Of a stretch of 58,739 bases of DNA, positions 1 through 58,739 are shown piece after piece. Numbering within the stretch: the stretch's first letter is position 1; every line of letters starts with the position of its first letter. Both the position numbers and the translations under genes were made by a program. The stretch is from Spirochaetota bacterium (GTDB taxonomy: Bacteria > Spirochaetota > Spirochaetia > B11-G9): positions 1-58,739 of the forward strand of contig JAJRQE010000026.1 in assembly GCA_024280415.1 (NCBI GenBank), in the 5' to 3' direction. The notes under the pieces were generated by a model. The model saw only the letters and a list, made by a program, of their open reading frames with translations. It did no database searches and was not told the DNA's origin.

Positions 1-276
1 ATTTGAATTTGCATATTTTATGGAATCCTCTTTATCTCTGAGCATACGCTTCCTGAAATTATCTGACTCTGCCTGTTTTCTCAGCATCTGATCTTTTAAT
101 TCTCGAATCTCGCTCTCCAGAGCAGAAATTCGATCCCGAAGCTGTTCCGCTTCCGGCTTTTCAATGGATTCTTCATGGTTCCCCTCTTCGGAGTCAGAAA
201 CCGTATCTACAGATTCTATATCGTCTGAACTTTCCTGCAGTATTTCTTTCCTAACTTTTCCCTGCTTCTTAGACAT
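1..276 (-). CDS. grpE: GrpE nucleotide exchange factor, N-terminal part (runs off the window)
   Basis: The reverse strand from 276 is open to the window edge and gives 92 residues. An acidic, poorly conserved N-terminus is followed by a heptad-like helix that ends in QAESDNFRKRMLRDKEDSI and KYAN, the characteristic GrpE long-helix motif. GrpE is the ADP/ATP exchange factor of the DnaK chaperone in the cytoplasm. The ATG at 276 is preceded by GAGGG at about 5 nt. The gene has its own promoter upstream (336-364), with no CIRCE operator visible in its leader. The core beta domain lies outside the window, so integrity cannot be judged. Confidence 0.88.
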   Translation of the reverse strand, partial: MSKKQGKVRKEILQESSDDIESVDTVSDSEEGNHEESIEKPEAEQLRDRISALESEIRELKDQMLRKQAESDNFRKRMLRDKEDSIKYANSN

Positions 277-335
277 ACTACCCTCATAAAACTTAATATT
301 TTTGCTGACAATTCAAAGATTTATTGTATGTCCTA

Positions 336-364
336 AAAATACTAATCAACATAGAGACCGTCAA
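336..364 (-). promoter_or_regulatory. Promoter of grpE
   Basis: Reverse-strand TTGACG at 364-359 and TATTTT at 341-336 are separated by 17 bp, a good sigma-70-type pair. The predicted start is near 329, giving a leader of about 53 nt before the grpE ATG. No TTAGCACTC-N9-GAGTGCTAA (CIRCE) element is seen. Confidence 0.65.
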
Positions 365-380
365 GCTTTTTAGAAAAAAG

Positions 381-3300
381 TTATTTCTTGGGAAGCAGCT
401 CCAAAATCAGTTCGACCTCACCTCTGGAGAGTTTTGTAGCACTGGCAATCTGCTGGATTGACCAGCCCTGATGGGCCAGACGGGTAACAACATCCCTTAC
501 ACCCAGCGGAGGTGCGCCTTTACTATCGGATCCAGGTTTATTTCCATCCTTCAAAATTGTTCCAAGAAGTTTTACCTGCTCCTCAGCCTGTCTGAAGACT
601 TCCTCCATACGGGTTTCCGTTTTTGCAAGCCACTCTCTGGCCTTCTGCATATTTTTAATACGGTTCTCGATATCCTTAAGAATAGCATCAAGCCCCTTAA
701 CCTGCTTTACAGTTTCTTCGGCCTTGGATTTATTTCTCGACAGTACCTCTATTTTTGAAGAAATATCATGAATTTTCTCAGGTATATTTGTGACCTCATC
801 ATTCAGAGTCCTAATCTGGTCATCCAGGTCACTCAAAAGCTGAAAATTCTTATCGACACTGATTGTTGTGTTTTCAATGATCTGATCCTTCTTTTCCAGA
901 CGTTCATACTTAAGGGCAACCTCTTTTTCCAGTTCCATAAGATTTCTTATTTTAACCTGAATAGCCTGAAGATCATCATGAGAGTTTGTAACCTGACTTA
1001 GTTTAGTATCCACAGACTGTGATATTATTATTAGTTTTTTAAAGTCTCCTTCCATCTCTTCAATATGCCGCTTCTCAGCAAGAAATCTGCTTAGTTTCGA
1101 ATTTACGTCTTCACCAAGTTTTTTAATGGAAGTAAACTTTCTTTCTGTTTCCCGAACCTCAGTACCCTGGGCTTCTACCCTTATAAGTTCTGTTTTAAGA
1201 TCCTCAATAGATTCCTGCAGATGAACTTTCAGGGAATCGGCACGATCAAAAATCTTGGTCTGACTAATAAACCCTTTCTGACGCTTATCAATTTCCTGGA
1301 GGTTAACTGCCAAAATTTTATAATTCTCTTCAATTTTTCCGTATAATTTTTTCTGGAGCTGATCCGTCTTGTCCTTTGTTTCGGAAGAGATCATCCTAAA
1401 ATCTTTTATCTTTTTATCAAACTCAATTTGCATATCTCTGTTTCGTTTTTGAATTTCCAGAATAAAAGTCTCATATTCCCGCTTAAAATTCTCCATAGAA
1501 GCTTCGGTTTTGTTACGAAGATCAGTCTCCAGCTGAATAACCCCTGAAGCATTTTCCTTCAGTTCATTCCTGATCCTGGCTCTTTCTTCCTGGGTGCTTA
1601 TAATAAGATCCTCTTTTTGTGACTCACAATCACTCTGAATCTGAGCAATATTGTTAAAGACATCCTTTTTCAGATCTTCATATCCTGATTTTATCTCTGT
1701 TTGGGACTCCTTCATTTCCTGTAGAATTTTAGCCTGCCAGAGGGTCAACTCTGACTGGACATTAGCAGTCAGCCCCAAAAGTTCTTTTCCCTTCTGGTCA
1801 ATATTTTCTCCAAGATCAGTGAGTCTTGTTCCAATTTCCCTGTCAGATTTTTTAAGCCGGGCACTTACTTCAGAATTATACTCTATAAACTCCCGGGAAA
1901 AAGCAGTCTTTGCACTCTCCTGAATTTCAACCAGTTCTTTTTTGATACTCTCTTCGGTCGATATAATAGAGGAATCTGACTGATTCATCCTCTCCTCAAT
2001 ACGAGTCTGAAAATCTGCAACCTGTGTTTCAAATTTCAATTGATTGGCAAAGATCCTTTCCTGCAGTTCTTCCAGACGACTTCTTAGTTTTTCACTGTAC
2101 TCTTTCTCAAGTCCCTCTCTTTTCTCATCTCCGGTTCTGGCAAGATCTTCCAGATTCTTATCAACTCCGCCCTGCCATTCTATCAGTTTTTCTTCCATTG
2201 CTATATTTCTGGTTTTTAGATCAGAAAAGAAATCATCTTCAAAAACCTTAAGCCCTTTGGCAACATTTTCGTATGCTCTGTTCTTCAATCCATTGAGTTC
2301 CAGTTCAAGATTATTTATCCCCTCATAGAGTTCAGTCATCTCCTCAGACATCTTCTGCTTGTATTCATCCTGCACCTGATTCTGCTGCTTCTCATAATCC
2401 CTGAAATCAGCCCCTATTCTTGTAACTGTCTGATCCATTGCGGCTCTAAGATTCTCTTCCAGAGAGTCCATATCCATACTTAAAGATTCAAGTTTGGTAA
2501 ATCTGTAATTTAGATTCTCTTCATATTCGTCAACCCGTGACTCCACGCCTAAGATTCTATCCCGGAGGGCAATATCTGAAGTTCCAAGATCAGCAGATAG
2601 TTTTTCCAGATCTTTTCTGCTCTTTTCTGCAATTGTCTCGTAGGTTTTACCAAATTCCTCCAGGCGATGAGATACGGATCTATTAATCTCGGAAAATGTA
2701 TCTTCAAAATCCTTTCTGAGCTTATCTGCATCCTGATCTATTTTATTCTTCACACTGTCAAAGGCCTGACCCTTCAGAGTGGCTCCTCTCTCCGAAGCAT
2801 CTTTAAGTGCATTTTCAAAAGAATCTTCTATCAATTTAGCCTCTGCTCCAAACTGCTCAATTTTCCCTTTGGAGACCTCTGCTACAGAGGAAAATGACTC
2901 AGATATTTTTTCAAAAGCTGCGTTCATCCCGGTTTCAATTCCATCAGCTTCTTCTGTTTTTCTTGCAAGTATAGTATCGAACCGGTCTGAGAGTTCAGCA
3001 GTAAGATGCTCCCCTGCCTGCTCTGTCTTATAAATCTGATCATCCAGAAATCTCCGGATAGATTCCTCAGTTTCCTTTTTCATTGACTCCCTGGTATTAT
3101 CAAGAGATTTGACCATCTCAGAAAACTCATTAATCCTGTTTTCACTGACAGAAATCTCATCCTGTATCCGGGAAACAACTTTCTGAGTATCTTTAAGAAC
3201 AACTGATCTGACAACCTTCAGTTCCTTAATATTCTCCTTTGCAAACTCAGATGTGAGCCCGGGGATAGCCTTTTCCAGCTTAACAATACTAAGGCCTGCT

Positions 3301-3713
3301 TCCTTGACCCTCTTTCCTACCTTATCCACAAATTCAGATTCTTCATGGAGTCTGTCCAGATTATTCTGAACCCTTCCTGTCATTTGGGTCAGTTCGTTCA
3401 GAGCCCTGTCATATTCATTTATTCTCTCATACATCTTCTCAATATAGGCAGCTTTGGACTCAAGATCCCCTTCTGCACCTGCAATTCTGTTTAAAATTGC
3501 CTTTCCGGTTTCCTGATGGACATCAAGTTCAATGGCAAAGTTCTTGACCTCTACAGTTTTACTCTCAATATAGCTGTCCAGCTCATCCTTAATTTTCTCA
3601 GAATAGCGTTTAATTTTTTCCAGAGAACGATTATTCTTATCCAGCTGTCTATATATTACAAGAACAATAGCAACAATAAAGAGAGTTATTATATTTCCAA
3701 CTGTAAATTCCAT
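381..3713 (-). CDS. SpiroCoCo-type giant coiled-coil membrane protein
   Basis: The product has about 1110 residues. One N-terminal membrane helix (residues about 6-23, IITLFIVAIVLVIY) is followed by more than 1000 residues of almost pure heptad-rich, charged coiled coil without an obvious enzymatic domain. The last ~40 residues (VTRLAHQGWSIQQIASATKL onward) look like a small helix-turn-helix similar to those at the ends of some motility-associated anchored proteins. I take the ATG at 3713 because AGGAG lies 6 nt upstream; an in-frame start 24 nt earlier lacks this. It matches what I recall as the SpiroCoCo family, which is confined to spirochaetes and has no proven function. A role as a long envelope tether or scaffold is inference. 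Confidence 0.8.
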   Translation of the reverse strand: MEFTVGNIITLFIVAIVLVIYRQLDKNNRSLEKIKRYSEKIKDELDSYIESKTVEVKNFAIELDVHQETGKAILNRIAGAEGDLESKAAYIEKMYERINEYDRALNELTQMTGRVQNNLDRLHEESEFVDKVGKRVKEAGLSIVKLEKAIPGLTSEFAKENIKELKVVRSVVLKDTQKVVSRIQDEISVSENRINEFSEMVKSLDNTRESMKKETEESIRRFLDDQIYKTEQAGEHLTAELSDRFDTILARKTEEADGIETGMNAAFEKISESFSSVAEVSKGKIEQFGAEAKLIEDSFENALKDASERGATLKGQAFDSVKNKIDQDADKLRKDFEDTFSEINRSVSHRLEEFGKTYETIAEKSRKDLEKLSADLGTSDIALRDRILGVESRVDEYEENLNYRFTKLESLSMDMDSLEENLRAAMDQTVTRIGADFRDYEKQQNQVQDEYKQKMSEEMTELYEGINNLELELNGLKNRAYENVAKGLKVFEDDFFSDLKTRNIAMEEKLIEWQGGVDKNLEDLARTGDEKREGLEKEYSEKLRSRLEELQERIFANQLKFETQVADFQTRIEERMNQSDSSIISTEESIKKELVEIQESAKTAFSREFIEYNSEVSARLKKSDREIGTRLTDLGENIDQKGKELLGLTANVQSELTLWQAKILQEMKESQTEIKSGYEDLKKDVFNNIAQIQSDCESQKEDLIISTQEERARIRNELKENASGVIQLETDLRNKTEASMENFKREYETFILEIQKRNRDMQIEFDKKIKDFRMISSETKDKTDQLQKKLYGKIEENYKILAVNLQEIDKRQKGFISQTKIFDRADSLKVHLQESIEDLKTELIRVEAQGTEVRETERKFTSIKKLGEDVNSKLSRFLAEKRHIEEMEGDFKKLIIISQSVDTKLSQVTNSHDDLQAIQVKIRNLMELEKEVALKYERLEKKDQIIENTTISVDKNFQLLSDLDDQIRTLNDEVTNIPEKIHDISSKIEVLSRNKSKAEETVKQVKGLDAILKDIENRIKNMQKAREWLAKTETRMEEVFRQAEEQVKLLGTILKDGNKPGSDSKGAPPLGVRDVVTRLAHQGWSIQQIASATKLSRGEVELILELLPKK

Positions 3714-3757
3714 ACAAATCTCCTGGATGAGTAACAAGTAACGAACCGTCCTGACTA

Positions 3758-3785
3758 TTTTTACCCATGAATGCTATGTTGTCAA
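3758..3785 (-). promoter_or_regulatory. Candidate promoter of the coiled-coil gene
   Basis: Reverse-strand TTGACA (3785-3780) overlaps the stop codon of the HAD gene, and TAAAAA (3763-3758) follows after 16 bp. The -35 is perfect and the -10 mediocre. It would let the coiled-coil gene be transcribed apart from the Exb/TonB operon upstream. Confidence 0.45.
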
Positions 3786-4441
3786 TTATTTAAAGATAAT
3801 ATCCAGTCCCGTAGGTCTAAAAAAGAGTAGAAGGAGAGATCGGCCAAACTTCCAGGTTCCGGTTTTTTGGTTAGATGTGCAGTATGCAGTCCGGCGTCTC
3901 TTGCACCGAGAATATCATATTTATAATTATTCCCGACATAGAGGATCTCAGAAGGAGAAATACCAAACTGGCTTATAAGATTGTTGAACGGAGCAGAATG
4001 AGGTTTAAGATGCCCCGTATCCTCTGACGAAAATGCAACTTCCATAAGATCCGAGAGACCAAGGAATTCCAGCTTCCGCTGTACAGGAAAATCGGAAAGA
4101 GCTCCCAGTTTTATACCTTCCCGCTGCAGGGAAAGGAGAGCGGGTCTGACATTCTTAAATGGTTTTAAACCTTTGAAGGAGTACTCCCAGTTCTGATACA
4201 GATGCCTTTCCATCAGTTCCGCGGCTTTTTCTTTTCTGATTTTCATTGAATAACCCAAAAGTTTTGCCTGAACATCCCTGAACTCACCTTCAAATTCAAT
4301 CTGCCGTATCTCTTTTCTGACTTTACTAAAATGGGCTACCAGCTTTGGATGTCTGAGAAAAGAGGATGCGGATCGGATATACATGGAAAGATTAGGGTAG
4401 AGTGTACCATCAATATCAAAACCTACTGCTTTTATTTTCAT
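3782..4441 (-). CDS. HAD-superfamily phosphatase
   Basis: The 219-residue product carries all four HAD motifs: FDIDGTLYP near the N-terminus (nucleophile Asp and general acid Asp), SDFP (motif II), the Lys in HLKPHSAPF (motif III) and VGNNYKYDILGARDAG (motif IV). The helical cap between motifs I and II resembles class I (beta-phosphoglucomutase/phosphoglycolate phosphatase-like) enzymes. It is cytoplasmic and the substrate cannot be deduced. It follows the TonB-like gene by 6 nt and lacks a clear Shine-Dalgarno sequence, so translation is probably coupled to that gene. Confidence 0.85.
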   Translation of the reverse strand: MKIKAVGFDIDGTLYPNLSMYIRSASSFLRHPKLVAHFSKVRKEIRQIEFEGEFRDVQAKLLGYSMKIRKEKAAELMERHLYQNWEYSFKGLKPFKNVRPALLSLQREGIKLGALSDFPVQRKLEFLGLSDLMEVAFSSEDTGHLKPHSAPFNNLISQFGISPSEILYVGNNYKYDILGARDAGLHTAHLTKKPEPGSLADLSFYSFLDLRDWILSLNN

Positions 4442-4447
4442 ATTTTT

Positions 4448-5359
4448 TTATTTCGCCTTAAAAATTAGTGTAATTGTCCCCTTAACATTATCACTGCCCG
4501 GAGAACCGTTAAACATCCATGACCTGAGTGCGTTCCGGATACTTGTTTCAACACTAGGATATACTGTCGGAGGGGTAATGCTCAATACCTTAACAACTCC
4601 ATCTGAATTTAGTTCAAACCGAATTGTAAATTTTATTTCAGAGGGAAATTCCCAGGGAAGATCATTGGGGAATTGGGGACGAGGACTACTAACCAGTTCC
4701 CGTTTAACATCTCCTCTGTCAAATTTAAAACTATCATCGAGGTATCGGGGACGAATATTTTCTGTATCAGAAGGAGTATCCGAATCAGGATAATTATAGG
4801 TTTCTGAATTTGAAAAAGAGTCCTCTAAAGCAGTAATATCACTTTCGGAAACAATAGATGAACCGAAAGGAGTCTGCACAGAACCAGCATCATTTTTAAT
4901 AATTTCAGGGTTGTCAATACTTTCAAACTCAATTCTATTCTCTCCGGGAACGAAGGGTTTATCCTCTTTTACTGCATCTGTTGGGGGTACATAAGCAGGA
5001 GCATTAACCTCCTCACGAATAAAGAGATCATCATAGGCATCAGGAATAGAGGCAGGGACTATCTCCACTTCATTACCCGAAGTTTCCTCCCCCTTAGCAG
5101 GGCTATCCGAAATAAACACTGACTTATCTTCCATGGCAGGTTTAGTTTCATCTGGCAGAATTTCTTCGGAGACTACTTTCTTATCCTGGGGCGAGTATTC
5201 GGGGTTCTTTATAATTCTGACAGTTACCGGCTCATAGTCAGACAAATTTTCTGATTCCGGGAACCAGTCAAAGAGATTCATCAGGAAAAATAAAAAAAGG
5301 TGAAAGACTATACTGATTGCTATAGCCCTAAATAAGCGGCTGGAATCGGAATTTATCAA
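4448..5359 (-). CDS. TonB/TolA-like energy transducer
   Basis: The 303-residue protein has a short cytoplasmic N-terminus and one membrane helix (about residues 11-30, AIAISIVFHLFLFFLMNLF). A long acidic, Pro/Ser-rich periplasmic linker follows. The C-terminal domain of about 75 residues (RPQFPNDLPWEFPSEIKFTI onward) has the TonB_C-like pattern, including the S-x-R-x-A-L-x-x-W helix. It would transmit proton-motive force from the ExbB/ExbD-type pair to an outer-membrane partner. The only plausible start is TTG at 5359, which overlaps the exbD stop as TTGA. The linker is acidic rather than the Pro-Lys-rich type of classical TonB. Confidence 0.75.
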   Translation of the reverse strand: MINSDSSRLFRAIAISIVFHLFLFFLMNLFDWFPESENLSDYEPVTVRIIKNPEYSPQDKKVVSEEILPDETKPAMEDKSVFISDSPAKGEETSGNEVEIVPASIPDAYDDLFIREEVNAPAYVPPTDAVKEDKPFVPGENRIEFESIDNPEIIKNDAGSVQTPFGSSIVSESDITALEDSFSNSETYNYPDSDTPSDTENIRPRYLDDSFKFDRGDVKRELVSSPRPQFPNDLPWEFPSEIKFTIRFELNSDGVVKVLSITPPTVYPSVETSIRNALRSWMFNGSPGSDNVKGTITLIFKAK

Positions 5360-5763
5360 TTTACAGAGTCCCTCATTCGTAAACTAATTCCTGTAAACCC
5401 CTTTAGCCTGAGAACATCCAGGATTTCAACCATCGTATTATAGCTGACGCCCCTGTCACCTTCAATAATCACATTCTGAACAGTCTCCTCATTTAGAGGT
5501 AACTTTCCAAGAAGATCCCCCAATATGGAAATTGATACAGGATCTTCATTTAGATAGATCTCATTATCAGAGATAGCTGTTATAATAATACTCGTCAGCA
5601 CTACAGGTTCCGCACTGGTAGAATCCGGAAGTTCAAGGGATATCCCTGGGGTAACAAGAAATGTGCTGGAAACCATGAAAAAAACTACAAGCTGAAAAAT
5701 AACATCAATCATCGGTATCAGATCGACTGTAGCTACAGGTTTCAGGCGACGTTTAAAGACCAT
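5356..5763 (-). CDS. exbD: ExbD/TolR-family proton channel subunit
   Basis: This 135-residue protein has a basic N-terminus, a single membrane helix at about residues 15-37 and a small periplasmic domain. The helix contains the family's conserved aspartate in IPMIDVIFQLVVFFM (D20), the residue that carries protons in ExbD/TolR. Its start overlaps the exbB stop (TAATG) and its own stop overlaps the TTG start of the TonB-like gene. This is tight coupling for fixed stoichiometry. ExbD and TolR cannot be told apart from sequence alone. Confidence 0.88.
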   Translation of the reverse strand: MVFKRRLKPVATVDLIPMIDVIFQLVVFFMVSSTFLVTPGISLELPDSTSAEPVVLTSIIITAISDNEIYLNEDPVSISILGDLLGKLPLNEETVQNVIIEGDRGVSYNTMVEILDVLRLKGFTGISLRMRDSVN

Positions 5764-6371
5764 TATTCATCTGCTCCGAAGAATAAAACCATATCATTGA
5801 CCCTGTTCTCAAGGCTTGTAATTGTATTGTTTACCTTTCCAACCAGATAATTGTAGAAGGCAATGGCTGGAATTGACACCACAATACCCGCTGCAGTCGT
5901 AAGAAGAGCCTCAGAGATTCCAGTGGCAAGAAGGGAGGGATCCCCTACAGACCCGAACTGTCCCAAAACCCCAAATGCCTTAATATTACCCGTCACAGTT
6001 CCAAGAAGTCCAAGGAGGGGGGAGATATGTGCTATGGTTCCAAGAGAAGTAAGATATCGTTCAAGATGGGGAACTTCAAGGTTTGCGGCAGCAAGAATAG
6101 ACTCTTTAATTTCCGTTTTCCCATAATTTCGGTGCTCAATACCCACTTTCATAAGGTTGGAAAGGGGGGTCGTATTGTTTTCACATATATCCAGAGCTTC
6201 ATCAAAATGTCTCTTTTGAATTGCAGATTTTAAACGGTCAATAAATTGCTCCTCATCCATCCTTATTCTGCGGTAAAACAAGAGACGTTCCACAATTATA
6301 ATTCCTGCTATAACAGAGAGAAGAAGGATAAGCACCATAACAGGGCCACCTTTCGAAATAAGTACAAACAT
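5763..6371 (-). CDS. exbB: ExbB/TolQ/MotA-family proton channel
   Basis: This inner-membrane protein of about 202 residues has three membrane segments. One is N-terminal (VMVLILLLSVIAGIIIV), and two follow a cytoplasmic loop (around ISPLLGLLGTVTGNIKAF and LLTTAAGIVVSIPAIAFYNY). The G-L-L-G-T-V-x-G segment is diagnostic of the family. The ATG at 6371 is preferred over the one at 6377 because AAGGAG lies 8 nt upstream of it. It forms the proton-driven motor with the adjacent ExbD and energises the TonB-like protein. Confidence 0.9.
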   Translation of the reverse strand: MFVLISKGGPVMVLILLLSVIAGIIIVERLLFYRRIRMDEEQFIDRLKSAIQKRHFDEALDICENNTTPLSNLMKVGIEHRNYGKTEIKESILAAANLEVPHLERYLTSLGTIAHISPLLGLLGTVTGNIKAFGVLGQFGSVGDPSLLATGISEALLTTAAGIVVSIPAIAFYNYLVGKVNNTITSLENRVNDMVLFFGADE

Positions 6372-6430
6372 CACCATAACTCCTTACTTGATAATTCCAT
6401 TTTGAATATCACTTTAATATTTCCGGTATT

Positions 6431-7984
6431 CTACAATGATATTTTTGTCTTAAGGGTAAGTCTGCCGCCATCAGCAATGTAGTTTCCCCATAAATATCTG
6501 TCGGCAGCAAAAAAACCAAAAATGTCTGTTCCCTCAAGTATAAGCTCCACTCCTTCACTCAGGATATAATTGGCTCCCACTGAGACAGAAGGAACAGAAA
6601 CAGGGGGCAGTGGATTAAAATCACCGGAAACAAACAATCCCCAGTCCTCTTTGCTATATTCAATCTCAGAATGGATGGACAGTAAAGGGTTTAAAACAAC
6701 TTTATCATCCAGAAGCTGTCCACTCAGGGAAAGCAGAACTGAAAAATTACGGCTAAAATTAAAATTTGCAAATCCTGATAGATCCAGAAAGGTTACCTTA
6801 CCGGCAGAAACACTAAAAAGACCTGTATTACTATTAAAGGAATCAAGGTTTGCAGAAATATAATTCTCCATATTCCTATAGATCCAGGAAAACCCAATTT
6901 CCAGCTTACTTACAGGAGAAAATCCCAGGGAACCATCCAAAAACCATTTCCGGTCAACACCGTCTCCCAATCCTGAATAGGGATACTTTTCCCAATTTTT
7001 ATAGTTGGAATAATAATCAAGGGAATATCCTCCCGACATCTGATACCGGAAATAATTATTTACAGCTCCGGACAAAGCAAGTTCAAAGGGATAAGCGACA
7101 GGTGTACCGGGAGCCCAGAATAAACCTACAGAAGCAGAAATATCAACTGTCGAAAGTAAAAAGTCTATCAGAAGATCACTTGTAAATATATTCCTGTTCA
7201 GACTACTCTCCTGTTTATATACATACCCTGCTTTAAGGGTAAGAGCCATCCAGTCTTTACTCCAGCCCATTCCGCCATCGAAATCAAAAACAGTTTCGTT
7301 AAAACTTTCAGGAATTTCTCCTGAAATAGTTTTCCCTGCAATTTTTACATTGGCATTACCTGTCCATTCAAAATAGTCCTTTACAATGAATCCCAAATTA
7401 ATATTTTTCAAACGATCAATTACGGAACCGTGATCAGGAACCAGCTGCTGCAGACCATTTTCCGTCTCAATAAATTGTCCCGAGGCTGATACAGAAAAAT
7501 TATCATCACCTCTTTCAAAATCGCCCTGAAAAGTTTCGTTCCGTGAAAAATAACCTGTCCCGGGGTCGTTCCTACCAAAACCATCCAGACCTTCATGAGC
7601 AAAGGAAAGGGAAAATCTCAGGTTACTCCCAAGGCTGTAAAGTGAAATATTTCCTGCCAAATGATTTTTGAGTCCTATTCCAAGCATTCCTTCACTAAAA
7701 AAAGATGATTTTTCCCTATAATTATACTCTACAAAATCAGGCAAAGGCAGATCAAAACCAATCTCTCCAATTGGAATCTCATCCGGATCCGAAAGGGTAA
7801 TTTCAAAATCAGGAAGGACAATCTCCTCATAATCAGGAACAACCAATTCTATTACCTGTTCTGATCTTCCCTCAAACTCAACAACAATGGGAGGAATTAT
7901 TAAATCTATTGAGGAAGGAGCATCGCTCTGGGCATAAAGAGTCAATCCAAGAATTAAATATAATAATATAAATCCCTTTCTCAT
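6431..7984 (-). CDS. Predicted outer-membrane beta-barrel protein
   Basis: The 517-residue product has a signal peptide (MRKGFILLYLILGLTLYAQS). Next comes an acidic Pro/Ile/Val-rich segment (about residues 24-95) with repeated short IVLPDFEI-like strands. The remaining ~400 residues show alternating aromatic/polar strands with glycine turns and the chain ends in LTLKTKISL, all typical of an outer-membrane barrel. No plug domain is seen, so it is not a classical TonB-dependent receptor. Its ATG overlaps the stop of the TPR gene (ATGA) and exbB follows closely. It is therefore a candidate outer-membrane partner of the Exb/TonB module, a role that is inferred. Confidence 0.7.
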   Translation of the reverse strand: MRKGFILLYLILGLTLYAQSDAPSSIDLIIPPIVVEFEGRSEQVIELVVPDYEEIVLPDFEITLSDPDEIPIGEIGFDLPLPDFVEYNYREKSSFFSEGMLGIGLKNHLAGNISLYSLGSNLRFSLSFAHEGLDGFGRNDPGTGYFSRNETFQGDFERGDDNFSVSASGQFIETENGLQQLVPDHGSVIDRLKNINLGFIVKDYFEWTGNANVKIAGKTISGEIPESFNETVFDFDGGMGWSKDWMALTLKAGYVYKQESSLNRNIFTSDLLIDFLLSTVDISASVGLFWAPGTPVAYPFELALSGAVNNYFRYQMSGGYSLDYYSNYKNWEKYPYSGLGDGVDRKWFLDGSLGFSPVSKLEIGFSWIYRNMENYISANLDSFNSNTGLFSVSAGKVTFLDLSGFANFNFSRNFSVLLSLSGQLLDDKVVLNPLLSIHSEIEYSKEDWGLFVSGDFNPLPPVSVPSVSVGANYILSEGVELILEGTDIFGFFAADRYLWGNYIADGGRLTLKTKISL

Positions 7985-10866
7985 TTTGCCCTCTCAAGAA
8001 CGGAACGGCCCTCTGTCAGCCATTCCGATGAAGGGAAATTACTCTCCAGCAGACGAATCATCCTTTCTGCACTATTAATATCCCCAGCTGCAACAGCCAT
8101 TTCTGTAGCCCGGAGGAGTGACATCCCTGCAAGATCCCTGTTCCCCGGATTAACCATAGCTGCATCCAGATAAGACTTCGCAGCTCTGGAATAGTCTTTT
8201 CCAAGAAAATAAAATTCACCCAGATAGTAAAGAGCCCTGGATGCAGGAGAAGGGTATTTATCCCTTAGTTCAGCTACTGTACTCAGAAGCTTAAAAGCAT
8301 CCTTCTGCCTGTCATTATACTTATACAGATAGATCCTGGCTAACTCAATATGTGCATCTCTTGATTCCGCCGTCTCCAGCCCGTCATTTTCTATTATTAC
8401 AAGAAGATCTGCTTCCATTGACGCAACCCCGCTTTGAAGAAGATTGAGCTTCTGGATTTGTTCGCTAATTTCTTTAATATTATCCGAATCGGAATAGTTT
8501 GTTAAATACTCACTGTAGAAGGCAAGGGCTTTTCTATATTCTCCTTCGCCTGCATAAAACCCGGCAATTTTCTGTGTCGCCTTAGCCCTGAAATTACTTT
8601 CCGGATATTCATCCAGCAGTTTTTCAAGCAGAAGGATAGCTCCATAGACCTCATCCAGCTTCTCATCTGCCTCTGCACCCCAATAGAGAGAAACATCGCC
8701 CAGGTTTCCTTTGGGGAACTTAAGACGCTGAAAATAAAAAGCCTCTCCAGCTTCATTGTAATTCTTATTCTGAAAATATATTTCCCCTACCCTGAACAGA
8801 GCTTCCTCGCCGAGAGGACTGGTAGGATAGCGTTTATATAATTCCCTGTATGCAGAAACTGCAAGCATCGGCTTTTCCAGTTCCTCCAGGATTTGTCCAT
8901 GGGCGAAAAGGGAACTATCTGCATAGGGAGAATCTCCATATTTTGTATACAAATTCTGAAAAATAACTTCTGCTTTATTCAAAGATCTCCCTGCATACAG
9001 TGATTTACCGTAAAAATACAAGCCTTTAACTTTATCCAGACCTTTTGAACGGGAACTAAAATCTGCAAAATATTGGGCCCCTTCGGTATATCTTTCAAGA
9101 AGATAGAGTGACCACCCTGAAAAATAGAGTGAATCCACATAGACACTGCTGTCCGGATAATCTCTTGTAATAAGTTCAAACCATTTAAATGAATCCTGAT
9201 ACTTCGAAAGCCTGTAAGAGGACCATCCACTGTAATATGCAATATAGGGATAAACAGAATCCAAATCAGACAACTTCAAAGAATCCAGACTAATCTCTGA
9301 AAGATATTCAAGGCCCTCCTCAAATTTCCCCTCTGCAATCGCAGCCAAACCGGCAATATATTCAATAAGGAGAGTGTAGGGATCCTGACTATTTATAATT
9401 TCAGAGCTTTCAAATTTCTTGAAAGTATCCTCAACATTTCCATAATTACCCTGATTGAACTGCAGCTTAATAATCTCAAACCAAATTTCAGGATTTTTTT
9501 CATCAAAGGGAAGATATTCATTGAACATATCCAGGGCTTTTGAAAATTTTTCAAGTTTAACATAAACCCTGGCGCTTAGAAGTATAAAATCATTTGTAAA
9601 TTCCCCTCCCCGCCCTTCGGAAAGTATAGAGTCAATAAAGGAGGATCCCGCCTGATACCTGCCTGTCATATATAGAGTATAGGCATACATCCAGGCAGCA
9701 TTGCTGAAATAATCTGACTCTTTAAATGAGAGTAGAAATTCCTTCAGATTTAACTCTGCTTCCATCCACTTTTTATCTTCAACAAGAACAGTAGAAAGGG
9801 TGTATAGTAACAGCTCATCACTTACTAAACTGGAATCATTGAAAGCTGTGAGTATCTTCACAGCTCCTTCTCGATCACCCTTCCTAACAAGCATTTTTGC
9901 CAGGTAAACCGGAACCAGACTGTTTACATCTGAAATCTCACTGGTTCTCCAGATTCGCTCAAGATATGAGGCTGCAATTTCAAAATATCCGTTTTTATAA
10001 TTGTCAATTCCTACTCTGAGGAGAAATTCATTGAGGAGAACGGGAAATCCAGCTAGCTGAATTTGTGCTTTATCAAGGATATCCTTCTGACGATCATTGT
10101 CATCATGATAAATAGAAAAAAGCCGAATAAAAGCAACTGAAGCAACATCCGGTTCCCCGGTTAGAATTTCCTGATACAGAACTGCAGCCTCAGGTAGATT
10201 ATCCGTTTTATATAGACTTTCGGCACGTATAAGATTGATTCGATCCATCCATACCTTTTCGAAAATGCCTCCGGAAATCCCTCTGGATTTTACAGCTATG
10301 TCATTATACCTGCCAATCTTCTCAAGAAGGGAAAGATAATATGTAATCAGATAGGGATCATCATAAATACCTGTGTTTCTGCTGAACCATCTGTCCAGAA
10401 TTGATACTGCAGAACCGGTACGTCCTGCAAGATATTCAGATTTTGCATAGTAAAGGATAGCTTCCCTGTAGAGTGACCCAGGGTTATTTTCCAGAAAAGA
10501 TGCAAACAGCTCCGAAGAACTATCCCACCTACCCTGCTTAAATTTAATGAGCCCTCTCCAGAAGGGAAGATAAACCGCAAATCTGGAATTCATATATCTT
10601 TTCTCAATACGGTCAAAGAGCCTTTCAGCTTCCTCAAGCTTCCCTAACCTCAGAGTAATTACAGCAATTCTAAAATGTGCATCCGGGACATAGAGCGATA
10701 AAGGATATTCCTGCAGCAAATCATCATAACGCTTTAAGGCAAAATCAAGTTCACCCTTATTATACCTGCTCTCTGCTTCATCAAAGAGTATCCGTTCAGG
10801 AGAGAGGGCAAATAAAGAAGCAGAAAAGATAATAAATAGAATAACTAACAACAACAATTTTCTCAT
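7981..10866 (-). CDS. Large secreted TPR-repeat protein
   Basis: About 961 residues begin with a good signal peptide (MRKLLLLVILFIIFSASLFA) and continue with many tetratricopeptide-type helix pairs along the whole length. Recurrent patterns include A-x-x-x-F-x-x-[IL]-x-x-x-[YF]-P and G-E-x-[YF]-F-x-x-x-[ND]-Y. Such repeats resemble BamD/YbgF(CpoB)-like periplasmic proteins and would mediate protein-protein contacts. I chose ATG 10866 because the signal peptide begins there. A TTG 36 nt upstream overlaps the previous stop and cannot be excluded. The gene overlaps the barrel gene by 4 nt. It is probably the scaffold of the Exb/TonB-linked system. Confidence 0.75.
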   Translation of the reverse strand: MRKLLLLVILFIIFSASLFALSPERILFDEAESRYNKGELDFALKRYDDLLQEYPLSLYVPDAHFRIAVITLRLGKLEEAERLFDRIEKRYMNSRFAVYLPFWRGLIKFKQGRWDSSSELFASFLENNPGSLYREAILYYAKSEYLAGRTGSAVSILDRWFSRNTGIYDDPYLITYYLSLLEKIGRYNDIAVKSRGISGGIFEKVWMDRINLIRAESLYKTDNLPEAAVLYQEILTGEPDVASVAFIRLFSIYHDDNDRQKDILDKAQIQLAGFPVLLNEFLLRVGIDNYKNGYFEIAASYLERIWRTSEISDVNSLVPVYLAKMLVRKGDREGAVKILTAFNDSSLVSDELLLYTLSTVLVEDKKWMEAELNLKEFLLSFKESDYFSNAAWMYAYTLYMTGRYQAGSSFIDSILSEGRGGEFTNDFILLSARVYVKLEKFSKALDMFNEYLPFDEKNPEIWFEIIKLQFNQGNYGNVEDTFKKFESSEIINSQDPYTLLIEYIAGLAAIAEGKFEEGLEYLSEISLDSLKLSDLDSVYPYIAYYSGWSSYRLSKYQDSFKWFELITRDYPDSSVYVDSLYFSGWSLYLLERYTEGAQYFADFSSRSKGLDKVKGLYFYGKSLYAGRSLNKAEVIFQNLYTKYGDSPYADSSLFAHGQILEELEKPMLAVSAYRELYKRYPTSPLGEEALFRVGEIYFQNKNYNEAGEAFYFQRLKFPKGNLGDVSLYWGAEADEKLDEVYGAILLLEKLLDEYPESNFRAKATQKIAGFYAGEGEYRKALAFYSEYLTNYSDSDNIKEISEQIQKLNLLQSGVASMEADLLVIIENDGLETAESRDAHIELARIYLYKYNDRQKDAFKLLSTVAELRDKYPSPASRALYYLGEFYFLGKDYSRAAKSYLDAAMVNPGNRDLAGMSLLRATEMAVAAGDINSAERMIRLLESNFPSSEWLTEGRSVLERAK

Positions 10867-10898
10867 TGCAACAAAGATATACCACAGAAGTATTTTTT

Positions 10899-11210
10899 TC
10901 AATCTGCATAATCTGATTTTACGGAAAGATCAGTTTCTCCATCCCTATTTTCTGTCAGGTACCTCTCGTAGTACTTCCGCTCTTTAATCTGTTTTATGGC
11001 TTCCTCTTTACTGTCTACATCAAAGGCATTTAAGGTCTCTTTCCCGACTATTAAATTTTCAAGATCCGGTAGATAAAAATTAGACTCTTTCAGAATTTCA
11101 ATTAGAAATCGCAGATTCCCACACCCGTAATTATACAGCGGATAATGGGAAAGGTGAAGTTTAAGTACCTTTGAGCTAATTTCAAAACTCTCGGGTTTTG
11201 AAACTGGCAA
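10899..11210 (-). pseudogene. Decayed AAA-ATPase-like / PD-(D/E)XK nuclease gene relic
   Basis: The 103-codon frame has only a TTG start. Its middle (LRFLIEILKESNFYLPDLE and the following VGKETLNAFDVDS) resembles the central part of the AAA-ATPase_like/PDDEXK_9 (DUF1703) proteins common in host-associated and anaerobic bacteria. The next stretch (EEAIKQIKERKYYERYL) resembles their extreme C-terminus. The intervening nuclease part and all of the ATPase are missing. This looks like a gene collapsed by internal deletions. It sits between a secreted-protein gene and the TPR gene, and its stop overlaps a possible TTG start of the latter. A small live gene built from the relic is possible but less likely. 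Confidence 0.6.
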
Positions 11211-11233
11211 AGATCTTTATATAAAAAATAAGT

Positions 11234-12559
11234 TCAGCGTCTCAGAACAGGATTGAAATCGATTCCCGAGGGTTCAAACCTGGTTGCAGCCTCAACCTTG
11301 ACAAGATGAATAAAATTATCCTTCCAGTTTGCTTTTAGAAACTCCAGATCAATTTTTTTATTACGGGAATAAATATCTATCTGAAAGTCTCCTTTCATAT
11401 CAATATAGGGGAATATTACAACTACATGAGTATGAACCCTTAAATAAGGAGGATCCTCTGACTTACTGTTTAAGGATCCCAAATAAAAATTCTGTGGATA
11501 TTTTACTGCCAGCTCATAGAGTACAGTTTTAAGATCGGATACAGGATACCCTATATTCTCTCTGTATTCATGGTAGCGTAGATTTTTAACATCTACGGCA
11601 GTTATAGGCGCTTCAGGTTCAGTAAGTTTCAGGATCTCATATGCAAGATTTCTAGTCCAGTCAAGTCCGAAATAGGGATCAAGGCCTTCAAGTCTGGCAC
11701 TCCATTTATTCCCCCGAAGTTCATAGTGCTTTTCTTTAAGATAGGCAATATCGATATTTGTTCCAGTTACAGGTTTGTAGATTCCATCAATAACCCACTT
11801 AGCAAACCCCGAACAATTTAAACCTCCGTCCCCATTCTGCTGTTTCAGGCTGTCAATATATACAAAGCTCCCATCCTTATCTATGGATCCGTCGTCGCTG
11901 TCCTGCAGGAAACCAAGTAACGGTTTAATTGTTTCGGATAAAACTCTTACATCCTGACCATAAAGTTTTCTGTAATCTGAAATATAAAAGTTCCAGTCAA
12001 CATAGCTGGAAGTCAGTTCTGCCAGGCGTTCAAAAGAACTTACAGTGAGCTCTGAGAGGCTAAGGGGAACTCGTATATCACTTTGAATTAATCTTCCGAA
12101 AAGTTCAATATCCAGTATCGAATCATTATTAGCACCTTTTCGGAGTCTCAGAAACGAATTATCATCATTTTTAATAAATATCTTTATCTGCGTAATTCCC
12201 ATATTTTCATCATCTGTATAATCCAGAGATCGCTTGATAATATAACTACCCTTCTCCCCTTTTTCATAGTTCAGATCCTGCCCATGGGAAAAACAGAAAT
12301 AAAGGTTACCCCCCTCTTTTACTGTAAAAAAATTTACTCTGACACCGGTACTCTCAATTACCACAAAATCCGGGAGGAGAGAGAGTGCCTCCTTATTTGT
12401 TCCTGTCATCTGCTTGTAATATCGCTGTCTGACTTCTGTGTTCTCTGGAAACCCTAAACCATCACCAGAAAAATACAGAGCCGATAAATTCCCGGCTGGT
12501 ATAAAGGTTAAAACTAAAAAAAATGAAATATTTATGAAAAGTTTTTTTGATTCCCGCAT
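11234..12559 (-). CDS. Secreted protein with a possible NlpC/P60-like cysteine peptidase fold
   Basis: The 441-residue product has a signal peptide (hydrophobic core about residues 8-26). I do not recognise the family as a whole. Around residue 249 it has GGLNCSGFAKWVIDG, close to the D-C-S-G-[FL]-[VT] catalytic-cysteine motif of NlpC/P60 and related papain-like folds. Further on, RVHTHVVVIFPYID (H376/H378) is placed like the catalytic His strand. This points to a periplasmic or surface peptidase/amidase, possibly acting on peptidoglycan, but that is inference. No Shine-Dalgarno precedes the ATG. A weak promoter ends 7 nt from it (12567-12595). Confidence 0.6.
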   Translation of the reverse strand: MRESKKLFINISFFLVLTFIPAGNLSALYFSGDGLGFPENTEVRQRYYKQMTGTNKEALSLLPDFVVIESTGVRVNFFTVKEGGNLYFCFSHGQDLNYEKGEKGSYIIKRSLDYTDDENMGITQIKIFIKNDDNSFLRLRKGANNDSILDIELFGRLIQSDIRVPLSLSELTVSSFERLAELTSSYVDWNFYISDYRKLYGQDVRVLSETIKPLLGFLQDSDDGSIDKDGSFVYIDSLKQQNGDGGLNCSGFAKWVIDGIYKPVTGTNIDIAYLKEKHYELRGNKWSARLEGLDPYFGLDWTRNLAYEILKLTEPEAPITAVDVKNLRYHEYRENIGYPVSDLKTVLYELAVKYPQNFYLGSLNSKSEDPPYLRVHTHVVVIFPYIDMKGDFQIDIYSRNKKIDLEFLKANWKDNFIHLVKVEAATRFEPSGIDFNPVLRR

Positions 12560-12566
12560 ACTGCTG

Positions 12567-12595
12567 AATATCGTCAGATTTACCTAATTTATCAA
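12567..12595 (-). promoter_or_regulatory. Weak candidate promoter just ahead of the secreted peptidase-like gene
   Basis: Reverse-strand TTGATA (12595-12590), a 17-bp spacer and GATATT (12572-12567) lie 7 nt before the ATG at 12559. The -10 matches only four of six consensus bases. The geometry equals that of ptsI and the GerMN gene, which is why it is listed. Confidence 0.3.
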
Positions 12596-12727
12596 AGAAT
12601 TCTGTAATTTCTCGTTTATTTTGATAAGACTGGTTCTGATCTCCTGTATTTTTGTCCGTATATTCTGAATATCTGAATCCATATCCAGCCATAGCTGTTC
12701 TTTCATCCGGGAAATATTCATCCCCAT
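12584..12727 (-). CDS. 47-residue small protein, helical, translationally coupled to der
   Basis: Its ATG overlaps the der stop as TAATG. The frame encodes MGMNISRMKEQLWLDMDSDI, then more than 20 residues rich in I, K, E and Q at heptad-like spacing (IQEIRTSLIKINEKL), and ends in SLIN. It looks like a short amphipathic helix or coiled coil and is not recognised as any known family. A second ATG six bases on (12721) is an alternative start. Gene-like amino-acid composition and the coupled start support it, but conservation is untested. Confidence 0.5.
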   Translation of the reverse strand: MGMNISRMKEQLWLDMDSDIQNIRTKIQEIRTSLIKINEKLQNSLIN

Positions 12728-14070
12728 TATTTTTCTTTGATTTCTACCTGAAGAGGTATTGAAGGAAAGCCCAGATCCTTCCTGATGTTATTAGTGATAT
12801 ACTGCAGATAGGAATCCGGAAATCCGTTTTTACGATTGATAAAGAATAAAAAATGAACCGGGTTGGTTCTAACCTGTGTTCCATATAGAAGTTTATATCG
12901 ACCTGTATTATGCCTTGGAGCTTCCTGATTCTCCGTCCACCTTTTAAGAGCTTCATTAACTCGTGCAGTATCAATCCGCTTATTAAGCTGCTTCCAGACA
13001 TTTTGAGCCTGGGTTAAAAGCTGATCAACCCCCTCGCCTGTTAAAGCAGAAATAGGAACAATTGGAGCAAAGGCAAGTACCGGAAATAAAAACCTAATCC
13101 GGTCTTTTACCGCTTCCATCTGATTGGGAATATCTTTAAGTCTGTCCCATTTATTTAATACAAGAATTACGCCTCTTCCTTTTTTTACAATCTGAGCTGC
13201 AATCTTCTTGTCCTGATCTGCAAGACCTTCAACAGCATCAATCATAAGAAAAACTAAATCTGAATCTTCAATACTCTGGAAAGCCCTGTTAACAGAATAG
13301 TATTCAACATTTTCACCAACTTTTTTCTTTCGCCGAATACCTGCTGTATCCAGAACCCTGAAAATTTTTCTTCCGGATTCAAATTTTCCTTCTACAATAT
13401 CCCTGGTGGTTCCCGGAATATTCGAAACGATAGAGGCTTCCTTACCCAGTAATCGGTTTGTTAAAGTAGATTTTCCGGTATTGGGTTTACCCATTATTGT
13501 AACTGCAATCTGATGTTCCCCTGTCTCAAAGGCTTCCCTTTTAATTTCAAAATCTAACATCTCTTCAAGTTTTTCATCCAGCTCTGTAAGCCCCAGACCA
13601 TGTTCTGCAGACATAGCCACTATATTATCAAAACCAAGAGAGTAAAAGTTCCAGACATCGGGTTCTCGTCCCTGATTATCAACCTTATTTACAACGACCA
13701 ATACCTTTTTGGAATATCTTCTTAATATCTTAACAAGCACCTCATCTTCGGGTGTTATTTCCATGACATCCATTATAAACAGTACAAGATCGGCACTCTC
13801 CATAATTTCCAGACTGCGCTTACCGACAAGTGCATCCAGTCCTTCCTGCTCAGCCTTATATCCACCAGTATCAATCAGGCGGATCGTTCTGTTGTCAAAT
13901 TCATACAGTGCCTCTACAGGATCCCTGGTTACCCCGGGAGTAGGGTCTGTTATAGCCTGTCGTCTCCCAACCATGCGGTTAAAAAGTGTTGACTTGCCTA
14001 CATTAGGTCGTCCGATAACAGCTACTACCGGCAGCCCATTATCATACTGAGATATTTTCGAATCGTTCAT
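12727..14070 (-). CDS. der: Ribosome-assembly GTPase Der (EngA)
   Basis: The 447-residue protein has two tandem GTPase domains followed by a KH-like C-terminal domain. Domain 1 shows GRPNVGKSTLFN, DTGGY and NKVD. Domain 2 shows GKPNTGKSTLTN, IPGTTRDIVE, DTAGIRRK and NKWD. Der binds the 50S subunit and is needed for its late maturation. The ATG at 14070 lies inside the 3' end of ptsI (29-nt overlap), so the two genes are co-transcribed. Length and order are normal for the family. Confidence 0.97.
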   Translation of the reverse strand: MNDSKISQYDNGLPVVAVIGRPNVGKSTLFNRMVGRRQAITDPTPGVTRDPVEALYEFDNRTIRLIDTGGYKAEQEGLDALVGKRSLEIMESADLVLFIMDVMEITPEDEVLVKILRRYSKKVLVVVNKVDNQGREPDVWNFYSLGFDNIVAMSAEHGLGLTELDEKLEEMLDFEIKREAFETGEHQIAVTIMGKPNTGKSTLTNRLLGKEASIVSNIPGTTRDIVEGKFESGRKIFRVLDTAGIRRKKKVGENVEYYSVNRAFQSIEDSDLVFLMIDAVEGLADQDKKIAAQIVKKGRGVILVLNKWDRLKDIPNQMEAVKDRIRFLFPVLAFAPIVPISALTGEGVDQLLTQAQNVWKQLNKRIDTARVNEALKRWTENQEAPRHNTGRYKLLYGTQVRTNPVHFLFFINRKNGFPDSYLQYITNNIRKDLGFPSIPLQVEIKEK

Positions 14071-15787
14071 TCATCCACGCTCTTACATACTTATCGATTT
14101 CCCCGGAAGAACTCATTTCCATGACTCTTCGAGCCAGTTCTTCCGCTTCATTCAGGTTTACAGATCGGATAATCTCTTTTACAGAGGTAAGGTCAATAGA
14201 ACTCATACTGAAAGTATCCAGACCAAGACCCAGAAGTACAACAGTAGCAAGAGTATCCCCTGCCATCTCTCCACACATAGCGACGGGAATACCGGCTTTG
14301 TGGGCATTTTCAATTATCATTTTAATCAGGCGTAAAACACCTGGATGAAAGGATTTATACAGGTATGCTATATTTTCATTTCCTCTGTCAACCGCTACAG
14401 TATACTGTACGAGATCATTTGTACCAATTGAGAAAAAATCGACCTTTTCTGCCAGAATATCTGATATTATTGCAGCAGAAGGAACCTCTATCATCATTCC
14501 AATAGGTATTTTTTCATCAAAGGGAATCCCTTCACTTCTTAATTCTGATTTCGTCTCTTCAAGAAAGGCCAGGGCATCCTCAAGTTCTTCCAGACAGGAA
14601 ATCATTGGAAACATTATTCGGAGTTCACCATGAACAGAGGCTCGAAGAAGTGCCCTCATCTGTATTTTGAAGATATCTTTATGGTGAAGGCAGAATCGGA
14701 TCGCTCGCCATCCAAGGAGTGGATTTTTCTCCTGGAAGGTATCGAAATCAGGTATTATCTTATCGCCTCCCACATCGAGAGTTCGTATGGTAACACCTCC
14801 ATGATCCTTCATTCCCAAAACAACCGACGAATAAGCTTCATACTGATCATCTTCACTGGAAAAGCCGCTGGGGCGCAGAAAGAGAAACTCTGAACGGAAC
14901 AAACCTATACCATCTGCCTCATGCTGCAGTACCAACTCAAGCTCGTCGGGCATCTCAATATTAGAGCTCAAGGCAACCCGTTTACCATCCAGGGTCTCTG
15001 CGGGAAGTCTGTTAAGTTTATTCAACTGAACAGAATGCTGCTGCCATCTTTTGGATTTATTCTGATATTCAGTCAGAACTTCACTATCCGGTTTAAGTAT
15101 GACAGTTCCGGAATTGCCGTCCACAATAATTGTATCACCACTGGAAGCCTCATCAGTAATATTTGTAAGACCCAGAACTGCAGGTATTTCAAAAGAGCGA
15201 GCAAGTATAGCCGTATGGGAAGTTCGTCCGCCTGCATTCATTACAATTGCTTTAACCATTTTTCGGTTCATATTAACAGTATCAGAAGGCATAAGGTTAT
15301 GGGTAGCTATTACAACTTCCTCGGAGATATCCGCCAAAGAAATCTTTTCGTGAAACATGAGATGCCGGTGGATACGCCGGGTAACATCGTATAGATCCAC
15401 AGATCGTTCAACCAGATATGGACTACCGGCTTTTCTTAGAGTACGAATAAACTGCCTTACAGTAAACAGAAGAACCCACTCTATATTCTTTTTGAAAAAA
15501 CTTAAATTTTCTTCTATCTGCCTTATAAATTCAGGATCAGTCAGCATCATAATGTGGGAATCAAGGAATCTGCTCTCTTCAGTAATCTCCTCTTTTGATG
15601 CCTGAGCCTGTATCTTCTTCAGATCATCACCAACTTTTCCTGCAGCGATATGAAACCTCTCAAGCTCAGATACCAGTTTATCCTCGTCGATAGTATACTT
15701 CGGCACCTTGAGATTATCATCCAGATATAAAAAGACCTTCCCTATTGTTATACCTGGTGAAGCTGAAACACCTTTAAAAATCTTCAT
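14042..15787 (-). CDS. ptsI: Phosphoenolpyruvate-protein phosphotransferase (PTS enzyme I)
   Basis: Enzyme I transfers phosphate from PEP to HPr in the cytoplasm. The 581-residue length is standard. The N-terminus SASPGITIGK, the phospho-histidine motif GGRTSHTAILAR (H191), the PEP-binding LFRSEFLF region and the late G-x-C-G-E-M-A-G motif (MCGEMAGDT) are all present. No HPr or EIIA gene is adjacent. The promoter TTGACA-17-TATAGT (15823-15795) ends 7 nt before the ATG, and no Shine-Dalgarno exists, so the mRNA is predicted to be leaderless. It heads the operon running into der. Confidence 0.96.
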   Translation of the reverse strand: MKIFKGVSASPGITIGKVFLYLDDNLKVPKYTIDEDKLVSELERFHIAAGKVGDDLKKIQAQASKEEITEESRFLDSHIMMLTDPEFIRQIEENLSFFKKNIEWVLLFTVRQFIRTLRKAGSPYLVERSVDLYDVTRRIHRHLMFHEKISLADISEEVVIATHNLMPSDTVNMNRKMVKAIVMNAGGRTSHTAILARSFEIPAVLGLTNITDEASSGDTIIVDGNSGTVILKPDSEVLTEYQNKSKRWQQHSVQLNKLNRLPAETLDGKRVALSSNIEMPDELELVLQHEADGIGLFRSEFLFLRPSGFSSEDDQYEAYSSVVLGMKDHGGVTIRTLDVGGDKIIPDFDTFQEKNPLLGWRAIRFCLHHKDIFKIQMRALLRASVHGELRIMFPMISCLEELEDALAFLEETKSELRSEGIPFDEKIPIGMMIEVPSAAIISDILAEKVDFFSIGTNDLVQYTVAVDRGNENIAYLYKSFHPGVLRLIKMIIENAHKAGIPVAMCGEMAGDTLATVVLLGLGLDTFSMSSIDLTSVKEIIRSVNLNEAEELARRVMEMSSSGEIDKYVRAWMNERFENISV

Positions 15788-15794
15788 ATAATGA

Positions 15795-15823
15795 ACTATA
15801 CGAACTTTTAAATCTCATGTCAA
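15795..15823 (-). promoter_or_regulatory. Promoter of ptsI, predicting a leaderless transcript
   Basis: Reverse-strand TTGACA (15823-15818), 17 bp, TATAGT (15800-15795), then seven bases (TCATTAT) to the ATG at 15787. The usual initiation distance of 6-8 nt puts the first transcribed base at or beside the A of ATG. This is the strongest example of that arrangement in the window. Confidence 0.8.
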
Positions 15824-15874
15824 ACTATTAACTTCAGCAAACCCGGTTAAACGAATAATAACTGAAACTATCTA

Positions 15875-15903
15875 TTGATAATCATTTAAATTGCCGATAT
15901 TTT
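15875..15903 (+). promoter_or_regulatory. Promoter of the GerMN gene, predicting a leaderless transcript
   Basis: TTGATA (15875-15880), 17 bp, TATTTT (15898-15903), then GTAGAAG and the ATG at 15911. No Shine-Dalgarno is present. It diverges from the ptsI promoter, and the two share the 15,788-15,910 gap. Confidence 0.65.
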
Positions 15904-15910
15904 GTAGAAG

Positions 15911-16657
15911 ATGAAAAAGAAAAAATCGTCAATAGGCTGTTTATTCTGGATTGCTCTAATCCTGCTTATAATTGTTATCTTTCTATTCAGCAGAACACGA
16001 ATAGAGAAGGTGATGGATAATACAGGATTCCTTGATTTTCTTTCCTCGGAAAGAAACCGTGACAAACCTGAGGTTGACAGAATTATAGTCGAACAAAACG
16101 ACAGTGAAGAACAGATAAATACTATTCAGACTCCGGAGAATACAGTCCCTGAACCGGTGCAGGAAGTTACTATCAATGTTCAGGAAACTAAAAGTTCTGT
16201 GGAAAAAATGGATCAGCCTGTAGTCGAAAAGAATATAAGAACATCAATATTATACTTTGTAAATGTTAATAATGAGGAAAATATTTCCCTTCAGGGAATT
16301 TCCAGGCCCGTTTACTACGATGACAGCCCTCTAACAGCAACTCTTACTGCCCTGCTGGCAGGATTAACCTCCAGTGAACTAAACAAGGGGCTTCTCTCCC
16401 TGATACCTCAGGGTACAGAAATTAAGGGAATCACAATTTCCAACGGTACTGCTACAATTGATTTCAATGAATCTTTAAGTTTTAACAGCTTTGGGAAAGA
16501 AGGGCTGGAATCTGAGCTCAAGCAGATTATTTTTACTGCTACTGAATTTCCAACAGTTGATAAAGTTCAGATCCTAATCAATGGACAGAAAAAACAATTC
16601 CTTTCCACAGAAGGAGTTTTTATCGGAGACCCCCTGACAAGATCATCCGTACAGTAG
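15911..16657 (+). CDS. GerMN-domain membrane-anchored protein
   Basis: The 248-residue product starts with a Lys-rich stretch and one membrane helix (IGCLFWIALILLIIVIFLF), followed by an acidic/polar linker to about residue 110. The C-terminal ~130 residues match the GerMN module: LTATLTALLAGLTSSELNKG, then IPQGTEIKGITISNGTATID and LKQIIFTATEFPTVDKV. GerMN domains occur in envelope or spore-associated proteins of many phyla and their ligand is unknown. The gene stands alone on the plus strand, converges on tlyA, and is predicted to be translated from a leaderless mRNA. Confidence 0.8.
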   Translation: MKKKKSSIGCLFWIALILLIIVIFLFSRTRIEKVMDNTGFLDFLSSERNRDKPEVDRIIVEQNDSEEQINTIQTPENTVPEPVQEVTINVQETKSSVEKMDQPVVEKNIRTSILYFVNVNNEENISLQGISRPVYYDDSPLTATLTALLAGLTSSELNKGLLSLIPQGTEIKGITISNGTATIDFNESLSFNSFGKEGLESELKQIIFTATEFPTVDKVQILINGQKKQFLSTEGVFIGDPLTRSSVQ

Positions 16658-16662
16658 AGAGT

Positions 16663-16694
16663 CAGTAGCGGCAAGGCATGCCTTGCCGCTACTG
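16663..16694. repeat. 32-bp perfect GTAG-ended palindrome between convergent genes
   Basis: The 32 bases from 16663 read identically on both strands. They have outer CAGTAG/CTACTG ends and the core CAAGGCATGCCTTG. The palindrome fills the gap between the GerMN stop and tlyA and supplies the TAG stop codon of tlyA (16689-16691) from its own GTAG end. It can fold as a stem on either transcript, though no U-tract follows. It shares its core with 49349-49366 and its ends with 38197-38228. Confidence 0.85.
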
Positions 16695-17489
16695 CTGCAA
16701 CCCATCAATCAGAACATATAATTCCATTCCAATTTCCTCCATCCAGTGAGAATCTGTAGAATTAGTGTAATTTTCCCGTATTAGAAATAGAAACTCTGTA
16801 TTACCTTTTCTTCCTTTAACAGGTGAGAGCATAATTTTCTCCACAAACAGATTATCATTGGCAATTTTCGCCAGAAGATTACCAATTACATTAGCAAGTA
16901 TTTTTGAGTCTTTTATTATTCCGTTAAAATCAGGATATTCACATGTATCTATTTCAAACTGCGGTTTTACAAGAGCTATCATCCATTTTTCTTTTGTCAG
17001 ATCAATTATTCGGGCAGCTGCTCCACTGATGGAACGGAAAGAGAGATCTGCAACAGCCGCATCAGGGAAGGGGTAAGGTTTTTCGAAATTCATAATATTA
17101 CATTTTTCATGAACACTAACCCGTGAATTATTTCTTAAGGACCATGCCAGTTGATTATAACCCACATCCACAGAGTAGATCTTAGTTGCTCCTTTCTGCA
17201 AAAGACAATCTGTGAATCCACCTGTTGAACTCCCGGCATCCAGAAATATTTTGCCTTCCACATTAATATTCCACTGCACCAGAGAAGCTTCAAGTTTCAA
17301 ACCGCCTCGGGAAACAAACTTTTTTTCAATAATTTCAAGGGAGGATCCTGAACTAATTCTGAAGGATGGATTTGTAATTTTTTCATTGTTAACAATTACC
17401 TCTCCGCAGAGTACTCTGGAAAACAGCTCCTCCCTGGAATATTCAGGAAAACGTAGTTCAAGCTCTTTCAACAACAGCTTATTCTTCAT
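16689..17489 (-). CDS. tlyA: TlyA-family S4-domain rRNA 2'-O-methyltransferase
   Basis: The 266-residue protein has an N-terminal S4 RNA-binding domain (about 1-65), then a Rossmann FtsJ-like methyltransferase domain. Visible motifs are VSRGGLKLEASL (catalytic Lys), LDAGSSTGGFTDCLL (SAM loop), VADLSF (Asp) and LVKPQFE (second Lys), the K-D-K-E arrangement of the family. TlyA methylates ribose in 16S/23S rRNA at the subunit interface and sensitises ribosomes to capreomycin. It lies 3 nt after ymdB in the rny-ymdB-tlyA operon. The stop codon lies within a repeat palindrome. Confidence 0.92.
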   Translation of the reverse strand: MKNKLLLKELELRFPEYSREELFSRVLCGEVIVNNEKITNPSFRISSGSSLEIIEKKFVSRGGLKLEASLVQWNINVEGKIFLDAGSSTGGFTDCLLQKGATKIYSVDVGYNQLAWSLRNNSRVSVHEKCNIMNFEKPYPFPDAAVADLSFRSISGAAARIIDLTKEKWMIALVKPQFEIDTCEYPDFNGIIKDSKILANVIGNLLAKIANDNLFVEKIMLSPVKGRKGNTEFLFLIRENYTNSTDSHWMEEIGMELYVLIDGLQQ

Positions 17490-17492
17490 AAT

Positions 17493-18290
17493 TCAGATAT
17501 TTGATTGCTCTTTAATTCTTTTTATTAATAAACATTTTCCAGATTTTGAATCCAGTTCCAGAAATACACCTGATATTACCGCAGGATTATCTGCTACTTC
17601 ATGCTTAAGAGGCATTTGTGTCAGAGATCTTCGTACTGATATATTATAATCACTTCCAATAACACTATTCATCGGTCCTGTCATTCCTAGATCAGAAAGA
17701 TATGCCGTTCCTCCTGGAAGGATCCTTTCGTCCGCCGACTGTACATGTGTATGGGTTCCAAGAACAGCACTTACCTTCCCGTCAAGATAGATCCCCAGGG
17801 CTTCTTTTTCCTCAACAGACTCAGCATGAAAGTCAACAATAACTATTTTTGCCTTGTTTTTTAGTTTTTTAGAATTTTCAAGACCTACTTTAAAAGGACA
17901 ATCAAGATTTCCAAAATTCTTTCGCCCCTGTAGGTTTAGAACAGCTACTTTTTCCCCCTTTACATCCAAAACAACTGAACCCTTTCCCGGTGCAGAAGGC
18001 GGATAATTTGCCGGACGGAGGATTGCTTCCCCGGAATCAAGTAGCTGGTATATCTCCCTTTTCTGCCATATATGATTTCCGGAACTAATAACATCTGCAC
18101 CGCTTGCAAAAATTTGCAGTGCTATTTCAGGGGTTATACCAAATCCATCTGATGCATTTTCGCCATTGATTACAACAAAGTCAGCTTTATATTCTTTGAT
18201 AATTGATTTAAGACCTATAAAAACAGCCCTGCATCCTGGCTGACCAACAATGTCACCCAGGACCAGAACTTTTATAATATTTTCAGACAC
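17493..18290 (-). CDS. ymdB: YmdB-family metallophosphodiesterase
   Basis: The ~265-residue protein has the dimetal phosphoesterase signatures LGDIVGQPGC, NGENASDGFGIT and SGNHIWQKREI, then VDFHAESVEEKEALG and a later GTHTHVQSADERIL. Bacillus YmdB hydrolyses 2',3'-cAMP and affects biofilm/motility decisions; the linkage to rny is widespread. A longer frame from 18323 overlaps rny. I choose GTG 18290, because GAAGG lies 7 nt upstream and the homologous region begins right after it. Confidence 0.9.
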   Translation of the reverse strand: MSENIIKVLVLGDIVGQPGCRAVFIGLKSIIKEYKADFVVINGENASDGFGITPEIALQIFASGADVISSGNHIWQKREIYQLLDSGEAILRPANYPPSAPGKGSVVLDVKGEKVAVLNLQGRKNFGNLDCPFKVGLENSKKLKNKAKIVIVDFHAESVEEKEALGIYLDGKVSAVLGTHTHVQSADERILPGGTAYLSDLGMTGPMNSVIGSDYNISVRRSLTQMPLKHEVADNPAVISGVFLELDSKSGKCLLIKRIKEQSNI

Positions 18291-18303
18291 TGCGCGGCCT
18301 TCA

Positions 18304-19833
18304 TTAACGGGCATATTCCACAACCCGGGTTTCCCTGATTATAGTTACTTTAATTCTTCCAGGATAGCGCATTTCAAGTTCAATTTTCTTTGCAATATCC
18401 TTGGCAAGCTCTCTTGACCGGACATCATCAACAGTATCCGTATTAACCATAATTCTGAGCTCTCTGCCTGCCTGAATCGCATAAGCCTTATCTACACCTT
18501 CAAATTCTGTGGATATTCTTTCCAGATTTTCAAGCCTCTTAATGTAGTTATTCAGCGTCTCACGTCTGGCGCCGGGTCGTGATGCAGATATTGCATCGGC
18601 AATCTGGGTAATTACAGATTCCACACAACTTGGCTCTACATCATTATGGTGAGAGATAATTGCATTTATAACCCGTGGGTCTTCATTATGCTTCCGAGCC
18701 ATTTCGGCACCAAGTTCTGCATGATTTCCATCACCCTCAGTCTCAATTCCTTTTCCTATATCATGGAGAAGTCCACCACGTTTTGCAATCTCCCTGTTTG
18801 CACCGGTTTCAGCAGCTATCATACCACAGACAATAGCAACCTCTTTGGAATGTAGAAGTACGTTCTGTCCATAGCTGGTTCTAAAATGAAGACGACCCAG
18901 AGCCCGTACTATTTCTTTACTGATATTATGGATTCCAAGATCAAAGACAACTTTTTCTCCTTCTTCGAGAATTATCTGGCTGATCTCTTTTGTTACTTTC
19001 TGAACAACCTCTTCAATCCTGGCAGGATGAATTCTGCCATCCTGGATCAGTCTCTCCAGAGAAACTTTAGCAATTTCTTTTCTTACAGGGTCAAATGACG
19101 ATATAACAACAGCTTCCGGAGTATCATCAATAATAATATCTACTCCTGTTAAAGTCTCCAATGTCCGGATATTACGACCCTCACGGCCAATAATACGACC
19201 TTTCATCTCATCATTCGGCAGACTAACAGAACTTATGGAAACATCAGATGTTACATCCGATGCCAGTCTCTGAATAGTGGTAATGACGATATCTCTTGCC
19301 TTTTTCTCGGCATCACTTAAAGCATCCTGCTCAATCTTATTGATCATAATCTGAGCATCATGCTTTGCCTCATTTTCCATTGACTGGATAATAAGGTCTT
19401 TAGCTTCTTCAGTTGAGAATCCTGCTACTTTCTCAAGCTCCCTCTTCCACCTGTCCTCTTCCTCAAGAAGAGAACTCTCTCTATCTTTAACTCTACTCTC
19501 ACGGTCTGAAAGCACTTTTCTCTGGGTATCCAGATCAATCTGCTTCTTCTCTAGATTTTCTTCTTTCTGCAGAAGTCTTCGCTCCATACGCTGAGACTCA
19601 ATACGTCTTTCCCTGTACTCACGTTCCTGCTGATTCCGCTCTTTTTGGAGCTGGTCCCTTCCCTCTGAAAGTAACTCTTTTCTTTTTGCATCTGCTTCTT
19701 TTATTGCTTCATGATTTAAACGTTCAGCCCTTTGTTCTACAGAGGAAAGCTGAAATTTCGCATAAAGCCATCTAATTATCCAACCTAGAAATACACCGGC
19801 GAGAGGAAGAATTATAAGTAAAATTCTAATCAT
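18304..19833 (-). CDS. rny: Ribonuclease Y
   Basis: The 509-residue protein is laid out exactly like the family. An N-terminal membrane helix (about residues 3-24) is followed by a long charged coiled coil (about 30-165). A KH domain carries GRIIGREGRNIRTLE, and an HD domain carries GLLHDIGKGIETEGDGNHAE and ISHHND. RNase Y is the membrane-bound endonuclease that starts mRNA decay. GGAGG sits 6 nt before the ATG. It has its own promoter (19862-19891) and is followed by ymdB and tlyA. Confidence 0.97.
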   Translation of the reverse strand: MIRILLIILPLAGVFLGWIIRWLYAKFQLSSVEQRAERLNHEAIKEADAKRKELLSEGRDQLQKERNQQEREYRERRIESQRMERRLLQKEENLEKKQIDLDTQRKVLSDRESRVKDRESSLLEEEDRWKRELEKVAGFSTEEAKDLIIQSMENEAKHDAQIMINKIEQDALSDAEKKARDIVITTIQRLASDVTSDVSISSVSLPNDEMKGRIIGREGRNIRTLETLTGVDIIIDDTPEAVVISSFDPVRKEIAKVSLERLIQDGRIHPARIEEVVQKVTKEISQIILEEGEKVVFDLGIHNISKEIVRALGRLHFRTSYGQNVLLHSKEVAIVCGMIAAETGANREIAKRGGLLHDIGKGIETEGDGNHAELGAEMARKHNEDPRVINAIISHHNDVEPSCVESVITQIADAISASRPGARRETLNNYIKRLENLERISTEFEGVDKAYAIQAGRELRIMVNTDTVDDVRSRELAKDIAKKIELEMRYPGRIKVTIIRETRVVEYAR

Positions 19834-19861
19834 TTACTTCCTCCAAAGTCAGTTGAAACAA

Positions 19862-19891
19862 ATAATAGACTTAAATCCTTTTGAGTGTCAA
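19862..19891 (-). promoter_or_regulatory. Promoter of the rny-ymdB-tlyA operon
   Basis: Reverse-strand TTGACA (19891-19886), 18 bp, TATTAT (19867-19862). The expected start near 19855 gives a leader of about 20 nt containing the GGAGG of rny. Confidence 0.65.
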
Positions 19892-19921
19892 GGTAAACTA
19901 ATTTTGTAGCTATTGGGTATT

Positions 19922-22900
19922 TTATAGTGTTTGGAGTTTTTTGATATAGAATTCAAGAGGTTTTACACCTTTTAATCCAAGAATCAAACAAGCTGAGTTC
20001 TTTTCGAAAACTATGGGGATATAAATACTGCCCTTCATATAGCTTAGATCACCCTCATAAATTTTTTCATCAATTTCAACAATTCTTGTCCTTCCCTGCT
20101 TAAACTGAAAGATTTTATTCTTACCTAAGATACTTTCACCGATGATATCATCCTGAGGAAAAATTAACTTTGAAACTGTTGTAGGGTTAAATCCAAGAGA
20201 ATGATCCAAAAACCATTTATCACCTTCCTGAACTATCAAACCAGCAAAAACAGCATCCAGATACTGGGATATTTTCATTAGCGATTGAATTACACCAATA
20301 TTCCCCTTTTTAAAATCTATTCTAAAACTATCATAGTTAAATCTATTTCCAGTAAATCCAGAAACCTGAGCTTTTATTACTGGATCTTCTGATTCTTCTC
20401 CTTTAGTTACAAATAAGGGTAGATCAACATCCGGCAGCTTAAACATATTTACAAAACTACTTTCATCTTCTGATTCACTTGCCGGGCTAAGAGAATCTAC
20501 CAATTCTTTCAGGCTCTTATCCTTAGGTTCAATATCCGCAGTGTATAATTCATCATTAATCTTAAATACCCCATCTTCCAGGGAAATAGATTCTTTAATA
20601 TCTGTATTATCTGCTAATTCTGACAAATCTACTATTTCCAACAAACCTCTCTCGATTAAAACTTCCAGGCGTTGGTCTAAAGTTCCCGAAAGTTCAAAAC
20701 TTTCTTGTTTAGAATCCAACTCTTCCAACTCTTCCAGTTCTTCCAGTTCTTCCAGTTCTTCCAGTTCTTCCAGTTCTTCCAGTTCTTCCAGTTCTTCCAG
20801 TTCTTCCATGATTCTATCTTTCTTCCCGGACACCGGATTATACATTTCATCCTGCACCATTGCTTCAACCTTTTCAACTACAGATATATTATCATCAACT
20901 ACTTCCAGAAACCCCTGAATCGACCCGGAGGAGGTTGTATATGTTAAATTATAAATGTTAAAATTTTCTGAAACATTTTCCAACTTATATATTTTTTCCT
21001 CATCATTCAGAACCAGAGTTAAATTTTCTAGCTCATCTTCAAGATTATCAGTACTATTTTCCTGTAAAGGAACTTCTACATAGGATAATTCGTCGTAGTT
21101 TTCTGAAAATATATTCAATTCTGTATTCGAATCATCACCATCATAATAATCAAGTAAATTTTCCATACTTTTCTGACTGAATATTTCCTTTTCAAGATCA
21201 ACAATAGCAGTAAGTTTAAATTTACCATCAAAGATCCCAATATTTTCGAGTTCATTATCCAAATCAACTTCACGATACCTGGATGAATTATCATCTTCAG
21301 GATCAAAACTTAAAATGTCAATATCCGGAATTAGAAGAATATCATTAAGATCTTCCAGTCCCTCAAAACTGTTATCAGAAAGAGATTGGGTACTGATAAA
21401 TTGTTCTTCACCTTCGACAAGCTCAGGTACCATATCATCACTGACAGTTTCGAATACATCCACTTCAGATATTTCTTCTATCTCTTCCAGAGATTCCAGT
21501 TCCTCATCACCTTCTTCAAGTTCATCCAGCTCCTCACCTTCGACAAGCTCAGGTACCATATCATCAGTGACAGTTTCGAATACATCCACTTCAGATACTT
21601 CTTCTATCTCTTCCAGAGATTCCAGTTCCTCATCACCTTCTTCAAGTTCCTCCAGCTCTTCTACTTCTTCAATCTCGTGATCAGTAATGTTATTATCAGT
21701 AGCCTTGCTTCGACTCTCCAGAGGAGACCTTTCAATCTGAGCAGTACCAGCCAAAATCGAAGGACTCGCTTTAAGTATTTTTGTTAAAACATCTTCAAGA
21801 TTAGAAATTCCAATACTGGATTGGGAAGATTCAGAAATTCGACTATCTATCAGATTTAAAAGCTCTTCCCATGATCGATCTATAAGTTTATCGATCTCCG
21901 CTGCCTGATCTTTGCGAACACGCCCCAATCCTCGCTGGATATCTTTTTTTATTATATCACCCTTAAACTGCAGACCTCGCTGCCAGTTTTTAAGATCCAG
22001 GTTTTCTCTATTTTCCAGATATTCCCTTAAGAATACAGCCTGAAGTTTTTTTATACGGCTGTTGATGATTATTAATTTATCTTGTCTTAAACTAAAGAGA
22101 AGAAATATAATAAGAAAAGAGGTTGTAAAAAAAGCAATGGACAAAAAAACTTTTAGGAATCCATCGATTTTGTAATTATTCAGATTAATTAATTCACCTA
22201 TATTACCTAATCCAGGTATTTCACTTGAAATAAGAACATAATCCTCTCCAGTTACTGAATCAGTAAATAGTCTTGTTGAATCTGACAACAGATTCTCCCA
22301 TTTAGTCTTTTCCCTGGCAAATTCATCGAGATTGGATATTACAGCCCCAAAGACCAAACCATCATCATAAATACTAAGTTTACCATCAATCTTCATCAAT
22401 CCTTTCTCTATAAGATATCTACGAAGATCACCCAGAGAAACCACAACAATTGCTGATCCCCTTGTTATTCCCAATTTATCTACAGTCGTAAATCTGTAAA
22501 TTATCTGGTTACCAATACTATCTAGATAAATTGCATAATCACTGACTGCTGTATTAGCAAGAAGATTAAAATCGATAATATTCTTTGAAGCTTCTTCAAG
22601 GTTTTTATAAACTTTTCTAAAAACAGTACTTCCTGATTTTTCTGCAAAGTCTGCAGAACTATAGTGAATTTGTTGTTTATCATCATAAAACCAGATAAAT
22701 TGAATTCCCTGAAATTCCTCTTTAAACAATTTTATTAAATTATCAAATTTAGTTATATACTCTTCATCCCACTGGGAAGAATATATTTTTTGGATATCAA
22801 GACTTTCCAGTATTAAACTAAAACGTTTACGATACTTTTCATTATAACTCTTAATTTCATCGACTTTTACTATAAGTTCATTTTGATCTAATTCCTGGAC

Positions 22901-23023
22901 TCTTTTATTGAATATCTCTAATTCAAAATATGAGAAAAGGCCTGTATAGCCAAGAAACACTACAACAGAGGTAAATATAACTGTTATTAATAAACTTAGA
23001 GATATACGCTGTAGTGCATTCAT
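19922..23023 (-). CDS. Two-TM sensor-like protein with acidic repeat region and GAF-like C-terminus
   Basis: The 1033-residue protein is not recognised as a whole. A membrane helix at about 7-29 and another at about 293-315 flank an extracytoplasmic domain, the layout of a Cache-type sensor. A cytoplasmic helical part follows. Then comes an extremely acidic region (about 445-850) with a duplicated 42-residue unit and a run of about ten E-E-L triplets. The last ~150 residues (VFAGLIVQEGDKWFLDHSLG to PIVFEKNSACLILGLKG) look GAF-like. No kinase, cyclase or methyl-accepting domain is seen. The ATG at 23023 has GGGGAG only 12 nt upstream. Function is unknown; signal sensing is inference from layout. 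Confidence 0.7.
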   Translation of the reverse strand: MNALQRISLSLLITVIFTSVVVFLGYTGLFSYFELEIFNKRVQELDQNELIVKVDEIKSYNEKYRKRFSLILESLDIQKIYSSQWDEEYITKFDNLIKLFKEEFQGIQFIWFYDDKQQIHYSSADFAEKSGSTVFRKVYKNLEEASKNIIDFNLLANTAVSDYAIYLDSIGNQIIYRFTTVDKLGITRGSAIVVVSLGDLRRYLIEKGLMKIDGKLSIYDDGLVFGAVISNLDEFAREKTKWENLLSDSTRLFTDSVTGEDYVLISSEIPGLGNIGELINLNNYKIDGFLKVFLSIAFFTTSFLIIFLLFSLRQDKLIIINSRIKKLQAVFLREYLENRENLDLKNWQRGLQFKGDIIKKDIQRGLGRVRKDQAAEIDKLIDRSWEELLNLIDSRISESSQSSIGISNLEDVLTKILKASPSILAGTAQIERSPLESRSKATDNNITDHEIEEVEELEELEEGDEELESLEEIEEVSEVDVFETVTDDMVPELVEGEELDELEEGDEELESLEEIEEISEVDVFETVSDDMVPELVEGEEQFISTQSLSDNSFEGLEDLNDILLIPDIDILSFDPEDDNSSRYREVDLDNELENIGIFDGKFKLTAIVDLEKEIFSQKSMENLLDYYDGDDSNTELNIFSENYDELSYVEVPLQENSTDNLEDELENLTLVLNDEEKIYKLENVSENFNIYNLTYTTSSGSIQGFLEVVDDNISVVEKVEAMVQDEMYNPVSGKKDRIMEELEELEELEELEELEELEELEELEELEELDSKQESFELSGTLDQRLEVLIERGLLEIVDLSELADNTDIKESISLEDGVFKINDELYTADIEPKDKSLKELVDSLSPASESEDESSFVNMFKLPDVDLPLFVTKGEESEDPVIKAQVSGFTGNRFNYDSFRIDFKKGNIGVIQSLMKISQYLDAVFAGLIVQEGDKWFLDHSLGFNPTTVSKLIFPQDDIIGESILGKNKIFQFKQGRTRIVEIDEKIYEGDLSYMKGSIYIPIVFEKNSACLILGLKGVKPLEFYIKKLQTL
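20721..20810. repeat. Nine-base minisatellite (about ten units) encoding Glu-Glu-Leu
   Basis: The plus strand repeats TCTTCCAGT head to tail, with single-base variants at both ends. On the coding (minus) strand each unit encodes E-E-L. Because the unit is nine bases long, gain or loss of copies keeps the frame and only changes the length of the acidic helix. Confidence 0.9.
21411..21662. repeat. Tandem duplication of a 126-bp unit inside the sensor-like gene
   Basis: The block beginning CCTTCGACAAGCTCAGG at 21411 recurs at 21537 with few differences. The period of 126 bp (42 codons) keeps the frame. Each unit begins with the 17-base element that encodes P-E-L-V-E-G on the minus strand. Confidence 0.85.
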
Positions 23024-23072
23024 AAACTACTGAAACTCCCCTCCTGCTGCCAAGATACTAAATCACACTACT

Positions 23073-23080
23073 TTATCGGC
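23073..23080 (-). promoter_or_regulatory. Possible sigma-28-type -10 element ahead of the sensor-like gene
   Basis: Reverse-strand GCCGATAA (23080-23073) equals the -10 consensus of flagellar sigma-28 promoters. A matching TAAA is not clear 15 bp upstream (TTAG is nearest), so the call is weak. Confidence 0.2.
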
Positions 23081-23111
23081 TGAATTGCAAAGAAGGCTAA
23101 GGTGTATATAT

Positions 23112-23147
23112 AAAAAAAGAGCTGTCAAATCTTGTTTTTGACAGCTC
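23112..23147 (-). terminator. Intrinsic terminator of the ribosomal superoperon
   Basis: After the rplQ stop the minus strand has GAGCTGTCAAA, a 7-nt loop, TTTGACAGCTC, then seven T. An 11-bp stem with a T-run is a textbook intrinsic terminator. It closes the operon that begins near 50,900. Confidence 0.92.
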
Positions 23148-23169
23148 CTCAATATTCAATAGACAAATA

Positions 23170-23694
23170 CTATTCTTCGGTAGTTGTTGTCTCTTCAGCA
23201 GAATCTTCAGCTTTCACTTCAGCTTTCACTTCAGCTTTCACTTCAGCTTTTGCTTCCTTTGGTTCAGATTGAGTTTTCATTTCCGATTTTTTGGATTTGG
23301 TTTTCCCGGAGTCCTTTTTATCAGATCCGGAATCGCCATCTTTTTCAACCAATTCAAGAATAACCAGCTCTGCAGCATCACCCTGCCTATGTCCCAGCTT
23401 AAGTACTCGTGTATAACCGCCAGGTCGTTTCTCGTTTCTGGGAGCTATCTCTGTAAAAAGCTTAGCAAGAATATCTTTATCCTTAATATCTTTTGCAATT
23501 TGTCTTCGATTATGTACCGAATCAATTTTTGCTTTAGTTATCATTTTCTCTACAGTTCTCTTTACAGCAAGAGCTTTCGACTTAGTTGTTGTTATACGTT
23601 CATATCTTAAGAGAGAAGTAGCCATATTCCTATGCAGAGCTTTTCTGTGACTTGTTTTTAGTCCAAGCTTATTGAACCCTACTCTATGCTTCAT
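23170..23694 (-). CDS. rplQ: 50S ribosomal protein L17 with acidic repeat tail
   Basis: About 174 residues. The first ~115 are standard L17 ([20 protein letters not shown], then [20 protein letters not shown]). The remaining ~60 form a Lys/Glu/Ser-rich tail with a V-K-A-E repeat encoded by a 12-bp tandem repeat (plus-strand TTCAGCTTTCAC). I choose the ATG at 23694, matching the usual L17 start. It overlaps the last codons of rpoA. The tail is much longer than in typical L17. Confidence 0.95.
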
Positions 23695-24739
23695 TTTCTT
23701 CTTCCTCATTCATTTCGAGTTTTCTGGAAGTTTTCAGGACACTATAGTCAGTCATCCCCAAACTTAAATTCCACTCTTTTAGTTTTTCTTTTATTTCAAG
23801 TAACGATTTCTTTCCAAAATTTCTAGTTTTAGCTATTTCATCCTCAGATTTTCTGGTTAAATCGCCAATTGTTCTGATATTGGCATTTTTCAAACAATTG
23901 CTTGACCGTACGGAGAGTTCCAGTTCCTCAACGGGTGTTACAAGGATAGATTTAATTCTTTCCTCTTCCTCGTCAATTTCTTCGTCTCCAGTAACTGCAT
24001 CCTCATCGAAATTGATAAAAATTGTAAAATGATCTTTAGCAATTTTAGCTGCTTCTGCAAGGGCATCAGCAGGACCAAGTGTGCCATTGGTAAAAATTTC
24101 AAGAATCATTTTATCATAATCGTTACGCTGACCAACACGGGTATTCTCTATAGAATAACGTACACGCTTGATAGGTGAAAAAATAGCATCTATCGGTATT
24201 GTTCCTATGACATCAATATATTTTTCATTTATTTCAGAAGGGACATAACCACGTCCATGATCAACCTGTATTTCAAAATCAATTTTAGCTTTGTCCATCA
24301 TTGTGAATAATTCAAGATCACCATTTGTTACTTCAACACCTTCACTTTTTCCAAAAACCTCACCCTTAACGATACCCGGACCACTTAGTTCAACAAGTAT
24401 CGTCATTTGGTCTACGCCTTCTGGTAGTTTTATCTGCAGATGCTTCAAATTGTTCAGTATTTCCGGTGTATCCTCTGATACCTCAGCTATTGATTCAAAT
24501 TCACTTGATATCATATGGGGTGTACCGTCTTCATTATAAGTAGTGATCTTTACAGCCGAAATAGCAAATCCCTGAATTGAGGATAACAGAATCCTTCTCA
24601 GAGTATTAGCAATTGTGGTACCGTATCCACGTTCAAACGGATACGCTATAAACTTCCCATAATTGGTGTCTACTTCGCTATGCTCAAAAGTTATCCCTTT
24701 CGGCATTTTAAATCCCTTCAAAAGGTTTTTCTGCGCCAT
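23684..24739 (-). CDS. rpoA: RNA polymerase alpha subunit
   Basis: The 351-residue protein has the N-terminal dimerisation domain, including [20 protein letters not shown], and the C-terminal domain ([20 protein letters not shown], then [13 protein letters not shown]) that contacts UP elements and activators. It ends in an acidic tail. It starts [13 protein letters not shown], similar to what I recall for spirochaete alpha. It sits between rpsD and rplQ as usual. Confidence 0.98.
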
Positions 24740-24747
24740 GCAAACTC

Positions 24748-25383
24748 CTATCTAGAATAAAGTTCTACGATTAACTGAACATTTACATCAAGAAGATCAT
24801 TTACTTCACTTCTTTGTGGAAATGCATTAATTTTGCCTTTCATTTCATCTGGATTTAGATCCATCCATGGATACACACCTGATTTTGTGTATTCTTTAAG
24901 GCTTTCTTTAATTACAACCATTTTCTGACTTTTAGCCTGTACCGATACCTCGTCGTTTAATTTTAAACGATAGGATCCGATTGTAACTCTCTTACCATTA
25001 ACCAGAATATGTCCGTGTGAAACAAGCTGTCTTGCCTGTTTTCTGGAAGAAGCAAACCTCATCCTGTAGACTGTATTATCCAACCTTCTTTCAAGTAAAG
25101 TTATCAGGTTGTCACCGGTCTTTCCCAGTAATCTGTCAGCTTCCTGGAATGTAAGTTTAAACTGCTTTTCAAGCATTCCAAAAGTTCTTTTCAATTTCTG
25201 CTTTTCCCTAAGCTGGATTCCATAATCAGAACGTTTTTTTGCTCTAAACCTTGGACCCTTACCTGGAGGGCTTGCTTTTTTTGCTATTGGGCACTTGGCA
25301 CTATAGCATCGCTCCCCTTTGAGAAAGAGCTTTGTATTCTCAGCCCGGCAAAGCCTACACTGAGGACCTACATATCTTGCCAT
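24748..25383 (-). CDS. rpsD: 30S ribosomal protein S4 (zinc-ligand form)
   Basis: The 211-residue protein has an N-terminal region with four cysteines (CRLC at residues 9-12, C26, C31), a zinc-binding form, then an S4 domain ([20 protein letters not shown], then [13 protein letters not shown]). S4 is a primary 16S rRNA binder and, in other bacteria, a translational repressor of the alpha operon. It lies 8 nt before rpoA. Confidence 0.97.
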
Positions 25384-25395
25384 TCTTTTACCTCT

Positions 25396-25773
25396 TTATA
25401 CTCTTCTTGTCTTTTTAGGTCTGCAACCATTATGAGGGATGGGTGTGACATCCTTGATACTTCTTACCAGAAGACCAAGATTACCCAAAGAACGTATTGC
25501 CGATTCACGCCCTACTCCAGGACCCTTGACAAATACATGAACCTCTTTTAAGCCAAAATCGATGGCTTTCTTAGCTGCAGTTTCTGCAGTTACCTGTGCT
25601 GCATAAGGTGTAGATTTTTTTGCGCCGCGAAAACCTAACCCTCCTGCACTTGCCCATGAAACCGCATTTCCATTTAAATCTGTAACAGTAACAATTGTAT
25701 TGTTAAAGGTAGCCTGCACATAAACATTTCCTTCATATACAGTCTTCTTCGTTTTCTTTTTAGTTTTAGCCAC
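25396..25773 (-). CDS. rpsK: 30S ribosomal protein S11
   Basis: 125 residues with the S11 core [20 protein letters not shown] and the C-terminal [16 protein letters not shown]11 forms the platform near the 3' end of 16S rRNA. Length and position between rpsM and rpsD are standard. The short Lys-rich N-terminus is usual. Confidence 0.98.
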
Positions 25774-25788
25774 TTATATCCTCCAACC

Positions 25789-26154
25789 TTACTTCTTCTT
25801 TCCTGCTACTGTCTTCTTCTTTCCCTTTCTGGTTCTTGCATTCGTTTTTGTCCGCTGTCCCCTTACAGGAAGGCCTCGTCTATGCCTAAGTCCTCTATAA
25901 CAACCTATATCCATTAATCTTTTAATATTAAGAGCTGTCTGAGTTCTAAGTCTTCCTTCCACAGTATAATCACTGTCAATTGCTGCTCTAATCTGATTTA
26001 TCTCTTCAGAAGATAAATCATTAATTCGGATATCAGTATCAATTCCTGTTTTCTTACATATTTCAACAGCAGAAGTTCTGCCGATTCCATAAATGTATGT
26101 CAGTGCAATTTTAACTGCCTTATTCGGAAGGTCTATTCCTGAAATTCTTGCCAT
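25789..26154 (-). CDS. rpsM: 30S ribosomal protein S13
   Basis: 121 residues with [20 protein letters not shown] at the start and [20 protein letters not shown] near the end. S13 lies in the 30S head and contacts tRNA and the 50S subunit. It follows rpmJ directly, without infA in between. Confidence 0.98.
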
Positions 26155-26167
26155 TTAGATGATCCCC

Positions 26168-26281
26168 CTACCTCTGCCTCTGCTTATGTTTGGGATTCTC
26201 ACAAATAATTCTGACAACCCCTTTACGACGTATTACCTTACACTTATCACACATAGGTTTAACACTTACTCTTACTTTCAT
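26168..26281 (-). CDS. rpmJ: 50S ribosomal protein L36
   Basis: The 37-residue product begins [20 protein letters not shown]. The zinc ligands are C11, C14, C27 and H32 (C-x2-C-x12-C-x4-H), the zinc-binding form. It follows secY and ends 13 nt before the rpsM start. Confidence 0.97.
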
Positions 26282-26292
26282 ATCTTTATCCT

Positions 26293-27615
26293 CTATAAGT
26301 TCCTAGATCTGATCTTACCTTTTTTCATGATTCCATCATGATGATGCATCCTGAGATGACCCTCAATCTGGGACATTGTATCCAAATCAACACCTACCAT
26401 AATTAACAATGAAGTACCACCCATTAACATTGCTACAGCGATTGGAAAATTAAAAAGCTTCTGTACAATAGTTGGTATAATAGCTATAAAAGCTAAAAAC
26501 ATTGAACCGGGTAATACAATCCTGTTTAATATTTTTGAAAGATGTTCTTCCATCTTCTCACTTCGTATACCTGGTATAGAACCTCCATTTTCCCTTATCT
26601 GTTTTGCAATTTCTACCGGATTTAGTGTGACCTGAGTATAAAAATATGCAAAAAATATAATCAGTAATGTATAGATTATAATATAAGGTGAACCCTGAGG
26701 TCTCAGCCAATATGAAAAACTTGCAAGCCATTTTACTTCAGGTCCAAGATTTCCTGCTATCTGTAAAGGAAAAGTTAAAACAGATGAAGCAAATATAACT
26801 GGAATAACACCCGAAGGGTTTATTTTAAAAGGAATGTATGTACTTTGAGCACCATACATTTTTCTTCCAACTACACGTTTTGCATAGTTAACCGGTATCT
26901 TCCGCTGCCCCTGCTGTTCATAAATTACAAGTGCTACAACCGCAACAAACATTGCTATAACAATAATAACATGAACAGTATTTATCTCACCGCTTTTTAC
27001 CATTCTAAAAAGTGTTATAAAGGCATTGGGCATACGCGCTACTATACCTGCAAAAATAATAAGTGATATGCCATTACCCTCTCCACGCTGGGTTATCTGC
27101 CCTCCGATCCATATAAGAAAAACAGTTCCGGTTGTTACTGTGAGCATTGCAATAATCGTATACTGCAGACGCCCCATAGTAATAGCATTCGGGATTGAAT
27201 TAGCATATACAGTTACAACATATGACTGAAGAATACATATTACCAGAGTTGCATAACGGGTAATACGCTGAACTTTCTTTCGTCCGCCATCTTCTTCGGA
27301 CATCCTCTTAAGAGAAGGAATAACCAGCAATAGAAGCTGCATAATAATCTGCGCAGAGATGTAAGGCATTATACCAAGCATAAAAATAGAAAAGTTCTTG
27401 AATGCACCACCGGCAAAGAAATCTATATACTCTGTAATACCAATATTACTGGATCCCTGCTGAGACATAAAATATAGTTTTAAAGCATTGATATCAATTC
27501 CGGGAATCGGTAAAGTTGCACCCAGTCGAAAAACAATAAGCATAGAAATTGTAAAAAATATCCTCTGCCTTAATTCTTTGACCCTAAATACATCTATGAA
27601 CGCATTATTAGCCAT
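26293..27615 (-). CDS. secY: Preprotein translocase subunit SecY
   Basis: The 440-residue protein has about ten membrane segments and the SecY hallmarks: [16 protein letters not shown] (TM2), [13 protein letters not shown], and [20 protein letters not shown] in the ribosome-binding loop region. It forms the protein-conducting channel with SecE (50065-50244). The start overlaps the rplO end by 8 nt. adk and map, often next to secY, are absent here. Confidence 0.98.
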
Positions 27616-28063
27616 TATTACCTTCTTTAATTCCGATCACCGTTCCGCCGGCTTTTTCAATTTTTTCTTTTGCCCCGGCAGTTATTTTCTCTACCTGAAC
27701 TTCAAGTTTAATTTTGAGATCACCATTACCAAGGATTTTTACCAGATTTTTTTTACCTTTTAATAAACCCTTTTCTCTAAGAGAACCAGTGTTAACCACA
27801 TCACCATCCTTAAATTTCAACTCAAGGCTTGAAACATTAACTATTGTATACTCTTTTTTGAAGGGATAATTAGAAAAACCTCTATGGGCAATTCTTCGAT
27901 AAAGAGGCATCTGACCACCTTCAAACCCTGGTCTTGTTCCACCTCCGGATCGTGAATTCTGGCCGTCATGTCCTCGCCCGGCAGTTCTTCCTTTGCCGCC
28001 CTTACCACGGCCTACAATTGTTTTCTTTCTGTTGGCACCTCGGGGTGCTTTTATCTGATCCAT
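27608..28063 (-). CDS. rplO: 50S ribosomal protein L15
   Basis: 151 residues with the glycine/arginine-rich N-terminal extension (GRGKGGKGRTAGRGHDGQNS) and the globular part VNVSSLELKFKDGDVVNTGS. L15 is a late-assembly 50S protein whose extension enters 23S rRNA. It lies between rpmD and secY. Confidence 0.97.
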   Translation of the reverse strand: MDQIKAPRGANRKKTIVGRGKGGKGRTAGRGHDGQNSRSGGGTRPGFEGGQMPLYRRIAHRGFSNYPFKKEYTIVNVSSLELKFKDGDVVNTGSLREKGLLKGKKNLVKILGNGDLKIKLEVQVEKITAGAKEKIEKAGGTVIGIKEGNNG

Positions 28064-28065
28064 GA

Positions 28066-28263
28066 TTATTTGATCTCCTCAACTTTCACAAGATGTGATA
28101 CTGTGTTGACCATGCCCATGATAACAGGATTCATTTCCTGTTCAACAGTACTGTTCATTTTCTTTAAACCAAGAGCTTTAACTGTTTTCCTTTGTGCAGG
28201 CAAACGACCTATTACACTCCTGACAAGTTGTATACGTATTTTTTTAGCCTTCTTCTTAGCCAT
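28066..28263 (-). CDS. rpmD: 50S ribosomal protein L30
   Basis: About 65 residues beginning [20 protein letters not shown], with the usual [20 protein letters not shown] segment. The ATG at 28263 is chosen; a frame from 28275 would overlap rpsE. L30 is a small 50S protein found in many but not all bacteria. Confidence 0.96.
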
Positions 28264-28265
28264 CA

Positions 28266-28754
28266 CTAACCCCACATCTCGTCAAGGGATTTACCCCTGT
28301 TCTTTGCAATCTCTTTGGCATCAAAAATGTTTTCAAATCCATTAAATGTAGCCTTAACAATATTCATTGTATTTTTTGATCCCAGAGATTTACTTAAAAT
28401 ATCATGTATACCGCAAGCTTCCATTATTGCTCTTACAGGACCTCCTGCTATAACACCGGTACCTGGTGAAGCAGGCTTAAGGAGAACACTTGCACTTTTG
28501 AAGTTACCAATTATTTCATGGGGTATAGTAGAATTTTTTACAGGAACAGTAATAAGATTTTTCTTTGCTTTTTCAATGCTTTTTCGAATTGCCTCAGCTA
28601 CATCATTCGCCTTTCCAAAACCAAAGCCTACTCTTCCGTTCCGATCACCAACTACCATAAGGGCAGAAAATGAAAATCTTCTACCACCCTTAACTACTTT
28701 AGCAACTCTGTTAAGCTTTATGAGCTTTTCAACAAACTCTTTATCTTTATCCAC
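28266..28754 (-). CDS. rpsE: 30S ribosomal protein S5
   Basis: 162 residues. The S5 double-stranded RNA-binding domain is visible as [20 protein letters not shown] and [20 protein letters not shown]. The C-terminal part carries [21 protein letters not shown]5 takes part in decoding accuracy and is the spectinomycin-resistance locus in other bacteria. Confidence 0.98.
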
Positions 28755-28762
28755 ATTCCCCC

Positions 28763-29122
28763 CTAAAACTTAATGCCGGATTTTCTGGCACCTTCAGCAA
28801 TACCTTTAACTATACCGTGATATAGATAGCCATTCCTGTCAAAAACAACAGTTGATATTTTTTTAGCTTTTAGTCTGGCACCTATTTCAGTACCTAATTT
28901 TGTTGCATTCTCAACATTGTTCTTTAAATCTTTAAAAGAAGCTTCCATTGAACTGACAGATGCAATAGTATTTCCTGCAATATCATCAATTACCTGAACA
29001 TACATGTTTTTTGAACTTCTAAAGACAGTCATCCTGGGTCGTACTGTTGTACCGGAAATGGATTTACGAATATGTTTTTTTCGTCTTTGTCGTCTTTTAC
29101 CTTTTTCTTCAACTCTTTTCAT
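28763..29122 (-). CDS. rplR: 50S ribosomal protein L18
   Basis: 119 residues with a basic N-terminus and the L18 core [20 protein letters not shown], ending [20 protein letters not shown] and ARKSGIKF. L18 bridges 5S rRNA to the 50S central protuberance. Standard place between rplF and rpsE. Confidence 0.97.
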
Positions 29123-29130
29123 ACCCGAAC

Positions 29131-29670
29131 CTACTTAATACCCGATTTTCCGATTTTTCTTCGGATTGTCTCTTCTTCGTATTTAATACCCTTGCCTTTA
29201 TATGGCTCAGGTGGACGAAGAGATCTTATCTCAGCACATGTCTGACCAACTTTCTGCTTATCTATCCCGGAAACAGTAATTTTATTGGTGCCTTCGCAGC
29301 TAATGGTAATATCATTACTGATGTAATATTCAATCTGAGTAGAAAATCCCAAATTTAAAAAGAGAATTTCTCCTTTTACTTCTGCACGATAACCAACCCC
29401 GTTAATTAATAACGACCTGGTAAATCCAACAGATACACCCGTAATCATATTCCTGACCAGCTGTCTATACAAACCATGGAATGCATGAGACCTTTTAGAA
29501 TCGTTTTTTATTCCAACGATTACTTTATCATCTTTTACTTCGAAAGCTACCTCAGGTTGAAAATCCTGAGTAAGCTTCCCTTTGGGCCCTTCAACTGTAA
29601 CTAAATTATCAGTTGTGCTTACCTTTACACCCTGAGGTATCTGGACCGGTAATTTACCAATTCTTGACAT
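29131..29670 (-). CDS. rplF: 50S ribosomal protein L6
   Basis: 179 residues with MSRIGKLPVQIPQGVKVSTT at the start, VEGPKGKLTQDF, and the C-terminal signature RPPEPYKGKGIKYEEETIRR. L6 lies near the factor-binding stalk of the 50S subunit. Normal length and order. Confidence 0.98.
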   Translation of the reverse strand: MSRIGKLPVQIPQGVKVSTTDNLVTVEGPKGKLTQDFQPEVAFEVKDDKVIVGIKNDSKRSHAFHGLYRQLVRNMITGVSVGFTRSLLINGVGYRAEVKGEILFLNLGFSTQIEYYISNDITISCEGTNKITVSGIDKQKVGQTCAEIRSLRPPEPYKGKGIKYEEETIRRKIGKSGIK

Positions 29671-29682
29671 ATTTACCTCACC

Positions 29683-30081
29683 TTACCATACAGAACAAAT
29701 CAGTTCACCACCGACTTTTTGTTCTGAAGCCTTTCTGCCTGTAATTACACCAGTTGATGTTGATACAATAACAATTCCGTGACCATTGTAAATTCTGGGC
29801 ATTTTTTTATATCCCATATAAAATCTCCTACCAGGAGTAGAGATTTTTTTCAGGCCGTGGATAATAGGTTTATCAGTAGTATCATATTTCAAAAATATTC
29901 TGATACTATTAATATTATCCTTGGTGGTCTTCTTAAAGTTTTTAATATATCCCTCATTTTTAAGTATCTTAACTACTTCAAGCTTTAACTTTGAAGTGGT
30001 TACATCTACTTTTTCGAAACGCGCACTACTGGCATTACGAATTTTTGTAAGCATATCTGCTAAAGGATCTGATACTGACAT
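29683..30081 (-). CDS. rpsH: 30S ribosomal protein S8
   Basis: 132 residues with [20 protein letters not shown] at the start and the C-terminal [20 protein letters not shown] and [12 protein letters not shown]8 is a primary 16S binder and, in E. coli, the repressor of the spc operon. Normal place. Confidence 0.98.
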
Positions 30082-30091
30082 TTCGTTCTCC

Positions 30092-30277
30092 CTACCAGCT
30101 TGATTTTGTTACACCTGGAATCAGACCTTCACTGGCCAGTTTCCTGAAACAAATCCTACACATCTGGAATTTCCTCATATACCCTCTGGGTCTTCCACAT
30201 ATACGACACCTATTAACAATACGTGTACTGTATTTTGGTTTCCGCTGGGCTTTTATAATCATAGATTTTTTTGCCAC
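30092..30277 (-). CDS. rpsN: 30S ribosomal protein S14, zinc-binding short form
   Basis: The 61-residue length is the short (type Z) S14. The zinc motif is C-R-I-C ... C-R-I-C, within [20 protein letters not shown], and the end is [10 protein letters not shown]. It lies between rplE and rpsH. Confidence 0.97.
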
Positions 30278-30288
30278 AATTAAACTCC

Positions 30289-30840
30289 CTACTTCCTAAA
30301 AGGCATACCAAGTTTTTTTAAAAGCACCCTTGCTTCCTGATCTGTATTGGCTGTTGTAACAATCGCAACATTCAGTCCGCTGACTCTTTCAATTTTATCA
30401 TAATCAATTTCAGGAAATATTATCTGTTCTGTTATTCCCATTGAAAAATTACCATGTCCGTCAAAAGCATTAGGATTTATTCCCCTAAAGTCCTTTATTC
30501 GTGCAATAGCAACATTCATCAACCGATCCAGAAACTCCCACATTTGATTTCCCCGAAGAGTAACCTTAGCTCCAATCTCGACACCTTCACGTAATTTAAA
30601 ATTAGAAATTGACTTACGAGCTTTCGTCTTTACCACATGCTGACCGGAAATCAGCTCCAGTTCTTTTACAGCAGATTCCAAAAACTTTTTATTAGAGATT
30701 GCATCACCCACCCCTACATTTAGAGAGACCTTTTCAATACGAGGAATCTCCATTACGGATTTGTAACCAAACTCTTCAAAAAGCTCTTTTGACACCTGCT
30801 GCTTATAAAGCTTCTTCACATTAGGTACATACTGTTCCAT
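30289..30840 (-). CDS. rplE: 50S ribosomal protein L5
   Basis: 183 residues with [20 protein letters not shown] near the start and [20 protein letters not shown] and [13 protein letters not shown] later. L5 binds 5S rRNA and contacts P-site tRNA. Its ATG overlaps the stop of the shifted rplX frame as TAATG. This supports the view that rplX was recently, or actually is, one continuous gene. Confidence 0.98.
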
Positions 30841-31159
30841 TAGAGCACTTCTCCAGTTTTCCTGGCAAATCTTACTTTCTTGCCATTCTCAAATTTATAA
30901 CCAATCTTAGTCACCTGACCGCCTTTTGTAGTCATTGCAACATTGGAAATATGTAGTGGTGCTTCAATTTCAATAATTCCACCCGTATCCTGCTGACTCT
31001 TTTTCTTAGCGGCCTTTTGACCATATTAAGTCCCTGCACAATAACTCTTCCACTAACTCTGTCAATCTTTAATACACGTCCGGTTTTACCTTTTTCTTTT
31101 CCGGTCAAAACCTTTACTGTATCATCTTTTTTTATTCTGGTTTTCATTTTCTCTTTCAT
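30840..31159 (-). CDS. rplX: 50S ribosomal protein L24, interrupted by a one-base deletion
   Basis: The reading frame from 31159 (AAGGGG upstream) gives a normal L24 N-terminus, [20 protein letters not shown], then IVQGLNMVK. It then runs into unrelated residues and stops at 30932. One frame over, the sequence continues as L24: [40 protein letters not shown], ending at a TAA (30842-30840) that overlaps rplE. Restoring one A in the coding-strand run AAAA (plus-strand TTTT 31015-31018) would rejoin them into about 106 residues. L24 starts 50S assembly. A sequencing error in a homopolymer is the simplest explanation; a real mutation or frameshifting cannot be ruled out. Confidence 0.9.
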
Positions 31160-31168
31160 GACAACCCC

Positions 31169-31537
31169 TTAAAGCACTTCCGGAGCGAGGGAAACGATCT
31201 TCATCTGACCTGCATCCCTCAACTCTCTTGCAACAGGTCCAAAAATACGCTTTCCCTTTGGATTACTATTTGCATCAATAATAACACAAGCATTATCATC
31301 AAAACGAATATACGTACCATCAGGCCTTCTGTATTCCTTCTTGGTTCTTACTATTACAGCTTTCTGAACTTCACCTTTCCTTATTGCCGCATTTGGTATA
31401 GCATCTTTAACCGCAACAACAATAACATCACCTATTCCGGCAATAGTTCGTTTACTTCCACCAAGAACCTTAATACACTGAACTCTTTTTGCGCCACTAT
31501 TATCTGCCACATTCAGATATGTCTGCATCTGTATCAT
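31169..31537 (-). CDS. rplN: 50S ribosomal protein L14
   Basis: 122 residues with [20 protein letters not shown] at the start and [20 protein letters not shown] near the end. L14 lies at the subunit interface and contacts 16S rRNA. Normal length. It ends 9 nt before rplX. Confidence 0.98.
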
Positions 31538-31555
31538 AACGCAACTCCTTTTATT

Positions 31556-31807
31556 CTATTTTGCCCGTTCAATAATCTCTGCCAAACGCCAGTGTTTATC
31601 TTTACTAACTGGTCTGCACTCAACTACTCTAACGGTATCACCTATCCGTGCATCATTCTTCTCATCGTGAGCCTTTACTTTTTTTGTACTTTTTACATAC
31701 TTCTTGTAAAGACTATGAAGAGTCTTTGTTGTAATAGCAATTACAATGGTTTTATCCATTTTGTCACTAACAACCTGACCCGTATAGGTTTTCTTATTTT
31801 CATCCAT
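31556..31807 (-). CDS. rpsQ: 30S ribosomal protein S17
   Basis: 83 residues with the S17 OB-fold pattern TYTGQVVSDKMDKTIVIAIT and IGDTVRVVECRPVSKDKHWR. S17 is an early 16S-binding protein. Standard place between rpmC and rplN. Confidence 0.97.
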   Translation of the reverse strand: MDENKKTYTGQVVSDKMDKTIVIAITTKTLHSLYKKYVKSTKKVKAHDEKNDARIGDTVRVVECRPVSKDKHWRLAEIIERAK

Positions 31808-31836
31808 TCCAAGCCTCTCTTATTTACTGATCTACC

Positions 31837-32037
31837 TTAATTCTTTCTGATCTTAAGGGCATATTCATGGATAATTGTATTTAACCGGGCAATAGTCCGG
31901 CGCACATACCTCAGTTCAAGAGGATTTTCCACATGTCCCATAACCTTATTAATACGAACATCAAGCAATTTTCGACTCAGCTCTTCTTTCTTTGCCAATA
32001 ACTCGTCGTATGTCAAATCATTTAACGAATCTTTCAT
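31837..32037 (-). CDS. rpmC: 50S ribosomal protein L29
   Basis: 66 residues, all helical, with [20 protein letters not shown] and the L29 signature [18 protein letters not shown]29 lies by the peptide exit and helps dock SRP and trigger factor. It starts 3 nt after the rplP stop. Confidence 0.96.
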
Positions 32038-32040
32038 CTT

Positions 32041-32457
32041 CTACTCCAGATCCCTTCTTGCAACTATCTTTGTCTTGATAGGCAGTTTATTACTTGCCAG
32101 AGTTAAAGCCTCTTTTGCAAGATCACTATCAACACCAGCCATTTCAAACATAACAGTTCCTGTTTTCACCACTGCAACCCATCCCTCAGGGTTACCCTTT
32201 CCCTTACCCTGCCTCGTTTCTGCAGGCTTTTTAGTATAGGGCATATGGGGGAATATTCTTATCCAGACCTTTCCACCCCTCTTAATCTTTCTTGTCATAG
32301 CAATTCTGGCGGCTTCAATCTGGCGATTTGTTATCCATTTCGGTTCCAGAGCCATAAGACCATATTCACCAAAAGAAACCTTATTACCCTTCTGTGCCAC
32401 ACCATCGCGCTTGCCTCTTTGAAGCTTTCTATATTTAGTTCTTTTTGGACTAAGCAT
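32041..32457 (-). CDS. rplP: 50S ribosomal protein L16
   Basis: 138 residues with [20 protein letters not shown] and the characteristic [20 protein letters not shown] and [17 protein letters not shown]16 organises the A-site side of the peptidyl-transferase region. Normal length. Confidence 0.98.
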
Positions 32458-32459
32458 AC

Positions 32460-33164
32460 CTATTGTCTCCCTCTGGGAGCCGGTTCACGCTTCTTTCGAA
32501 CAAGCAGACCGGCATCTTCCTTACGGTCATTTTTATAAACATCACCGTTATAGACCCAAACCTTAACACCAATCAATCCAAAGGTGGTTACAGATTCTGC
32601 AAATCCGTAATCTATTCCTGCACGAAAAGTATGAAGCGGGATTCTTCCATCCTTACTCCATTCTGTCCTTGCCATTTCAGCTCCACCAAGTCTTCCACTG
32701 ATTCTGATTTTTACACCCTGCACTCCGGCTTTCATTGCGTTGGCAACAGCCATCTTTAAAGTTCTTCGAAAAGAACCTCTGGTTTTAAGCTGTCTCGCAA
32801 CCCCTAAAGCAATCAACTGTGCATCAACTTCAGGCCGTTTAACTTCTTTAATTTTAATCTGAATCTTTTTCTTGGCAATTTTCTGAAGTCTTGCACCAAT
32901 TTTTTCAATATTGGCACCCTTTGCTCCAATAATAATGCCAGGTCTCGAGGTTTTTACAACCAGAGTAATTCGCTGAGGGTGTCTGATAATTTCAATATCA
33001 GAGATCTCTGCTCCCTTTGTTTCAGGAGAGACCATCATCTCTTTTCTAAGTCGAAGATCCTCATGGAGTGTATCACCGTATTCTCTGGGATCCACATACC
33101 ATTTGGACTTCCAGGTCTTATTAATACCCAATCGCATTCCTATAGGATTAACTTTCTGACCCAT
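32460..33164 (-). CDS. rpsC: 30S ribosomal protein S3
   Basis: 234 residues with [20 protein letters not shown], a KH domain ([20 protein letters not shown]) and the C-terminal [21 protein letters not shown]3 lines the mRNA entry channel. It lies between rplV and rplP. Confidence 0.98.
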
Positions 33165-33533
33165 CTACTCCCCCATACCTGTTATTTCATCTATTACAAC
33201 ATATATATGAGACATTCTTTTTAAAAGTATATCTCGTTTCCCCCGGGCTCTGGCCCAGACACGCTTCAACCTAGGTCCTTCATTTATCTGAATTTCCTTA
33301 ACATACAACATCTCTTCATCGAGCTTTTTATTCAATGACAAAGCGTTGGAGGCTGCAGATTTGATAACCTTCTTAAGAAAACCAGCACCCTTCTGAGGAA
33401 GGCTGTCTAAAATAGCCATTGCCTCTGTATATGGTTTCAACCTTACATTATCCGCAATTGGGCGAACCTTTGTGGGTGAAATCATGAGAAATTTAGCTGT
33501 TGACCTGTATACCTGTTTTTCTTCCATCCCCAT
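33165..33533 (-). CDS. rplV: 50S ribosomal protein L22
   Basis: 122 residues with AKFLMISPTKVRPIADNVR and the beta-hairpin INEGPRLKRVWARARGKRDI that lines the exit tunnel. The start may be 33533 or the ATG two codons on (33527). It ends one base before rpsC. Confidence 0.97.
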   Translation of the reverse strand: MGMEEKQVYRSTAKFLMISPTKVRPIADNVRLKPYTEAMAILDSLPQKGAGFLKKVIKSAASNALSLNKKLDEEMLYVKEIQINEGPRLKRVWARARGKRDILLKRMSHIYVVIDEITGMGE

Positions 33534-33535
33534 AC

Positions 33536-33817
33536 CTATCTCTTTCTCATTTTCTTATCTGAATATGCATGTCCCCTATACATTCGGGTTGGTGCAAATT
33601 CACCAAGCTTATGACCAACCAGGTTTTCTGTTATAAATACAGGAACCCATGATTTCCCATTGTAAACTGAGATTGTATAACCTACCATCTCAGGAATTAT
33701 TGTAGAAGTTCTTGAATAAGTCTTAAGCATCTTCTTATTCCCGGACTTACTAGCCTCAACAATTCGCTTGTAGAGTTTTTTCTCGATAAACGGACCCTTT
33801 TTAATTGACCTTGACAC
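33536..33817 (-). CDS. rpsS: 30S ribosomal protein S19
   Basis: 93 residues with [20 protein letters not shown] and [20 protein letters not shown] then [14 protein letters not shown]19 lies in the 30S head beside S13. Standard place after rplB. Confidence 0.98.
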
Positions 33818-33826
33818 TTGTCACTC

Positions 33827-34651
33827 CTACTTCCGTCTCTTAACAATAAACTTGCCAGAAGCTTTTTTCTTCTTACGTGTTTTGTAACCCTTTGTCGGAA
33901 CACCCCAGGGTGTTACAGGATTACGACCACCTGATGTCTTACCTTCACCACCACCATGAGGATGATCATGAGGATTCATGACAACACCTCTAACCTTAGG
34001 TCGCTTTTTCATCCATCTCGACCTTCCGGCTTTACCGATATTGACATTCATATGATCTTCATTACCAACCTCACCGAGGGTAGCATAACACTTACCAAAA
34101 ATCATTCTTGCTTCACCAGAAGGAAGTTTAACAGTTACGTAATCTCCCTCTTTTGCCATAATGGAAGCACCTGTTCCAGCAGACCTCACAAGCTGACCAC
34201 CTCTGCCATACTGCAGCTCCACATTATGAACCCTGACACCTAAAGGCATCTTTTCCAACGGAAGAGCATTTCCTGCTTCCAGATCAGCATCAGGGCCACT
34301 CATAACTACTTTACCCACTGTCATGGATTTTGGTGCAAGAATATATCGCTTATCACCATCATAGTAATTAATAAGAGCTATGTTTGCAGATCTGTTAGGA
34401 TCGTATTCAATAGATACAACCTTTCCAGGAACTCCATATTTATCCCGTTTAAAGTCAATAACACGATATTTACGCTTATGACCTCCACCCCGGCGCCTGA
34501 CACTAATTCTGCCACCTGCACCGCGTCCAGCCTTAAAAGAAAGACCACTGGTAAGGGACTTTTCGCTGCCAGTTCTGGTTATCTCTTCGAATGTCAGACT
34601 TGCTCTGTACCTCAGACTCGGTGTCCGAGGCTTGTATGTCTTAATTCCCAC
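33827..34651 (-). CDS. rplB: 50S ribosomal protein L2
   Basis: 274 residues. The N-terminal [19 protein letters not shown], the RNA-binding OB/SH3 domains and the C-terminal [20 protein letters not shown] are present. The last includes the histidine near the peptidyl-transferase centre. Length is standard. Confidence 0.98.
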
Positions 34652-34685
34652 TTAAAATCTCCCTGGGCAGAATCGTCAAACGACT

Positions 34686-34991
34686 CTAAACACCCTCGAT
34701 AATTTCAATTTTATTCCCTTCAGCAAGGGTAACTATAGCCTTTTTCCATGGAGTAGTACTTCCGGAACGAATTCCGGATTTAGTACGCGACTGCCTGGGC
34801 TTGGCTTTTACATTAATAATTCTGCATTCAACCGGCTTAACAGAAAAAAGATTCTTCACAGCATCCATTATCTGGAGCTTATTGGCTCTGGGATTAACTT
34901 TAAAAGTATATTTTACCTTACCATCAACTTCCCGCATACTATTCGTCTTTTCTGTGAGCACGGGCTCAATAATTATTTGATCATATCGCAT
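34686..34991 (-). CDS. rplW: 50S ribosomal protein L23
   Basis: 101 residues with IIIEPVLTEKTNSMREVDGK and YTFKVNPRANKLQIMDAVKN. L23 sits at the tunnel exit and docks trigger factor and SRP. Its stop is 34 nt before rplB. Confidence 0.97.
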   Translation of the reverse strand: MRYDQIIIEPVLTEKTNSMREVDGKVKYTFKVNPRANKLQIMDAVKNLFSVKPVECRIINVKAKPRQSRTKSGIRSGSTTPWKKAIVTLAEGNKIEIIEGV

Positions 34992-35002
34992 AAATTGCCC
35001 CT

Positions 35003-35632
35003 TTACTCAGTACCGTAGAAATCATTAAGATTCCCAACTGCAGTTTCAAGTATAAGCACATTCTTTCCATAGAAAAGTGTATGTGCACTCAGTCTGTTGT
35101 ATGTCAGGAACTTAAGCCAGGGGATATTTTTCCCTGCCCGCCTTAACATCTTGTCATCATCTTTCAGAATAAGTACGGTAGATTCATCTTTAACAAGAGC
35201 CTTAAGGAGACTTGTCAAATCCCTGGTCTTACCGGACTCAACTGTAAAATCCTCAACGACTTTTATCTTTTCCTGCTTCACCTTGAGTGATAATATTGAT
35301 TTCATTGCAAGACGCTTCATTTTTTTAGGCATCTTGTAGCTGTAATCTCTTGGCTTTGGACCAAAAATGGTTCCCCCACCTACCCAAACCGGAGATTTCT
35401 TGTCACCGGATCTAGCATGACCGGTTCCCTTCTGCCTCCAGGGTTTTGCATTACTACCCCTTACTTCTCCACGTGTTTTTGTACTGGCAGTGCCCACTCT
35501 TCTGTTGGCAAGTTCATTATTGATCGCATAATAAATAGAACCTTCACTAACTTCTCTGCCAAAAACATCATCTTCAAGAGTAATATTCTTTATCTCTTCG
35601 CCTTTAACCGAAAAGACTTTTGTTTCCATCAT
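35003..35632 (-). CDS. rplD: 50S ribosomal protein L4
   Basis: 209 residues with the L4 tunnel loop TKTRGEVRGSNAKPWRQKGT and GHARSGDKKSPVWVGGGTIF. In E. coli L4 also represses the S10 operon through its leader. A hairpin before rpsJ here (36606-36640) is a candidate target, which is inference. Confidence 0.98.
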   Translation of the reverse strand: MMETKVFSVKGEEIKNITLEDDVFGREVSEGSIYYAINNELANRRVGTASTKTRGEVRGSNAKPWRQKGTGHARSGDKKSPVWVGGGTIFGPKPRDYSYKMPKKMKRLAMKSILSLKVKQEKIKVVEDFTVESGKTRDLTSLLKALVKDESTVLILKDDDKMLRRAGKNIPWLKFLTYNRLSAHTLFYGKNVLILETAVGNLNDFYGTE

Positions 35633-35638
35633 ATTCCT

Positions 35639-36259
35639 CTACTTCTTCTTAGCTTTCTTGACAATTACCACACCCTTATTAGGGCCGGGTACAGCGCCTT
35701 TTACCATAAGAAATTGTTTTTCTTCATCTATCTTAACAACCCTGAGATTCTGTACAGAAGTTCTGACACCACCCATTCTTCCCGGCATCTTAGTACCTTT
35801 GAATGTCCTGGAAGGAGTTGCCGCCATACCAGTACCTCCGAGTCCTCTATGGAATTTGGATCCATGAGTCGCCCGACCCCCGCCAAATCCATGTCGTTTC
35901 ATAACACCCTGATAACCTTTACCCTTAGATGTTCCTTCTACATCCACAAAGGAAAGATCTTTCAATATTTCTACATTAAAAGAATCACCTACAGCGACTT
36001 CAACTTCGAAATCCCTCATTTCCCTTAACACAACCTTAGGTGTTACCTTTTCTCCAAACTGACCGCCATACGGCTTTGTAACATGTTTAGACTTCTTGTC
36101 TATTGCACCTATCAGTTTCGCCTCGTAGCCGTTCTTCTCTTCACTTCTTTCAGCGACTACTACATTATCTTCTATTTTAATGACTGTTACAGGAGTTAAT
36201 ACTCCCCTTTCGTCAAAAACTTGCGTCATTCCGACTTTTCTGCCGATCAGCCCTAACAT
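35639..36259 (-). CDS. rplC: 50S ribosomal protein L3
   Basis: About 206 residues starting [19 protein letters not shown], with the signature [20 protein letters not shown] and [23 protein letters not shown] 36259 is chosen because GAGG lies 6 nt upstream; the frame four codons longer lacks this spacing. L3 initiates 50S assembly and reaches the peptidyl-transferase centre. Confidence 0.98.
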
Positions 36260-36287
36260 CTCATACCTCAATTAGTCTTAGCGTTAA

Positions 36288-36596
36288 TTACTGTTTAATC
36301 TCTACATCCACACCAGCGGGAAGCTCAAGCTTCATTAGAGCATCCATTACCTTTGATGTAGGATCAAGGATATCAATAAGCCGTTTATGTGTACGCATCT
36401 CAAATTGTTCCCGGGATTTCTTATTTACAAAAGGTGACTTAAGTACAGTATATTTATTAATTCTTGTCGGTAAAGGAATTGGACCGGCAACTTTTGCTCC
36501 AGCCTTTACTACAGTCTGCACTATTGCCTTTGAACTCTGATCTATAAGTTCTATGTCAAAACCTCTCAGCCTCACACGGATTCTATCCTTGGCCAT
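36288..36596 (-). CDS. rpsJ: 30S ribosomal protein S10
   Basis: About 102 residues starting [20 protein letters not shown], with [20 protein letters not shown] and [17 protein letters not shown]10 also partners NusB in antitermination. GGAGG lies 4 nt before ATG 36596 and is preceded directly by the U-tract of a hairpin. Confidence 0.98.
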
Positions 36597-36605
36597 TATT
36601 CCTCC

Positions 36606-36640
36606 AAAAATAAGTCCTGTACTCAATAAAGTACAGGACT
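36606..36640 (-). terminator. Attenuator-like hairpin between tuf and rpsJ
   Basis: The minus strand has AGTCCTGTAC, an 8-nt loop, GTACAGGACT, then TATTTTT and immediately the GGAGG of rpsJ. The 10-bp perfect stem followed by a U-rich tract can act as a partial terminator, an autoregulatory site or a processing signal for the S10 genes. Confidence 0.7.
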
Positions 36641-36649
36641 CTCAAAAAT

Positions 36650-37840
36650 CTATTCTTCAATTTCAGTGACCTGACCACTAGCTACAGTTCGTCCACCTTC
36701 ACGAATAGCGAATCTAAGACCTTTATCCATAGCAATAGGGTGAATCAGTTCAACGATTATCTCTGTATTATCACCAGGCATTATCATCTGCTTATCAGCA
36801 GGAAGGGTTACAGTACCTGTAATATCTGTCGTTCGAAAATAAAACTGGGGTCTGTATCCCGAGAAGAAAGGGGAGTGTCGACCACCCTCATCTTTGTTCA
36901 GAACATATACAGCACCAGTAAATTTTGAATGTGGAGTAATAGATTTTGGTTTTGCCAAAACCTGTCCACGAACAACCTCATTCTTATCTACACCTCTAAG
37001 GAGAGTTCCAACATTATCACCCGCCTGGCCTTCATCAAGAAGCTTATTAAACATCTCAACACCAGTACAGGTTGTAGTAGAAGTATCCCTAATACCAACA
37101 ATCTCCATAGGATCACCAATATGTATTACACCCCTTTCAATCCTACCTGTTACAACCGTACCTCTTCCCTGAATTGAGAAAATATCCTCAATAGGCATCA
37201 GAAAAGGAAGATCCACAGCTCTTTCCGGAAGTGGGAAATATGTATCCATAGCTTCGAGAAGTTCATCAATACATTTCGTCTTCTCCCCATCCTCAGGATT
37301 TTCCATAGCCTGAAAAGCAGAACCTTTAACTACAGGAGTCTCATCACCGGGAAAACCCTGCTCAGTAAGAAGATCTCTCATCTCCTCTTCTACAAGCTCA
37401 ATAAGATCGGGATCATCAACCTGATCAGTTTTATTAACAAAAACTATAAGTGAAGGAACTCCAACCTGTCTTGCAAGAAGAATGTGCTCTTTCGTCTGAG
37501 CCATAGCACCGTCTGTCGCAGCAACTACAATAACAGCACCATCCATCTGTGCAGCACCTGTGATCATATTCTTAATATAATCCGCATGACCTGGACAGTC
37601 TACATGGGCATAATGCCTCTTATCAGTCTGATACTCAACGTGACGCGTATTGATGGTTATGCCTCGGGCTTTTTCTTCCGGTGCATTATCAATATCCTCA
37701 TAACTCATTACCTTATCACCATGCTTGCGTGCACAATGCATAGTAATAGCCGCTGTTAGAGTTGTTTTACCATGGTCTACATGACCAATAGTACCAACAT
37801 TAATATGTGGCTTGGTTCTCTCAAACTTCTCTTTAGCCAT
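36650..37840 (-). CDS. tuf: Elongation factor Tu
   Basis: The 396-residue protein has all EF-Tu motifs: [15 protein letters not shown] (P-loop), [12 protein letters not shown] (switch I), [12 protein letters not shown] (switch II), NKTD, and the C-terminal domains ending [10 protein letters not shown]. It carries aminoacyl-tRNA to the ribosome. ATG 37840 is chosen because GGAGG lies 5 nt upstream. It follows rpsG after ~400 bp, without fusA, and precedes rpsJ. It has its own distal promoter and a structured leader. Confidence 0.98.
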
Positions 37841-37870
37841 CATTTCCTCCTTGTGTATACACACAATTAA

Positions 37871-37876
37871 ATTATA
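37871..37876 (-). promoter_or_regulatory. Possible proximal -10 element of tuf
   Basis: Perfect TATAAT on the minus strand (37876-37871) lies about 30 nt before the tuf ATG. The best -35 at 17 bp (TTAAGC) is poor, so this is a weak candidate second promoter. Confidence 0.3.
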
Positions 37877-37941
37877 TTACGAGCAAAGCCTATGCTTAAC
37901 GGCAAAACGCCGTAAATTCACAAATTACATCTGGAATTATC

Positions 37942-38122
37942 AAAAAAAGAGAAAAACAAGATTAGTAGGATCCAGAGGTCGATGTTCCGTGCCTTACACA
38001 CAAACATCGACTTGGCTGTATAAGTACAGCAACTGAAACCACCTAATCATCCCCGATTATGCTAACCTTCCGGACGACTGGTTTGGCTTAAGCAAGCCCT
38101 GTCCAACAAAAAGCAGGACAGT
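37942..38122 (-). ncRNA. Structured tuf leader / candidate attenuator RNA
   Basis: From the predicted start near 38122, the minus strand folds by eye into several helices. First come CTGTCC/GGACAG (38121-38099) and GGCTT/AAGCC (38098-38085). A long-range helix GATTAG (38048-38043) with CTAATC (37965-37960) then closes two hairpins: GCTGTA/TACAGC (38030-38015) and the 9-bp GTCGATGTT/AACATCGAC (38011-37978). The closing strand is followed by CTTGTTTTTCTC and seven T. The shape (junction closed by a stem, then a U-rich tract) suggests conditional termination ahead of tuf, or an independent small RNA of ~165-180 nt. It matches no RNA family I recognise. Confidence 0.45.
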
Positions 38123-38128
38123 TCGCAC

Positions 38129-38157
38129 ATATTATTCAAATCCCGGAACTTAGTCAA
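38129..38157 (-). promoter_or_regulatory. Promoter of tuf (distal)
   Basis: Reverse-strand TTGACT (38157-38152), 17 bp, TAATAT (38134-38129). Near-consensus at both boxes. It gives tuf and the S10 genes a leader of about 280 nt. Confidence 0.75.
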
Positions 38158-38196
38158 TAGGACAAAGCTCCTGTATAATATTTTGTGCATTTTATT

Positions 38197-38228
38197 CCGT
38201 AGGGGCGAACGGCCGTTCGCCCCTACGG
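38197..38228. repeat. 32-bp perfect GTAG-type palindrome after rpsG
   Basis: The 32 bases are identical on both strands, with outer CCGTAGGGGC/GCCCCTACGG and core GAACGGCCGTTC. They begin about 8 bp past the rpsG stop and lie ~40 bp upstream of the tuf promoter. Ends and size match the palindrome at 16663-16694. It may also act as a stem at the rpsG mRNA 3' end. Confidence 0.85.
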
Positions 38229-38236
38229 TTTTTATA

Positions 38237-38707
38237 TTACCACCTGTAATGAGAGAAAGCCTTGTTGGCTTCTGCCATTCTATGGGTATCTTCCTTTTTC
38301 TTAAATGCAGTTCCGGCAGAATTAGAGGCATCCATCAGCTCAGCAGCCAATTTCTCACTTAGCGACTTTCCGCTTCGCCCTCTTGCTGCCAGAATAATCC
38401 ATCTCATAGAGAGAGCATCGCGTCTTTTTTCACCAACCTCAACAGGAACCTGATAAGTAGACCCACCAACTCTTCTGGACTTAACCTCAACCAGGGGTTT
38501 TACATTATCAAGAGCTTTAAGAAACACTTCCAGCGGTGTACCATTCCCCTTTGCCTCAATAATATCCATTGCCCCATAGAGCATTCTTGTACTGATGGAC
38601 TTTTTTCCATCCAGCATCATTCTTGTAATAAACTTTGTTACTATTTTACTGTTAAACCTTGAGTCAGGAAGAACTTCTCTGACTGGTGCAACTTTTCGTC
38701 TTGCCAT
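38237..38707 (-). CDS. rpsG: 30S ribosomal protein S7
   Basis: 156 residues starting [20 protein letters not shown], with [20 protein letters not shown] and [20 protein letters not shown]7 nucleates the 30S head and represses the str operon in E. coli. ATG 38707 is chosen with GGAGGGG upstream; the longer frame overlaps rpsL. Confidence 0.98.
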
Positions 38708-38720
38708 TTTCTTCCCCTCC

Positions 38721-39095
38721 CTATGCCTTCGGTCTCTTAGTACCGTATTTAGACCTGCTGGTCTTTCTATCGTCAACACCCAAAGTATCTTTGGCACCCC
38801 TTACAATATGGTACCTTACACCTGGAAGATCTTTAATCCTTCCTCCTCTAAGAAGAACAACTGAGTGCTCCTGAAGATTATGTCCTATACCAGGGATATA
38901 CGCAGTAACCTCTATACCATTTGTAAGCCTTACTCTGGCAACCTTCCGGAGTGCTGAGTTCGGTTTTTTAGGTGTTACTGTCATCACACGCGTACATACA
39001 CCACGTTTCTGAGGACACGAATCAAGGGCAGGAGATTTAGTCTTTTTAACAATACTCTTTCTCCCCTTTCTTATAAGCTGATTAATCGTCGGCAT
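38721..39095 (-). CDS. rpsL: 30S ribosomal protein S12
   Basis: 124 residues starting [20 protein letters not shown], with [20 protein letters not shown] and [20 protein letters not shown]. The lysines that mutate to streptomycin resistance appear in wild-type form (TPKKPNS). ATG 39095 is the usual start, with GGGAGGG further upstream. Confidence 0.98.
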
Positions 39096-39123
39096 CTTTC
39101 TGATACCCTCCCTTTTCTTTTTT

Positions 39124-39176
39124 ACCGGGCACACACCCGGTATTCCTTCACACCGTTTCCTCAAACCAAAGGAAAC
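39124..39176 (-). promoter_or_regulatory. Two short hairpins in the rpoC-rpsL gap
   Basis: GTTTCC/GGAAAC (39176-39155) and ACCGGG/CCCGGT (39141-39124) are 6-bp stems without a following U-tract. They could be mRNA processing or ribosomal-protein regulatory sites; they are not terminators. Confidence 0.45.
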
Positions 39177-39207
39177 AACTTATTAAAAACCCTAAAACCT
39201 TTTCCGA

Positions 39208-42200
39208 CTATTCAGCAGGAACAGCAGCTGTACCGCCAACTCCTTCCTGACTGTCTTCGGTTTCAGAAAGTCCTTCTAATTTTCTTGCTTCAAGGATTTT
39301 CCTGACACTTGCATCAAGATCCTCCTTGTTTTCATCGTACAGTTTTACATTACGATACTTTTTCATACCCGTACCGGCAGGAATTAAATGACCAATAATA
39401 ACATTTTCCTTCAAACCGCGAAGTGTGTCAGTACTACCAGCAATTGCCGCATTTGTCAACACTTTTGTTGTCTCCTGAAAGGAAGCAGCTGATATAAATG
39501 AATCAATATTTAATGATGCTCTGGTTATACCAAGAAGCATAGGCTTGGCAACAGCAGATTCACCACCCTCTTTCAGAACCTTTATATTTTCATTATGGAA
39601 CCTGTATTTATCAATCTGCTGACCGTAAATAAAACCTGTATCCCCGACCTGAACGATTTCAACCTTCCTCATCATCTGTCTTACGATAGAACCAATATGT
39701 TTGTCATTTATATTTACACCCTGAAGCCGATACACCTCCTGAACCTCATTAACAAGGAAAGACTGAAGTGCATTCTCACCAAGAATATCAAGAATATCAT
39801 GAGGATCCTTCATTCCCTCACACAACTCCTCTCCTGCAAGAACAAGGTCACCATCCCTAACAAGAAGATGCTTCCCTACAGGAACCTGGTGCTTATGCTC
39901 GTGACCGTAAATATCAACAATAACAATAATTCGTTTACCTTTTATTATATTCTTAAACTGAACAGTCCCGCTTATCTTGGAGAGAACAGCTGAATTCTTG
40001 GGTCGCCTTGCCTCAAATAACTCACCAACTCTCGGGAGACCACCTGTAATATCTGCAGTTTTCACACTCTCTTTAAGGAGTTTTGCAAGAGCCTTACCCT
40101 TTTTAACTTTATCTCCGTCTTCAATACTAAGATACGAAGACCCCGGAAGAAAGTATGTTGCAAGATCGTTACCCTCATCATCCATAAGAATAATTCTTGG
40201 CTGCAGAGTCTCCAGGGATATCTCATTAATCTTTTTCTCAGTGTTCCCTGTATCCATATTAATCTCTTCCTTGAGAGTCATCCCAAGAACTATATCCTCA
40301 AACCTGACTGTTCCGTTATACTCAGCAATAATTGGTTCCGAAAATGGATCAAATGTAGTTATTGAGTTATTTGCAGGAACGATATCTCCCTCTTTAACCA
40401 GAAGTTCCGCTCCATTCCTGATATCCAGCTTCTGATCCTGAGCAATAAGAACAATCTCTTTCTCTTTTAAATAGACAAACCCTATTTCCTGTGCCTTTAC
40501 CTCACCGCTCTTCTGCTTAACAAGAACTTCTCCACCAGTTACCTTCTGACCATGGGAAACAAGAACTTCTGCATTTTCCTCAAGCTCGATCTCTCTTATT
40601 GTTTTTGCTACAGTAAGGTAACCCTTTCTGGTAAAAAGAACATCTCCACTCTCAAGAGTTACCGTATTACCAATAACTTCTTTAATAATAACCGGATAAG
40701 ATAAAACAGTTTTATTCTCTTCACTTATCTTGGTAGCCGCTCCACCTACGTGAAAGGTTCTCATAGTAAGCTGAGTACCAGGCTGACCAATAGACTGGGC
40801 AGCAATTATTCCTACAGCTTCACCAATATCAACCGTCTTGTTGGTCGCAAGGTTTCTGCCATAACACATTCGGCAGACACCATACTCTGCTTCGCAGGTA
40901 AGAACAGTACGGATTCGCACAGACTCAACACCTATCTCCTCGATCCTTGCGGCAAGTTTATCTGTAATCTCTTCATTAACATCAATTATTATTTCACCTG
41001 TTATAGGATGCTTAACCCTTTCCAGTGTAAACCGACCGGTTATTCTGTCCCTAAGAGCTTCAACAATCTCTTCTCCATCCTTAAGTGCACTTATATCAAT
41101 ACCATTAATAGTTCCGCAATCATCATCATTAACAACCATATCCTGAGCAATATCAACCAGTCTTCTGGTTAAATAACCAGCATCTGCTGTTTTAAGAGCG
41201 GTATCTGCGAGGCCCTTTCTGGCACCATTGGTAGAAATAAAGAACTCGATAATAGAAAGACCTTCCTTAAAATTAGAACGAATAGGAAGTTCAATAATAT
41301 CTCCCGAAGGCTTTGCCATAAGACCACGCATTCCGGATAACTGTCGAATCTGTGTTCTGGAACCTCTGGCTCCGGAGTCCGCCATCATATAAACAGGATT
41401 AAACCCGTCCTTATCCTTTTTAAGAACATCCATCAGTTCGTTAGTAAGATCCTCATTAGTCTTACTCCAGACCTCTACAACCCTGTTGTAACGCTCTTCC
41501 TGGGTAATATGACCCTGAATATACTGCTCCTGAATTGCTTTAACCTGATTATTAGCGCCCTCAATCATAACTTTTTTCTTTTCTGGAATAACAATATCAT
41601 TTAGTCCTATGGTTGCACCAAAAACAGTTGCATACTTAAATCCAACATCTTTAATGGAATCAAGCATTTCCACGGCAACAGAAGGACCAAATACAGCATA
41701 AGTATCGGCAACAAGAGCCTTAAGCTCCTTGTCCCCCAAAATTTTATTTACAAATTTTACAACAGAAGGCATTCTCTCATTAAAAAGAACCCTGCCTGCA
41801 GAGGTTTCGATTACCTCACCGTTTATTTTAAGATTAATTTTTGATCCATAAGCAAGAGCTCCTGAATCACGCGCAAGTATGACTTCTCCAGGGTCGGAGA
41901 AAAACTTACCTTCACCCAAAGTCCCCTTTGTCATCTTGGTTAGATAATTTATTCCAAGTACCATATCCTGGGAAGGAAATACAATAGGAGTTCCATTTGC
42001 CGGGTTCAGAAGATTATTGGACGAAAGCATGAGTGTCCAGCACTCAATCTGCGCAGCCTGTGTAAGGGGAACGTGGATAGCCATCTGATCCCCGTCAAAG
42101 TCGGCATTATAGGCATGGCATACCAGAGGATGAAGCTTTATGGCTTTCCCCTGAACCAATACCGGCTCAAAAGCCTGGATTCCTAATCTATGAAGGGTAG

Positions 42201-43446
42201 GTGCGCGGTTCAGCAGAACAGGATGTTCCTTAACTACCGAATCAAGAACAGACCATACTTCCTGAGTTTCCTGCTCCACAAGTGTTTTTGCCTTTTTAAT
42301 ATTATAAACAACATCTTTTTCGACAAGCTTTCGCATAATAAAAGGCTTGTAAAGCTCAAGAGCCATTTTTGCCGGTAGTCCGCACTGATGCAGTCGAAGC
42401 TCAGGCCCTACAACAATTACAGAACGTCCGGAATAATCAACTCGTTTTCCAAGAAGGTTCTGCCTGAAACGACCCTGTTTACCCTTTAGCATATCTGAAA
42501 GAGATTTAAGAGGACGATTAGAGGCTCCCTTTACAACCTTTTTCTTTTTTGAATTATCAAAAAGAGCATCAACAGCTTCCTGAAGCATTCTCTTCTCATT
42601 TCTTATAATAATATCAGGAGCATTTAAAGCCATAAGACGTTTAAGTCTGTTATTTCTGTTTATCACCCTTCTATACAGATCATTCAAGTCCGATGTAGCA
42701 AACCTGCCTCCGTCCAGCTGAACCATAGGTCTAAGCTCCGGGGGAATAACAGGAATGACATCAAGAATCATCCATTCGGGTTTATTAACTGAATCTCTAA
42801 AATTTTCAACAATCTCAATACGTTTAAGAAGACGCTTATCTGTCTTAATCCCCTTCTCAATCATTTTAGCACGCAGCTCTGCAGATAAAATATCAAGATC
42901 AAGATTTTCAAGAAGAGTTCTTACAGCTTCCGCACCTATACCCGCAGCAAAGCCGACACCGTATCTCTCTTTGGCATCCAGATACTCCTCTTCAGTGAGA
43001 AGCTCCATCAGCTTAAGATCCGTATCTCCAGGAACGATAACAACATATTTTTCGTAATATAAAATCGAACGCAGGGAAGCAATAGTTAAATCCAGAAGAA
43101 GACCGAGTCTGGATGGAACAGATCTGTAATACCAAATATGCGACACAGGAGCAGCAAGCTCTATATGCCCCATTCGTTCTCTTCGAACCTTAAAATGGGT
43201 AACTTCCACACCACAACGGTCACAAATAACACCTTTGTACCTTATAGATTTAAATTTACCACAGTAACATTCCCACTCTTTAGTAGTACCGAAAATTCTT
43301 TCACAGAACAAACCCTCTTTTTCCGGCCTAAGTGTCCTGTAATTAATTGTTTCCGGCTTCTTTACTTCACCATATGACCACGCTCTGATCTGCTCAGGCG
43401 AAGCCAGCTTAATCATTATGCTGTCAAAATCCTGTATATCTCTCAT
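39208..43446 (-). CDS. rpoC: RNA polymerase beta' subunit
   Basis: The ~1412-residue protein has the N-terminal zinc finger ([20 protein letters not shown]), the catalytic [16 protein letters not shown] that holds the three magnesium-binding aspartates, the bridge-helix/trigger-loop region ([20 protein letters not shown]) and the second zinc site ([13 protein letters not shown]). ATG 43446 has GGGAG 7 nt upstream. The gene is complete and follows rpoB by 11 nt. Confidence 0.99.
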
Positions 43447-43457
43447 CACAAAACTCC

Positions 43458-46079
43458 CTAGAACTGTGAACCCTGTCTGTTTATTAACTCATCATCCCTT
43501 TCTGTCAACGGAACCCTGTTCCCCTTTAAGTCGTAAATTGACATATCCAGGGCAAGTCCTCTTAATTCCTGTACAAGTACATTAAAGGATTCCGGAACAC
43601 CTGCACTTGAGGAAGGCTCACCCTTAACAATACTCTCATATATCTTGGCTCTTCCTGCCATATCATCAGATTTAATCGTAAGAAGTTCCTGAAGTGTATT
43701 TGCTGCACCATAAGCCTCAAGAGCCCAGACCTCCATCTCACCAAGCCTCTGTCCACCAAACTGAGCCTTTCCGCCAAGAGGCTGCTGTGTAACCAGCGAG
43801 TAGGGTCCTGTTGATCTTGCATGCATTTTATCATCAACCAGATGGTGCAGTTTAAGCATGTAAACATAACCGACAAAAACATCATTTTCAAAAGCCTCAC
43901 CGGTCCTTCCATCGCAGAGTTTAAGCTTGGAAGATTTCGGCAGACCAGCTTTCTCAAGCTCATCTTCAATCTTTGCTGTAGTAGCTGACTGAAAAACAGG
44001 TGTGGAATACCACTTATCAAGAACCTTTGCAGCAAGTCCCAGCTCAGTCTCAAGCAATTGTCCAATATTCATTCGGGAAGGGACTCCAAGAGGATTAAGA
44101 CATATATCCAGAGGTGTACCGTCTTCCATAAAAGGCATATCCTCTTCAGGAAGAACCCGGGCGACAACACCCTTATTTCCATGACGACCGGCCATTTTAT
44201 CGCCTTCTCTGAGCTTTCTTTTTGTTGCAATAATTACTTTTACAACTTCGTCCACTCCAGGAGCAAGATCATCCCCTTCGGAACGTTTTAACCTTTGAAT
44301 ATCAATTACAGTACCTTCGGTACCATGAGGTATCTTAAGAGATGTGTCCCTTACCTCTTTGGCTTTTTCTCCAAATATCGAGTTCAAAAGCTTGAATTCC
44401 GGAGTTGTCTCAGTTTCCGACTTAGGAGTAACTTTTCCAACCAGAATATACCCGGAGCCCACCTTGGCTCCTACCCGGATAATTCCTTCTTCATCAAGCT
44501 GATCCAGGGAATTTTCATTGATATTAGGTATATCCCTGGTAAGCTTTTCAGGACCCAGCTTAGTCTCTCTCACATCAATACTGAATTCTTTAATATGTAC
44601 GGAAGTATAAATATCCTCTTTTACAACCTTTTCGGAAATAAGAATAGCATCTTCATAATTATACCCATTCCAGGGGACAAACCCCACAAGAACATTCCGT
44701 CCCAGAGCGAGTTCACCATATTTCGTTGCAGGCCCATCGGCAAGGACAGCACCAGCTTCAATTTTCTGTCCAACTGAAACAACTGGCTTATGATTAAAAC
44801 AAGTATCCTGATTAGTTCTCTGATACTTCTGCATTAAATAAATATCTTTATCATTTTCGTTCAAGGCATCATCAGGTCGAACATGAACCTCAACCGATGT
44901 GACATATTCCACCACTCCAGCCCGTTTAGCCTTGACTAATACACCGGAATCATAGGCCGCCTTTGCTTCCATTCCTGTCCCCACTCTTGGTGGTTCGGGA
45001 AATACAAGAGGAACAGCCTGACGCTGCATATTCGATCCCATCAACGCCCTGTTAGCATCATCATGCTCCAGAAATGGAATTAGAGAAGTAGCCACAGAAA
45101 TTACCTGTTTCGGAGAAACATCCATATACTGAATTTCATTCGGGGTTTTCGTTGTATAATCACCTGCTTTCCTGATGGAAACCATATCATCTACAAATTC
45201 CCCATTCTTTTTAATCTTTGCATTTGCCTGGGCAATATTATATTTTTCCTCATCCATTGCCGAAAGGTACTCGACATCTTTCTGAGCTCTTCCATTTACA
45301 ACTTTTCTGTAAGGTGTTTCCAGAAAACCATACTCATTAACCCTTGTATAGTTTGCCAGGGAGACGATAAGACCAATATTTGGACCTTCGGGGGTCTCAA
45401 TAGGACACATTCTTCCATAATGGGTATAATGAACATCACGAACCTCAAACCCGGCACGATCCCGGGATAAACCACCCGGACCCAGTGCATTAAGGCGCCT
45501 CTTATGTGTGAGTTCTGCCAGGGGATTTACCTGATCCATAAACTGAGAGAGCTGACTGGAACCAAAAAATTCCTTTACAGCCGCTACAACAGGTTTAATT
45601 GAGATTAAGTCCTGGGGTTTGATAGTATCGAGTTCTTTAAGACTCATTCGCTCCTTGGCAATCCTCTCCATTCTGGTAAATGCAGTCTTCATCTGATTTG
45701 CCAGAAGCTCGCCTACGGATCTGATCCTTCTGTTACCAAGATGGTCAATATCATCAACATTTGATTCTCCAATATAAACCTGTATAAGGTAACGCATAGT
45801 ATTAACTACATCCATCTTATCCAGAACATGGGAATCATTTTCCAAATCATAATCAAATTTCTTGTTAAGCTTATAACGTCCGACTCTGCCGAGATCATAA
45901 CGCCTCGAAGCAAAAAACATGGAGTTCAGATCCTTCTCTGCACTTTCAATAGTAATAGGCTCTCCGGGCATTAAAACAGAATACACTGAAGAGAGAGCAT
46001 CTTCCCTGGAAGGTTCATCAATATCAGGGTCATCCGGGGTAAATTTAATCTCTTCCCTTTCAAAACAGTTCATTATCAT
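43458..46079 (-). CDS. rpoB: RNA polymerase beta subunit, C-terminal ~three quarters (after an in-frame stop)
   Basis: The 873-residue frame contains the rifampicin region ([20 protein letters not shown] and [20 protein letters not shown]), the active-site and flap segments and the C-terminal [20 protein letters not shown]. It is in the same frame as the fragment 46128-46958. The 48 bases between that stop and this ATG read [16 protein letters not shown], which looks like genuine beta sequence. The ATG at 46079 has no Shine-Dalgarno. The gene is thus one rpoB interrupted by a single TAA. Independent translation of this part is possible but not supported by any ribosome site. Confidence 0.95.
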
Positions 46080-46127
46080 CTGGGAATTAAGGGAATCTTC
46101 ATGATCAAAATCAATTATTTTAATTTT

Positions 46128-46958
46128 TTATATGCCAGAATGAATAAGCTCATCGACAACGTGGGGATGCAGCTTTTCACCAGCCTTATAAATCTTTTTC
46201 TCTTCTCCGTCACTTACTGCATGAACAGCTCTTGCAAGAACTTTACCAACAAGCTTTTCTTTATTAGCCCTTTTATCAACTATTTTTACAGATTTTATCT
46301 TAAAAAACAGATCGATCAGCTTCTCTCTGGTATCATAACCGAGAGCTCTTAGAAAAAGAGTTCCAAGAATTCGTTTCTTCCGGTCAATTTTTGCATAAAT
46401 AAGTTCTTTCTTCTGATCAATTTCAAATTCAAGCCAGGAACCCCTGTATGGGATAATCCTTGAGGAATAAACTCCTTTGTCATGGGAAAAGATTACACCT
46501 GGAGATCTGTGGATCTGACTTACTACAACCCGTTCTGCACCATTAATAATAAAAGTACCCCGGTCTGTCATTAAGGGAACATCACCTACATAGATATTCT
46601 TCTGCCTGATCTCTCCGGTCTCCTGAAAAACAAGATTAACCTTCGCCTTTATAGGAACAGCATAAGAGAGTCCCTTTTTCTTGCATTCCGTTTCGGTTAA
46701 TTTTATATTATCAATATCCAGCTTATAACCGATATACTCGAGCAGCATATCACCACTCTGGCTTTCAATTGGAAAAATACTCTGAAACACCTCTTCCAGA
46801 CCCTGAAGTTCCGGAGGCTCCCCGGCCTTAAGTTTTTCCATCTGAAGAAATTTTTCATAAGATTTTAACTGTATGTCTACAAGATTAGGAAGATCCAGTG
46901 TCTCCTCAAAATCCTCACCGAGATATGTTCGCTCAATGGTTTTGCCCTCTATAAGCAT
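46128..46958 (-). CDS. rpoB: RNA polymerase beta subunit, N-terminal part (ends at an in-frame TAA)
   Basis: The 276-residue frame starts MLIEGKTIERTYLGEDFEET (GGGAGGG 6 nt or less upstream of ATG 46958). It holds the first beta domains, including DVPLMTDRGTFIINGAERVV and HRSPGVIFSHDKGVYSSRII. It ends at HSGI-TAA (46130-46128) in the lobe region, exactly in frame with the rest of beta. A bacterial beta of ~1170 residues would result if the TAA were a sense codon. Confidence 0.95.
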   Translation of the reverse strand: MLIEGKTIERTYLGEDFEETLDLPNLVDIQLKSYEKFLQMEKLKAGEPPELQGLEEVFQSIFPIESQSGDMLLEYIGYKLDIDNIKLTETECKKKGLSYAVPIKAKVNLVFQETGEIRQKNIYVGDVPLMTDRGTFIINGAERVVVSQIHRSPGVIFSHDKGVYSSRIIPYRGSWLEFEIDQKKELIYAKIDRKKRILGTLFLRALGYDTREKLIDLFFKIKSVKIVDKRANKEKLVGKVLARAVHAVSDGEEKKIYKAGEKLHPHVVDELIHSGI

Positions 46959-47097
46959 TACCACCCTCCCTGAAAAAGAATACCCATTACTACAGAAACT
47001 GCAGCACAGGAAAAAATCTATTTCTAATAAAATACCTGAACACGAAACAAAACATGATCAGATTAAAATAAAATTCCAATTTAATCTACTATAGAAG

Positions 47098-47127
47098 CAC
47101 CTGACCCCTAAAACTAGTGGTCAGGTG
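47098..47127 (-). promoter_or_regulatory. Hairpin between rplL and rpoB (attenuator or processing site)
   Basis: The minus strand has CACCTGACC, a 12-nt loop and GGTCAGGTG, extendable by a few pairs, in the 207-bp rplL-rpoB gap. No T-run follows. In E. coli the same gap holds an attenuator and an RNase III site that set the rplL:rpoB ratio. A similar role here is inference. Confidence 0.6.
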
Positions 47128-47165
47128 ACTTAATGAGTTAATTAATAATTTTTAAAAAGCAATTG

Positions 47166-47543
47166 CTATTTAACTTCGACAACTGCACCAGCTTCTTCAA
47201 GTTTAGCTTTAACTTCAGCTGCTTCATCTTTTGTGACACCCTCTTTAAGAGCCTTATCTCCACTTTCAACAAGCTCTTTAGCTTCTTTAAGGCCAAGACC
47301 GGTAAGTGCACGAACAACCTTAATAACAGGAATTTTCTTGCCATCACCAAAACTCTTTAAGATTACATCAAACTCAGTCTGCTCCTCTTCTGCTTCAGCA
47401 GGACCTGCTGCCGATGCTGCTGCGACTGCTACCGGAGCAGCTGCTGTAACACCAAATTTCTCTTCCATTGCTGATATCAGTTCAGAAACCTCAAGAACTG
47501 TCATGCCTGCAATTGCATCTAAAATCTCTTCTTTTGTAGCCAT
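47166..47543 (-). CDS. rplL: 50S ribosomal protein L7/L12
   Basis: 125 residues: an N-terminal dimerisation helix pair ([20 protein letters not shown]), an Ala-rich hinge ([20 protein letters not shown]) and the factor-binding C-terminal domain ([20 protein letters not shown]). It forms the stalk that recruits EF-Tu and EF-G. A 107-bp gap precedes it, enough for the extra expression this protein needs. Confidence 0.99.
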
Positions 47544-47650
47544 ATTACCTTCTCCTCTTTGTTTTATTGCAGCGATAGCATGCTACCCGCGAAGACTAAC
47601 GCTGTCATATTTAATAAGCTGACATAATGCCAGCACCATTACCCTATTAT

Positions 47651-48187
47651 CTATTTTTCGCCCATCTTATCTGCAACTGCCTGAAGTGTACGCACCAGCT
47701 TCTGAGGCACTGCATTAAGCACATAAACAACATTCTGCAAAGGCGCGTTCATAGTAGCCATAAGCTTCGCAATAAGTTCCAGTCTTGTGGGGAGCTTACT
47801 AAACTCAACTATCTGATCTGCATCAAAAACATTGCCGTCAATTATACCACCCTTGATAGTGAGAACACCATCCTTGGCAAAAGAAACCAACTCCTTGGCA
47901 ACAGGGCCGGCTTCCCGGGAAACCAGAGCCACAGCCGTAGGACCCACAAGCTGATCACCAACATCAGGCCTGTCAAGCTGTTGTAAAGCTATTTTTGCAA
48001 ACCTGTTCTTAACTACTTTATAAGTTGACTCTTCCGCCCGGAGCTTGTTCCTCAGGGCTGTTATCTGCTCTACCGTAAGGCCTCGGTAATCGGTAAAAAT
48101 CATATCCTTAATATTTTCAAAGTCACTCTTCACTGCATCTACAGCAGCTACTTTATAGTCCTGTATCTTAACCTGATAATCTGACAT
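47651..48187 (-). CDS. rplJ: 50S ribosomal protein L10
   Basis: 178 residues with FENIKDMIFTDYRGLTVEQI near the start and ending VRTLQAVADKMGEK. L10 is the base of the L7/L12 stalk and in E. coli represses rplJL translation. It lies 9 nt after rplA. Confidence 0.97.
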   Translation of the reverse strand: MSDYQVKIQDYKVAAVDAVKSDFENIKDMIFTDYRGLTVEQITALRNKLRAEESTYKVVKNRFAKIALQQLDRPDVGDQLVGPTAVALVSREAGPVAKELVSFAKDGVLTIKGGIIDGNVFDADQIVEFSKLPTRLELIAKLMATMNAPLQNVVYVLNAVPQKLVRTLQAVADKMGEK

Positions 48188-48196
48188 AATATCCCC

Positions 48197-48889
48197 CTAA
48201 GCCCCGGTCTTATCAACAGAATGCACATCGACCCTGACACCAGGACCCATTGTTGAAGAAAGAGCAATAGTCTTTATAAAATCACCCTTTGTATCAGATG
48301 GTTTCTTTTTTATGATATCTAAAATAACCAGCTGTGCATTATCCTGAATAAGGGCTACATCCATAGACACTTTTCCAATAGCAAAATGAACAACACCTGT
48401 TTTATCAGACCTGTACTCAACCCGTCCCTTTTTTAGCTCTGCAAGAGCACCCTTAACATCGAAAGTTACAGTTTGGGTCTTTGGATTGGGCATAAGACCT
48501 CTTCTACCAAGAATAGGTCCAAGTTTACCAACATCCTTCATCATATCAGGAGTTGCAACAGCAACATCAAAATCAAGCCATCCGCCTTTAATCTTTTCAA
48601 CCAGATCAACATCTCCTACATATGTAGCACCTGCTTCCTCTGCCTCTGCCGCCTTTTCACCCTTGGCAAATACCAAAACTTTTTTTTCTGCTGAGAACTG
48701 ATTAGGAAGAACAACTGTATCTCTTACAGACTGACTCTTTTTAAGGTTAAGATTTACAGAAAGTTCAACTGTCTCATCAAAAGATGCAAAAGCAACCTCC
48801 TTAACAATCTCAAGCGCCTTATCAATAGCATACTGACCCTGCTTCTCATACTTTCCGAGAGCTTCTTTATACTTCTTTCCACTTTTCAT
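48197..48889 (-). CDS. rplA: 50S ribosomal protein L1
   Basis: About 230 residues with [17 protein letters not shown] at the start, [20 protein letters not shown] in the middle and [14 protein letters not shown] at the end. L1 forms the mobile stalk at the E site. ATG 48889 is one nt past the rplK stop; a GTG nine bases earlier would overlap. Confidence 0.98.
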
Positions 48890-48890
48890 A

Positions 48891-49322
48891 CTAAGCACCT
48901 ACCTCAACACCCATACTCCGGGCTGTCCCTGCAATTATCTTCATTGCTGCATCAATATCATTGGCATTAAGATCCTGCATTTTTATCTCGGCAACCTCTT
49001 TAAGCTTTGCCTTTGAGATAGTTGCGACCTTAACCTTGTGAGGTTCTGCAGAACCACTCTCTATGGAGCATGCTTTTTTGATAAGTACAGCTGCCGGTGG
49101 AGTTTTGGTAATAAAAGTAAATGATTTATCTGTGTAAACCGTAATAACGACAGGTACAGTCATACCTGCTTCTACATTCTTTGTCCGATCATTAAACTGC
49201 TGGACAAACTGAGGAGCACTTACTCCATGAGGACCCAGAGCAGGACCAACCGGGGGTGCCGGTGTAGCCTTCTGAGCAGGAACCTGCAGCTTTATCAGTG
49301 CAGCAACCTTTTTCTTTGCCAT
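48891..49322 (-). CDS. rplK: 50S ribosomal protein L11
   Basis: About 143 residues starting [20 protein letters not shown], with [20 protein letters not shown] (thiostrepton-binding domain region) and [13 protein letters not shown] at the end. ATG 49322 is the family's usual start; 12 extra upstream codons are open but not conserved. L11 lies in the GTPase-associated centre. Confidence 0.98.
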
Positions 49323-49340
49323 ATTTTTCTCCGATACGCA

Positions 49341-49374
49341 GCAGTACAAACAAGGCATGCCTTGTTCCTGCTAC
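49341..49374. repeat. Imperfect GTAG-type palindrome between nusG and rplK
   Basis: The central 18 bases 49349-49366 are a perfect palindrome with core CAAGGCATGCCTTG, the same core as at 16663-16694. The outer parts (GCAGTAC on the left, CTGCTAC on the right) pair imperfectly. The minus strand begins GTAGCAGG, keeping the GTAG end. Confidence 0.7.
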
Positions 49375-49430
49375 AATCTGTGGTAATCACGTCTGCAATA
49401 ACAGACTCCCAATCCTTCCAACGGAAGGTA

Positions 49431-49457
49431 TAAAAAAACTACTGCCAGGCAGTAATT
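49431..49457 (-). terminator. Intrinsic terminator or attenuator after nusG
   Basis: The minus strand has AATTACTGC, a 3-nt loop and GCAGTAGTT, followed by TTTTTAT, just past the nusG stop. No clear promoter is seen before rplK, so partial read-through into rplKAJL-rpoBC is likely. Confidence 0.65.
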
Positions 49458-49463
49458 ATTTAG

Positions 49464-50018
49464 CTACATTTTTTCCACCTGCAGAAAATCAACCTCAACA
49501 GGAGTTGCACGGCCAAAAATTCCTACAACAACCCTAAGTTTCTCTTTTTCTGCATTTACTTCTTCAATTTCTCCGGTAAAGGAGTCAAAGGGACCATCAA
49601 TAATTCTGACGCTATCACCTTCAGAAAAAACCTGTGCAATCTTAACACTCTTATCCGATTTAATCTCACCGGTTTTTTGCAGGATACTTCTCGCCTCTTC
49701 TGCCGATATAGGCTGAGGTTTAGATCCACCCATAGAACCAACAAAGCCGGTGACACCCTGAAGACGCCTGATTCCCGAACAAATTTCTTTCCAACCTCTG
49801 TCTGGAAGATCCATTTCAATTAGAATATACCCAGGAAGAAACTTTTTAGTAGTTATTTTCTTTTTTCCATCTTTGACCTCGACAACCTCCTCAGAGGGAA
49901 CCTTGAGATCAAAAACAGTCTCCGCAAACGGAGCTTCCTCCATCAGCATTCTGATAAATTTTTCTATTTTATTTTCATAACCTGAATATACATGAAGAAC
50001 ATACCAACCCTTAGCCAT
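49464..50018 (-). CDS. nusG: Transcription elongation/antitermination factor NusG
   Basis: The 184-residue protein has the NGN domain (WYVLHVYSGYENKIEKFIRM, then LPGYILIEMDL and RRLQGVTGFVGSM) and a C-terminal KOW domain (EGDSVRIIDGPFDSFTGEIE). NusG binds RNA polymerase and couples it to the ribosome or Rho. It follows secE by 46 bp. A small insertion (VKDGKKKITTKK) in the NGN domain is typical of spirochaetes and some others. Confidence 0.97.
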   Translation of the reverse strand: MAKGWYVLHVYSGYENKIEKFIRMLMEEAPFAETVFDLKVPSEEVVEVKDGKKKITTKKFLPGYILIEMDLPDRGWKEICSGIRRLQGVTGFVGSMGGSKPQPISAEEARSILQKTGEIKSDKSVKIAQVFSEGDSVRIIDGPFDSFTGEIEEVNAEKEKLRVVVGIFGRATPVEVDFLQVEKM

Positions 50019-50064
50019 TTTCCCCCCATTTAAGTCCGAACAGCCCCAAATCAGAGGCGGACAT

Positions 50065-50244
50065 TTAGAAAATAAAATCTATACCTTTTAGAAGGAGAAA
50101 ATCAACGAACCCGAGAATAACAGCAAAAATCAATGTTGATACAATAACAACTTTCGTTGACGAGACTACACTCTCCCTACTGGGCCAAACAACCCTCTTC
50201 AACTCAGCATAGCTATCTTTAAAAAACAGTATAATCTTTTTCAT
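50065..50244 (-). CDS. secE: Preprotein translocase subunit SecE
   Basis: 59 residues: MKKIILFFKDSYAELKRVVW with the conserved W-P motif (VVWPSRESVV), then one membrane helix (VVIVSTLIFAVILGFVDFLL). SecE clamps SecY. Single-TM length is the usual short form. It lies between tRNA-Trp and nusG. Confidence 0.96.
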   Translation of the reverse strand: MKKIILFFKDSYAELKRVVWPSRESVVSSTKVVIVSTLIFAVILGFVDFLLLKGIDFIF

Positions 50245-50278
50245 AATTTAAATCCTTAGTCTTCAAAAAATAAAATCC

Positions 50279-50352
50279 CAGGCCAGGTAGGATTCGAACC
50301 TACAACATCCGGTTTTGGAGACCGGCGCTCTAGCCATTGGAGCTACTGGCCT
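50279..50352 (-). tRNA. trnW: tRNA-Trp (CCA anticodon)
   Basis: The minus strand forms a full cloverleaf: acceptor AGGCCAG/CTGGCCT, D-arm GCTC/GAGC, anticodon arm CCGGT/ACCGG with loop CTCCAAA (anticodon CCA), T-arm GTAGG/CCTAC with TTCGAAT. The discriminator is G; CCA is not encoded. It sits between rpmG and secE, a common bacterial position. Confidence 0.97.
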
Positions 50353-50361
50353 GTGAAGGTT

Positions 50362-50538
50362 TTACTTAATTTTGCTTTCTTTATGCAGAGTGTGTTTCTT
50401 ATCCCATTTGCAATACTTCATAAGCTCCAGCTTTCCCTGCATATTTCTTCTGTTTTTCTCAGTCGTATAATTTCTACGGTTGCACTCAGTGCACTTTAGA
50501 GCAATTTTTTCTATTGCCCCTTTCTTTTTACTTGCCAT
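50362..50538 (-). CDS. rpmG: 50S ribosomal protein L33
   Basis: 58 residues: [20 protein letters not shown], then [20 protein letters not shown] and [14 protein letters not shown]. It has C-x2-C and the third Cys of the L33 zinc ribbon, but the fourth Cys (normally KYCxxC) is replaced by Asp/Lys, so zinc binding is doubtful. It lies between the two tRNA genes. Confidence 0.95.
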
Positions 50539-50818
50539 ACCAGTCTATTCCCCTATTAATTAGAAGCAGCGCATCAAATACAGTATATAAAATCAACCCG
50601 ACAGGATAATTTCGGTAAAAAACTTACTCCGAACCATCCAACCTCTGGAATAACTAAACATCTACACTACAAACATTTAGCCATTCACCCGGATAAAAAG
50701 AACCATAGGAGTTTTAATTCCATGCGAACCTCAGGCCACAGACTATTATAAAGACACTCTGCATGTCAACAGAACCGATCTAAAAACCATTTGATTTAAA
50801 GATCAACTACTAAATACA

Positions 50819-50891
50819 AGCCCTCGATCGGATTTGAACCGATTACCCCCTCCTTACCATGGAGGTGCTCTACCGACTGAGCTACAAGGGC
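50819..50891 (-). tRNA. trnT: tRNA-Thr (GGT anticodon)
   Basis: The minus strand forms a cloverleaf: acceptor GCCCTTG/CGAGGGC (one G-T pair), D-arm GCTC/GAGC, anticodon arm CCTCC/GGAGG with loop ATGGTAA (anticodon GGT), T-arm ATCGG/CCGAT with TTCAAAT. CCA is not encoded. It is first in the superoperon. Confidence 0.97.
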
Positions 50892-50908
50892 ATAATTAAA
50901 GTCCGCCA

Positions 50909-50937
50909 AAATTAGCAAAGTTAGGGCTTTTTGTCAA
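50909..50937 (-). promoter_or_regulatory. Main promoter of the tRNA-Thr/ribosomal superoperon
   Basis: Reverse-strand TTGACA (50937-50932), 17 bp, TAATTT (50914-50909), followed by a GC-rich stretch GGCGG near the expected start. It lies ~20 bp from tRNA-Thr and reads toward rpmG, secE and nusG. Confidence 0.8.
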
Positions 50938-50993
50938 CATACAAGAGGCTATTCCAGTAGAGTTATTCCAAATTAATAGTATAATAATATTCT

Positions 50994-51020
50994 TCCGGAG
51001 GGTTGAATGATGATTTCATT
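50994..51020 (+). promoter_or_regulatory. Short upstream ORF and SD in the glgP leader
   Basis: GGAGGG at 50997-51002 lies 4 nt before ATGATGATTTCATTCTAA, a five-codon frame (MMISF) that also pairs with itself as GAATGA/TCATTC. A TATAAT lies about 15 bp upstream. It could be a leader peptide for glgP or chance. Confidence 0.25.
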
Positions 51021-51101
51021 CTAAAACAACGTTTTTTACATTACTATTGAGCAAATTATATATATCATCATAATCTATACCTAATTATATGGGAGATTAA
51101 C

Positions 51102-53561
51102 TTGAAATCAGAAATAAACAACAGCCGAAGCGGCAATAGTACCGAATCAATAAAACAGGGATTCCTCGAACACCTTAAATACACTCTTGGTGTAGATGAA
51201 TACACAACAACTGATCATGATCTTTTTATGGCTCTATCTTATACAATCAGAGACAGGCTGATAGATCAATGGATTAAAACACAGCAGACCCACCACAGGA
51301 AAAATACAAAAAGAGCCTATTATCTTTCCCTGGAATTTTTAATGGGAAGAGCTATGGGAAATAATATTATAAATATGAAACTGGAAGACAAGGTTTCAGA
51401 AGCTTTGGAACAATTTGGTTACAGTCTGGAAGTGCTGGAAGACCAGGAAGCTGATGCAGGATTAGGGAACGGTGGCCTGGGAAGACTGGCTGCCTGTTTT
51501 TTGGATTCTATGGCAACTATGAATCTGCCCTCCTTTGGTTATGGAATAAGGTATGATTATGGTATTTTTAAACAAAAAATTGATAATGGATACCAGATAG
51601 AACAACCTGATGAGTGGCTCCGAAACGGAAATCCATGGGAAATCGAGCGCCCGGATGTTACCGTAAAGATATCTTTCGGGGGCAGAGTCGAGTCCTACAT
51701 CGAAAGAGGGAAAGCTATTTACAGATGGGTAGATACAAACGATATAATTGGTGTCGCATATGATATGCCAATAGCAGGATATGGCGGAAAAACTATAAAT
51801 ACTCTCAGATTATGGAGTGCCAGGGCCGCAGAAGAGTTTGATTTCCAGGGTTTTAACGAAGGTGATTATGTAGAAGCTGTTAGCGACAAGGTTCAGGCAG
51901 AGAATCTAACAAAGGTACTCTATCCCAACGACACACTCTATCTGGGAAAGGAACTGAGACTAAAGCAGCAGTATTTTTTTGTCGCCTGCTCTCTGCATGA
52001 TATACTACGACGTTTTAGGAAATCAGGAGAGCCATGGATCCGGTTTCCGGATTTTGCAGCTATCCAGCTTAACGACACCCATCCATCCATAGCTATTCCT
52101 GAACTAATGAGGCTTCTTGTTGATGAGGAGGGGCTTGCATGGGATACTGCATGGAACATTACAGTGTCTGTAATGGGATATACAAATCATACACTCATGC
52201 CCGAAGCTCTTGAAAAATGGCCTGAACCTATGCTTAAAAAACTACTGCCCAGACATCTACAGATAATATTTGAGATCAATCGAAGATTTCTTAATCTAGC
52301 TATAACTATATTCCCTAATGATATGAATAGCATAAGGGAAATAAGCATCATCGAAGAAAGTAATCCTAAGCAGATAAGGATGGCAAATCTTTGCATAACT
52401 GGATCCCACTCCACAAACGGGGTTGCAGCTCTCCACACTGAGCTGCTGAAAAGCAGGCTTGTTCCAGGCTTTGCAAAAATTTTTCCCGAAAGATTTAATA
52501 ACAAAACAAATGGAATAACCCAGAGGCGCTGGCTTCTTCATGCAAACCCTCCCCTGGCAGAACTTATTACCAGTACGATTGGAGACAATTGGATAACAGA
52601 TTTTTCCCAAATAAGAAAACTGGAATCCTGGGCGGATGATGCACATTTCAGAAAAAAGTTTCTAAAAACAAAGGAAAATGCAAAACAAAAACTTTCTTTG
52701 CTAATGGAAAGAAAATATGGGATAACAATAGACACATCGGCCTTTTTAAATGTTCAGATTAAGCGTATTCACGAATACAAGAGACAACTACTAAATATAC
52801 TTCAGATTATTATCCAGTATAATCGTTTAAAAAATGGAAATCCAAAAGAATTTATCCCGCGAGTTTCCATTTTTGCAGGCAAGTCTGCTCCAGGATATGA
52901 TATGGCAAAACTTATTATCAAGCTGATAAATAATGTTGCTAATGTTATCAATAATGATGAATCTATTGAAAACAAGCTTAAAGTACATTTCCTTGCCGAT
53001 TACAAGGTATCTCTTGCTGAAAATATTATTCCAGCAACAGATCTGTCAGAACAAATCTCTACAGCAGGGACAGAGGCGTCGGGAACTGGCAACATGAAGT
53101 TTATGTGCAACGGCGCAATTACAATAGGAACTATGGATGGTGCAAATATTGAGATTGTTGAAGAAGCAGGCATCGAAAATGAATTCATTTTCGGACTAAA
53201 TACAGAAGAGGTTAAATTACTCAGGAAATCATACAATCCCAGAGAGTACTACAACAAAAACAGAGAGATAAAAGGTGCAATGGATCTTATAATTAACAAC
53301 TATTTCAGCTTTTCGGAACCGGGTATTTTTGATCCGATAAAAAAGATGCTACTGGAAAATGGTGACAGATATTTGCACCTGGCTGACCTGGGCTCCTATG
53401 ATGATGCCCACAGGGAAGCAGAGGCTTTATTTTCAAACAAAGAAGAATGGAGCCGCAGGGCTATATTAAATATAGCTTCTTCCGGAAAATTCTCTTCTGA
53501 CAGGACTATTACAGAGTATGCGAGGGATATTTGGGGCTTAAAACCCTGCCCTGTTGAATAA
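51102..53561 (+). CDS. glgP: Glycogen (alpha-glucan) phosphorylase
   Basis: The 819-residue protein has family motifs throughout: YLSLEFLMGRAMGNN and EADAGLGNGGLGRLAACFLD near the start, IQLNDTHPSIAIPELMRLL, QIKRIHEYKRQLLN, and the PLP-lysine motif GTEASGTGNMKFMCNG near residue 660 followed by GAITIGTMDGANIEI. It releases glucose-1-phosphate from glycogen or maltodextrin using phosphate. The start is TTG, with GGGAG 6 nt upstream. No glycogen synthesis genes are next to it. Confidence 0.97.
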   Translation: MKSEINNSRSGNSTESIKQGFLEHLKYTLGVDEYTTTDHDLFMALSYTIRDRLIDQWIKTQQTHHRKNTKRAYYLSLEFLMGRAMGNNIINMKLEDKVSEALEQFGYSLEVLEDQEADAGLGNGGLGRLAACFLDSMATMNLPSFGYGIRYDYGIFKQKIDNGYQIEQPDEWLRNGNPWEIERPDVTVKISFGGRVESYIERGKAIYRWVDTNDIIGVAYDMPIAGYGGKTINTLRLWSARAAEEFDFQGFNEGDYVEAVSDKVQAENLTKVLYPNDTLYLGKELRLKQQYFFVACSLHDILRRFRKSGEPWIRFPDFAAIQLNDTHPSIAIPELMRLLVDEEGLAWDTAWNITVSVMGYTNHTLMPEALEKWPEPMLKKLLPRHLQIIFEINRRFLNLAITIFPNDMNSIREISIIEESNPKQIRMANLCITGSHSTNGVAALHTELLKSRLVPGFAKIFPERFNNKTNGITQRRWLLHANPPLAELITSTIGDNWITDFSQIRKLESWADDAHFRKKFLKTKENAKQKLSLLMERKYGITIDTSAFLNVQIKRIHEYKRQLLNILQIIIQYNRLKNGNPKEFIPRVSIFAGKSAPGYDMAKLIIKLINNVANVINNDESIENKLKVHFLADYKVSLAENIIPATDLSEQISTAGTEASGTGNMKFMCNGAITIGTMDGANIEIVEEAGIENEFIFGLNTEEVKLLRKSYNPREYYNKNREIKGAMDLIINNYFSFSEPGIFDPIKKMLLENGDRYLHLADLGSYDDAHREAEALFSNKEEWSRRAILNIASSGKFSSDRTITEYARDIWGLKPCPVE

Positions 53562-53761
53562 TTTACTCCCTCTGGACAGACTGCTGTTAGATAAAAGAAT
53601 TATGTCATTATTGGAACATTCTATAAAATACAGGGTGTAAGTATTTAGTTAATAATAAAATTGAGCATCAATTAAATGACGATGAGTTAAAGGTGATTGC
53701 CCCTGAATTGTTGGAAGGTGTTGATATTCTTTGTGATTGGGTGGGGAATTTATAGATCCTC

Positions 53762-55087
53762 TCAGCCTTCATACTTCCAGCGTTTTTTATAAGAAAGAGA
53801 ATCCAGCAGTTCCAGATATTTGTCTTTAGACAACTTTGGTGTAAAATCTCTAATAATTTTCTTAGCAGTTTCTGCTTCTCCATAGAGAAGGTCAATAACT
53901 GTAAGTACATATATTTTTGAAGAAATTATATATGCCATTTCTTCCTCTGCAACCCTGAATTCTCTGGAATGAAGTTCCCCGCTGAATGAGCCTACATAAG
54001 GGTGTATGCCTGGTTTTATCTGTGTCAGATCTCCCATATCTGTGGAACCGCCCCGGGGACGAATATACAATACATTTTCTTTGCCAATAAGTTCAGCCGC
54101 ATTTTTTGCCCATATACTTTTTAACTGACTATTATTTTCAACTGGCAGGTATCCCGGTGTATTGCTTATCTCCACCTGTGCCCCTACGGCCATTGCTCCA
54201 GCCATTAAAGCGATGTCAATTTTTTTATTTATCGCTTTTATTGCTTTAACGGTTCTGGCCCTTACATAAAGTTCAACTTTAACTTCCGATGGTACATTAT
54301 TTACACCATCACCCCCTTTTGTAATTATGGGGTGAACTCTGACAGAATCTTCATCCCTGAAGGTTTCTCTTTGTGCATGAATTGCTGACAAAGCTATATT
54401 AAAGGCATTCAATGCATTGATACCGTTATACGGTGAATCTCCAGCATGTGCCTCTTTTCCGATAAAACGAATATTCTTACCAATAAAACCGTTACTTCCA
54501 TCCGCTATCAGAGCCTTCCTTCCAGAATATTCTGACTGCGCATGCTGCATAATTACTATATCGATATCATCAAACTCACCAAGGCGAATGAGTTCCTGTT
54601 TCCCCCCGTAATACTTTATATGCCCCTCTTTTTTAAGGGTTTCTCTAAATTCAAGATTAATATATTCTTCAGCGGGAACCACAAATAGTACTATCTGGCC
54701 GGAAAGATTATCTGCAATTTTCTTTAATCCAATTGCTGCACCTATTAATTGTGCAATCTGGGCAAAATGACCACAGGCATGGGCTGCACCGGTTTTTGTA
54801 TCTGCAAAAGGGTAATCATTGTTTATAATAGCATCAAGTTCGGCAATAATAGCTATTACCGGTCCTTCCTTACCTTCCCCCAGGACACCCTTTATACCTG
54901 TAATAGCAAGATCACTTCGATATTTAATACCAATATCTTCAAATGCTTTTTTGACTTTTCGAGCTGTTTTATATTCTTTAAATCCTTCTTCGGGTTCATG
55001 AAGAATTGATTTGGCAATATCAATAATTTTATCCCTGTGTTTATCAATCTCACTGAATGCAGTATCAACCAAAGCTTTTTTAGTCAT
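53762..55087 (-). CDS. M20-family amidohydrolase (aminobenzoyl-glutamate/aminoacylase type)
   Basis: 441 residues. Motifs of the M20D subfamily are HEPEEGFKEYKTARKV near the start, AAHACGHFAQIAQLIGAAIG (metal-binding H-x-C-G-H), VPAEEY, and GGSTDMGDLTQIKPGIHPYV. The dimerisation insert FIGKEAHAGDSPYNGINALN is present. Relatives hydrolyse N-acyl amino acids or p-aminobenzoyl-glutamate; the substrate here is unknown. It converges on glgP; AAAGGA lies ~10 nt before the ATG. Confidence 0.9.
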   Translation of the reverse strand: MTKKALVDTAFSEIDKHRDKIIDIAKSILHEPEEGFKEYKTARKVKKAFEDIGIKYRSDLAITGIKGVLGEGKEGPVIAIIAELDAIINNDYPFADTKTGAAHACGHFAQIAQLIGAAIGLKKIADNLSGQIVLFVVPAEEYINLEFRETLKKEGHIKYYGGKQELIRLGEFDDIDIVIMQHAQSEYSGRKALIADGSNGFIGKNIRFIGKEAHAGDSPYNGINALNAFNIALSAIHAQRETFRDEDSVRVHPIITKGGDGVNNVPSEVKVELYVRARTVKAIKAINKKIDIALMAGAMAVGAQVEISNTPGYLPVENNSQLKSIWAKNAAELIGKENVLYIRPRGGSTDMGDLTQIKPGIHPYVGSFSGELHSREFRVAEEEMAYIISSKIYVLTVIDLLYGEAETAKKIIRDFTPKLSKDKYLELLDSLSYKKRWKYEG

Positions 55088-55135
55088 CAGCTAATTATCC
55101 TTTTTTCCTGAGATATTTTCTGTATCAAAAAACTA

Positions 55136-55426
55136 TTATAATAATACAGGTTGTTTAGGCTGAAGGCTCCTAGTGTCCTGATTTTGAATTAACTTCGCAA
55201 TAAGGCTCCCATCTCGAATTAAATCAGATGTGACATCGGCAAAGAACCTTTCAACAAGATTCATCCAGGAACTCCCTGTTGGTGTAAAGTGCATATTAAA
55301 CCGGGGATGTTTCTCGAGCCAATCTTTTATATTCTGATGTTTATGAGCCGAATAGTTATCAACAATCAAATGTAAATCTAAATCCTGAATCCGTATCAAA
55401 ATACCAGTATTAAAAAGCAACCCCAT
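55136..55426 (-). mobile_element. IS630-family transposase remnant (C-terminal part)
   Basis: The frame holds the end of an IS630 DDE transposase: LHLIVDNYSAHKHQNIKDWL (second Asp), PRFNMHFTPTGSSWMNLVE and RFFADVT (the Glu region). The N-terminal half with the first Asp and the DNA-binding domain is gone, and the C-terminus ends in unrelated residues. It is inactive. Confidence 0.85.
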
Positions 55427-55473
55427 AGGCTATAATGATTTAGCTACAAATCCATGTTCACCGAGGGTTTCAA

Positions 55474-55752
55474 GTGAAATTCACTATAGACTCTACCACA
55501 GATCAGGTTCAAAGCACAGGCGGAATTGCATTAGCAACGAAAATATCCGTAAAAATTGGTTTGAATTTTTCAGATGATAAATTCAAAAACCAATTCGTAC
55601 ATCCAGAGATACTTAGAATAACGTACGGCCTGTTTATCCAGGGCAGAAACACTTTTGAAGAAATCAAGCTCTTTCGTTTTGATCCATTGGATTATCAGAT
55701 GCTGGTACTGCCACATGTTGGAAGAAATCAAAAAGCTAAGGAGCTCACATGA
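55474..55752 (+). mobile_element. IS1380-family transposase remnant (N-terminal part)
   Basis: The 92 codons (GTG start) match the beginning of IS1380-type transposases: KFTIDSTTDQVQSTGGIALA, then HPEILRITYGLFIQGRNTFE and EIKLFRFD. The catalytic part is missing. Its TGA overlaps the ATG of the next gene, and its last bases supply that gene's AAGGAG. Confidence 0.75.
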
Positions 55753-56660
55753 AAGAAAACGAGTTGCTAAACAAAACACTAGAGATTCTTGAAAAAAAAG
55801 GGAGTAAGCCGGCTTATAGTTTTATATCCTCAAATCTAAATTGTTTGGAAGCTCTATCGAGTCAAGTTTATAATTTTCTATATTGCCTTGCTGCCACATC
55901 AAATAAAAAAGGCGAAGCATTAAATTGGCTAACAATGGCCATTATAAAAAACAAAATATGGTATAGACCTGAAGTATTTGATGATGAAGACTTAAATTCA
56001 ATTAGGCAAGAAAAAATATTCTTAAAGGTTTTGAAGATCTCAAATGAACGATATCTTGAAGCATTAAAAGAAACATCAACTGTTATTTCCTGGAAAAAAA
56101 GAACTTGTGATAATATCATGCTCTGTTTACATGGAAATCAACAAAATAATGATATGAATAAAGAACACTGGAATTGTTTCAAAAATAGTAATTTACAGGT
56201 TGAATACTTACAATCCAAGGAGATTGATTCATATAATTTATTCAGATGGGAAGATCAGGGAAGTGGCTCGAAACACCTTAAAAGTTCATTAGTTCAAATG
56301 GATTGGGACTCGTATCAAACAAGAATATTAAGTGGTTTTTCTTCTGGTTGTAATGTGATATTAAAAGCAATGCTTGAAGAAGAGATCACTTGTGAGAAAA
56401 TTATCTTGCAATCCCCATGGATTCCAATAATCGAGAAATCTGGTGATTTAATTGCTAAGAAAATTAAAAAACTAAACATTCAGGTTTTAATAGTGTGTGG
56501 TGACTAGGATCTAGATTGTTTTCCTTTATACAAATCATTCTTAAAGTGTGCTAATGAAAGTGATTTAAAAATCAGTGCAAATATTATTACAGGATTGAAT
56601 CATGATTATCCAGAAAACTTTAAGGGAATAGTTACGAATTTTATTTATAAAGATAGTTAA
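55749..56660 (+). pseudogene. Alpha/beta hydrolase gene interrupted by an in-frame TAG
   Basis: The first 252 codons carry an N-terminal helical region and then an alpha/beta hydrolase core with MLCLHGNQQN (oxyanion region) and SGFSSGCNVILKAM (nucleophile elbow, G-x-S-x-G). The frame stops at TAG (56505-56507) directly after LIVCGD. Reading on in frame gives DLDCFPLYKSFLKCANESDL and GLNHDYPENF, which would supply the catalytic Asp region and His, up to TAA at 56660. It is thus one gene with a single nonsense codon, flanked by IS remnants. A good RBS (AAGGAG, 7 nt) precedes ATG 55749. Confidence 0.75.
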
Positions 56661-56685
56661 AATGGAATAATAAGAGGTGAGGATC

Positions 56686-56727
56686 ATGGATACTGCAAAA
56701 ATATTTGATAGAGAATCTGGAAATTAA
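56686..56727 (+). pseudogene. Possible vapB antitoxin 5' remnant
   Basis: A good RBS (GGTGAGG) precedes MDTAKIFDRESGN-stop. MDTAKIF is the usual opening of VapB-type antitoxins, but the AbrB-like remainder is absent. With only 13 codons this may be chance. Confidence 0.25.
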
Positions 56728-56796
56728 AAATTGGGTTAAGAACAGTTGAAGGGGACGGGGGAACCAGAACTCAGGCTCATACCCCGAACTGTCCCA

Positions 56797-57540
56797 TTAC
56801 GTGAAAAACGGGAGGAACCAGGGTTCCAACGATGTAAAGACCAGAACAATTAACAAGCCAGGAAGAAAATTTGCTGTTTTTATCTCTTTCAACCCCAGTA
56901 GATTAATTCCAATCATTAGAACAAGAATCCCTCCCAGACCAGATAATTCTGTCAACCCATGCTCCCCTATCAAAGGGGCAACCCATTGAGCCAGTAATGT
57001 CAGACCACCCTGATATAATAAAATAGTGATTACAGAAAAAATTACACCGATACCCATAGCAGCAGTAAACATTACTGCCATAAATCCATCCAGAACAGAT
57101 TTCATTAGTATTAAATCATAATCTCCCTCTGCACCTGCTTTAATCGCACCAACAATAGTCATAGCACCTACACAGAATAAAACAGAAGCATTTAAAAAAC
57201 CATGTGCAAATGATTTATCTGAATCCTCTGTCCCTAATTTCGAATTGGCTCTTTTCCTTCTTCCCGAAGGGGTAAAATGTCTTTCAAGAAAAGATCCCAT
57301 ATTCAATATATGATCCTCAATTTTCCACAGACTCCCAAGTATTCCACCAAAGAAGAGAGAAATAATCACATAAAGAATCATTTGAGATTCGAAAGCCATC
57401 TGCATGCCTATTACAAGAGTCAAAACACCGGCACTTGTAAAAACAACATCTTTTATCTCGGAACTTATTTTTCGATGCAGGGTCAGACCAATCAGGGAGC
57501 CAATAATTACAGTAATACAGTTTATTATAGTTGCTATCAT
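56797..57540 (-). CDS. DUF554-family membrane protein
   Basis: About 247 residues with 6-7 membrane segments: IATIINCITVIIGSLIGLTL, VVFTSAGVLTLVIGMQMA, ILYVIISLFFGGILGSLWKI, FLNASVLFCVGAMTIVGAIK, LSGLGGILVLMIGINLLGLK and others. These are the DUF554 (YdfK-like) hallmarks; function is unknown, perhaps transport. I choose ATG 57540, where homologues begin; the longer frame to 57645 overlaps the next gene. TTCACA-17-TATAGT ends 6 nt from this ATG and there is no Shine-Dalgarno, so it is predicted to be leaderless. Confidence 0.85.
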   Translation of the reverse strand: MIATIINCITVIIGSLIGLTLHRKISSEIKDVVFTSAGVLTLVIGMQMAFESQMILYVIISLFFGGILGSLWKIEDHILNMGSFLERHFTPSGRRKRANSKLGTEDSDKSFAHGFLNASVLFCVGAMTIVGAIKAGAEGDYDLILMKSVLDGFMAVMFTAAMGIGVIFSVITILLYQGGLTLLAQWVAPLIGEHGLTELSGLGGILVLMIGINLLGLKEIKTANFLPGLLIVLVFTSLEPWFLPFFT

Positions 57541-57546
57541 AAGGGT

Positions 57547-57575
57547 ACTATAACAAATAGGGATAATATTGTGAA
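57547..57575 (-). promoter_or_regulatory. Promoter of the DUF554 gene, predicting a leaderless transcript
   Basis: Reverse-strand TTCACA (57575-57570), 17 bp, TATAGT (57552-57547), then six bases (ACCCTT) to the ATG at 57540. Same arrangement as ptsI. Confidence 0.65.
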
Positions 57576-57588
57576 GAACTCCTAACAA

Positions 57589-57618
57589 TTGACAACAAAG
57601 AGTCGATGATTGTATTAT
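57589..57618 (+). promoter_or_regulatory. Promoter of the Cys-rich protein gene
   Basis: TTGACA (57589-57594), 18 bp, TATTAT (57613-57618). The start near 57625 leaves a short leader that contains GGGAG before ATG 57644. Confidence 0.7.
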
Positions 57619-57643
57619 ATATACCACAAAAAGGGAGAAATGC

Positions 57644-57952
57644 ATGCTGAATGCTGAATCCGTTATGACAGAATCAAAAGTTAATGCAACAGAAAAAATT
57701 TACTGTGCAAACTGCATACACTGCAAACTTGTAAAAAGCAGTAAAGACAGTGGAAACCAATACTACCTAAGAGTTAAGTGTACCGCAGGAAAATGGAAAA
57801 AGAAACTTGGTGAAGAAAAAGTATATAAATACTTTACAGTAGCCAGACGATCTCTGGACTCCTGTGATGCGTACGGACCTATGGGAGATCCGGCAGACTT
57901 CATCAAAGAGCTTAAAAAAACTCTCCCGATAAAAGATGAAATTTATTCATAA
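57644..57952 (+). CDS. Small Cys-rich protein, possibly metal-binding
   Basis: 102 residues, not recognised. Cysteines at 21, 24, 27, 46 and 74 (YCANCIHCKLV, then VKCTAGKW and SLDSCDAYGPMGD) suggest a small zinc- or iron-binding module. GGGAG lies 6 nt upstream of the ATG and a consensus promoter precedes it. The next gene starts 13 nt after its stop, so the two are likely co-transcribed. Confidence 0.7.
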   Translation: MLNAESVMTESKVNATEKIYCANCIHCKLVKSSKDSGNQYYLRVKCTAGKWKKKLGEEKVYKYFTVARRSLDSCDAYGPMGDPADFIKELKKTLPIKDEIYS

Positions 57953-57965
57953 CAGAGAAGGACGA

Positions 57966-58328
57966 ATGAAAAAACTTGTAATATTGTTAACTGTAGTAAT
58001 TCTATTTTCCTCGTGTGTTACCAAACCACAGGAAATTGATGAATCACTCAACCCTGCAGAGCTCTTTCAGCTTGCGCAGGCAGCATCTGAATCCAAAAAC
58101 TATGATACAGCCATTAATTACTATGAGGTCTTTATACGAAATTATTCTGATGATATTCAACGCTTGGTTGAAGCAGAATATGAAATTGCTTTTATAACCT
58201 ATAAACAGGGTGATAAAAACAGAGCAAAAAATCTATTTACCAGTCTTCTAAAAAGGTATGAAGGTGACGGATCTCAGGTACTCCCTGCATGGCCTATGGT
58301 TCTATCCCAAAAACTACTAAAAAAATAA
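57966..58328 (+). CDS. TPR-type lipoprotein
   Basis: 120 residues starting MKKLVILLTVVILFSSCVTK, with a lipobox (L-F-S-S-C) and then two to three TPR helices (YDTAINYYEVFIRNYSDD, EYEIAFITYKQGDKNRAKNL). It is probably a periplasm-facing lipoprotein acting as an adaptor. AGAAGG lies just before ATG 57966; a start ten codons earlier would overlap the previous gene and mask the signal. Confidence 0.75.
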   Translation: MKKLVILLTVVILFSSCVTKPQEIDESLNPAELFQLAQAASESKNYDTAINYYEVFIRNYSDDIQRLVEAEYEIAFITYKQGDKNRAKNLFTSLLKRYEGDGSQVLPAWPMVLSQKLLKK

Positions 58329-58361
58329 ATACCGAAACTATGTAAATATTTTTTAAAAGAT

Positions 58362-58398
58362 CAGCTATAGAGATATAAGGTTAACACCTCTATAGCTG
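58362..58398. terminator. Inverted repeat between convergent genes
   Basis: CAGCTATAGAG and CTCTATAGCTG form an 11-bp stem with a 15-nt loop between the lipoprotein gene and the convergent EamA gene. T-runs are short, so it is a likely but not textbook bidirectional terminator. Confidence 0.6.
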
Positions 58399-58739
58399 TT
58401 AACGTCTCCTTAAAAATTTTCCATCCACAATCAGTAATCCAATTGTTATAATTCCAAATCCAAGAAAAGATCTCAAGCCTGGTGTTTCTCCAAGTAGCAA
58501 CATTCCCAAAAGGAGAGCAGTAAGAGGAATCAAAAATGTGACAAGGAGAAGATTCGTCGGGCCGATTCTTGATAATAATCTGAAATAGATCAGATATGCC
58601 AGTGCTGTGGAAAACAGTGCAATACTTACCATCGAAATCCAGGTGGCATTAACAATCGTAATATTTCCTGGCTTATCGATAAAAACTACAAGAGGAAGCA
58701 AATATATTGAAGCTGCAGTAAGCATTCCCGCCGTAAGAA
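58399..58739 (-). CDS. EamA/DMT-family transporter, C-terminal part (runs off the window)
   Basis: The reverse strand is open from the window edge. The visible ~113 residues have four membrane helices (LTAASIYLLPLVVF, WISMVSIALFSTALAYLIYF, TNLLLVTFLIPLTALLLGML, FLGFGIITIGLLIVDG). The G-E-T-P-x-x-R-x-F-x-G pattern in the last loop is typical of EamA drug/metabolite exporters. It ends KFLRRR. Substrate unknown. Confidence 0.85.
   Translation of the reverse strand, partial: LTAGMLTAASIYLLPLVVFIDKPGNITIVNATWISMVSIALFSTALAYLIYFRLLSRIGPTNLLLVTFLIPLTALLLGMLLLGETPGLRSFLGFGIITIGLLIVDGKFLRRR

Follow-up and report, generated by a model that had tools for sequence, protein, structure and literature searches.

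A conserved structured RNA element ahead of tuf and the S10 cluster in spirochaetes

We describe a structured leader ahead of tuf and the S10-spc-alpha cluster that is conserved across the spirochaete class, more widely than the sequence-only reading which drew attention to it could see. We are all but sure that it represents a new cis-acting structured RNA element, common to most lineages of the class, Treponema included. The element belongs among the structured leaders of translation operons. Near certain as an RNA family, it has a putative ligand and mechanism only. Probably it controls the amount of translation machinery made.

The window (the whole stretch of DNA analysed, 58,739 nucleotides) comes from the draft genome of an uncultured spirochaete. 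The leader, about 280 nt long, lies on its minus strand between rpsG, whose stop codon is at about 38237, and tuf, whose start is at 37840 (Table 1).

Distribution of the element and its linkage to tuf

Promoter, leader and leader position are kept in six genomes of the window's own family. From these six we built a covariance model (R1) of a 140-nt core, which matched 40 of 297 genomes of the class, exactly once in each. All 30 R1 loci that were fetched lie in sense orientation directly upstream of tuf, with rpsJ as the next gene. At three loci (L061, L062 and L064) no rpsG was seen upstream in the fetched stretch, that of L061 being ended early by the end of the contig. A second model (R2), built from 29 leaders, found 66 of 393 genomes of the phylum, again with a single match each. 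Among its fetched middling and weak matches, 18 of 20 are placed before tuf and two (L106 and L115) are not. One of the 18 is in a single-contig genome of 1.14 Mb, about the size of that of T. pallidum.

Genomes without a match, or with a weak one only, were inspected in the 700 nt preceding tuf. About 20 of these 30 genomes have the core hairpin there, scoring above the best of 150 shuffles, the weakest of them marginally (12.4 against 12.1). Within the same 700 nt, it was not found in Borrelia-sized genomes (family f20) and several other families among the 30.

We then searched 84,980 species genomes of bacteria and archaea with a 43-bit pattern of the core. The pattern matched 67 stretches, 66 of them spirochaetal (Treponema vincentii, T. 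putidum, Sphaerochaeta halotolerans and Brucepastera are among the hosts) and one from Niastella, which is about what chance would give. The tuf start follows 101-282 nt downstream in 62 of the 67; of the remaining five, four end before tuf could be reached. Because of these results we conclude that the element is linked to tuf and, at the sensitivity of the scan, confined to spirochaetes. Since the pattern recovers 38 of 82 known leaders, about half, there is room for divergent relatives outside spirochaetes.

Searches of Rfam 15 with the window and four relatives gave no match to the leader at the gathering cut-off, and the matches admitted by a lax filter were all far below their cut-offs. 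No spirochaete tuf leader of this kind was found in a literature search whose scope left out subscription journals and supplements, and the surveys of leader and non-coding RNA candidates consulted mention neither spirochaetes nor such a tuf leader. The sequence-only reading likewise knew of no described riboregulator of this type at tuf.

Architecture of the leader

The universal part of the element is a hairpin with the RNA consensus CCAAACC-N-stem-NA-GGUGG, whose stem covaries and whose loop measures 1-68 nt (148 cores, 112 of them distinct). At least seven contiguous stem pairs are present in 85 of the 112 distinct cores, a set partly found by a pattern that itself constrains the stem. In 40 leaders the core alone is 96.9% paired, with 19 doubly changed cells against 4.6 in shuffles; six pairs are altered on both sides, and the CC-AA-ACC / GGU-GG portion is invariant. 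When the core hairpin is taken together with the junction helix GGTTYCAG/CTGGATCC and junction hairpin H2 in 29 aligned leaders, 96% of cells are paired, and doubly changed cells number 40 against 13.4 in shuffles. Pairing falls to 29-52% when the partners are slid. The junction helix by itself is 98% paired in these 29 leaders. Compensatory base changes, on whose presence in relatives the original proposal had been staked, are thus found both in the core and in the three helices together.

Table 1. Features of the tuf leader and of the genes behind it in the window
Feature	Position	Strand	Remarks
Promoter TTGACT (38157-38152), 17-nt spacer, TAATAT (38134-38129)	38129..38157	-	9/12 consensus
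5' hairpin CTGTCC..GGACAG	38099..38121	-	sequence variable; hairpin reformed in relatives through compensatory changes
Small hairpin GGCTT-GCTT-AAGCC	38085..38098	-	GGYT..RGCC in many relatives
Core hairpin CCAAACC-N-stem-loop-stem-NA-GGTGG	38039..38086	-	universal part of element; covariation
Closing stem of the sequence-only reading, GATTAG (38048-38043) / CTAATC (37965-37960)	37960..38048	-	conserved in window's own family only
Three-way junction, helix GGTTTCAG (38040-38033) / CTGGATCC (37975-37968)	37968..38040	-	encloses two hairpins and conserved CYAHGTC / GACCTCTGG
Junction hairpin H1, 6 bp	38015..38030	-	variable
Junction hairpin H2, 9 bp	37978..38011	-	covarying GTCG/CGAC, GTCA/TGAC, GTTA/TAAC
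U-rich tract	37942..37959	-	not conserved
Hairpin ACGGC-GTTTT-GCCGT, 3' part of leader	37899..37913	-	
Hairpin TTGTGT-GTAT-ACACAA abutting tuf Shine-Dalgarno AAGGAGG (37852-37846)	37846..37866	-	
tuf (EF-Tu), first gene after leader	36650..37840	-	
S10-spc-alpha cluster	23684..36626	-	rpsJ, rplD, rplW, rpsS, rplV, rpsC, secY, rpoA identified by model, not the genes between them
rplV	33165-33533	-	identified by model; within cluster behind tuf

Most of what the sequence-only reading had claimed for the leader itself is borne out. It had proposed an independently promoted, structured and undescribed leader of about 280 nt for tuf and the S10 cluster, beginning with a near-consensus promoter after rpsG, and the promoter is there, about 80 nt past the rpsG stop. 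Sigma-70-like promoters with at least 9/12 consensus positions occur in 60 of 82 leaders, where shuffles would give 14.6. The two 5' hairpins and the 6-bp and 9-bp hairpins of the junction are likewise found, and the window leader folds with z = -2.35 relative to shuffles, 4 of 200 of which were equally low.

The outer boundary of this fold fared differently. The junction had been described as closed by GATTAG/CTAATC, a stem that does exist in the window and that six genomes of the window's own family preserve, one pair having changed in a compensatory manner; class-wide, however, 61% of its cells are paired, which slid controls match, and it was rejected as the conserved stem. GATTAG prefers to pair with the upstream ACCAGTCGTCC, in a helix for which 29 leaders show 99% pairing. 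Since GATTAG/CTAATC is kept only in the window's own family, it may be an alternative, peculiar to this lineage, to the core hairpin, with which it has the GATTAG strand in common. The U-rich tract said to follow the closing stem is present too, but even members of the same genus do not conserve it, one relative (G004) having AATTGTCTCTTAATAAATCC in its place.

The modules around the core vary between lineages. The hairpin is retained in Treponema-like and some other lineages that have no junction. Many lineages have the three-way junction as well, and another hairpin that abuts the tuf Shine-Dalgarno sequence directly. Of 89 leaders, 29 show such a flush 7-bp hairpin, with covarying arms; at control positions the count is 14 of 445. 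Two leaders of family f23 (L066 and L109) retain the core hairpin and GGTGGTTCTG, and their second half is different (TTCTTAGCTGT..), which suggests replacement of the junction module. In f9 leaders such as L052, a second conserved block, GTTTGTCTCA and GGTAAAGGC..GCCTTTAT, lies between junction and tuf and comprises a hairpin devoid of a U-run.

A perfect palindrome, CCGTAGGGGCGAACGGCCGTTCGCCCCTACGG, lies at 38197-38228 just past rpsG. It is a dispersed inverted repeat that recurs elsewhere in this genome and in four relatives (G001, G003, G004 and G005). At this particular site it is incomplete or absent in sister genomes.

Relation to 23S rRNA and to known leaders

In the 16S and 23S rRNA of E. 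coli, CCAAACC and AGGTGGT co-occur once, at 23S positions 1606-1624 (CCAAACCGACACAGGTGGT), which belong to H59a. With the leader profile this site scores 24.9, a value equalled by one of 200 first-order Markov sequences in a search that was post hoc. The same site in a spirochaete 23S rRNA (G194) reads ACAAACCGACACAGGTGGG and scores 17.4, equalled by 37 of 200 null sequences, which is not significant; the rRNA of another genome (G081) has GGTAGG. Leader and H59a share the arrangement CCAAACC-G-A...A-GGUGGU and the possible pairing pattern C-AA-ACC/GGU-G. They differ in that the rRNA has GACACA where the leader has a covarying stem and a variable loop, and spirochaete rRNA deviates at the outer positions. 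We regard the resemblance of the core to H59a as suggestive, its significance being modest. Comparison of the junction with 16S and 23S rRNA gave short matches only, as chance would. The loop of ribosomal protein uL22 is adjacent to A1614, the nucleotide at the H59a tip (PMC6685948). The genes for uL22 (rplV) and uL4 (rplD) are both in the operon behind the leader.

The nearest counterpart among known systems is the uL4 leader of the gamma-proteobacterial S10 operon, likewise a structured 5' leader of the S10 cluster, with suggested rRNA mimicry and, as here, autogenous control as the candidate function. That leader stands before rpsJ in enterobacteria and their relatives and acts partly via a Rho-independent terminator (PMC10931766). 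The spirochaetal element stands before tuf, is not enriched in terminators and has no Rfam match; the place before rpsJ in gamma-proteobacteria and the NusA-dependent terminator that define the uL4 leader were not found for it. Protein uS7 acts before its own cistron in the str operon (PMC10931766), and its site in rpsL-rpsG shares with our element the chromosomal neighbourhood and a translation-factor operon. Here, however, the element comes after rpsG, and in genomes with rpsG at another place it is still found at tuf. Since it remains attached to tuf-rpsJ and not to rpsG, regulation by S7, which the sequence-only reading had considered, is disfavoured. Attenuators in rpsL leaders of the S12-S7-EF-G-EF-Tu operon also head operons with tuf, but they are sited before rpsL; they are defined by premature terminators, in a text that does not mention spirochaetes (PMC2965389).

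Two further candidates were rejected. The AGGUGGU-N-CC of the leader resembles the T-box sequence AGGGUGGNACC; no T-box match was obtained from Rfam and no specifier stem was seen, and, in contrast to T-box leaders, the hairpin lies 5' of the junction and its partner CCAAACC is nearly invariant. As for a leader peptide, the start-like CTATGTC is CCAAGTC or CCACGTC in relatives, and together with the variable loops (1-68 nt) this means that no reading frame is kept.

Possible modes of action

From the U-rich tract, the sequence-only reading had derived either conditional termination of tuf and the whole S10 cluster or a stand-alone small RNA. Both are disfavoured, given a closing stem that lacks class-wide support, a tract that is not conserved and no enrichment of terminators. 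Terminator-like sites were counted in 10 of the 52 leaders that passed the filter, against 7.2 expected, and the stem/U-tract site of the window was not reported by the terminator scan; on these counts the leader does not qualify as an intrinsic attenuator, a type defined by a GC-rich hairpin and U-run that are mutually exclusive with an antiterminator. Although stem and tract exist in the window and the stem covaries within six family genomes, termination at the tract is thus very improbable, given the pairing class-wide no better than in slid controls and the tractless G004. A small RNA gene standing before tuf by accident might have just such a promoter of its own and a compact fold. It is scarcely credible nevertheless, because the element is almost always immediately upstream of tuf in sense (62 of 67 pattern matches, four more being at the end of a contig or locus) and occurs in single copy in each matching genome.

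A riboswitch deserves more attention, though we consider it unlikely. Junction and invariant hairpin would bind a small molecule, perhaps a guanine nucleotide, whose level reports translation capacity, and would thereby turn tuf expression up or down. Unpaired and junction positions are indeed very highly conserved (CCAAACC, CYAHGTC, GACCTCTGG), and the window offers exclusive pairings of GATTAG and of the GG at 38039-38040. This GG, part of the core GGTGG, can pair either with the CC of CCAAACC or with the junction-helix CC at 37968-37969, which could constitute a switch. Against a riboswitch, Treponema-like lineages do without the junction while the hairpin persists, neither a conserved expression platform nor a terminator is seen, and the gene is always the same, in contrast to most riboswitch classes. 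Processive antitermination, in which the element would modify RNA polymerase for full transcription of tuf-S10-spc-alpha, would suit a position just behind a promoter and ahead of a very long operon reaching at least rpoA, as well as the lack of terminator enrichment in the leader; as Rfam reveals no similarity to known antitermination RNAs, we hold it to be a distinctly unlikely mode. Much the same low expectation applies to EF-Tu binding the leader, alone or with tRNA, and repressing its own synthesis. The element does always stand immediately before tuf, but rpsJ is always next in the inspected loci, which makes tuf inseparable from the S10 cluster as a target, and the core is like rRNA rather than tRNA. 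ARAGORN, run over the window, predicted tRNA-Trp and tRNA-Thr only, both elsewhere, and no tRNA-like gene or tmRNA at the leader.

The structured RNA stands directly before an operon in which candidate regulators are encoded, and autogenous control by a ribosomal protein of the S10 cluster is, tentatively, our best explanation. Ribosomal proteins commonly repress their own operons via leaders resembling their rRNA sites, rRNA mimicry being an established principle of such control, and uL4 controls the S10 operon of enterobacteria through a leader of this kind (PMC10931766). In our model the region would be the 5' leader of a tuf-S10-spc-alpha transcript started at its own sigma-70 promoter. 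A protein from the same operon would recognize the invariant CCAAACC / GGUGG hairpin, whose resemblance to the H59a hairpin beside uL22 makes uL22 the first candidate and uL4 the second. When in excess over rRNA, this protein would attach to the leader, and expression of tuf and the downstream genes would fall, most likely at initiation of tuf translation. Several points weigh against the model: the spirochaete 23S site does not stand out from the null, the leader has a stem where the rRNA has a loop, and the core is missing from Borrelia-sized genomes and some other families. Conserved sequestration of the tuf Shine-Dalgarno sequence, whose absence also counts against it, was rejected, as the predicted partners differ between species and none is consistent. 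To our knowledge, uL22 has not been recognized as an autoregulator in bacteria.

Much is known of how E. coli and Bacillus control the synthesis of ribosomes and EF-Tu; for spirochaetes we found nothing on this in the literature searched. It is conceivable, if still on the doubtful side, that the leader founds a new class of spirochaete RNA regulators, in which an rRNA-like hairpin heading tuf-S10-spc-alpha lets a tunnel protein such as uL22, or a new ligand, set the synthesis of EF-Tu and ribosomal proteins in Treponema and environmental spirochaetes alike. Being short and retained in most lineages of the class, among them cultured Treponema and Sphaerochaeta and a genome of T. pallidum size, the element offers a direct handle on control of the translation machinery. 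If the rRNA-mimic reading is true, a new autoregulating tunnel protein would have been named; if a ligand is found, the leader would represent a new riboswitch class.
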